Shown here: piece after piece, positions 1 through 35,650 of the stretch
How the letters are laid out: the number at the start of each line of letters is the position of its first letter
How positions within the stretch are numbered: the stretch's first letter is position 1
The notes under the pieces: model-generated
Databases searched by the model: none
The model's input: only the letters and a program-made list of their open reading frames with translations
What the model was told of the DNA's origin: nothing
Made by a program: the position numbers and the translations under genes
Origin: Planctomycetaceae bacterium
GTDB taxonomy: Bacteria > Planctomycetota > Planctomycetia > Planctomycetales > Planctomycetaceae
Length of the DNA stretch: 35,650 nt
NCBI GenBank assembly: GCA_015485495.1
Contig: WFTL01000162.1
Span: 1 to 35,650 of the forward strand
Direction of reading: 5' to 3'

Positions 1-521
1 ACGGAGCGGGGCCCTCCACTGTCCGATGAAGGGACGGGCTCTGTCCCGTCCGATGTAACCCACCGAGCCACACAACCGGCCCTGTCCGTTATGTCGGAAC
101 ACTGACGGCGGGACGTCATCGAGCCGTACACATCATGCGCCAGGATCGTCGAGGGCTCAACGCCCGTGCGCGCGTTCACGCCGCTCGAAGACGCTGCTGC
201 TGCCGGAACGGCGTCGCTCCGTTCCTGGATCCGGCCTGCTGGCCTGCTGGCCTGCTGGCCTGCGGTCTGGAGCGATCCTGAGATGTCGGCGGAAAAGAAC
301 GGGGATTCCGCGATGTCCTGGCGGATTCCGCGTGTTTCCCTTGCCAAAGACGCCCGGAACTCGTCAGATTACCTGTTGGGGAAGTTTCGAAAAATACCGG
401 GAAGCAATGAATCTGGGTGAGTGGTGCAGGATGCGCCACGGAATGTCACTCGTCCATCGGCGGACCAGGCGGCAGGGAGTGCGGCGGGAACAGAAGGGCC
501 GATGTGACAGAGTTTCGGGTC
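1..521. other. Gene-free left edge of the window
   Basis: No open frame here has a convincing start, composition or recognisable domain. The stretch holds a GC-rich hairpin at 32-51 (7-bp stem, 6-nt loop, no T tract) and an 8-bp tandem repeat at 233-263. It probably contains the 3' flank of a gene left of the window and the leader of the membrane-protein gene starting near 522. Confidence 0.5.
233..263. repeat. Short tandem repeat, 8-bp unit GGCCTGCT, about 3.9 copies
   Basis: Three exact GGCCTGCT units are followed by a seven-base partial unit. The repeat lies in non-coding sequence about 260 bp upstream of the first gene. Perfect units of this kind can change copy number by slippage. No coding frame needs it, and no function can be read from it. 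Confidence 0.85.
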
Positions 522-1934
522 ATGGATATTCCGTTTCTGTACGTCGATGTGGGGCATCCGACGTGGCTGTTTTATGCCGCGCTGCTGATTTGTGCCGTCT
601 TTTTCCGCTTTTCACGGCTGATCAGCGTCCGGAATCTCGACCTGCTGCTCATTCTGGCCATTTCCACGTCTCTGGTTCTCACGGGAACCTGGCCGGAAAG
701 CGCGACAGAACGCACGCAGTCCGTCGCTTCGGAAGCGGTCGGTTCGCTCTCCCGCTATTCCCCGGTGGCCCTGCTGGCGCTCACCGTCCTGCTCGTCATT
801 CGGCTGCTTTTCGATGAAAGCCTGACGCGGCGGCCGCGGCTGGAACAGAACCTGAATCAGCAGGGCCTGACATTCCTGTGTGTGCCGGCCTTCGTGATTC
901 TCATGGTCAGCGTGTTCATGTTCGAACCGCCCGGCGACAACGTGCGGGCGATACAGTCCGGCCGGGCCCTGCTGCAGCGGCAGGCCATCGGTGAATCGGA
1001 AACCGATGAGGAAGACGCTCAGCCCGCTCCCACGGAAACCCTCATTGCCGCCACGGCGTCGGCCGTGGCCGAGCTGTCCGGCGGCGGCGATGATGCGGCC
1101 GCGATTTCGCATTCGCAGCCCGGTCCGATGGAACGGACCATCGCCCAGGTGCTCATTGTGATCCTGCACAGCATCATCGTGGCCGGTTTTCTGTACATCG
1201 GGCGGCATCATTTCAACAGCGTGCAGCTCGGTATTTCCATGTGCTGCCTGTATCTGCTGCTCCCGTGCACAGCCTTCAAGGTGCACGAACTGAGTCATGT
1301 GCTGCCGGCCGCCTGTCTCATCTGGGCATTCGCCTGCTACCGGCGGCCGGCGGTCGCGGGAGTCCTCCTGGGGCTGGCCTGCGGTACTCTGTTTTTCACC
1401 GTCTTTCTGCTGCCGCTGTGGGCGGTGTTCTACGGCCGGCGCGGCAGTCTGCGATTCGGACTGTCTCTGGGAGCCATGGCGGCCCTGGCTCTGTTCACCG
1501 TGGCCATGACGTCGTCATCCACCGATTCGTTCGTCAATCGGATCGTGCACAGTACGAACTGGGCCGCTTTCCAGCTTTTCACCGACCAGGTTCCTGTCAG
1601 TCAGGTGGGAGTCGGCCAGATTTTTCTGCGAATCACACTGGCCGCGGCGTTCGTCGTCATGTTCATCGCGATGATCGTGGTTCCCAGACGCCGCAACCTG
1701 GAAAACCTTCTGGCCAATTCGACTGCCCTGGTCGTGGCCGCTCAGCTCTGGTACCCGGAAGATGTGGGCACCTACGTTCTCTGGTACCTGCCTTTGCTGC
1801 TGCTGGTCATGTTTCGCCCGCGTCTGGACCGTTTCACGCCTCCCGAACTGGATGACGGGCGTCCCGCCACACGTCCGAAAACCACGGAAGCTCGTCCGGC
1901 CGGAACCCTGTCTCGACTGACGCTGTATCACTAG
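522..1934 (+). CDS. Polytopic membrane protein, possibly GT87-like glycosyltransferase
   Basis: A 470-residue protein with about eleven or twelve hydrophobic segments, from near residue 10 to near residue 440. A hydrophilic, Glu/Asp/Ala-rich loop sits at about residues 140-200. The second half has alternating hydrophobic helices and short charged turns (HELSHVLPAAC, then a YRRPAVAGVLLGL stretch), and the end reads WYPEDVGTYVLWYLPLLLL. This resembles polyprenol-phosphate-dependent GT-C/GT87 (DUF2029) transferases. That is a resemblance of architecture, not a proven motif. The ATG at 522 starts a typical membrane protein. A GTG at 504 is an alternative: it has an AGAAGGG-like ribosome site just upstream and would add six residues. 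The gene stands alone on the plus strand, 200 bp before the next gene. Confidence 0.8.
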   Translation: MDIPFLYVDVGHPTWLFYAALLICAVFFRFSRLISVRNLDLLLILAISTSLVLTGTWPESATERTQSVASEAVGSLSRYSPVALLALTVLLVIRLLFDESLTRRPRLEQNLNQQGLTFLCVPAFVILMVSVFMFEPPGDNVRAIQSGRALLQRQAIGESETDEEDAQPAPTETLIAATASAVAELSGGGDDAAAISHSQPGPMERTIAQVLIVILHSIIVAGFLYIGRHHFNSVQLGISMCCLYLLLPCTAFKVHELSHVLPAACLIWAFACYRRPAVAGVLLGLACGTLFFTVFLLPLWAVFYGRRGSLRFGLSLGAMAALALFTVAMTSSSTDSFVNRIVHSTNWAAFQLFTDQVPVSQVGVGQIFLRITLAAAFVVMFIAMIVVPRRRNLENLLANSTALVVAAQLWYPEDVGTYVLWYLPLLLLVMFRPRLDRFTPPELDDGRPATRPKTTEARPAGTLSRLTLYH

Positions 1935-2134
1935 TCGCCACCACCAGTGCCCTCAGAACTGCCGGGCCGGCCGGATCGCCTTGTGCCGACTGTTCCGAAA
2001 CAGTGCTGGCAGAAACGGGCCTTCCACCGGACGTTCCCGAAAACGCAGACGGAATCCACGAACTCCGGGCTGATACGGCCGCCGGGACGGACACGCATCA
2101 CGAATCCCCTTTCGCGCAGCCGCGGATGAGACGG

Positions 2135-2782
2135 ATGAGCACAGAAAACCGCAGCCGAAAGCTTCGACCGTACGCGTGGCCCGCCGCGGTTCTTCTGGTG
2201 ATTCTGCTGACCGCCTGGGCTCGACAGATTCCCGACCGGCGAGACCGCCTTTTGCCTGCTGCTGCCGAACCGGCGGCAGTATCCGAACGGATCGGCAGTC
2301 CTCAGGAAACATCCGCCGGAACGGACAGGGCGCGGTCCCCTGAAGTCACTGCCGAGTTTCCAAAGTTTTCGGACACACGTCTTCCAGGACGGCTCCGACA
2401 GGACCACGATGGCCGTTACGTGTCTCCTGCCGGACTGATCTACGGTCCGGGCGGCCGTGAAGGGCATCGCCTTCAGCACATCTTCAGGCATCTCGATGAC
2501 GACCTGAGCCGACCGATTCACGGCGTGTTCCTGGGCGATCAGGACGATGTTCTTCGCTGGATCGATCAGGCATGGAAGAAAGTCGGCAGCAACAGCCGGG
2601 ATGTGCGTCAGCGGCATCAGAACGGCCGCACGGCCTGGACAGTGCGGATGGACGAAACCATCGGATACGTGGGCGGGCGATCCGGGCAGGCCCGCAATCA
2701 CCCGGACTGCCGTTTCCTGAGAATTGTCGTGGAAGAGGACGGACGCACCGTCGTGACGGCGTATCCGGTGAACTCCTTCTGA
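2135..2782 (+). CDS. Membrane-anchored protein with BECR/EndoU-like C-terminal domain
   Basis: A protein of about 215 residues. Residues about 10-30 form one hydrophobic segment after a basic N terminus, so the rest should be secreted or anchored outside. A disordered Ala/Glu/Pro-rich linker follows. The last 110 residues look like a compact domain: HRLQHIFRHL, then RPIHGVF, WIDQAW, YVGGRSGQ and a final VVTAYPV. The HI..H, HxVF, I(D/E)xAW and TAYP signatures are typical of BECR-fold RNase domains (barnase-EndoU-colicin E5/D-RelE) found at the ends of polymorphic toxins. The assignment is by eye and moderate. Conserved histidines are visible, but the catalytic set is not certain. An ATG at 2126 is an alternative start. 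Neither start has a good ribosome site. Confidence 0.65.
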   Translation: MSTENRSRKLRPYAWPAAVLLVILLTAWARQIPDRRDRLLPAAAEPAAVSERIGSPQETSAGTDRARSPEVTAEFPKFSDTRLPGRLRQDHDGRYVSPAGLIYGPGGREGHRLQHIFRHLDDDLSRPIHGVFLGDQDDVLRWIDQAWKKVGSNSRDVRQRHQNGRTAWTVRMDETIGYVGGRSGQARNHPDCRFLRIVVEEDGRTVVTAYPVNSF

Positions 2783-2833
2783 CAGGGACCGCCGTGCGAG
2801 ACTGTGCAGGTCGTACCGGATACACGCATCACA

Positions 2834-2854
2834 GGCCGGCAGATTCTGCCGGCC
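2834..2854. repeat. 21-nt inverted repeat (10-bp arms, 1-nt centre)
   Basis: GGCCGGCAGA, a central T, then TCTGCCGGCC: a perfect inverted repeat in the 235-bp gap between the BECR-like gene and the acidic-protein gene. As RNA it would form a tight GC hairpin, but no T tract follows, so it is not a classical intrinsic terminator. It could be an operator or an RNA processing structure. The role is unknown. Confidence 0.7.
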
Positions 2855-2870
2855 GGCCGGCCGGGCATCC

Positions 2871-2888
2871 GATCCTGTCGACAGGATC
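2871..2888. promoter_or_regulatory. 18-bp perfect palindrome, candidate operator
   Basis: GATCCTGTCGACAGGATC reads identically on both strands with no spacer, 129 bp upstream of the acidic-protein gene and 16 bp after another inverted repeat. A 9-bp half-site palindrome is rare by chance (of order 0.1 expected in a window this size). It has the form of a binding site for a dimeric regulator. No regulator gene lies beside it. Confidence 0.4.
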
Positions 2889-3017
2889 ACTCAATGAACG
2901 CAAGCGGTTTTCCCGGGGAAACCGATACGGGGAAGGACGGGCTCGCACCGTACCGGCGCGCTCCAGGTACGACATGGGCCGATTTCCCAACTCTCAACCG
3001 GCTAACAGGGTGGCAGC

Positions 3018-3260
3018 ATGTCAGAAGAGATTTCAAGCCAGACGGATGATCAGGACTTCGAAGAAATCAGCAGCGACGAAGTGGATCGCGTCGTGGAGAT
3101 TCTGGATGGCCTGATCGAAAGCGTCGACAGCGACAACATCCGACATTACCTCGAAGAGGCTTCCAGCAACATCTACTATCTCGTTTACGAAGATTCCGAT
3201 CTCGAAGAAGACGCCGAGCCGGCTGCTGAGATCGATGATGCCATGCAGGATGCCGCCTGA
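3018..3260 (+). CDS. Very acidic 80-residue protein, unknown function
   Basis: Of 80 residues, 28 are Asp or Glu and only two are Arg, with no Lys. It has no signal peptide and no membrane segment. The middle (about residues 20-60, VDRVVEILDGLIESV through NIRHYLEEASSNIYYLVYED) is predicted helical. The N-terminal and C-terminal ends look disordered. The ATG at 3018 has a weak AGGG-type site 9 nt upstream, and a strong terminator closes the unit at 3298-3337, which supports a real transcript. The family is not recognised. Small acidic proteins next to nuclease-like genes are often immunity proteins, but this is inference from charge and position only. A general planctomycete housekeeping protein is equally possible. 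Confidence 0.75.
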   Translation: MSEEISSQTDDQDFEEISSDEVDRVVEILDGLIESVDSDNIRHYLEEASSNIYYLVYEDSDLEEDAEPAAEIDDAMQDAA

Positions 3261-3297
3261 CCCCGGCCGGATCCGACCGCATCACACGACCATCTGC

Positions 3298-3337
3298 AGA
3301 CTCAGTGGACCTGCTGCGACCACTGAGTCTTTTTTTT
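3298..3337 (+). terminator. Strong intrinsic terminator
   Basis: AGACTCAGTGG (3298-3308) pairs perfectly with CCACTGAGTCT (3320-3330) around an 11-nt loop, followed by an eight-T run ending at 3337. It lies 37 bp after the stop of the acidic-protein gene and separates it from the converging secreted-protein gene that ends at 3386. Confidence 0.95.
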
Positions 3338-3385
3338 CAGGAGGCGATCGGAACGGCCGGTCCGGCCGCAACGTCCGGATCGGAA

Positions 3386-3952
3386 TCAGTCGGGCCGTTC
3401 GGTTTCCTGTTCCGCATTGCCTCCGAAGGAGGCACGCAGTGCATCGGCCTGAGCGGACACCGTGGCAGCCGGTCCGGTCAGTTTGAGATAAAAGACGCCC
3501 GTGTTGTGCATGAGGATCACTGCCAGCATGCGGGAGTTCGGGACGGGGCGCGTCTGTCGGCGAATGGGAGGGCCGATCGGCTGCTGCCAGGTTCCGCTGA
3601 CATCGACGACCACATATTCGTGATCGCCTGCGCGTCCCTGAGTGACCTTCGAGGTGCGTCCCCGGGCATCGAACTGACCGATCCAGCGCCGGATGTTCGC
3701 GTCCACGGATCCTCCACCACCCGGAAAACTGTAGACGGCCAGTTCCGCAGGCTGCTCATCCCCCTCGACCGGCGGGATCTGAAACGTCCCCAGCCGCATC
3801 CGGCTGGGATGATCCACCTTTTGCCATGCTGCGGGAATGTTCAGTTCCAGTCCCTGGAGTGTCACCGTGGTGGTGTCAGCCGTTTCATCGGCCGAAACCG
3901 ACTGGACCATCAGCGGCAGCACAGACAGAAAAACAAACGCGGAACACTTCAT
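3386..3952 (-). CDS. Secreted protein of unknown function
   Basis: A 188-residue protein with a clear signal peptide (MKCSAFVFLSVLPLMVQSVSA, cleavage near residue 22). The mature part is about 165 residues, likely alpha/beta. It opens with a VTLQGLELNIPAAWQKV strand-turn and contains a GGGGSVDANIRRWIGQF helix, a DHEYVVVDVSGTW strand and a TGVFYLKLTGP strand near the end. This is the pattern of small secreted PsbP/Mog1-like domains in planctomycetes, but no named family is assigned. It may be co-transcribed with the short frame just upstream, whose stop overlaps this ATG by 4 nt. It converges on the terminator at 3298-3337. Confidence 0.8.
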   Translation of the reverse strand: MKCSAFVFLSVLPLMVQSVSADETADTTTVTLQGLELNIPAAWQKVDHPSRMRLGTFQIPPVEGDEQPAELAVYSFPGGGGSVDANIRRWIGQFDARGRTSKVTQGRAGDHEYVVVDVSGTWQQPIGPPIRRQTRPVPNSRMLAVILMHNTGVFYLKLTGPAATVSAQADALRASFGGNAEQETERPD

Positions 3953-4332
3953 CGGATTCTCCCGAAGTTCAGAATCATAAGAGCAGATGTTGCTGCTGCC
4001 ATGATACCGCTTCGGCGTTGCTGCCGCGATGGATCGATTCGGGATACCGAACCGGAGGGTTGTCCGTCGGCCGGGGGGCCGTTCAGTGCCGGGGGAATGA
4101 CTGTCCCGATCCGGCGGGCAGGCAGAAACGAGGCCGCATCCGATCCTGGCCGGCTGGTGTGCAGCCGGCCGCCGGATTCTATTGTCATCAGACCAGAGGG
4201 GCTCCTCACGGTCGGAAGTCGCAGTCGTGCGCGTGGCGATCCCGGTCGAGACGTTTCCTCAGCCGACATGCAGCGACCAGGAGCCGGGCCGGGCAGGCAA
4301 AGCAGCGCCCCGGAGATCAGCACAGAACGCAT
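3949..4332 (-). CDS. Doubtful 127-residue secreted-type protein
   Basis: The frame starts with MRSVLISGALLCLPGPAPG, which could be a short signal peptide, and its TGA overlaps the ATG of the next gene as ATGA, the usual geometry of coupled genes. Against it: the rest is low-complexity Arg/Ser/Pro/Gly sequence with no recognisable fold, there is no ribosome site, and the codon choice is less biased than in neighbouring genes. It may be non-coding. It is listed because the overlap is suggestive and the interval otherwise holds no gene. Confidence 0.25.
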   Translation of the reverse strand: MRSVLISGALLCLPGPAPGRCMSAEETSRPGSPRARLRLPTVRSPSGLMTIESGGRLHTSRPGSDAASFLPARRIGTVIPPALNGPPADGQPSGSVSRIDPSRQQRRSGIMAAATSALMILNFGRIR

Positions 4333-4356
4333 TTCGTGTGAGCAGGGCGAACGACA

Positions 4357-4400
4357 GGCAGCGGAAGCGGGCAGGCCGGATCCAGGAGCGGAGCCACGCC
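4357..4400. repeat. Dispersed intergenic repeat R2, copy 1
   Basis: Positions 4357-4394 match 5119-5156 with one difference in 38, and weaker similarity extends to about 4334-4400 versus 5096-5162. Both copies lie in the same orientation and outside confident genes. The two copies flank the 97-residue unknown gene at 4645-4938. No terminal inverted repeats or target duplications were seen. Confidence 0.8.
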
Positions 4401-4644
4401 TATGCGCGCACTGCCGGGCGGAATCCGTGCGCCTCACAGCGCCTCCTCCCACGGAAAAGCCCCCAGCCTGCACACCCACGCAGCATACACTTCGCGGGAC
4501 GCATCCATGACATGCCGAACAGCCGGCAACGCGTAACCTGCGTCGTTTTCAGGCTGGCCGAAGCGTGGCAAAAGCAGCAACGGCTCGGTCGATCAGTGGC
4601 GACCACAGGCCGGCGGCTGCATCGGCGGGTCAGGTTGCCATACC

Positions 4645-4938
4645 TTACGGCCGCCCCTGACTGCTCTGGACCGCACGGCGCGCGTCCGCTGCCGACCAAA
4701 CGTCTGCGTTGCGCAAAACGAAAACCGGGCCGATGGCCGTCGCGACACGCTCCATCCGGAGGTCGAGTTCGTCGCCCACATGACCGAGCTCATCGAGGAT
4801 CTCGTCCCAGATGATGTCATACATGTTTTCGCCGATGTCGTCGATCCCAACGGCTCCGGTCTCGATCAGGTCACGCGCAGCAGCGCGAGCATCGACACCC
4901 GGTACGACATGGATCGTCATCACCTTGTTCACACTCAT
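4645..4938 (-). CDS. 97-residue cytoplasmic protein of unknown function
   Basis: The translation has balanced, protein-like composition rich in Asp, Val and Ile: MTIHVVPGVDARAAARDL, then IETGAVGIDDIGENMYDI, a helical IIWDEILDELGHVGDELDL region and VATAIGPVFVLRNADVW near the C terminus. No signal peptide or membrane segment. A beta-alpha-beta-like order (strand, helix, helix, strand) is likely. The ATG at 4938 was chosen; a TTG three codons upstream is possible. No family is recognised. It sits alone between non-coding stretches and between the two R2 repeat copies. Confidence 0.7.
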   Translation of the reverse strand: MSVNKVMTIHVVPGVDARAAARDLIETGAVGIDDIGENMYDIIWDEILDELGHVGDELDLRMERVATAIGPVFVLRNADVWSAADARRAVQSSQGRP

Positions 4939-5118
4939 GTCGACCAACCTAACCTGCTTCCAGGAAGTTTCTGCCTGGCACCTGCAGGTCGCCCGTCTGC
5001 GACCTGACGCGCAGGCAGATAATTGTCGCGTGTTCGATTGTAGTTTTCGGTTGTTCGTTCGTCACGCGATTGCCGGCGTGACAGACTTTCTCTGCCTGCA
5101 TGCGCACGGTGAATTCCT

Positions 5119-5162
5119 GGCAGCGGAAGCGGGCAGGCTGGATCCAGGAGCGGAGCGATGCC
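5119..5162. repeat. Dispersed intergenic repeat R2, copy 2
   Basis: Same orientation as copy 1 at 4357-4400. The core (ggcagcggaagcgggcagg, then ggatccaggagcggagc) differs at one position in 38. It lies in the long non-coding stretch right of the 97-residue unknown gene. Confidence 0.8.
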
Positions 5163-5389
5163 GATCCGGCAGTTCGGGCGCTGGCAGGTGATCACACGTG
5201 CAGTCGCCCCAAAACACGCTGCGAATTCCCGGCCCCAGGGGCTTTGTGTCAGTGCCGGCTTCGCCGAGCACAGAGAATGATTCGATGTGATGAAAAGATC
5301 TCTCAGGGAGCCGCGGCGCCACAGAGTTCCGCCGTCCGACGGGCCGGGCCTCTGTGGCCAGGACAGCGCATGGAAGCGGAACGGCGCGA

Positions 5390-5552
5390 GCCGGAGAAAC
5401 GCGACGGCAGAGCAGTCCGGGGGGCCGGACCGAGTCTCGGGCAGGCCATCGGTTTCGTGATTTCCCATGCGGACACGAATCGGTATCGCCGCGCGAGGAT
5501 TGGATCAGTCGAAGCAGGTAACTGACTGATTCATTCCGATGAACGCGGCGGA
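5390..5552 (-). pseudogene. Displaced copy of the prs 3' end and its downstream flank (repeat R1, copy A)
   Basis: These 163 bp match 7288-7450 with two substitutions and two single-base indels (about 97.5 % identity). On the minus strand the first about 45 bases encode the end of PRPP synthase (RRVHRNESVSYL). A one-base insertion destroys the natural stop. The remaining roughly 116 bases match the sequence just downstream of the intact prs. The rest of prs is absent here, so this is a gene-end fragment. Together with copy B it forms a direct repeat around the choloylglycine-hydrolase gene. Confidence 0.9.
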
Positions 5553-5693
5553 AAGGGTGGCCGCTGGTCGCGGTGAGAATGGCGTGACGGTGCCCCGGAG
5601 AACTCGTCTGAGCTGTCCGGACGATCGGCGGCAGGCTGTTTCCGCATCCCGCCGGCACCGGGTAAACCGGTTCATCAGTTGCTGCGTCGAAAG

Positions 5694-6812
5694 CTATCTG
5701 GGAGTGACGTCTTCGATATCCTGAACCTTCTTTTTGTCGAGCGGGCTGATCCGGACCCCGTCTTTCAGGGAGCGGAAATCGATCGCAGCCACATCGACCT
5801 TTCGCACCCGCCGATTGTGCTGCGTGTGGTAGTAGATGACTTTGTTCGAGATGTCGGTTGCAACGGTCCAGATGGTGGAGCTTCGCATTCCCTTTGTGTC
5901 GTGTGCTCCCGATCCTTCCGATGCGCCCAGGGGCACGTTGAAATTGTCCAGAATGCGAAACACTTCACACATCGCGTCCGGCCCATCTTCCACGGCACGG
6001 GCTGTCTGAGTAAACGCAACGGCCCGGATGAATCGAGACGGCGGAGTAAAGTCTCCTGGCAGCCCAATGAGCCCGCTGCCTCCGCCAAGCGGTCTGAAAT
6101 CCAGGTCTTCGATTCGCTTCGCCGGGAGGGCAACCGGAGAGAGGTTGATGTAATTCCGGAGATTCGTCGTATGCCAGTCGTAGTTCGGGGAATTGGTGAT
6201 CACGCCAAGCGGTGCATCGAAGATCCGGATCTTTCCCTGAGTGAACTCCACAACGATCTGGCATCCGGACGAATCTGTGATCATGAGATGGACCGGCGGG
6301 GCGAGTCCGATTGCAGGTTCAGGGACAGGAACAACCTGAATGTCACGCAGAGCGGCGCGTACGTCGGCGACGGAAACGCAGGTTGTCAGCAGGTACTGTG
6401 CAACGTCCAGCGGTCCCAGAGCGCGGTGCGCGCTGGCGGGATCGTACTTTTGGTACTCCGCAAAACCAGGATGGTAGAACACCCCCAGAGTGAGTCCTTT
6501 TTCGTTCAGACCGTCCGTGAGCAGCTCTTTTCGAAGAACATCGATGCCCACGACTCCATACTTCGAGCGCCACGTCATCCCTGGTTTCCCATCCGGCGTA
6601 TGTCCGGTGAAGGCGTGATTGCGGGGGATGATGATCAGCCGACCGTTGAGATCGAACGTCCCCCATTCCAGCGTTCGACCGAACACGATGCTGCCGTCGC
6701 GCGCCGTCAGGGTGATTCCGGTACAGGCGAACAGCAGATTCGGCCCGCCTGCTGATACCAGGAGGCTGACGGCGAGCCATGCCACGATGACACGCCCGGA
6801 TGGTTTGTTCAT
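5694..6812 (-). CDS. Choloylglycine hydrolase / penicillin V acylase family Ntn-hydrolase
   Basis: A 372-residue secreted amidase of the linear-amide C-N hydrolase family (bile-salt hydrolase, penicillin V acylase, acid-ceramidase-like). A signal peptide covers residues 1-29 and ends in LLFA. Cleavage there exposes Cys30, in the expected CTGITL context, as the N-terminal nucleophile. Other family signatures follow: FGRTLEWG (Arg near the active site), MITDSSG, the ITNSPNYDWH motif carrying the conserved Asn, and SRFIRA with the conserved Arg. Length is at the upper end for the family. The true substrate cannot be told; in environmental bacteria it is often an N-acyl amide such as an acyl-homoserine lactone. 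The start at 6812 is set by the signal peptide. The gene lies alone between the two 163-bp R1 repeats. Confidence 0.92.
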   Translation of the reverse strand: MNKPSGRVIVAWLAVSLLVSAGGPNLLFACTGITLTARDGSIVFGRTLEWGTFDLNGRLIIIPRNHAFTGHTPDGKPGMTWRSKYGVVGIDVLRKELLTDGLNEKGLTLGVFYHPGFAEYQKYDPASAHRALGPLDVAQYLLTTCVSVADVRAALRDIQVVPVPEPAIGLAPPVHLMITDSSGCQIVVEFTQGKIRIFDAPLGVITNSPNYDWHTTNLRNYINLSPVALPAKRIEDLDFRPLGGGSGLIGLPGDFTPPSRFIRAVAFTQTARAVEDGPDAMCEVFRILDNFNVPLGASEGSGAHDTKGMRSSTIWTVATDISNKVIYYHTQHNRRVRKVDVAAIDFRSLKDGVRISPLDKKKVQDIEDVTPR

Positions 6813-7403
6813 GACATGGGTTCCTGTGACGGCCAATGGGTGGCCCGGTCGGATGATCAACGACGGTTCCGATTCCGGATGCCGGAGCCTGCCGTTGCTC
6901 CGGCTGTAACGAACTGTTGCGCGGCGCCCCATGCACTGCCTGTCAGGATGTTTCCTGCCAGCGTTTTCCGGCCGGTCCGCCGCCAGGGGAGGTCCTCCGG
7001 GAAACGGAAAACCAATCCTGTCTCGGAACGCACATTGTTGGCTCTCATTTGTGAGATACAAGCGTTCCCTGTTTCAGAATCGCTCAGGCGGGCAGGTGAG
7101 GGCGCAGTGTGCAAAGACTGCGGCCGGCAGGCCGGGTTGAGATGAGCACGTGGCCATCGGCCTGGATACAGCGAGGGACACTGACAAAAGCGAGACTGTC
7201 CGGTTCAGAGGGCGGGAGGAATTCCCGGCATACCGGACATTCCCAGACAGGGCCCCGATGCGACATCTGACGCGTCCAGGGAGGCGCGCCGGAGAAACGC
7301 GACGGCAGAGCAGTCCGGGGGGGCCGGACCGAGTCTCGGGCAGGCCATCGGTTTCGTGATTTCCCATGCGGACACGAATCGGAATCGCCGCGCGAGGATT
7401 GGA
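6813..7403. other. 590-bp non-coding stretch between the hydrolase gene and prs
   Basis: No supported gene. It should carry the promoter of the hydrolase gene (right-to-left reading) and the 3' flank of prs. The part from 7288 onward belongs to repeat R1 copy B. A run of seven G lies near 7317-7323. No T-tract hairpin was found for prs. Confidence 0.6.
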
Positions 7404-7450
7404 TCAGTCGAACAGGTAACTGACCGATTCATTCCGATGAACGCGGCGGA
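7288..7450 (-). repeat. Repeat R1, copy B: native prs 3' end plus flank
   Basis: This is the partner of the copy at 5390-5552. It covers the last about 47 bases of the intact prs, including the stop, and 116 bases downstream of it. Same orientation as copy A. Start-to-start distance is 1,898 bp, so recombination between the copies would remove the hydrolase gene as a 1.9-kb segment and leave prs intact. Confidence 0.9.
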
Positions 7451-8360
7451 TGGCTTCACCCAGAAGTTCAGCGACGCTGACGACCGTCAGATTGTTCAGC
7501 CGTGAGTCGGACGCCTGAAGACAACTGTTGGTCACCACGACTCCATCGACCTGAGCTTCATTGATCCGGCGGATGGCCGGTCCGCAGAAGACTCCGTGCG
7601 AAGCACTGATGAAGACTCGCCGGGCTCCGTGTTCCCGGGCCACGCGAACCGCTCCACAGATCGACCCGGCCGTCGTGATCATGTCGTCGAAGATCAGTGC
7701 GGTTTTGCCGTCGATCGGACCGCCGATGAGATTCGCCTGCTGAGTTTCCAGGGCGTTGGAACGCCGTTTGTCGACGATCGCCAGGGTGCCTCCCAGATGT
7801 TCCTGATGATGCAGACTTCTTTTGATGCTCCCTTCGTCCGGACTGACGATGACCAGTTCGTCAGGAGGAATGTCGAGTGTCTGGAAGTGGCGATCCAGAA
7901 TGGGAGCCGCGTACAGATGATCCACCGGGACATCGAAGAATCCCTGAATCTGAGCCGCATGCAGATCCATCGTCAGCACCCGATGGGCTCCGGCATTCAC
8001 AATGAGGTTCGCCACCAGTTTGGACGTGATGGGAACCCGGCCGGAATCCTTGCGGTCCTGGCGGGCATAGCCGAAGTAGGGAATCACTGCCGTGATCCGT
8101 GCAGCACTGGCCCGCCGACAGGCATCGATCAGAATCAGCAGTTCCATGAGCGATTCATTGACCGGAGGCGACGTCGGCTGCACCAGATACACATCACAGC
8201 CACGAATGTTCTGGTTCAGTTTGACGCTGATTTCCCCGTCCGGAAAATTGCCGGTGTCGACATGTCCCAGCGTGATGCCCAGATAGTCGGCGATCTCCGT
8301 GGCCAGTTGAGGATTGGCGCGGCCGCTGAGAATGGTCAGGCGCTCATACATCTCCGACAT
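7404..8360 (-). CDS. prs: Ribose-phosphate pyrophosphokinase (PRPP synthase)
   Basis: A cytoplasmic 318-residue enzyme that makes PRPP from ribose 5-phosphate and ATP for purine, pyrimidine, His, Trp and NAD synthesis. The family signatures are in place: the FPDGE loop at residues 39-43, the catalytic PYFGYARQDRK segment at about 94-104, MDLHAAQIQGFF at about 131-142, DKRR at about 197-200, and the PRPP-binding loop ALIFDDMITTAGS at 221-233. The regulatory-flap region reads SPDEGSIKRS rather than the common DxGGxxRAR form, so the subtype differs from the E. coli enzyme. Start at 8360 gives the standard length. surE lies 161 bp upstream on the same strand. Its last codons are duplicated at 5390-5552. 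Confidence 0.97.
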   Translation of the reverse strand: MSEMYERLTILSGRANPQLATEIADYLGITLGHVDTGNFPDGEISVKLNQNIRGCDVYLVQPTSPPVNESLMELLILIDACRRASAARITAVIPYFGYARQDRKDSGRVPITSKLVANLIVNAGAHRVLTMDLHAAQIQGFFDVPVDHLYAAPILDRHFQTLDIPPDELVIVSPDEGSIKRSLHHQEHLGGTLAIVDKRRSNALETQQANLIGGPIDGKTALIFDDMITTAGSICGAVRVAREHGARRVFISASHGVFCGPAIRRINEAQVDGVVVTNSCLQASDSRLNNLTVVSVAELLGEAIRRVHRNESVSYLFD

Positions 8361-8521
8361 GTTTCCTGATGCTGCGGAAAAGGTCCGGGCAGGTCTGTCG
8401 GAATCCTGACGTACGCCGGAACCTGAGTCAAACAGCGAAACTGCGTTGTCTGGGATATGGTCGGGACGGCCAGTGACGGGGAATTCGGTGGGACGTGCAT
8501 GGCCTGGTGCATTGTCCGGAT

Positions 8522-9337
8522 TCACCGGTTTTCGGAAGACGACGCCACCGGCTTCGAGGAATCTTCATGGTTCGCTTCGTCCACGCACCCGTTGCGGCCA
8601 TGCCGGGCCGCTCCGGTGCAAAGACAGATGGGAGTCGCCGTGATGTGGCCGTCGAGAACCCGGCTGACGTCGCATTCCCCCGTCGTTTTGCGATCTCGAA
8701 AATCAGCACAGTATTTCAGTCTCAGAGTGCCGTCTTCGGATTCGATCGTTTCATAATCCACGGCGTGCGGGGCCAGCCCCATGGGAGCGATTGTGAAGTC
8801 TTCCGGGTGTCGGTCGCCGTCGACGGCCGGGAAATTCACGTTCCAGAACTGGCCGGGTGGCAGTCGGTATTCGTCGGAAAGGAGCGTCCGGATGATGCGC
8901 CGGGCGTGATGGGCCAGTTGATCCCAGTGAACCTGGTGTCCTGGCCGGACATAGCGCGACAGCGCGAGGGCCGGGACTCCCAGAATGGCGGCTTCCCGGG
9001 CCGCGGCCGCCGTGCCGGAATAGTACAGATCGATGCCCAGATTGGCTCCCGGATTGATTCCGGCGACGACGAAATCCGGAGACGGCAGATTCAGGCCCCG
9101 CAGTCCGATGCGAACGCAGTCCGCCGGAGACGCATCCGCCACGAAGATTGTTCCGAACGGTGTGTGGCTTCGTCGTTCCACCCGGATCTCATCCCGGGTG
9201 TTGACCGCGTGTCCCCGGGCGCTGTGGCATTCGCGCGGTGCCACCGTATGGACGTCTCCCAGATCCGACAGAGCCGTGTACAGGGCGGCCAGTCCCGGAG
9301 CATCGAACCCGTCATCGTTGGTGATCAGAAATCGCAT
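8522..9337 (-). CDS. surE: 5'/3'-nucleotidase SurE (survival protein E)
   Basis: A metal-dependent phosphatase removing phosphate from nucleoside 5'- and 3'-monophosphates, cytoplasmic, of 271 residues. The N terminus MRFLITNDDGFDAPG carries the NDDG metal-binding signature at residues 7-10. A Ser/Asn loop follows at about 39-48 (PRECHSARGHAVN). VAGINPGANLGID and YYSGTAAAAREA at about 92-118 are the active-site segments. Residues beyond about 245 form a polar tail not needed for the fold. The chosen ATG at 9337 begins exactly at the first strand. Upstream in-frame codons exist but add only a basic extension. It reads toward prs, a plausible nucleotide-metabolism pairing. Confidence 0.96.
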   Translation of the reverse strand: MRFLITNDDGFDAPGLAALYTALSDLGDVHTVAPRECHSARGHAVNTRDEIRVERRSHTPFGTIFVADASPADCVRIGLRGLNLPSPDFVVAGINPGANLGIDLYYSGTAAAAREAAILGVPALALSRYVRPGHQVHWDQLAHHARRIIRTLLSDEYRLPPGQFWNVNFPAVDGDRHPEDFTIAPMGLAPHAVDYETIESEDGTLRLKYCADFRDRKTTGECDVSRVLDGHITATPICLCTGAARHGRNGCVDEANHEDSSKPVASSSENR

Positions 9338-9507
9338 CGGCTGTGTTCGTTCTTTCCGCGGTCCGGCACGAAAGCGTCTCATATGCGAAGTCGTTCACCG
9401 GCATCACGCGTTCGTATGACAGCACGTTCGGAAAACGAAGTCAAAATGGTTCCTGACGCCTTCTTTGTTTCGAAAAAACTGCAATCGGCACCTGGTCGGC
9501 CGGCCGG

Positions 9508-12500
9508 TCAGGAGACGTCGGCCAGAACGCCTGCGTCGAGCAGCAGAAGCGAACACCGAACAGCCTCAGGGGACAGGTTCAGACTGTTCACGACGGCCGT
9601 TCGATAATCATTCAGCTGTCCTCGGTACAAAGAGACGCGATCGGCCACCCAGTCCTGGAGGTTTCCGTGTGCCCGGTCGGTCTTGTAGTCGATGATTTCC
9701 GCTGCCACGACCGTTCCGTCACTGTGTGCAGTGACCAGGCGATCAATGATTCCCTGAACAATCTGCCCGTCCTGGCGGAACGCGAAAGGCCGTTCGGCAG
9801 CCACCTGCAGGCACTGTTCTGACAGGTTCCGGCCGATCTGGCTGTGAGCCAGCCGTTCGACTGCAGCCGGACGGCTGAGTGTCTGTCGGACGGCATCCTG
9901 TTCGAGCATTGCCAGAAATTCGTCCGCCAGATGTTTCATCTGCGCGTCTGTCAGACGGACGTTCCGCAGGTCCGGTCGCGTGAGAACATCCGGCAGCCGC
10001 GCCGGATCCGGAACATCGTCCGGCAGCCAGGAAATGTCCTCGAACCACGCATGGATGATGCTGCCCCGGACTCTCGCATCCACGGCGTCAGCGGCCGGAT
10101 CGTGGCGGGAAGGCCGCTGTTCCGCAGAGGGCGCGGGGGGCGCATGAGTCGACGGGCTGCGTCGGGCCAGGCCGCGGCGGCGGCCTTCGGTCATGGGCGC
10201 CGTGCGAACTGTCGGTATCACGACCGGGCGGTGTTCAGCAGACAGACGGTCGGCGAAAGACATGCCGGTAAACCAGTTCGGGTCTCCGCAGGACCAGATG
10301 ACCTCATCGGGCGGCAGGTCTTCCGTTCGGCTGTCGGATACAGCCGCCGCAACCAGACCGGCCGCGCTGCGGGATGTGCGTTTGACGCCCGGCGGCAGCA
10401 GAACATGCAGTGCGTGGATGGCTCGGGTGAGCGTGACGTAAAGGAGAGACAGGGCTTCCCGGGTGCAGGATGAAAGTGTCTGATCGAAAGCGTGCTGAAC
10501 GGATTCCGGGAGCACCGGCTTCAGGTCCGAACTGATCCAGGTGCAGACACTCTCCGGAGGTTCCGCGGGGTCCGGACCACCTGTCGCCAGCGAAGGCACC
10601 CTGAAAAGGTTCCGGCTGACAATCGGGGCCACAACGATTTCGAATTCCAGCCCCTTGCTCTGATGAATCGTCATGACCCTCACAGGGGCTCCTGTGGTTC
10701 TGGAAAAGCGGGCGGATTCCAGAACCTCCAGAAAATCGGCCGGGTTCAGTGCGGGCATCAGATCGAACCGCCGGGCCTCGGCCACCACCTGCTGAAGTCT
10801 CAGACGGTCGCGTTCGCTGCAGACCGGAGACACGGCCAGGGCGATGTCCTGCAGAGTGGCTCCGTAACCATCATCGGTCAGGCGGCGACGGAAGGACGCC
10901 GATACCCGGGCGGCCAGAGCATCGTCTTCCCAGCAGGTCAGTCCCGTGTGCTCCGCCAGTGGTGACTGAGCGACATGAAACCGAGACACACGGCATCCCG
11001 GATGACCGACGACATGCAGAAACGACAGGACCGCCAGAACCGCCGGGCTGTCGACAGGCGGGGTCCCGCCTTCCTCGCTGGCGGGGACACCACGTTCGGT
11101 CAGTTGATGGACCAGTCGGGCGACTTCATCGTTGGACCGCACCAGGACGCCGATCTGTGCCGCGGGTGTCTGCTGATGCAGCCGGGACACACAGTCGGCC
11201 GCTTCAGGAATGAAATCGCTTTGAGACTTCCGGTCGGCTGCATCTTCAGCATCCGGGACCGGCAGGGTGCGGACTTCGGCGTATCCAGGCAGAGTCGTCC
11301 TGGCGGTGGTGTGAGGCGGAAACGTCTGCGACCACTGCTGACATGCCGCTTCGTAGTCCTTCAGATTCGGGTGCTGTCCCAGATTGCTGCAGATGTGATT
11401 GACTGCTTCGATCACGGCCGGAGACGAACGGTAGCTGACATGCCGCTGCTGAACGTCGATTCCCGGAACCGCCGATTCCAGCCGATCCATGATCTCCGCA
11501 ACACCTCCGCGCCAGCCGTAGATCGCCTGCTTGGTGTCTCCCACACAGAACACCCCTGTGGAACCGTCGTTCCCGTCTTCTGCCAGGGAACGCACGAGGC
11601 GACGGATGACCTGCCACTGCTGAAGGGACGTGTCCTGGAATTCGTCCAGCAGCAGATAACGGAGAGAACTGTCCAGACGGAAGTCGATGCGTCGTCCGTC
11701 GACGGCTGCTTCGGACTGCGCCAGCAGTCGAGTGATGTCTCCGAACCGCGTGAATCCGGTTTCCTGACGCAGTTGCCGGCAGGCCTCGTCGAATCGGCTG
11801 ATCAGTTCGTAAGTGGCTTCATTGCGGCCAGCCACCTGCTGCAGGATTTCCGCCCGGGCGTGTCTGAGCAGAGGCCGATAGGCTTCCTGGATTTCTTCCG
11901 GAATGTCCTGTCTGTGGTACGTCGTTTTGCCTTTCAGCAGGGCGCTGGCGAGCCCCTTTTTGACGAATTCCTCCCACTGTTCCGATTCGAACCGGTCGAT
12001 ATCGCCGGTGATCGCCTCCGGCATGCGTTTCCCCGGCAACTGGTGAGGGAACTCCTTCAGCACGGCCACCGCCGCTTCCCGTTCGGCACTGGTCAGACGT
12101 CGGCCCGCATCGACGCGTGTCCAGGCATCACGAGTCGTCTGCTGAAACACGTCCCAGGCATTGCTGATGGCGTCATCGATCAGAGTCCGCACGCTCCGCT
12201 GATGGTTGCCTCGGGCCAGCATCTGCATGAGCCGGCGGCTGTGTGCGGTTTCCTGTTCGGCCAGAACGATGTCAACGGCCTGACGTCGCAGCATGCGGTC
12301 GGTGTGTTCGTCGACAATCATCCAGCCCGGCGGCAGTCCCAGTTCCAGCGTGCAGCTCCGGGCAATCTGCTGAAAGAAGCTGTCCAGCGTGGAGACCCGC
12401 AGTCGGTGGAGCTGCCCGGTGACCTGCTGCAGCAGCTCCTGGGCCCGCGGACAGTCGATGGACAGCGGTTCAATCGCCTGGCCGATCTCCTGACAGAATT

Positions 12501-12687
12501 CCGGATCGCGGGCCGCACGAGCCAGCCAGATGAGAACACGTCCCAGGATTTCTCCCGCGGCCTTTCGCGTGAACGTCGTGGCCAGAATGGACTCCGGCCG
12601 GGCTCCCCGCAGAAGCTGTTTCAGGAAATACCCGGAAAGCTGCCAGGTTTTTCCGCTGCCGGCAGACGCTCGAACCAGTTGATGCAT
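9508..12687 (-). CDS. addA: AddA-type helicase-nuclease (UvrD/RecB-like exonuclease V subunit)
   Basis: A 1,059-residue superfamily-1 helicase fused to a RecB-family nuclease, for resection of double-strand breaks before RecA recombination. Motifs seen: Walker A ASAGSGKT at residues 7-14, motif Ia TTFTRKAAGEI, motif II LLLDEFQDTS near 345, motif III VGDTKQAIYGWRGG, motif V TIHQSKGLEFE near 680 and motif VI YVTLTRAIHAL. The C-terminal PD-(D/E)XK nuclease shows RGSIIHAWFE, QGIIDRL and EIIDYKTDR near residue 1000. The protein starts almost directly at Walker A, so it lacks the N-terminal extension of many AddA proteins. The addB-type gene ends 101 bp upstream on the same strand, the normal addB-addA order. 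RecB proper is unlikely, because no recC or recD is present. Confidence 0.93.
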   Translation of the reverse strand: MHQLVRASAGSGKTWQLSGYFLKQLLRGARPESILATTFTRKAAGEILGRVLIWLARAARDPEFCQEIGQAIEPLSIDCPRAQELLQQVTGQLHRLRVSTLDSFFQQIARSCTLELGLPPGWMIVDEHTDRMLRRQAVDIVLAEQETAHSRRLMQMLARGNHQRSVRTLIDDAISNAWDVFQQTTRDAWTRVDAGRRLTSAEREAAVAVLKEFPHQLPGKRMPEAITGDIDRFESEQWEEFVKKGLASALLKGKTTYHRQDIPEEIQEAYRPLLRHARAEILQQVAGRNEATYELISRFDEACRQLRQETGFTRFGDITRLLAQSEAAVDGRRIDFRLDSSLRYLLLDEFQDTSLQQWQVIRRLVRSLAEDGNDGSTGVFCVGDTKQAIYGWRGGVAEIMDRLESAVPGIDVQQRHVSYRSSPAVIEAVNHICSNLGQHPNLKDYEAACQQWSQTFPPHTTARTTLPGYAEVRTLPVPDAEDAADRKSQSDFIPEAADCVSRLHQQTPAAQIGVLVRSNDEVARLVHQLTERGVPASEEGGTPPVDSPAVLAVLSFLHVVGHPGCRVSRFHVAQSPLAEHTGLTCWEDDALAARVSASFRRRLTDDGYGATLQDIALAVSPVCSERDRLRLQQVVAEARRFDLMPALNPADFLEVLESARFSRTTGAPVRVMTIHQSKGLEFEIVVAPIVSRNLFRVPSLATGGPDPAEPPESVCTWISSDLKPVLPESVQHAFDQTLSSCTREALSLLYVTLTRAIHALHVLLPPGVKRTSRSAAGLVAAAVSDSRTEDLPPDEVIWSCGDPNWFTGMSFADRLSAEHRPVVIPTVRTAPMTEGRRRGLARRSPSTHAPPAPSAEQRPSRHDPAADAVDARVRGSIIHAWFEDISWLPDDVPDPARLPDVLTRPDLRNVRLTDAQMKHLADEFLAMLEQDAVRQTLSRPAAVERLAHSQIGRNLSEQCLQVAAERPFAFRQDGQIVQGIIDRLVTAHSDGTVVAAEIIDYKTDRAHGNLQDWVADRVSLYRGQLNDYRTAVVNSLNLSPEAVRCSLLLLDAGVLADVS

Positions 12688-12788
12688 GGCAACACTTCAG
12701 AAACAGGAAACGGACACGGTCCGGTCGGCCGGTGCGTTTGCGATGGGGCGGAGACACACGATCGGCCGGCCGGGAACCGACGTGTCCG

Positions 12789-15743
12789 TCAGCTTTCCCC
12801 TTCTTTCGACAGACGACCGGTCCAGTCATCCAGCCAGGGAATTCGGCGGTCGACCACCGTGTCCTGGCAGATGCGGGAAAATTCATCGCTTCGGTTTCCG
12901 GCAGGCGGCGTCACGGTCTCGATGGTCATATCCAGAATGTCGGCCGCTGTCTGTCGAGCGGCCTGGATGGCCGATTCGATCTGTTCGGCATCCCAGGTCG
13001 CCAGAGTCTCCCGCACGTTCGACAGATCACCGGGCAGATGCATGTAGCCGAGCTGAATGTCTCCCTGGAGCGGCAGTTGTCGGGCCAGCAGGTGATACAG
13101 CGGAAGCTGAAGATCCGTCCATTCGTCTCTGCCGGAACGGTAATGGGTCTCTTTCGGAGACTTCGCCTTGTCTCCGGTTTTGTAGTCGAGAATCCGCCAG
13201 ATGTTCTGTTCGCTGTGCTGGTCGATGCGGTCGATGCGGCCGGTGAGCAGAACAGTGCGGCCGCGGATGTCCTGAAAGTCTGTCTCCACAGCCTGTTCCG
13301 TCCAGCGGATCCGCCATCCGTCGCGGATCTGTTCGGCCTGCCACCGGGCGAATTCTCTGAGCCGTTCGGCGATGATTTCGAGCTGGACAGCCACCGTGGA
13401 AGAATACTGAGTGCCGAACTGATGGGTGGCTTCCTGTGAGAGCAGGTCCTGCAGCCCCGCACGAATCCGCGCCGAATCGTCGCTGTCGACCAGATCGGTT
13501 TCTGCAAAACGGCTGAGCACGCGGTGGATGATCACGCCGAATGTCAGAGCGTTCATTTCGTCCGGCCGGTGATCGACCGCCGTGAGCTTCAGTTCCTTTT
13601 TCAGGTAGTAACGGTACGGACAGGCCAGGAACTCGCGAAAGTCGGTGACCGCCAGTTTTGCAGGAGCCGGTCGCCTGGCATCGGGGGACGGAACAATGAA
13701 CGCCGACTCGCCTCCAGTCGCGGCCGGCCGGCATCCAATGCTCGATTCCGGAACGTCCCGCTGCTCAGTCCGCTGCGTGTCAGGCGGTGCGGAATCCGGT
13801 GCGGTATCTTCGTAGAAGCGGCACACACGGTCTGCGGTCTCGCGGACCGAACCGGCCAGCCAGAGACGGCTGGGATGAAGCGGGTCGCCCTGATCGTCTC
13901 GCCGCCCGGCAATGAGCCGCACGGACGGGCGACTGTGCAGCAGACTTTCCAGAGCCCAGGCGTCACGGGCGTAACGGCGGCGGTTGTCGTTCAGGCCCAG
14001 TTCTGCTCTGAGCGTGTTCGGCAGGAACAGGTCGGAAGTCACAGAACGGGGAATCCGGCCTTCGTTGAACCCGGCGACGGTGACCACGGGGCTGTCGTCC
14101 AGCGGGACTTCCAGCCATCCGGTCAGTTCCACGGCTTCGTCGTCCGGCGGGGCGGGGACATCCGCGTCGGCTGTCTGCATGAGCAGTACGGGGAGGGCCT
14201 GCGAAGCCGTGCACTGGGGCATCATGTCGGCCGGCAGATCCTGCAGGGATTCGCATGCCCTGTTGAAAGCAGCCATGCAGGCAGAGAACGCATCGTACCG
14301 AGACGCGTCACAGTCCGGATCCGGGAAGCGGCAGACGCGCTGCAGCAGCCGCAGGCAGCCGGCCGCCCAGTCGGCCAGCGGCTGTCGTCCGGACGAAGCG
14401 GCGTAAACGGACTGAGGCGCGGAACGGCCGGATGTTCCGGACGGCCGTTCTTCATTCGGAGTGACCAGTTCGCTGAGAAGATCTTCCACCGTCCGGCAGA
14501 TCGCTCGAACCACTCCCTGCCGGCGGGACTCCGGGAGGACTCCTGGATGGGGGGGCAGGTGACCGGCCAGGTATTCATCCAGATCGGCCAGCCACGTGGT
14601 GTTGTTGAATCCGCGGGCAGCCAGAGCCTGGTCCAGGGCTTCCGATACATCGGGGTGACGGACCAGATCGGACAGCGATTCGAAATCGCCCGGTTGTCCC
14701 GTTTGTGCCGTGGCCAGATGCCGGGCAACAGCTTCCAGCAGCCGCCATGGCGCGCTGTTGCGAACCTGGAACCGGACCGGCCAGCGTGTTCGGAGGCCGG
14801 CCTGAGACAGTGCCTGTTCCACCGCCGGAACCAGCATGTCATCCGCCACAGCGACACAGATGTCGTCTGCACGCCATGTTCCGTTCTGCGCAGCCAGGTG
14901 TTCGGCGACCGCCGCTGCCTGACCGTCCGGATCGTCGGCGATGACGGCCGTGTCTTCAGGAATCGCGATCTGCCGATCCTGCCAGAGTTCCGAACGCAGC
15001 CGTCCGAATGCGTCGAAATGATCGTGCAGCGATTCCGGCGCGAAGACCAGGGCCGTGACACGATCAGCCACCTGCAGCAGCATCCTCTCCACCAGACGGC
15101 TCATATCGACCGTGCCGACCAGCAGAATATCGTGTGACGTTTCGCATTCTTCCTGATCGACAGCGTACAGACGGGCCGTCTGACGATCCCACAGATTCAG
15201 CCGATCCATCTGACACAGATATTCCGCCTGAATGGTTCTGAGAGCCTGCCAGCGAGCCGCTTCTTCATCGTGTTTTTTCTGTTCCAGCAGAACCTGAACG
15301 TCGCTGAAATCGAGTCCTTCGGCGGCCAGTTCCTGATGCTGCTGCCGCAGCGACTCACACAGACGCAGCCAGTTCGACAGAGCGTCTGCGGATGGCAGAT
15401 GCGACAGAGCGGCCCGAGCTGTTTCACTGGGGACGGCTGTCAGCGCCTGTTTCCAGACAAGCCGTTCTGTCAGCGGATCGGCCAGCCGCTGGCGCTGCAC
15501 GTACAGGAGTTCCGGAAACGTCTCAAACGTGTGCATCTGCGGCGGCAGCAGATTCGGGTGGTTCTGTTCACTGCGTTCGACCAGCAGTTCCAGCATCCGC
15601 CGGGCCGCCCGTCTGCCGGGAAACACGAGAATCACTCCGGTCAGATCCAGAGTGGTCCCCCGGGCGTACCGGTTCGTCAGATAGTCGGCGACCTGAGGAA
15701 GAAAAGGCCGATTCCAGTCGAAAAAGCAGCGCGTGATCGTCAT
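12789..15743 (-). CDS. addB: AddB-type nuclease subunit (PD-(D/E)XK, UvrD-like fold)
   Basis: A 984-residue partner of the AddA-type protein. The N terminus keeps the UvrD-like strand-loop-helix (VILVFPGRRAARR, residues 37-49), but the loop is not a Walker A, so ATP hydrolysis is unlikely. The C-terminal 220 residues form a PDDEXK_1-type nuclease: FLACPYRYYLKKEL, LTFGVIIHRVL, VLLTGRIDRID, WRILDYKTG and LQLPLYHLLA. The four-cysteine iron-sulfur staple known from B. subtilis AddB is not visible. A single Cys lies in the ACPYRYY segment and one near the C terminus (RICQD). An in-frame ATG at 15785 would add 14 residues. Neither start has a ribosome site. The gene is followed by addA. Confidence 0.9.
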   Translation of the reverse strand: MTITRCFFDWNRPFLPQVADYLTNRYARGTTLDLTGVILVFPGRRAARRMLELLVERSEQNHPNLLPPQMHTFETFPELLYVQRQRLADPLTERLVWKQALTAVPSETARAALSHLPSADALSNWLRLCESLRQQHQELAAEGLDFSDVQVLLEQKKHDEEAARWQALRTIQAEYLCQMDRLNLWDRQTARLYAVDQEECETSHDILLVGTVDMSRLVERMLLQVADRVTALVFAPESLHDHFDAFGRLRSELWQDRQIAIPEDTAVIADDPDGQAAAVAEHLAAQNGTWRADDICVAVADDMLVPAVEQALSQAGLRTRWPVRFQVRNSAPWRLLEAVARHLATAQTGQPGDFESLSDLVRHPDVSEALDQALAARGFNNTTWLADLDEYLAGHLPPHPGVLPESRRQGVVRAICRTVEDLLSELVTPNEERPSGTSGRSAPQSVYAASSGRQPLADWAAGCLRLLQRVCRFPDPDCDASRYDAFSACMAAFNRACESLQDLPADMMPQCTASQALPVLLMQTADADVPAPPDDEAVELTGWLEVPLDDSPVVTVAGFNEGRIPRSVTSDLFLPNTLRAELGLNDNRRRYARDAWALESLLHSRPSVRLIAGRRDDQGDPLHPSRLWLAGSVRETADRVCRFYEDTAPDSAPPDTQRTEQRDVPESSIGCRPAATGGESAFIVPSPDARRPAPAKLAVTDFREFLACPYRYYLKKELKLTAVDHRPDEMNALTFGVIIHRVLSRFAETDLVDSDDSARIRAGLQDLLSQEATHQFGTQYSSTVAVQLEIIAERLREFARWQAEQIRDGWRIRWTEQAVETDFQDIRGRTVLLTGRIDRIDQHSEQNIWRILDYKTGDKAKSPKETHYRSGRDEWTDLQLPLYHLLARQLPLQGDIQLGYMHLPGDLSNVRETLATWDAEQIESAIQAARQTAADILDMTIETVTPPAGNRSDEFSRICQDTVVDRRIPWLDDWTGRLSKEGES

Positions 15744-15887
15744 GAAGGGCGCGTACCAGAAACTCCGGACAAAAGGAGCGGGCATTGTTGCAGAGATCGC
15801 CCCGGATCACCAGGTTCGCAGGACGGTCCGGACAGATCGGGGTCTGCCGGCCCGGACACGGGAATCGCGGACGTCGGCGGACCGGTT

Positions 15888-17456
15888 TCAGAACACGGGC
15901 GGCTGCCATTCGGGAATGCCGCCTTCCTGCTGCTGTTTTCGATAGAGTTCGTGGTAGGGGTGAACGGGGGAGAGTGGAACGCATTCGTTGACCATCAGCG
16001 GCCGCGTGTCTTTCCACCAGCGGTCCCAGGCCTGCCGCATGGCCTGGACGGTGTCCGGGTGCTGGTCGATGATGTTGGTCGTCTGACCGGGATCACGGTG
16101 CATGTCATACAGAAAGCGGTTGTCCACGAATCGAAACCGAGCGCTGCGGACGGCGAATCCGGTCCACTGATGATCATCCGGATTCGATCCGGCTTCCCAG
16201 CGGCCGCGGTGAGTGAACAGGTACCTGTCCGGCCAGGCAGCTTCGGGGTTCTCCAGAATCGGCAGCAGGCTCCGGCCTTCCACCTGATCGGCCGGAACGG
16301 AGATTCCCGCCAGATCGGCCAGTGTGGGCAGAACATCGATGTGAGCTGCGACGTGGGGCAGATCGCGGCCAGGAGTGATGTGGTCCTTCCAGGAAACGAA
16401 AAACGGAACACGGCAGCCCCCTTCGTTGACACTGCCCTTCCGGCCTTTCATGCCGGCGTTCCAGGCACGCAGGACCTGGCCTTCCGGTGTCCGCCCCAGA
16501 ACGTCACCGGGCCGTCCGGCTGCACCAGGCATTCCGTTGTCCGACATGAAGATCACCAGTGTCTGCTGCGACAGTCCCCAGTCATCCAGGCTGTCCAGCA
16601 GCCGTCCCACGTTGTCGTCGATGTTTTCAATCATGCCGTAGTAACCGGCCGCATCGTCCGAAAATCCCATCTGTTCAAAACGGCGGCGGCTGGCAGCAGG
16701 GGCGTGATACGGCCCGTGGGGAGCATTGGTGCTGATGGTTGCGAAAAACGGCTGACGCTGCTGCTGCATGCGGCGGATCCAGCCGAGAGCGGCTGTGAAA
16801 AACACATCGGTGCAGAACCCACGCGTTTTCACAAATCGACCGTTGTGACGGATGACGGGACTGAAGTAGCTGTTGTCCGGAACATCGGCACAGCTTCCTT
16901 CGTACACCTGGCCGATTCCTCCGGCACCATGGATGAATGTCTCCTGAAACCCCCGATTGTGCGGCTGCCAGGGTTCTTCGTCTCCCAGATGCCACTTTCC
17001 GAAAATGCCCGTCGCGTAACCGGCCTGGGATAACAGTTCCGGAAGCGTCACCGCGTCCAGCGTCAGCCGTTCTCGTTCCAGGATCGTGTGTGTCACGCCG
17101 TTACGCATGGGATGGCGTCCGGTCATCAGCGCTGCCCGCGTGGGGGAACAGGTCGGGGACACAAGAAAACAGGTCAGACGCGTGCTGCGGTCGTACAGCC
17201 TGTCCAGATGGGGGGTCTGGATCCAGGGATGTCCGTGACGTCCCACGGGAGCGTACCCCTGATCATCGGTCATGATCAGAATCACGTTCGGCCGGGTTCC
17301 TCGAAGCATCCCGGCCGGGCCGGGCACCGGCAGGCACATCGCCACCACGGCCGCCAGAACGGTGAGCACGAAATGCCGCGCTGACGGGGCCGTCCTGGCA
17401 GACGGCACATGCGAATCCGGCTGTATACTCTGTGTCTTCGGAATTTCAGGCGTCAT
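15888..17456 (-). CDS. Secreted type-I sulfatase (arylsulfatase A-like)
   Basis: A 522-residue sulfate ester hydrolase of the alkaline-phosphatase superfamily. An N-terminal hydrophobic segment at about residues 27-47 marks export. The catalytic core starts with NVILIMTDDQGY (calcium ligands Asp64 and Asp65). The CSPTRAALMTGR motif has Cys103 for conversion to formylglycine, followed by GIFGKWHLGD (Lys, His) and IFMSDNGMPG (Asp, Asn). The C-terminal subdomain ends with a short Gln-rich tail. Its substrate is unknown; planctomycetes use such enzymes on sulfated polysaccharides. An in-frame start at 17489 would add 11 residues. The CBS-domain gene lies 82 bp upstream on the same strand. A separate maturase for the formylglycine is needed and is not in the window. 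Confidence 0.95.
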   Translation of the reverse strand: MTPEIPKTQSIQPDSHVPSARTAPSARHFVLTVLAAVVAMCLPVPGPAGMLRGTRPNVILIMTDDQGYAPVGRHGHPWIQTPHLDRLYDRSTRLTCFLVSPTCSPTRAALMTGRHPMRNGVTHTILERERLTLDAVTLPELLSQAGYATGIFGKWHLGDEEPWQPHNRGFQETFIHGAGGIGQVYEGSCADVPDNSYFSPVIRHNGRFVKTRGFCTDVFFTAALGWIRRMQQQRQPFFATISTNAPHGPYHAPAASRRRFEQMGFSDDAAGYYGMIENIDDNVGRLLDSLDDWGLSQQTLVIFMSDNGMPGAAGRPGDVLGRTPEGQVLRAWNAGMKGRKGSVNEGGCRVPFFVSWKDHITPGRDLPHVAAHIDVLPTLADLAGISVPADQVEGRSLLPILENPEAAWPDRYLFTHRGRWEAGSNPDDHQWTGFAVRSARFRFVDNRFLYDMHRDPGQTTNIIDQHPDTVQAMRQAWDRWWKDTRPLMVNECVPLSPVHPYHELYRKQQQEGGIPEWQPPVF

Positions 17457-17538
17457 CAGCGTACGGCGGCAGCCCAGACGATTTGCCACGCACGACGCGT
17501 GGCCGGTTGTGTTCTTCGAAAGTTCGTGCGGACGAAAA

Positions 17539-17958
17539 TCAGTACTGATTCAGCAGATACTGAATCAGGTCGGTCGACGTCACGATACCAGTCAGACGGC
17601 CGTCGTCGACAACGGGCAGGGAATGGAATCCCGAAGAAACAAGGATTTCCGCAGCTTCCCGAACGGTCTGTCCCGACCCGATCGTGACAGGATTACGCTG
17701 CATCAGATCGGGGATCGTGTAGGTGTGATCGAGCATTGCATCCAGGCCACGGTCATCCTGATTCCCGAAGGCACCAAAGGAGGCCCGCAGCAGATCACTG
17801 GAAGAAATGATGCCCACCAGCTTCTGCCCCTCCACGACAGGCAGATGGTGAATGTGCTTTTCTTCGAAGATTTGTCGCACCCGGGACACCGGCTCGTTCT
17901 GACGGATCGTGATCGGATCGGTCGTCATGATGCGGTTGAGCGATTCATTCTTTTTCAC
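17539..17958 (-). CDS. Two-CBS-domain protein
   Basis: A 139-residue stand-alone CBS pair. The first domain (about residues 8-60) contains MTTDPITIRQNEPVSRVRQI and HHLPVVEGQKLVGIISSSDLL. The second (about 82-136) contains MQRNPVTIGSGQTVREA and HSLPVVDDGRLTGIVTSTDLI. CBS pairs bind adenine nucleotides and sense energy state. No catalytic domain is attached. The start is GTG at 17958, supported by AAAGGA at 17968-17973 with a 9-nt gap, one of the best ribosome sites in the window. It reads toward the sulfatase and is divergent from the oxidase island. Confidence 0.93.
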   Translation of the reverse strand: MKKNESLNRIMTTDPITIRQNEPVSRVRQIFEEKHIHHLPVVEGQKLVGIISSSDLLRASFGAFGNQDDRGLDAMLDHTYTIPDLMQRNPVTIGSGQTVREAAEILVSSGFHSLPVVDDGRLTGIVTSTDLIQYLLNQY

Positions 17959-18105
17959 GGACCTGGTTCCTTTCTCTCGCGGTCATTCCGGCGGCAGGAC
18001 AGGACGTCTTCAACGAACCGCCCGGTGTGACGGAATGGTCTTCCGAAAATGCACTCCGGCATCGCTCATCAGCAAAGCGTGTACCCTCCCCGCAACAGCC
18101 AACCG

Positions 18106-18402
18106 TTATGGGGCACAACCCGCATGTGTCCGCTGCTTCGGTTGTCCGGACAGCAGGAGTAACGAGGGCGAATCGTCGCATGCGTGCGACCAGACACACC
18201 GCACTGTGCAGATGCGGGCAGCATATGTGCTGTTGTGCACGTTTCGGCTGCTGAAACCGGGCGGCGATCGATCCTTCCGGATTTGGTAACAGTCACTGCA
18301 CACATGGCAGCCGTCGCATTCCCCGGGAACGTTTCTGCCGTTCATCCCGCTTTCCGCGTCTTCCCTCAATTTGGCACAGTGAATGCACAGTGGCCGGGCC
18401 AT
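18106..18402 (-). CDS. Doubtful Cys-rich 98-residue protein
   Basis: A frame starting MARPLCIHCAKL contains CIHC and then CDGCHVCSDC, four cysteines at CxxCxxCxxC spacing that include a CxxCH heme-type motif. Further cysteines occur at ICTVRC and SHAC. Such density in a metal-handling neighbourhood is notable. Against it: there is no ribosome site, the C-terminal third is low in structure, and it overlaps a possible promoter of the opposite strand. It may be chance. Confidence 0.22.
   Translation of the reverse strand: MARPLCIHCAKLREDAESGMNGRNVPGECDGCHVCSDCYQIRKDRSPPGFSSRNVHNSTYAARICTVRCVWSHACDDSPSLLLLSGQPKQRTHAGCAP
18372..18387 (+). promoter_or_regulatory. Candidate sigma-54 (-24/-12) promoter
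   Basis: TGGCAC-AGTGA-ATGCA matches the consensus TGGCAC-N5-TTGCA at all conserved positions but one, with exact GG-to-GC spacing. It lies about 135 bp upstream of the cupredoxin start and points into the oxidase island. A match of this quality is expected by chance roughly once per several windows of this size, so it is only a candidate. Confidence 0.3.
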
Positions 18403-18521
18403 GCACTGCCACGAACGTGCGGTGTTCCGGAACGCCGAATGGTGACGGTGTTCCACGGATCACAGACGATTTTCGTTGACATTCAGGAAAGCGGGCCGCG
18501 GGGTCTGTGGAGACAGAATTC

Positions 18522-19316
18522 ATGGGACGTGACATGACAGGGTTCAGCACAGTGGGGCGTTGCCCCCGGGGGAGAGGACGGCTCTGGACGGCGGCGGTGA
18601 TTGCAGCCGTGGCCATGATCGGGGTCTCCGACCGGATTTCCGCAGCAGACGGGCGATTTCACGGGCGAATCGTTCTGGAGGGACAGGCTCCGGATCTGGC
18701 ACCACTGGTGACGAAGGACCAGGCGAACGTGAAAGATCGTGAAGTCTGCGGAGCTCACGATATCCCGGATGAGTCTCTGGTTCTGGGCAAGGACAACGGG
18801 ATTGCTCACGTGTTCGTCTTTCTGCGGCGTGCTCCCAAAGGGTACCGAAAGCAGGTTCCTCAGGACCCGGTGATTCTCGATCAGAAGGGCTGCGTGTTTC
18901 TTCCTCACACGGCTCTCATCCAGGTTGGACAGAAAGTGCTCATTCGCAGCAGCGACCCCATCCAGCACAACGTGCACAGCTTCCCCAAACGCAACGGAAG
19001 CACAAATCTGCTCATTGAACCCAACGATCAGAAGGGCATTGAGCTGGTTTACCGGCGTGCGGAAGCGGGACCGATTCAGGTGAAGTGTGACATTCACGCC
19101 TGGATGTCATCGTGGCATCTGGTTCTCGATCATCCGTTCATGGCAGTCACCGATGAAAACGGGGAGTTCTCCATCGACGGTCTGCCGCCGGGTCGGCACC
19201 GGTTTCGCGTCTGGCATGAACGAGGTGGTCTTCTGGAAAAATCGCTCAGCGTGACCATCACCGGGAATGACGAACCGGTGACTCTGACGTATCCTGCTTC
19301 GAAGTTCGGCGGCTGA
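18522..19316 (+). CDS. Periplasmic cupredoxin-like copper protein, first gene of the oxidase island
   Basis: A 264-residue exported protein. A basic start and a hydrophobic segment at about residues 20-42 (ending SAAD) form the signal. A plastocyanin/amicyanin-like fold follows. QHNVHSF supplies His149 or His152, and KCDIHAWM supplies Cys189, His192 and Met195, a C-x2-H-x2-M type-1 copper loop as in amicyanin. After it comes a carboxypeptidase-regulatory-like beta segment (HPFMAVTDENGEFSIDGLPP, then GRHRFRVWHE). The ATG at 18522 has GGAGA 8 nt upstream, which decides the start over a GTG at 18507. Likely role: electron transfer to, or copper supply for, the downstream cbb3-type oxidase. The role is inferred from position. 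Confidence 0.87.
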   Translation: MGRDMTGFSTVGRCPRGRGRLWTAAVIAAVAMIGVSDRISAADGRFHGRIVLEGQAPDLAPLVTKDQANVKDREVCGAHDIPDESLVLGKDNGIAHVFVFLRRAPKGYRKQVPQDPVILDQKGCVFLPHTALIQVGQKVLIRSSDPIQHNVHSFPKRNGSTNLLIEPNDQKGIELVYRRAEAGPIQVKCDIHAWMSSWHLVLDHPFMAVTDENGEFSIDGLPPGRHRFRVWHERGGLLEKSLSVTITGNDEPVTLTYPASKFGG

Positions 19317-19493
19317 CACGTGATGGGCAGGCCGGCCGGTCTGCATATCGGATGAGTTCGCTGGCGGCGGCCGCCCGCGGGCCTGCTGTTTTGTCAGTAT
19401 CGGGCGGCATGGTTTCGGCGGGGTGGTTTGTGTGCCGGCCGGCGGGATCTTGTTCGGGGAACTTCTGTGTTTCGTTTTGTTCCACGAGTTCGG

Positions 19494-20567
19494 ATGTTCA
19501 TTTTCATGCCCGTTTTGCGTTCACGGATGGCTGTGCCCGCGGTCAGCCTTCTGCTTTTGGTGTGCGTCGGATCCGGATGCGAACGTTCTGTTCCCGTTGA
19601 ATGGGAATCGAGCGAGCTGGTGGACGCCCTTCCTGACGAACAGCTTCAGCAGCAGCTTCGGGACATTCTGGTGCAGCACTGTGGAACGGTGGCCCGACCG
19701 CGGCTGGTCACCCGACCGGATGCCGGCATCGAATTCCAGCAGCATCTGAAGCACGGTCAGGCAGTGTATATGAAGCGCTGCGTGCAGTGTCACGGTGTCA
19801 CCGGGGACGGCAACGGCCCGGTGGCCGGTCACATGTATCCGCGTCCTCGCAATTACACGAAGGGGATTTTCAAGTTCACATCGACTCCCTATGGAACACG
19901 GCCGCGGCGGGCCGATCTCATCCGCACCGTGCGTCGTGGCATCACCGGCACATCGATGCCGTCATTCGATCGCCTGCCGGAGAAGGATCTGGAAGCGGTT
20001 GTCGACTATGTCCTGGTTCTGACGCAGCGCGGCGAACTGGAATATCAGCTCGCCATGGAAGCGGAAGCGTCTGAGGAGCTGGATCCGGAGTACGTTCAGG
20101 AATACGTAGATGACATCGTGACCGGATGGCAGGAAGCCGAGCTGGCGACCACCTGGCCGCTGTCTCCACAACCGATTCTGGATGCGGAACGAGCCCGGGC
20201 AGGACGGCAGGCCTTTCTGTCCAAAGGGTGCAGCAAGTGTCATGGTGAAGACGGCCGGGGACACACGAAAGACAACATCGGCCTGGATTCCTGGGGATTC
20301 GCCACCCGGGCGGCCGATCTCACATCCGGCATGCTGCACGGCGGCCAGGAACCTCTGGACGTTTATCGACGCATTCTGAACGGGATCAACGGAACGCCGA
20401 TGCCCGGGTTCGGGCATGCTCTGCAAAGCGAACCGGAAACGATCTGGGATCTGGTCGCCTATGTTCTGGAAGTGTCCAATCGGCGGCGTTTTGGGGAGAC
20501 GATTCCGGCCGGTCTGATCAAACCGTACGACACTGCCGCCCGGCAGGCGGAAGCGGAGGAACCCTGA
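19494..20567 (+). CDS. Diheme cytochrome c lipoprotein
   Basis: About 357 residues. The N terminus is a lipoprotein signal ending VGSGC, so Cys29 would be lipidated. Two class-I cytochrome c domains follow: CVQCH (Cys96, Cys99, His100) with a TSMPSF Met-ligand segment near residue 160, and CSKCH (Cys246, Cys249, His250) with TPMPGFGH near residue 303. The linker between them is rich in Glu. Each domain resembles the heme domains of CcoP, which is missing from this cluster. This protein is therefore a good candidate for the electron-entry subunit, held by a lipid instead of a membrane helix. In-frame ATGs at 19506 and 19527 are alternative starts. There is no strong ribosome site. Confidence 0.92.
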   Translation: MFIFMPVLRSRMAVPAVSLLLLVCVGSGCERSVPVEWESSELVDALPDEQLQQQLRDILVQHCGTVARPRLVTRPDAGIEFQQHLKHGQAVYMKRCVQCHGVTGDGNGPVAGHMYPRPRNYTKGIFKFTSTPYGTRPRRADLIRTVRRGITGTSMPSFDRLPEKDLEAVVDYVLVLTQRGELEYQLAMEAEASEELDPEYVQEYVDDIVTGWQEAELATTWPLSPQPILDAERARAGRQAFLSKGCSKCHGEDGRGHTKDNIGLDSWGFATRAADLTSGMLHGGQEPLDVYRRILNGINGTPMPGFGHALQSEPETIWDLVAYVLEVSNRRRFGETIPAGLIKPYDTAARQAEAEEP

Positions 20568-20691
20568 GCGTGAAGAACGGCGTGCCGCCCGGAACCGGCC
20601 TGCGTTCGGTTCCGAGGAGCGTTGTCAGACGATTTCGGCAGCCCCCTGTTCTTTCACCACACGATTGTTTGTTCGGGCAGGAAACAGACGG

Positions 20692-21357
20692 ATGAGCGAC
20701 GAATTCGAACAGAAACAGCGTGAACTGGCTGAACTGAAACAGCGTGTGGCGGTTCTGGAAGCGGAACTGGCTGAACAGGCGCGCGGCGATCAGTGGGATC
20801 ACAGCCGGTTTTACGGGACCTATTACGGGACGGTCGGGTTCGTGTTCGGCGGTGTGGCGGCGATGGCCAGTCTTCTTCTGAATGTCGTGGGAGCCCCCAT
20901 CGCCGGCAAAAATTCTCTGGAGATCATTCGCATCTATCTGACCTTTCCGCTTGGCGAAAAGGCACTCAGCCTGACATCGGCCGACGGCAGCCAGTACGTG
21001 ATTTCCGATGGAACGATTCTGGCTCTGGGGTGCTGTCTGTACATCGCCACCGGAATGGTTCTGGGCGTGTTCTTTCACTGGATGATCTGCCGTTTTGCCC
21101 GGGACAGTTCGGTGACGGTCCGGCTTCTGTGGGGAACGGGACTGGCGGTGGGGGTGTGGCTGATCAACTTTTACGGCATTCTGTCCTGGCTGCAGCCGGC
21201 GCTGTTCGGGGGGAACTGGATCACCAGTGGAGAATATCTGCCCTGGTGGGTCGCTCTGGCCACACACCTGGTGTTCGGCTGGACGATGGCTCTGATGGCG
21301 CCGCTGGGCCGGTTCGAACTGTATCGGCGACCGACTGAGACGGGAGCGGCCATCTGA
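20692..21357 (+). CDS. Coiled-coil membrane protein of the oxidase island, unknown family
   Basis: A 221-residue protein. Residues about 2-35 form a heptad-patterned helix (FEQKQRELAELKQRVAVLEA). Four hydrophobic segments follow at about 47-70, 107-130, 141-165 and 182-203. The loop after the first segment (IAGKNSLEIIRIYLTFPLGE) is likely periplasmic. AGGAA at 20680-20684 stands 7 nt before the ATG. No known oxidase subunit matches. Its constant plus-strand position just before ccoN, 147 bp away, suggests an accessory or assembly role. Confidence 0.82.
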   Translation: MSDEFEQKQRELAELKQRVAVLEAELAEQARGDQWDHSRFYGTYYGTVGFVFGGVAAMASLLLNVVGAPIAGKNSLEIIRIYLTFPLGEKALSLTSADGSQYVISDGTILALGCCLYIATGMVLGVFFHWMICRFARDSSVTVRLLWGTGLAVGVWLINFYGILSWLQPALFGGNWITSGEYLPWWVALATHLVFGWTMALMAPLGRFELYRRPTETGAAI

Positions 21358-21504
21358 TGATCTTTCTGATGATCTTTGTGGGGCGGGCTTCTTCGTTCCC
21401 GACGCCTTTCCTCACAGACGCGGACGGCCGTTCTGCGGCGGTCTGGGCGCTGCCGACCATCCGGTGCTGAACTTTCTGCTTTCTGTCTTTGATGGCACAC
21501 ACTC

Positions 21505-22929
21505 ATGTCTGAAGCAATCCAATCCGGCGCTGCGGATGATTCCGCCGACATTCCGTCTCATCGGGAACTCGTCGATGAAACGCTTGTGAAGCTTTATTTT
21601 CTGACGGCGCTGGCATTTCTGACTGTGTCGATGCTCGCCGGACTGCTCATGGCCCTGCAGCTCATTCGCCACAACCCGCTGCAGGGGCTGGAACTGTTTT
21701 CTCCGGGGCGGTGGCGCATGGTCCACACGAATGCCGTGGCTTACGGATTTCTGGCCAACGGCTTCATTGGTGCTCTGCACTGGATCGTGCCCCGTCTGAC
21801 ACTGCATCCGGTATTCAGCCGGAAACTGTCCTGGTTCATCTATGCAGCCTGGCAGGCCGTTGTCCTGGCCACGGCCGGGGGCATTGTGCTGGGCGAGGCA
21901 CAGGGACTGGAATGGGGGGAAACGCCGGTGTGGGTCGACCCGGTGGCCCAGCTCGGACTGCTGCTGCTGGCCATCAACTTCATGCCGCCGATTGCCCGGA
22001 TGAAGGGGCCGGTCTACGTCACACTGTGGTATTTCATGGCCATGTTCGTCTGGACGTTTCTGACGTACGCCATGGGCAATTTCGTGCCGCAGTATTTCGT
22101 CACCGGGACGAGTGCCGGGGCTGTGGGCGGTCTGTTCATCCACGATCTGGTGGGACTGTTCGTGACGCCTCTGGGCTGGGGCATGATGTACTACTTCGTT
22201 CCCATTCTGCTGAAAAAACCGATCTGGAGCCACGGGCTGTCTCTGGTCGGTTTCTGGGGACTGGCATTCTTCTATCCGCTGCAGGGCATCCACCACTTTT
22301 TGTACACACCGATTCCTATGTTTCTGCAGTACGGTGCCGTGGTGTCCACGATCGCCGTGGAACTGGTGGTGACCACGGTCATCATCAATTTCTTCGGGAC
22401 GATCTGGGGATCGACCAGTGCGGTCAAAACGAACCTGCCGATCCGGTGGTTCTACACCGGCATGATCTACTATTTCCTGACCTGTCTACAGTGTTCCTTC
22501 CAGGTCACGCTGACCTTTCAGAAGGTGATTCATTTCACGGACTGGGTCGTCGGTCACGCTCATCTGGTCATGTTCGGCGTGTTCACCATGTGGATCATGG
22601 GCATGATGACCTACCTGTTCCCGCGGCTGCTCAACCGCCCCTGGTACAGCCAGACGGCGTGCGAATGGCATTACTGGCTGTCTTCGCTGGGGATTCTGTT
22701 CATGGCCGGCGATCTGACTCTGCTGGGACTGTTTCAGGGCTGGTCCTGGGCCGCACTCGAACCGTGGGACGTTTCCGTGGAACTGTCTGTTCCCTTCTGG
22801 GCTCTGCGGGTTGTGGCGGGACTGGCCATGTTCGCCGGACTGCTGGTGTTCATGTGGAATCTGTGGAAAACCTGGAGCAGTGTTCCGGAACAGCAGAGCA
22901 GTCCGGCGGCCGTTCCGGCTGCTGCCTGA
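21505..22929 (+). CDS. ccoN: cbb3-type cytochrome c oxidase catalytic subunit I (CcoN)
   Basis: A 474-residue, about 12-helix heme-copper oxidase core that reduces O2 to water with high affinity. Ligands are in place: His74 (MVHTNAVAYGF) and one of His351/His353 (VVGHAHLVMFG) for heme b; His213 (FIHDLVGLFVTPLGWG) and His263/His264 (GIHHFLYTPIP) for CuB; and the other of His351/His353 for heme b3. The loop LKKPIWSHGLSLVGFWGLAF matches the cbb3 (C-type) family and not the A or B types. Ends in a short Ala/Pro/Ser tail. ccoO follows after 59 bp. Confidence 0.96.
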   Translation: MSEAIQSGAADDSADIPSHRELVDETLVKLYFLTALAFLTVSMLAGLLMALQLIRHNPLQGLELFSPGRWRMVHTNAVAYGFLANGFIGALHWIVPRLTLHPVFSRKLSWFIYAAWQAVVLATAGGIVLGEAQGLEWGETPVWVDPVAQLGLLLLAINFMPPIARMKGPVYVTLWYFMAMFVWTFLTYAMGNFVPQYFVTGTSAGAVGGLFIHDLVGLFVTPLGWGMMYYFVPILLKKPIWSHGLSLVGFWGLAFFYPLQGIHHFLYTPIPMFLQYGAVVSTIAVELVVTTVIINFFGTIWGSTSAVKTNLPIRWFYTGMIYYFLTCLQCSFQVTLTFQKVIHFTDWVVGHAHLVMFGVFTMWIMGMMTYLFPRLLNRPWYSQTACEWHYWLSSLGILFMAGDLTLLGLFQGWSWAALEPWDVSVELSVPFWALRVVAGLAMFAGLLVFMWNLWKTWSSVPEQQSSPAAVPAAA

Positions 22930-22988
22930 TCCCGGAGCGGTTCTGTCCGCCGTCTTTTTTCCTGTTCATGATCTGAAACTGAACTGCC

Positions 22989-23726
22989 ATGTTCGAAAGC
23001 AAAGCAGGCATTCTGTACATCGCCGGGATCGGCTTTTTCGCTCTGGCATTCGTGTCCAATGCCGTCGTGCCGGCATTGATGTACAGCAGCCTTCCCGAGC
23101 AGACTGTGCCGGAACTGGTCAACAGCAATCTGAGATATCAGTTCGAAGATCTGGCGCGGCGGTATCCGGATTCGTTCAACGCCGTGTATGGGGAGCCTCC
23201 CGGCGGAGAACCGGAACACGATGCGTGGTGGAACGAAAAATGTGCGGAAGCCCTGGCGTATGGCCACAAGATCTACGTGGGAGAAGGCTGCTGGCACTGT
23301 CACAGTCAGTTCGTGCGTCCCGTGTCGAACGAAGAACAGCGCTGGGGGCCGGTGGCCCGCTCCTGGGAATACCAGAACGAACTGAACCGGCCGGTGATGT
23401 TCGGGACACGCCGCGTGGGACCGGACCTGTCCCGGGAGGGGGGCCGACGCAGCAACGACTGGCATGCGGTGCACTTTTTCCGACCGCGCGATCTGTCGGA
23501 ATCGTCTCCCATGCCGGAATATCCCTGGTTTTTCGACGGTTCTCCGGATCGTCCCAACGCCAAAGGACTGGCCATCATCACCTACGTGCAGTGGCTGGGA
23601 TCCTGGCAGGAAAGCTATCCGTATTACGAAGATTACGTCCCATCCATGCAGCGTCCGGACGATTCGGATGATGCGGATGGAGAAGCAGCGGCTGACGACG
23701 ACGATGGCGCGGAGGAAGACGAATGA
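22989..23726 (+). CDS. ccoO: cbb3-type oxidase monoheme cytochrome c subunit II (CcoO)
   Basis: A 245-residue membrane-anchored cytochrome c. One N-terminal helix (about residues 8-30) is followed by a periplasmic domain with CWHCHSQFVRP (Cys101, Cys104, His105). The family-typical GTRRVGPDLSREGGRRSNDW comes next, then the Met ligand in SSPMPEYPWFF (Met175). The last 25 residues are nearly all Asp, Glu and Ala, an unusual acidic tail. The stop overlaps the ATG of the next gene by 4 nt (ATGA), so the two are probably translationally coupled. Confidence 0.96.
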   Translation: MFESKAGILYIAGIGFFALAFVSNAVVPALMYSSLPEQTVPELVNSNLRYQFEDLARRYPDSFNAVYGEPPGGEPEHDAWWNEKCAEALAYGHKIYVGEGCWHCHSQFVRPVSNEEQRWGPVARSWEYQNELNRPVMFGTRRVGPDLSREGGRRSNDWHAVHFFRPRDLSESSPMPEYPWFFDGSPDRPNAKGLAIITYVQWLGSWQESYPYYEDYVPSMQRPDDSDDADGEAAADDDDGAEEDE

Positions 23727-24007
23727 GCGGACGGTGGTTCTGGATTGTCAATTTCGCCCTGGGTGTTCCCATTCTCCTGGTCAGCATGCTGGGATTCGGC
23801 GTGAAACTCCTGGAGCTGATTCATCTGACGACTCAGGGGGAGACCGACGGCGGGTTCGCAGTGACACCGGTTGTCAATTACCTGCTGGCCAGCACCGGTT
23901 TCCTCTGTCTGCTGCTGGGAGCCGCCCTCAACGGGATGTTCGACGACATCGAGCGTCCGAAGTACACCATGCTGGAAAACGAGCGGAAGCTCGACCGGCA
24001 GCCGTGA
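23723..24007 (+). CDS. Small two-helix membrane protein of the oxidase island
   Basis: 94 residues with two hydrophobic segments at about 4-28 and 47-67, joined by a short polar loop (TTQGETDGGFAVTP), and a charged C terminus (FDDIERPKYTMLENERKLDR). It is translationally coupled to ccoO by a 4-nt overlap. Size and position suit a CcoQ-like or other accessory subunit, but CcoQ normally has one helix and no sequence match is evident. Confidence 0.85.
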   Translation: MSGRWFWIVNFALGVPILLVSMLGFGVKLLELIHLTTQGETDGGFAVTPVVNYLLASTGFLCLLLGAALNGMFDDIERPKYTMLENERKLDRQP

Positions 24008-24080
24008 CCAGGATCTGGCCGGTTCGATCCGCTGTCCCCGGAACTGTCGGGGTGTCCCAGTCTTCTGCAGGAATTCAGCC

Positions 24081-24275
24081 ATGCCGGAAACCATCAACGG
24101 AACTCCCGTGGAACAGCCATCTCCGGAAACCGAACATCAGTTTCACCACTACCGGGGCAACGTGATTCCCTGGTATGTTCGGATGATCTGGATCGGATTC
24201 TGGATCTTTACGGTCGTCTATATCATTCGCTACTTCTTCCCGGCTCTGCAGATCGAACTGCTCGCGCCTCCATAG
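24081..24275 (+). CDS. 64-residue CcoP N-terminal-anchor-like protein (FixP_N type), no heme
   Basis: A hydrophilic start (residues 1-27) leads into HHYRGNVIPWYVRMIWIGFW and one membrane helix at about 34-56. The H-x-Y-x-G/N-x-x-P-W order mimics the CcoP N-terminal anchor (HxYDGIxExxNPxPxWW followed by a helix). No CxxCH motif follows and the protein ends nine residues after the helix. AGGAA at 24069-24073 lies 7 nt before the ATG. It looks like the CcoP anchor freed from its cytochrome domain. CcoQ is the alternative reading. Confidence 0.83.
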   Translation: MPETINGTPVEQPSPETEHQFHHYRGNVIPWYVRMIWIGFWIFTVVYIIRYFFPALQIELLAPP

Positions 24276-24326
24276 GACCCTCGGGACGCAGCGCGGCGGC
24301 CTGCATATTCGGCAGCGGAACCCCCT

Positions 24327-26663
24327 GTGACAGTCAGTGCAGCCTCATCTGAACCCGCCGCGTCCGGTGTTTCCGAAGTCCGGATGTGCACCTGGTGCGG
24401 CCTGCCCGCTGCGGCTGCCTCCGGCATCCCGACCGACGAGCCGGTCTACTGCTGCTACGGGTGCCGTTTCGCTCATTCCGTCGTGAAGGAATCCGGAACG
24501 CAGGGGGCCATGCGCTGGACGGTGCTGCGGCTGGGCATCGCGATCTTCTTCACCATGAACCTCATGGCCTTCACCATGGCGATGTGGTCGCTGGATGTGT
24601 ACGACGTCGATCCGGACCCGCTGCAGAAATCCGTCTACGAACTGTTTCGCTGGGCAGGTCTGTTCCTGGCGCTGCCTGTTCTGTTTCTTCTCGGGGGGCC
24701 TTTGCTGCAGCGCGCTGTTCTCGACCGGACACAGCGGGCGGTCTCGGCCGATCTGCTGATCGCGGTGGCCGTGTTCGCAGCCTACGGTCTGTCTGCCGCG
24801 GCTGTTGTCCGAGGATCCGGGCCGGTGTATTTCGAAGTGGGGGCGATGGTCCTGGTCATGATGACTCTGGGGCGATGGATCGAGGCAACGGGCCGACATC
24901 GCGCGACCGAACTGCTCAGCCAGATGCTGAACCTGCTGCCGGAAAAAGTCTGCCGTATCCGCGGGGCCGCCGACCACCGGGACCGGGCGGAATCGCCTGA
25001 AGCCGATCGGGAAGAAATCATCTCTGCGGCAGACATCCGAACCGGCGATCATCTGCGCGTGCGTCCGGGAGAACGATTCGCTGTGGACGGAGTGATCGTT
25101 CATGGAACGACCGCTGTCGACGAACAGACATTCACGGGAGAATCCCGTCCGCAGACGCGCTCCCAGGGGGATTCGGTTCTGGGTGGGACCATCAATCTGG
25201 ACGGCAGTGTGATCATCCGGGTGACGGCTCCATTTCAAAAGGGAGCTTTTGGGCGGCTTCTGGAAACGCTTCAGGAAGCGCGTCGCACACGAGGCCGGTA
25301 TCAGCGGCTGGCCGACCGCGTCGCTTCCTGGTTTTTTCCTGCCGTGACTCTGACAGCCGCCGTGACGTTCTTTGTTCATCTGGATGCCGGCGGACTGAAG
25401 GCCGTTCACGCGTCGATGTCGGTCCTGCTGATCGCCTGCCCCTGTGCGTTCGGTCTGGCGACTCCTCTGGCTGTGTGGACCGCGTTGAGCACTGCAGCAC
25501 GCCATCAGGTCCTGTTTCGCAGCGGAGAAGCGATTGAACAGCTTGCCGACGTGCAGACGATCTGCATGGACAAGACCGGCACCCTCACTTCCGGAGAGCC
25601 GCAGGTGCTTCGCGCACAGTTCGAATCGACCGGAGACCAGGTCGGCGAACGAGCCGTCATTCGGGAGCTGGCCTGTGCATCGCGTCATCCGTTTTCTCAG
25701 GCGGTGGCGCGCTGGATCCGTGAGCATGACGACGACGTGCCGCCCGTCGGCGATCGGATACCGGACATCCGTCAGGTTCCAGGATGCGGTGTGGAAGCAC
25801 GTACCGCGAATGGGCAGCGGCTGCGTCTGGGCAGTCCGGAATTCGTTCTGGAGGTCGATGCCGATGCAGGCGGCCAGACTGCAGCGAACGTTCCTGCGGC
25901 GTGCTGCGCGGCGTCTGCCGGTTCGTTCCCTGAGCGGCAGGCGGTGTCGACATCAACGGAACGGCTGTCGTGCGGACGGACGGGGCGGGAAAGCGATCCG
26001 GTTTCGGACGTGCTGCAGAAGACGGGGCATTCCGTTGTTGCCGCGTCTCGAAACGGTCGGCTGACGGCCGTGTTCGTGCTGGAAGAGCGGCTGCGCGACG
26101 ATGCGGCGTCTGCGGTCGCAGCGATCGGGGCATCGGTGGATCTGCACATCCTTTCAGGCGATGACACCGAACGTGTGCAGAAGCTGGTGGCCGAACTGCC
26201 ACGCGGGCAGATCAGCGTGGCCGGTCACTTGAAGCCTCAGGACAAAGTGCAGTACATCCGTCGGCTTCGAAAGCAGCACGGTACGGTGGCGATGGTGGGG
26301 GATGGCATCAACGATGCTCCGGCTCTGGCCGCCAGCGACGTGGGTGTGGCCATGGCCTGTGGGGCGGACGTGTCGCGCGATTCGGCGGATGTCTGTCTTT
26401 TGTCCGACCAGCTCAGCAGGATTCCGTGGGCCATCGATCTGGCCCGGCGGACCCGTTCTGTGATTCGTCAGAATCTGGCATGGGCATTCGGCTACAATAC
26501 GATCGGAGTGACCGCCGCGGCTGCCGGCTGGCTCAATCCTGCCTTCGCGGCCGCTTTGATGATTGCCAGCAGTCTGGCAGTGATTTCGAATTCTTTCCGG
26601 CTGCTGCATGGGAGGCAGGTCGATTGGCAGCAGGCCGGAGGATCTGCAGGAGACGCACGGTGA
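24327..26663 (+). CDS. ccoI: Copper-translocating P1B-type ATPase, CcoI/FixI type
   Basis: A 778-residue copper pump needed to load CuB of cbb3 oxidases. The N-terminal metal-binding segment has CTWC (Cys21, Cys24) and CCYGC (Cys42, 43, 46), as in CcoI-type ATPases, instead of a classic HMA domain. Transport and catalytic motifs: TGESRP, ACPCAFGLATPLA (CPC near residue 371), phosphorylation Asp415 in DKTGTLTSG, HPFSQAVARW, and MVGDGINDAPALAASDVG. The nucleotide domain has an extra Ala/Ser-rich stretch with several Cys at about residues 512-570. The start is GTG at 24327, 51 bp after the previous gene. The stop overlaps the next start by 4 nt (GTGA). Confidence 0.94.
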   Translation: MTVSAASSEPAASGVSEVRMCTWCGLPAAAASGIPTDEPVYCCYGCRFAHSVVKESGTQGAMRWTVLRLGIAIFFTMNLMAFTMAMWSLDVYDVDPDPLQKSVYELFRWAGLFLALPVLFLLGGPLLQRAVLDRTQRAVSADLLIAVAVFAAYGLSAAAVVRGSGPVYFEVGAMVLVMMTLGRWIEATGRHRATELLSQMLNLLPEKVCRIRGAADHRDRAESPEADREEIISAADIRTGDHLRVRPGERFAVDGVIVHGTTAVDEQTFTGESRPQTRSQGDSVLGGTINLDGSVIIRVTAPFQKGAFGRLLETLQEARRTRGRYQRLADRVASWFFPAVTLTAAVTFFVHLDAGGLKAVHASMSVLLIACPCAFGLATPLAVWTALSTAARHQVLFRSGEAIEQLADVQTICMDKTGTLTSGEPQVLRAQFESTGDQVGERAVIRELACASRHPFSQAVARWIREHDDDVPPVGDRIPDIRQVPGCGVEARTANGQRLRLGSPEFVLEVDADAGGQTAANVPAACCAASAGSFPERQAVSTSTERLSCGRTGRESDPVSDVLQKTGHSVVAASRNGRLTAVFVLEERLRDDAASAVAAIGASVDLHILSGDDTERVQKLVAELPRGQISVAGHLKPQDKVQYIRRLRKQHGTVAMVGDGINDAPALAASDVGVAMACGADVSRDSADVCLLSDQLSRIPWAIDLARRTRSVIRQNLAWAFGYNTIGVTAAAAGWLNPAFAAALMIASSLAVISNSFRLLHGRQVDWQQAGGSAGDAR

Positions 26664-27502
26664 ATCTGTTCTGGTACGAACTTCCCCTGGTATGGACGAG
26701 CGGTTTACTGGGATCGGTCCACTGTGTGGGAATGTGCGGCCCCATCTGCCTCACCATGAACCTGGGCACCAGGACCCGAAAGGCCGCTCTGGCACGCCAG
26801 TTGTTCTGGAGTGCGGGGCGGATTTTCACGTACGCTTTTCTGGGAATGACGGCCGGGTTTGCCGGTGCGCAGATGACGGAGTCCCGTCTGATTCGTTCGC
26901 AGTCTCTGGGGCTTCTTCTGCAGGCGGCCTTCGCCGTGCTGGCCGGCGGTCTTTTGGTGCTGCAGGGAATTTCGGCCGCCGGATGGATGCCGGCCTGGCA
27001 CCGCCGTTCGGGAGGATCCTGCGTCACGGCGCCGGTTCTGTCCCGTTTTCTGAAGGGCGGATCGAATCTGTCGGTCTTCGTGGCGGGAATCGCTACGGGG
27101 TTTCTCCCCTGCGGGCTGGTCTGGTCGTTTCTGGCTCTGGCCGCGGCCGAAGGCAGTGTCTGGCGCGGCCCGCTGCTGATGACGGCATTTGGTCTGGGGA
27201 CGGTTCCCGTTCTGCTGCTGACCGGGACCGGTTTGTCGATGGCATCGCCGGCCGGCCGCAGACGGATGATGAAGTTCGCTGCCGTGTGCGTGCTGGCCAC
27301 CGGACTGATGACCATGGGACGCGGCATTGCATTTGCCGCACGGTCCCCGGACACTTCTGCTGTCGATGCGTGTCCTTTGTGCACTCAGGAGGTGCAGCCG
27401 GAAGCACCAGGAAAAGATGGGGCCGACAGCACGGCTTCTCCGCTGGCATCGCCGAACGAACGATCGTCCGGGGCGGACGACGCGGCTTCTCAGGGCAACT
27501 GA
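26660..27502 (+). CDS. Sulfite exporter TauE/SafE-like (DsbD_2) membrane protein, oxidase assembly
   Basis: A 280-residue protein with about six helices. The signature WTSGLLGSVHCVGMCGPICL opens it (HCxGMCGP), with a second inverted half around GIATGFLPCGLVWSFLALAA, the pattern of the SafE/DsbD_2 family that accompanies cbb3 genes and is linked to copper handling. The last 50 residues are polar and include CPLC, a possible extra metal or thiol site. The GTG at 26660 overlaps the ATPase stop, with AGGAG 7 nt upstream. Coupling with the ATPase gene supports joint copper insertion. Confidence 0.9.
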   Translation: MNLFWYELPLVWTSGLLGSVHCVGMCGPICLTMNLGTRTRKAALARQLFWSAGRIFTYAFLGMTAGFAGAQMTESRLIRSQSLGLLLQAAFAVLAGGLLVLQGISAAGWMPAWHRRSGGSCVTAPVLSRFLKGGSNLSVFVAGIATGFLPCGLVWSFLALAAAEGSVWRGPLLMTAFGLGTVPVLLLTGTGLSMASPAGRRRMMKFAAVCVLATGLMTMGRGIAFAARSPDTSAVDACPLCTQEVQPEAPGKDGADSTASPLASPNERSSGADDAASQGN

Positions 27503-27536
27503 CAGGACATGGACCTGCCGACAGACGGATTTCCCG

Positions 27537-28043
27537 ATGATCGATACTCAGAACAGACCGGCCCCGCGTTCGGATTCGACGCGCATCCCTCTGCTGCGGG
27601 AAGACATGCACGACCATGTGCACGCTCCTGGCAGCGGATCAGGCCGTGTGTCCCGCACGCTGATCAACTTCTGGCTGGATTCCGCACTGGCGGTGGTGTT
27701 CGTGTGTCTGTCGGTCGTGGCGGTCATCGTTCAGTTTGTTTTCCCGCCGGGTATCGCCGCCCGCGGCTGGACGTTGTGGGGGATGCGGTACGGCCAGTGG
27801 TGCAGCATTCAGTTTTCTCTGGTCGCGCTGCTGGCTCTGGGACTTCTGGTGCACATCATGCTGCACTGGACGTGGGTCTGCAGTGTGGTGACCCGCCGCA
27901 TTCTGCGTCACCGGGAGCTGCCCGATGATGGTCTGAGGACGCTTTATGGAGTCGGCCTGCTGATCAGTCTGCTGCTTCTGGGAGCCATGACGGTCGGCAT
28001 TGCTCAATGGACGATCGTTCCGCCTCCGGAAGCCGGGTTGTGA
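27537..28043 (+). CDS. DUF4405-like three-helix membrane protein
   Basis: 168 residues. A His-rich polar N terminus (residues 20-35, MHDHVHAPGSG) precedes three hydrophobic segments at about 46-68, 91-114 and 139-160. NFWLDSALAVV and VHIMLHWTWVCSVV fit the DUF4405 family, whose paired histidines suggest b-type heme binding. Last gene of the oxidase island, 34 bp after the SafE-like gene. Function in the family is not established; a role in electron transfer or assembly is inferred from position. Confidence 0.82.
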   Translation: MIDTQNRPAPRSDSTRIPLLREDMHDHVHAPGSGSGRVSRTLINFWLDSALAVVFVCLSVVAVIVQFVFPPGIAARGWTLWGMRYGQWCSIQFSLVALLALGLLVHIMLHWTWVCSVVTRRILRHRELPDDGLRTLYGVGLLISLLLLGAMTVGIAQWTIVPPPEAGL

Positions 28044-28204
28044 TGCGGCATCCGTTCGGCGCGACGGCGGATCTGCCCGCTGAATGTGCGGCGGCAGCGG
28101 AAGCGCCAGCCGGACCCGGTTGTCCACGGATTGCACGACCGGCCGAACTGTGCTGAAATTCCGCCCTGAAAAATTCGTCTTTGTCAGGAACTGTTCGGAA
28201 CATC

Positions 28205-29318
28205 ATGGATTCAGAACTTCGATCCCGCTGCAACGAAATTCAGGAACGCATCGTGTATCTGCGAGACTGTCTTTGACCTGGCGACCAAAGAAGCCCGTCT
28301 CCAGGAACTCAGCGGCATCATGTCCGCTCCGGATTTCTGGGACGATCAGGAAAAGGCTCAGACGATCGTCAGTGAACTGCAGCGTCTGAAAGCCTCGGTC
28401 GAGCCGGTTCGCCGTATGCTGGCGGCCGGGGAGGATCTTCAGGTGCTGATGGAGTTCGCCGAAGAGGATTCCGACAGTGAAGCGGAACTGCAGGCAGCGG
28501 TCGCCGATCTGCAGAAGCAGGTGGACGCCGTCGAACTTCAGGCGCTCCTGTCGTCTCCGGAAGACGCGTGTTCCGCGTACGTTCAGATTCAGGCCGGGGA
28601 GGGAGGAACCGACTCGGCCGACTGGGCCCTGATGCTCATGCGCATGTACGTGCGCTGGGCCGAACGCCACGGGTTTTCCGTAGAAGAAATCGACCTGTCT
28701 GAAGGGGAAGAAGCGGGGATCCGCAATGCCACGCTGCTGATCAAAGGCGACTACGTCTACGGGTATCTCAGGGGAGAAACCGGAAACCATCGTCTGATTC
28801 GGATCAGTCCGTTCGATTCGGCCGGCCGCCGTCACACGGCCTTTGCGGCAGTGGATGTCACTCCGGAACTGGATGACCGCTTCGAAGTGGAAATCAACTG
28901 GGACCGGGATGTTCGGGAAGACACGTATCGAGCGGGCGGAGCAGGGGGACAGCACGTCAACAAGACGGATTCGGCTGTCCGCCTGACGCACGTGTCCGGA
29001 GTCGTCGTGCAGTGTCAGAACGAACGCAGTCAGCACAAGAACCGGGCCACCGCTCGCAAAATGCTGCAGGCGCGTCTGTATCAGATCGAACTGGAAAAAC
29101 GCGATGCGGAACTGGCCGCCCGGCGCGGCGACAAATCGCGTATCGGATTCGGAGGTTCGACCATCCGCAACTACGTGCTGCATCCGGATCAGTACGTGAA
29201 GGATTCCCGCACGGGAACGAAAGTGGGCAATCCTCAGACGGTGCTCGACGGCGACATCGATATTTTTCTGGAATCGTGGCTGCGCTGGCAGCTTGCGGAA
29301 TCGACGAGGGAATCCTGA
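28205..29318 (+). CDS. prfB: Peptide chain release factor 2, with programmed +1 frameshift
   Basis: Class-I release factor for UGA and UAA. It is encoded in two frames: 28205-28273 (23 codons, ending RDCL) and 28275-29318, joined by a +1 shift at CTT-TGA-C. The joined product is about 370 residues, normal for RF2. After the shift it reads [20 protein letters not shown]. Key motifs are the SPF codon-recognition tripeptide in [12 protein letters not shown] and [15 protein letters not shown] with the catalytic GGQ. The in-frame TGA at 28274-28276 is decoded by RF2 itself, so low RF2 favours the shift. A gene calling only the second frame would start falsely at 28320. The next gene begins 5 nt after the stop. 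Confidence 0.97.
28271..28277 (+). other. RF2 programmed frameshift site
   Basis: CTTTGAC: the ribosome pauses at the in-frame TGA and slips +1 on CTT. This is the universal prfB signal. The upstream stimulatory Shine-Dalgarno (AGGGGG in E. coli, three bases before CTT) is degenerate here, with only GCGAGAC before TGT-CTT. Confidence 0.95.
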
Positions 29319-29323
29319 CAGCC

Positions 29324-30658
29324 ATGAACGGCCCTGCCGACCTGCCGCACCGGACACGTCCTGTCCGCCGGCTGTCGATTTTCTGTCTGGCCTTTTTGTG
29401 CCTGGCAGCCGGATGCCGTCGCCGGGCGGCTGAGGCACCGCCGGATGCATCGGCCGGTGCCGCTGAGTCGTCGCATGGGACCGTTCGTGTGGATGCCCCA
29501 CGGGAGCCGACACGCCCTGATCCGCCGCTGAAGTTTGTGCCTCCGGATCTGACCGCCCAGGAGATCGAAAGCGGCTGGGTCAGCCTGTTCGACGGCGTGT
29601 CGCTGTTCGGCTGGGATGTCCCGTCGGACGGAAACTGGCGGGTGGAAGGGGCGTGCATTGTGGCCGACGACGGTCCTGTGTCTCTGCTGACGTTTCCCTT
29701 CTGTTTCGGCGATTTCGAACTCCGCTGTGACGTTCATCTGGAACCTGGAGGCAACAGCGGGATTTTTCTGCGTTCGGCGGCGAATCCCCGGGATCCGAAA
29801 ACAGACACATGGGAAATGAACATCTGCGATTCGCACGCATCGTTTCCTACCGGAAGCATTGTCGGCCGACATCGGGCCGCCGGCGTACCGGCTGTCGAAG
29901 GCGCCTGGCACACGTTTCGAATCCGGTGTCACGAGAATCGCGTCCAGGTGTGGCTGGACGATGCTCCGATTACCGACTTCACGGACGATTCACCGTTCGT
30001 CCGTCGTCGGGGAACGATCGGCCTGCAGAAGAACAGCGGACGCGCTGCATTCCGAAACATTTTTGTTCGGCCGATCGACTGGACGAACCTGTTCAACGGC
30101 CGGTCGCTCGATGGGTGGACGGCCGTGGACGGATCGGAAAGTCGGTTTGAAGTGCATGATGGACTGCTGCAGGTTCGCGGCGGGCCAGGCTTTCTGCAGA
30201 CAGACTCCGTGCATCAGGACTTTCTGCTGCTCGTTCAGGTCCGAACCAACGGCCAGGGTCTGAACAGCGGCGTGTTCTTCCGGGCACAGCCGGGCACGAT
30301 CGATGCTCCGTCGAACGGGTATGAAATGCAGATTCACAATGGGTTCGAGGAGGGGGATCGGACCCGGCCGACCGATTCCGGAACGGGCGCCATCTTTCGG
30401 CGGGCACCGGCTCGTTATGTTGTCGGCCGCGATCAGCAGTGGATGACGGCCGTTCTGGCCGCTCAGGGCCCGCGTTTCGCCACCTGGGTCAACGGGTATC
30501 CGGTCGTGAGCTGGACGGATACGCGGGATCCCCATGACAATCCTCGTCGAGGCCGCCGGCTGGCGGCCGGACATATCAGTCTTCAGGGGCACGATCCGGC
30601 CACGGATCTCGATTTTCGAGCCATCCGAATCCACACGCTGCCGGCTTCGACGGAATGA
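29324..30658 (+). CDS. Lipoprotein with two DUF1080 (3-keto-disaccharide hydrolase) domains
   Basis: 444 residues. A lipoprotein signal ends FLCLAAGC (Cys31). A Pro/Ala-rich linker follows, then two LamG-like jelly-roll DUF1080 domains. Domain 1 (about 82-250) opens with GWVSLFDGVSLFGWDV and includes GNSGIFLRS. Domain 2 (about 256-440) opens with WTNLFNGRSLDGWTAVDG and includes LNSGVFFRAQPG, YEMQIHNGF and LQGHD. In this family some members hydrolyse 3-keto-glycosides and others bind carbohydrate. Duplication within one chain and lipid anchoring point to surface glycan work. It is 5 nt from the prfB stop and is probably on the same transcript by position only. Confidence 0.92.
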   Translation: MNGPADLPHRTRPVRRLSIFCLAFLCLAAGCRRRAAEAPPDASAGAAESSHGTVRVDAPREPTRPDPPLKFVPPDLTAQEIESGWVSLFDGVSLFGWDVPSDGNWRVEGACIVADDGPVSLLTFPFCFGDFELRCDVHLEPGGNSGIFLRSAANPRDPKTDTWEMNICDSHASFPTGSIVGRHRAAGVPAVEGAWHTFRIRCHENRVQVWLDDAPITDFTDDSPFVRRRGTIGLQKNSGRAAFRNIFVRPIDWTNLFNGRSLDGWTAVDGSESRFEVHDGLLQVRGGPGFLQTDSVHQDFLLLVQVRTNGQGLNSGVFFRAQPGTIDAPSNGYEMQIHNGFEEGDRTRPTDSGTGAIFRRAPARYVVGRDQQWMTAVLAAQGPRFATWVNGYPVVSWTDTRDPHDNPRRGRRLAAGHISLQGHDPATDLDFRAIRIHTLPASTE

Positions 30659-30709
30659 TGGTTCCTGCGGACCAGGCCGTTTGAGAATGGGGCCGAAGGA
30701 CCGGCCCGG

Positions 30710-33700
30710 TCAGCGGATTCGGTCGATCAGATCATTCAGGCCGCGGTCGAGCTGTCGGCCGATTTCGTCTTCCAGACGGCTGCGCCCGGTTTTCAGGAGG
30801 AGCTGCGAGGGATCGATCATCGGTCGAGTGACCGTTCCGGTCAGCGGGACAGAAACGATCCGGGCGGATTCCGTTCGTTTCAGTGGGATGTCCAGGACCA
30901 GATCGATCCGGCGGTCCAGCCCGACCGTCCCCCGTGTCCGCAGCCGATAACCGGCCGCTTCAAGAAGAAAGGCGTCGTGCTGCAGCCGTCCGTGCTGCAG
31001 CAGCAGGGAGACTTTCTGTTCCGGGACGATCAGCTCCCAGGCGGATCGTCCCGGTGCACGTTCCGGTTTCAGAATACGCAGCGCCTCCAGCAGAGGAGCA
31101 ACGGAAGGTCCGGGCGTCGCGACGGTTCGGTCGAGGTCTACGGTGGCGCTGATGAGACTGTCCTGAGGACGGCCGGTCAGATACTGAAACCGTTTCGCGC
31201 GTGCACTCACCCGACCGTCCACTCTGGCCGCATCCGCAAGAAACGGCGTCACCCAGCTCAGCCATGTGCGGCACAACTGAGGCGTCAGGGCCAGGTTGTC
31301 CACACCGCTGCCGGTGGCCAGCGACAGCTCTCCGCGCCCGGTGTCGTAATTGATCATGGCATGAAACCGCCCGTCGCCGACGCTGCAGCGAATCGCTTCC
31401 GTCTGCAGACGCCCCTCCGTGAATACGAATGGCACCGTCGCGGCGCTCAGTTCAACTCCCAGGACCTGAGCCGTGTCCCATCCGAAGTCGCCCTGAATGA
31501 CGAACGGAGGCAGTTCATCCGGAGACGGACGATTCCAGTACGCCGGCGGTCCCTGGATCACCAGCCGGGAGCGACGTGTCCCGGTCAGCCGGATCGGGAC
31601 GGAAGGACGGGAGGTGAGAATCGGCGTCAGTGTTTCCAGATCGTAGCGGGCATCGGCGGTGAGCTGTGTGCTGATCACTCCCGCGATGGTTTTCAGTGTG
31701 CCCTGCACGTCGACGTCCAGGCCGGGAATTTCGAGTCGTCCGCTGCGGACCGTGTATTCCCCAGGATCCGACAGCGTGTCGATGTCGACTGCCAGCCGGG
31801 CCTGTTGCACTGCAGAACCGGAAGTCTGCCTGTTCGTCGGTCGCTCCCCGGGACGCACTTCTGCCACGACGGTCAGACGGCTGGACGACCGGGCGGACAG
31901 ATCGACATTCACCTGAGTGTCCGGATCCAGAACGGTCAGATCCGCCCAGGGAGCCAGCAGACTGCGAATCGCCCGCCCGGTCCCCTGGACAGACAACTGC
32001 CCGTCAAACATCTGCATCGCGGATGCTCCGTTCCTGATGCGCAGACGTTCCGATTCCACCTGCAGGCGGTCGGCTTTCAGCTGCAGCGATCGAAGAACAA
32101 CCGCTCCGTCGTCCGTCCGATTCACCTGCGCCTGCATTCGAAGCGGTCCGTGGATTCCAGGGGACGCCAGGTTCACGAACTGCCGCAGGCGATTCCACAG
32201 ACGGCCCGGATCGAGTCGGGCACGGACAAACTGTCTGTCTCCCTGCCGGACAACAGACAGTTCACCGAAATCCCCACGGAATCCGAAACGATTGAGCGAG
32301 AACGATGCCGGCGTCAGAAATCCGGAAGCATCCGCGCGGACAGGTGCCTCCCAGGTGACCCGGCGGCCCTGCCGGTCGGCTGCCAGCGACGAAGTCTCTG
32401 CGCGAACCATCCATGGCACACGTCCGTCGGTCTGTGAATCGGCAGAGCCGTCTGCCGGGCCTGCCTCAGCAGAAAATCGCAGGGTTCCGTCCGTCAGTTT
32501 CAGGCTGTGCCGGAGGCGGAATGTTCGGGGCAGCATATTCGTCAGCCGGACAAGGTCCACCTCTCCCCGAACACGCACGATTCCCGCGGCAGCGGCGCCG
32601 TCCTGATTTGGTCGGCGGAGTTCCTGAACCGATCGGTCTCCGGACAGCACAGACGATAAAGCCGAATGAACCGGCAGCGGCAGCTCGCCACCGCCGGACA
32701 GACGGGCGATGGGACTTTCCAGCGACAGCGACTGCACGAGGATGCCGTCTTCTGCCAGAGCGACGGCCGCATCAGCATCCAGCGTTTCCAGACGAACCGC
32801 TTCCGCCGGATGCCAGCCGGCCTGCCGCCAGGTGACATCGGCCATCCGAACAGCAGCCGTCAGGGCGATGCCATCTTCCGGTGTGCGTCCGGCCATGACG
32901 GCGGAGATGCGGGCAGAACAGCGGCCGCGACACCGGAAATCCGGGATCATCAGCCGAACAAGCGGTTCCAGGGTCCTCAGTTCGATGTTTCCGATCTGAA
33001 CCTGCAGGGTATGCCGGTTTCTTTTTCGGGGGGTCGGACCGGAATAGACCTGAATGAGGGCGCGATCGGTGCTGTCGGAATCCGGTGATGGTTCAAGTGC
33101 CAGGGAAGGGAAATCCGCAGTCAGGTCGCGCAGCCGGGCGGCAACGCGCGGATTCAGAGTTGTCCGTCGTGAGCGTGCCAGCGAATCCGATTCGTTTCCC
33201 AGAGTGTGTCCTGCGGCAGCCGTGAGCCGCAGTCGCGGCAGAGGCCGGTGTTCATCTTCCGTCGACAGATCACACTGGATGTCAGACAACAGAACTTCGG
33301 TATCCCACTTCGGGCCGGAAGACGCACGTTCGGAACGCGTTGCGGCGACTGGTTCCGATTCCGCCGGATCGCCTGGCCGGGCGGCCTGCACGAGGCCATC
33401 GCGAATCCGCAGTCGAAGCGGCCAGGACGAACCTGAGCGTCCGCCGCTCAAATCGTCCAGAGCATCAACGAGACCGGTTCGTCCGTCAGCCTGAGCCACT
33501 GTCAGAGTGGGTTCGGTGATCGTCAGTTCGATGCCGCGGCCGGCACGGAGAGCGATCTGCCACAGAGGAACGGTCGAACGGATGCGGCGAACGGTCAGCA
33601 GAGGCGGCGCCTGAGCGGCCCACGATCGCGTGTGCTGTACAGTGATCTGCCGGCAGTCGATCGGTTCCCACCAGTGCACTGTGATCCGTTCCGCCTGCAG

Positions 33701-33886
33701 CACACGGCCCAGCGACGGGTGAAGCTGCCGCACCAACCAGAGCCAAGTGCCGGTGAGCGTGACGGCACTGGGAAGCAGGGCCGTCAGCAGCACGACAGCC
33801 ACGCATCGCCTGAGCCACCGACGGCGGCGTGTCCGGGCCGAACGGTTTGTTAACCGGCGCGCATCGGATGTCTGAGAGGGAACCAT
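30710..33886 (-). CDS. Large AsmA/TamB-like envelope protein
   Basis: About 1,058 residues. An Arg-rich start (RRRRWLRRCVAVVLLTALLP) leads into one membrane helix at about residues 22-50, and the remainder should face the periplasm. The long C-terminal body is mostly short beta strands with repeated patterns such as LSLESPIARLSGGGELPLP, LQLKADRLQVESERLRIRNG and GRLEIPGLDVDVQGTLKTI, typical of AsmA-family lipid-transfer beta-taco domains. The end reads LVLDIPLKRTESARIVSVPL, then TGTVTRPMIDPSQLLLK, an AsmA_C-like finish. In-frame starts at 33985 and 33931 exist. The chosen ATG at 33886 gives a basic N terminus before the helix. It ends 52 bp from the converging DUF1080 gene. Confidence 0.85.
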   Translation of the reverse strand: MVPSQTSDARRLTNRSARTRRRRWLRRCVAVVLLTALLPSAVTLTGTWLWLVRQLHPSLGRVLQAERITVHWWEPIDCRQITVQHTRSWAAQAPPLLTVRRIRSTVPLWQIALRAGRGIELTITEPTLTVAQADGRTGLVDALDDLSGGRSGSSWPLRLRIRDGLVQAARPGDPAESEPVAATRSERASSGPKWDTEVLLSDIQCDLSTEDEHRPLPRLRLTAAAGHTLGNESDSLARSRRTTLNPRVAARLRDLTADFPSLALEPSPDSDSTDRALIQVYSGPTPRKRNRHTLQVQIGNIELRTLEPLVRLMIPDFRCRGRCSARISAVMAGRTPEDGIALTAAVRMADVTWRQAGWHPAEAVRLETLDADAAVALAEDGILVQSLSLESPIARLSGGGELPLPVHSALSSVLSGDRSVQELRRPNQDGAAAAGIVRVRGEVDLVRLTNMLPRTFRLRHSLKLTDGTLRFSAEAGPADGSADSQTDGRVPWMVRAETSSLAADRQGRRVTWEAPVRADASGFLTPASFSLNRFGFRGDFGELSVVRQGDRQFVRARLDPGRLWNRLRQFVNLASPGIHGPLRMQAQVNRTDDGAVVLRSLQLKADRLQVESERLRIRNGASAMQMFDGQLSVQGTGRAIRSLLAPWADLTVLDPDTQVNVDLSARSSSRLTVVAEVRPGERPTNRQTSGSAVQQARLAVDIDTLSDPGEYTVRSGRLEIPGLDVDVQGTLKTIAGVISTQLTADARYDLETLTPILTSRPSVPIRLTGTRRSRLVIQGPPAYWNRPSPDELPPFVIQGDFGWDTAQVLGVELSAATVPFVFTEGRLQTEAIRCSVGDGRFHAMINYDTGRGELSLATGSGVDNLALTPQLCRTWLSWVTPFLADAARVDGRVSARAKRFQYLTGRPQDSLISATVDLDRTVATPGPSVAPLLEALRILKPERAPGRSAWELIVPEQKVSLLLQHGRLQHDAFLLEAAGYRLRTRGTVGLDRRIDLVLDIPLKRTESARIVSVPLTGTVTRPMIDPSQLLLKTGRSRLEDEIGRQLDRGLNDLIDRIR

Positions 33887-34092
33887 GAACCTGCCATGTC
33901 CGGAACGGCAACAGGGGAATGTTCCCTTCATCGACCGTCCGGGCAGGGCAGAATAAACCGCCCTGACACCCTCATGCACCGACAATTCCGAACCGGCCGT
34001 TTCCCGCGCCGGTGCCCTGTCGTGCGGCCGCTGTTCGGCAGAATGTGCCGGACGGCGGCCGCTGCGTTCTGCTGACGGAGCCGGTGTCCTGG

Positions 34093-35650
34093 TTACTGGC
34101 CGGCCGGGGCCGCTGCTTCTGTCTCGCAGCGGCCTCGAACGGCCCCCACCGGCAGGCCGGTGGCACCGGTCAGATTCGGTTCGGCCAGCTTGTGCCAGGC
34201 AAATCGAAATGCGGCGGGGCGGGGCACTTCAGGTGAACGAAGCACGACGGAATCTCCATCGATGCGGGCCGATGCCGGATGAAAATCGGAATCTCCGTCC
34301 CCGGCGATTTCGAAATGTGTGGGGGCTGCTCCGTCGCTCGTCTTCAGGCCTCCACCGGTGTACCGAAACGTCACCCGCAGCGAATTCCCTTCGGCGACAA
34401 CAGATTCCAGTTCAGGACTGCGGGCCACCAGATCGGCCCGGCCGTAATCGTGATGCAGAGCCAGAAGGGCCAGACGCCGGCCGACTTCCTGCTTGTTGGG
34501 CGGATGGATGTCGTTGAGTGTGGCGATGTCATTGATGACGACCATTCCCGTTCGGGGAATGGTCAGAGCGGCAGCCTGAGCTTCCCACAACTTCGGCAGA
34601 ATGTCATCCGCCTCACTGCCGTACTGGTAGGGAGCGATCTGCACGTAGTAAAAGGGAAAATCCCCCTGATTCCACAGTGTCCGCCATCCTCCGATGAGCG
34701 CCTTCATCTTTTCGAAATACAGCATGCCTTCCCGATGATTCGATTCCCCCTGATACCAGATCGCTCCGCGAATCGGATATCCGACGATGGCGTGAATCAT
34801 GCCGTTGTACAGGGTGGTCGGTTCCTGGTGGTGAGTCAGCGGTTTCAGGTCGTCGGGAAACGGCGGAGACGGCTGCACGGCCGTGCGGCTGTCCCGGGCT
34901 GAGCGGGCTTTGGGCAGCCACTGTTCCACCGCCTGAATGTATTCGGACAGACGTTTCTGCTGTTCGTCCGTTCCGGGGGTCCGACTGAGAATGGAACGGT
35001 AAAGATCCTTCAGTGCCGGTACGGCAGCGAAGCCGACAGGCGGCGTCCAGGGTTCGATCCGTGTCCCACCCCAGGAAGAATTGATCAGTCCGACGGGGAT
35101 CTGCAGTTCTTCATGCAGCGTGCGGGCCATGAAATAACCGACCCCCGTGAACCCCGGAACTGTTTCCGGAGAACAGACCTGCCAGGATGCCTGGATGTCG
35201 TCCAGAGGGGTCGACGACGGTCGGTGGGCGAACTTGATATGGCGGATCAGCGGATACCGGGCGGACGCGGCTTCGGCTTCCGCATTGACGCAGCGGCTGA
35301 CGGGCCATTCCATGTTCGACTGTCCGGAGCAGAGCCAGACTTCTCCCACGAGCACATCCTGCAGGACGATCGTGTTGCGGCCTTTCACTGTGAGCGTCTG
35401 CGGTTCGGAACAGGCCTGCATTTCGGGCAGAGTCACCGTCCAGGTGCCGTCATCTTCGGCTGTCACCGATGCCGTGTGACCGGAAAATTCGACAGTGACC
35501 TTCTCCCCCGGTTCGGCACGGCCGCGCAGATGCAGCGGCATGTCGCGCTGAAGAACCATGTGGTCGCCGTAAAAACCAGGAAGCGACACGTCGGCCGGTG
35601 CGGACGTGATGCCGGCCAGACAGACAGACAGAGCCGCAACGGTCGTTCGA
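34093..35650 (-). CDS. Sialate O-acetylesterase (SASA family), 5' end cut by window edge
   Basis: At least 518 residues are visible. The true start lies beyond 35650. The readable upstream codons encode [18 protein letters not shown], the core of a signal peptide, so the GTG at 35589 is not the start. Active-site pieces of the SGNH fold: [14 protein letters not shown] (nucleophile Ser), [14 protein letters not shown], and [19 protein letters not shown] with the Asp-x-x-His-type pair. It removes O-acetyl groups from sialic acids or acetylated glycans outside the cell. A beta-sandwich inserts between the catalytic blocks and forms the last 100 residues. Typical planctomycete polysaccharide-utilisation enzyme. 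Confidence 0.94.

What the first reader, a model, noticed from the sequence alone, without database searches (positions are those of the whole stretch)
5390..7450. Choloylglycine-hydrolase gene flanked by 163-bp direct repeats derived from the 3' end of prs
Seen directly: 5390-5552 and 7288-7450 are about 97.5 % identical and in the same orientation. Copy B is the genuine end of prs plus its flank; copy A is a stranded fragment. Only the secreted Ntn-hydrolase gene lies between. This is the layout left by integration at the 3' end of a gene (the target end restored by the incoming copy), or by a segmental duplication. No integrase is present, so it could be a stripped-down cassette or one moved in trans. 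Recombination between the repeats would excise a circle of about 1.9 kb and keep prs intact.
Basis: partly seen in the sequence, partly recalled or inferred. Interest (0 to 1): 0.6.

Follow-up and report, generated by a model that had tools for sequence, protein, structure and literature searches.

The report
Acquired hydrolase gene between duplicated sequence
A secreted amide-hydrolase gene that this bacterium probably acquired from elsewhere sits between two near-identical copies of the tail end of a neighbouring housekeeping gene, a scar of a recent DNA insertion or duplication of an already described kind rather than a new mobile element.

Summary
The repeat is real: 5386-5552 and 7284-7450 are direct repeats, 97% identical over 168 columns, 1898 bp apart, E about 1e-76, the only two copies found in the genome. 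Copy B is the last 47 nt of prs plus 120 nt downstream. Copy A is a frameshifted stray copy 141 nt past the stop of the one supported gene between them, a secreted choloylglycine-hydrolase-family (PF02275) gene. No homologue was found in the two other genomes of the genus, and in the tree it sits with another planctomycete family and a cyanobacterium, apart from the family's own homologues: probably acquired. The 3' end of prs is not a recurrent attachment site: no second copy of it in 52 relatives' loci (two had almost no downstream sequence). No integrase was found. In both sister species prs faces fusA instead, so this junction was rebuilt in this lineage. Best reading: a recent illegitimate event, most simply "insertion with long target duplication" as described for Helicobacter pylori; a later local copying of the prs end is nearly as likely. 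Known kind, low interest. By-catch: a lineage-specific REP-like repeat family with a transposase gene.

The parts
5386..5552 (-). Repeat copy A: stray copy of the prs 3' end and its downstream flank; prs frame broken by a one-base insertion
   Evidence: blastn 97.0% to 7284-7450; frame translation
7284..7450 (-). Repeat copy B: last 47 nt of prs (7404-7450) plus 120 nt downstream
5694..6812 (-). Secreted choloylglycine hydrolase / penicillin V acylase family gene (372 aa, signal peptide judged by eye, likely mature N-terminal Cys30)
   Evidence: PF02275 E 1.3e-67; Cys30 in 41 of 41 and Arg46 in 41 of 41 aligned rows; PDB relatives penicillin V acylase and bile salt hydrolase
5553..7283 (.). 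1731-bp segment between the repeat copies; no other ORF with a Pfam match, no inverted repeat joining its two ends seen
7404..8360 (-). prs, ribose-phosphate diphosphokinase (318 aa), intact
   Evidence: TIGR01251 E 1.9e-110; Pfam
8522..9382 (-). surE, upstream neighbour of prs also in both sister species
   Evidence: PF01975; tblastx matches beside prs in L071 and L072
522..3260 (+). Left block (membrane protein 522-1934 and small ORF around 2979-3188), found on a different contig from prs in both sister species

Best explanation
A laterally acquired CBAH-family gene was joined to the downstream side of prs by illegitimate (not site-specific) recombination, and in that event about 165 bp of the recipient's own DNA, the prs 3' end with its flank, was duplicated so that it now brackets the gene. 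This is the footprint called insertion with long target duplication. Shown here: the repeat, its host origin, its youth relative to the 22% nucleotide divergence of prs from the sister species, the gene's absence from the sister assemblies, its tree position outside the family's own homologues, and the rebuilt neighbourhood. Inferred: that the duplication happened in the same event that brought the gene, and that the break was repaired by copying or by a staggered break with fill-in. The repeats have no demonstrated function. RecA-type recombination between them (65-nt exact run) could delete 1898 bp and would in most crossovers leave prs intact (inference from where the differences lie).
For: Repeat and origin. 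No match to the gene at E 0.001 in the two other genomes of the genus (97% and 92% complete); at E 1e-40 or better it is found in 17 of 170 genomes of the family, its own included. Tree of 41 rows: window gene with G048 (another family) and Okeania, support 99/95, apart from the 16-row group (88/93) that holds 15 of the 17 other same-family rows; the remaining two, L010 and L013, lie in a deep separate group. Sister G001 prs is convergent with fusA 16 bp away (G002 alike), while here fusA lies on other contigs and the left block lies on other contigs than prs in the sisters. Repeat young: 97% while prs shares 78% nt with the sisters. No similar non-tandem repeat in 818 kb of this genome.
Against: Codon usage of the gene is ordinary for this genome (28th percentile of 342 mechanically called ORFs of at least 300 aa; GC3 30th percentile), so it does not look like a fresh arrival from a distant donor even though the repeat is fresh. 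No genome with a single repeat copy and no gene beside the same flank was available (the genus holds 3 genomes). A six-base match GGCGCG with a 2-bp gap at the left edge of both copies could equally mark a template switch that copied the repeat alone. Local direct repeats of similar size exist in relatives without bracketing a copied gene end (L174, L182).
Confidence: 0.45

Rival explanations
1. Local duplication after the gene was already beside prs: about 165 bp of the prs end was copied 1.9 kb downstream by template switching or break repair, or a tandem duplication was followed by deletion of one gene copy.
For: Host-like codon usage of the gene with a young repeat. Two other local direct repeats of 113-114 bp at 93% and 96% in 433 kb downstream of prs in 52 relatives' loci (L174, L182) show that such copies arise. 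Six-base match at the left edge.
Against: No remnant of a second hydrolase or prs copy beside copy A (five local comparisons, none outside the shuffles). Such repeats were not seen elsewhere in 818 kb of this genome. That the stray copy brackets exactly the one accessory gene would be a coincidence.
Confidence: 0.38
2. Site-specific integration of a small mobile element at the 3' end of prs (an att site), stripped of its integrase or moved in trans.
For: The layout with the host gene end intact and a stray fragment at the far side.
Against: None of the 8 ORFs between the copies matches an integrase family; no second copy of the prs end in 52 relatives' loci; identity extends 120 nt beyond the gene; no inverted repeat joining the two ends of the insert seen.
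Confidence: 0.05
3. Homologous (Campbell-type) integration of a circle that already carried the prs end plus the hydrolase gene, from a close relative.
For: Gives exactly this layout (inference).
Against: Needs a circle from a strain that already had the gene beside prs; none of the 52 relatives' loci has the hydrolase gene within the fetched stretch downstream of prs.
Confidence: 0.06
4. Assembly artefact of a fragmented assembly (180 contigs).
For: Fragmented assembly; one contig end elsewhere shows a 130-bp perfect inverted fold-back (L205).
Against: Copies differ at five columns, one of them a frameshift in a gene end; longest exact run 65 nt; both copies lie more than 5 kb inside the contig.
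Confidence: 0.05

Closest known systems
Insertion with long target duplication (Nobusato et al. 2000, Helicobacter pylori; the paper itself not seen, only described in passages of PMC1643837, PMC3031569 and PMC3154945)
   Same: An accessory gene bracketed by long direct repeats of host sequence; no integrase or transposase found beside it
   Different: There it was found by comparing two strains and is frequently associated with restriction-modification genes (PMC1643837); here no empty site is available and the gene is a hydrolase
Genomic islands integrated at the 3' end of genes by tyrosine integrases (recalled)
   Same: Gene end intact on one side, stray fragment on the other
   Different: No integrase found, no recurrent use of the prs end in 52 relatives' loci, repeat reaches 120 nt beyond the gene
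Choloylglycine hydrolase / penicillin V acylase family (PF02275)
   Same: Domain, Cys at the expected mature N-terminus, conserved Arg
   Different: Scores 210.6 and 198.8 against cut-offs of 600 and 350 of the two NCBIfam equivalogs, so substrate unknown

Membership tests
Insertion with long target duplication | Gene(s) bracketed by long direct repeats of host target sequence | tested here: met
   copy B is part of prs and its flank
Insertion with long target duplication | Close relative with an empty site holding one copy | tested here: inconclusive
   Gene and repeat not found in the sisters, but prs there faces fusA; genus has 3 genomes
Insertion with long target duplication | No transposase/integrase in the segment | tested here: met
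   8 of 8 ORFs of at least 80 aa wholly between the copies scanned against Pfam; only PF02275
Integrase-type island at a gene 3' end | Integrase gene in the element | tested here: not met
   As above; a mobilisation in trans is not excluded by this
Integrase-type island at a gene 3' end | Same gene end used in other genomes | tested here: not met
   0 of 52 relatives' loci have a second same-strand copy of the prs coding end at E 1e-4; 2 of the 52 had under 200 bp downstream, most about 10 kb; 52 of the 137 relatives with a hit were examined
Choloylglycine hydrolase family PF02275 | Profile match above the curated cut-off | tested here: met
   229.1 bits vs 20.4
Choloylglycine hydrolase family PF02275 | N-terminal nucleophile Cys after processing | tested here: inconclusive
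   Cys30 invariant in 41 of 41 rows, after an Ala and a hydrophobic leader; cleavage itself not tested
Bile salt hydrolase or penicillin V acylase proper | NCBIfam equivalog cut-off | tested here: not met

The most novel reading that the evidence does not exclude
Single accessory genes in planctomycetes are taken up by an integrase-free route that duplicates 100-200 bp of the recipient's gene end, leaving a self-excisable cassette; this locus would be a fresh example with the host gene kept whole.
Probability: 0.15. Interest if true: 0.45.

Novelty: new member of a known kind. Interest (0 to 1): 0.2.

Why it matters
Long host-derived direct repeats around an acquired gene record how the gene got in without mobile-element machinery, and predict that it can be lost again by simple recombination. 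One case at this level is a footnote; a survey for accessory genes bracketed by copies of a neighbour's gene end would be needed to make it matter.

Tried and rejected
Attachment-site idea: 52 relatives' loci (of 137 relatives with a prs hit) were tested for a second same-strand copy of the prs end within the fetched downstream stretch; none found. Three non-coding local repeats (L167, L174, L178) start beyond the prs stop and were not counted as copies of the prs end. The repeat's DNA in 59 genomes: 5 matched, own included; three of the other four match at their own prs end, the fourth is a 22-nt match (G021), so the non-coding part was not recovered elsewhere. Known RNA families or tRNAs in the window: none at gathering score. 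Terminator function of the repeat: no terminator-like site (0 found, 1.8 expected by shuffling), RNA folding not clearly better than shuffles (z -0.77 and -1.30). Remnants of a tandem duplication beside copy A: five local alignments, 28 to 149 of 300 shuffles as good (bases shuffled within 50-base blocks, not dinucleotide-preserving). Inverted ends of the insert: no pair joining the two ends among the 25 of 30 inverted pairs shown; one score of 15 without a control. Foreign composition of the hydrolase gene: not seen. Rows left out of the tree: L011, L014-L018, L069, L070 and L134 (weak, partial or fragment hits; L015 and L018, from G006, and L134, from G126, are same-family). Papers: Nobusato 2000 was not seen; two further papers asked for by id were not held; PMC3874152 showed only its reference list; PMC8066178 was seen in passages and PMC2869330 in passages. 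Listings gave nothing directly on this locus type; two searches gave the long-target-duplication papers.

Full report
Observation. The window (the whole contig C162 of a 4.67-Mb, 180-contig genome) holds a direct repeat at 5386-5552 and 7284-7450, 97.0% identical over 168 columns, E 1.9e-76, spacing 1898 bp. A search of the own genome finds these two copies and no other. The longest exact run is 65 nt.

Anatomy. On the minus strand the order is surE, prs (8360-7404, intact), copy B (last 47 nt of prs and 120 nt downstream), 471 nt without a supported gene, the hydrolase gene (6812-5694), 141 nt, and copy A. Copy A carries a one-base insertion inside the former prs reading frame and one substitution there, so it does not look selected as a gene end. 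Of the 8 ORFs of at least 80 aa wholly between the copies, only the PF02275 gene has a Pfam match. No tRNA and no Rfam match at gathering score is in the window.

The gene. The protein has a hydrophobic leader ending in Ala29-Cys30. Cys30 and Arg46 are invariant in 41 of 41 aligned homologues. Its solved relatives are penicillin V acylases and bile salt hydrolases. It lies below both NCBIfam equivalog cut-offs, so its substrate is open. Of 40 genomes searched, 10, own included, matched at E 0.001 or better, with none in the two other genomes of the genus (97% and 92% complete). In the family, 17 of 170 genomes, own included, matched at E 1e-40 or better, the other 16 at 40-47% identity. The nearest homologues are 60-62% identical. 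The tree of 41 rows puts it with a genome of another family (G048) and Okeania (99/95). Of the 17 other rows from its own family, 15 fall in a 16-row group supported 88/93, and two (L010, L013) in a deep separate group; 12 of 38 inner branches are open, and some loci were left out of the tree (see Tried and rejected). It is therefore probably acquired, although its codon usage is ordinary for the genome.

Neighbourhood. In G001, prs and fusA converge with 16 bp between them, and G002 is alike. Here fusA lies split over the ends of contigs C63 and C111, while the genes left of the repeat (522-1934 and about 2979-3188) lie on other contigs than prs in both sisters. Within the 16-17 kb fetched around prs in the sisters, the long tblastx matches to the window are prs and surE only. 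In 12 relatives' loci looked over by eye (one without downstream sequence), the genes downstream of prs differ between genera. The junction is thus particular to this lineage, but poor gene-order conservation seems the rule here.

Is the prs end a hot spot? In 52 relatives' loci (433,342 bases downstream in all; L073 and L169 with almost none; 52 of the 137 relatives with a hit) no second same-strand copy of the prs coding end was found. Two of these loci (L174, L182) hold other local direct repeats, 113 bp at 93% and 114 bp at 96%. In 818,002 bases of this genome outside the window no other non-tandem direct repeat of at least 80 bp and 85% turned up. So such a repeat is uncommon here, but similar ones arise in relatives without the prs end.

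Mechanism. An integrase-type event is not supported. Two illegitimate routes remain. One is insertion of the acquired segment with duplication of about 165 bp of target, the pattern described for H. pylori, which I know only from passages in PMC1643837, PMC3031569 (passages and its introduction) and PMC3154945. The other is a later local copying of the prs end to the far side of the gene. The first explains why the repeats bracket exactly the acquired gene; the second explains why the gene looks compositionally settled while the repeat is young. PMC2869330 (passages) describes host-derived flanking repeats around moved genes in Arabidopsis, and a circle model that would also fit. I put the first slightly ahead. 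A strain with an empty site would decide.

By-catch. The window holds three copies of a hairpin repeat, all of them left of copy A. A 26-base core of it has 28 hits in this genome and none in 20 relatives, including both sisters (at most 2 mismatches, so diverged copies would be missed). The only Y1-type transposase (PF01797) hit among the three genus genomes is in this genome, between two direct copies of the same hairpin. This looks like a REP/RAYT system (name recalled) special to this lineage. Nothing found links it to the 163-bp repeat.

Noticed in passing
window 214-239 (-), 4371-4396 (+), 5133-5158 (+); G000:C72:28281-28314, 28581-28844, 29232-29265: Lineage-specific REP-like hairpin family (28 or 35 hits by the pattern used, none in 20 relatives with the longer one) with a single Y1/RAYT-type transposase gene flanked by two direct copies of the hairpin; a probable REP/RAYT system in a planctomycete.
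   Followed up: partly
window 1-50; G000:C72:28982-29207: The contig begins in a second sequence that by eye resembles the 76-bp tandem unit next to the transposase gene; it may explain the contig end.
   Followed up: no
L068 (Singulisphaera sp. GP187) 3675-4248 and 7421-7784: The hydrolase homologue is split into two pieces about 3 kb apart, as if interrupted by an insertion.
   Followed up: no
L205 1-130 and 447-576: Perfect 130-bp inverted repeat at a contig end of the same genome, possibly an assembly fold-back.
   Followed up: no
L174 and L182 (downstream of prs in two relatives): Local direct repeats of 113 and 114 bp at 93% and 96% identity, similar in size to the one studied but without the prs end.
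   Followed up: no
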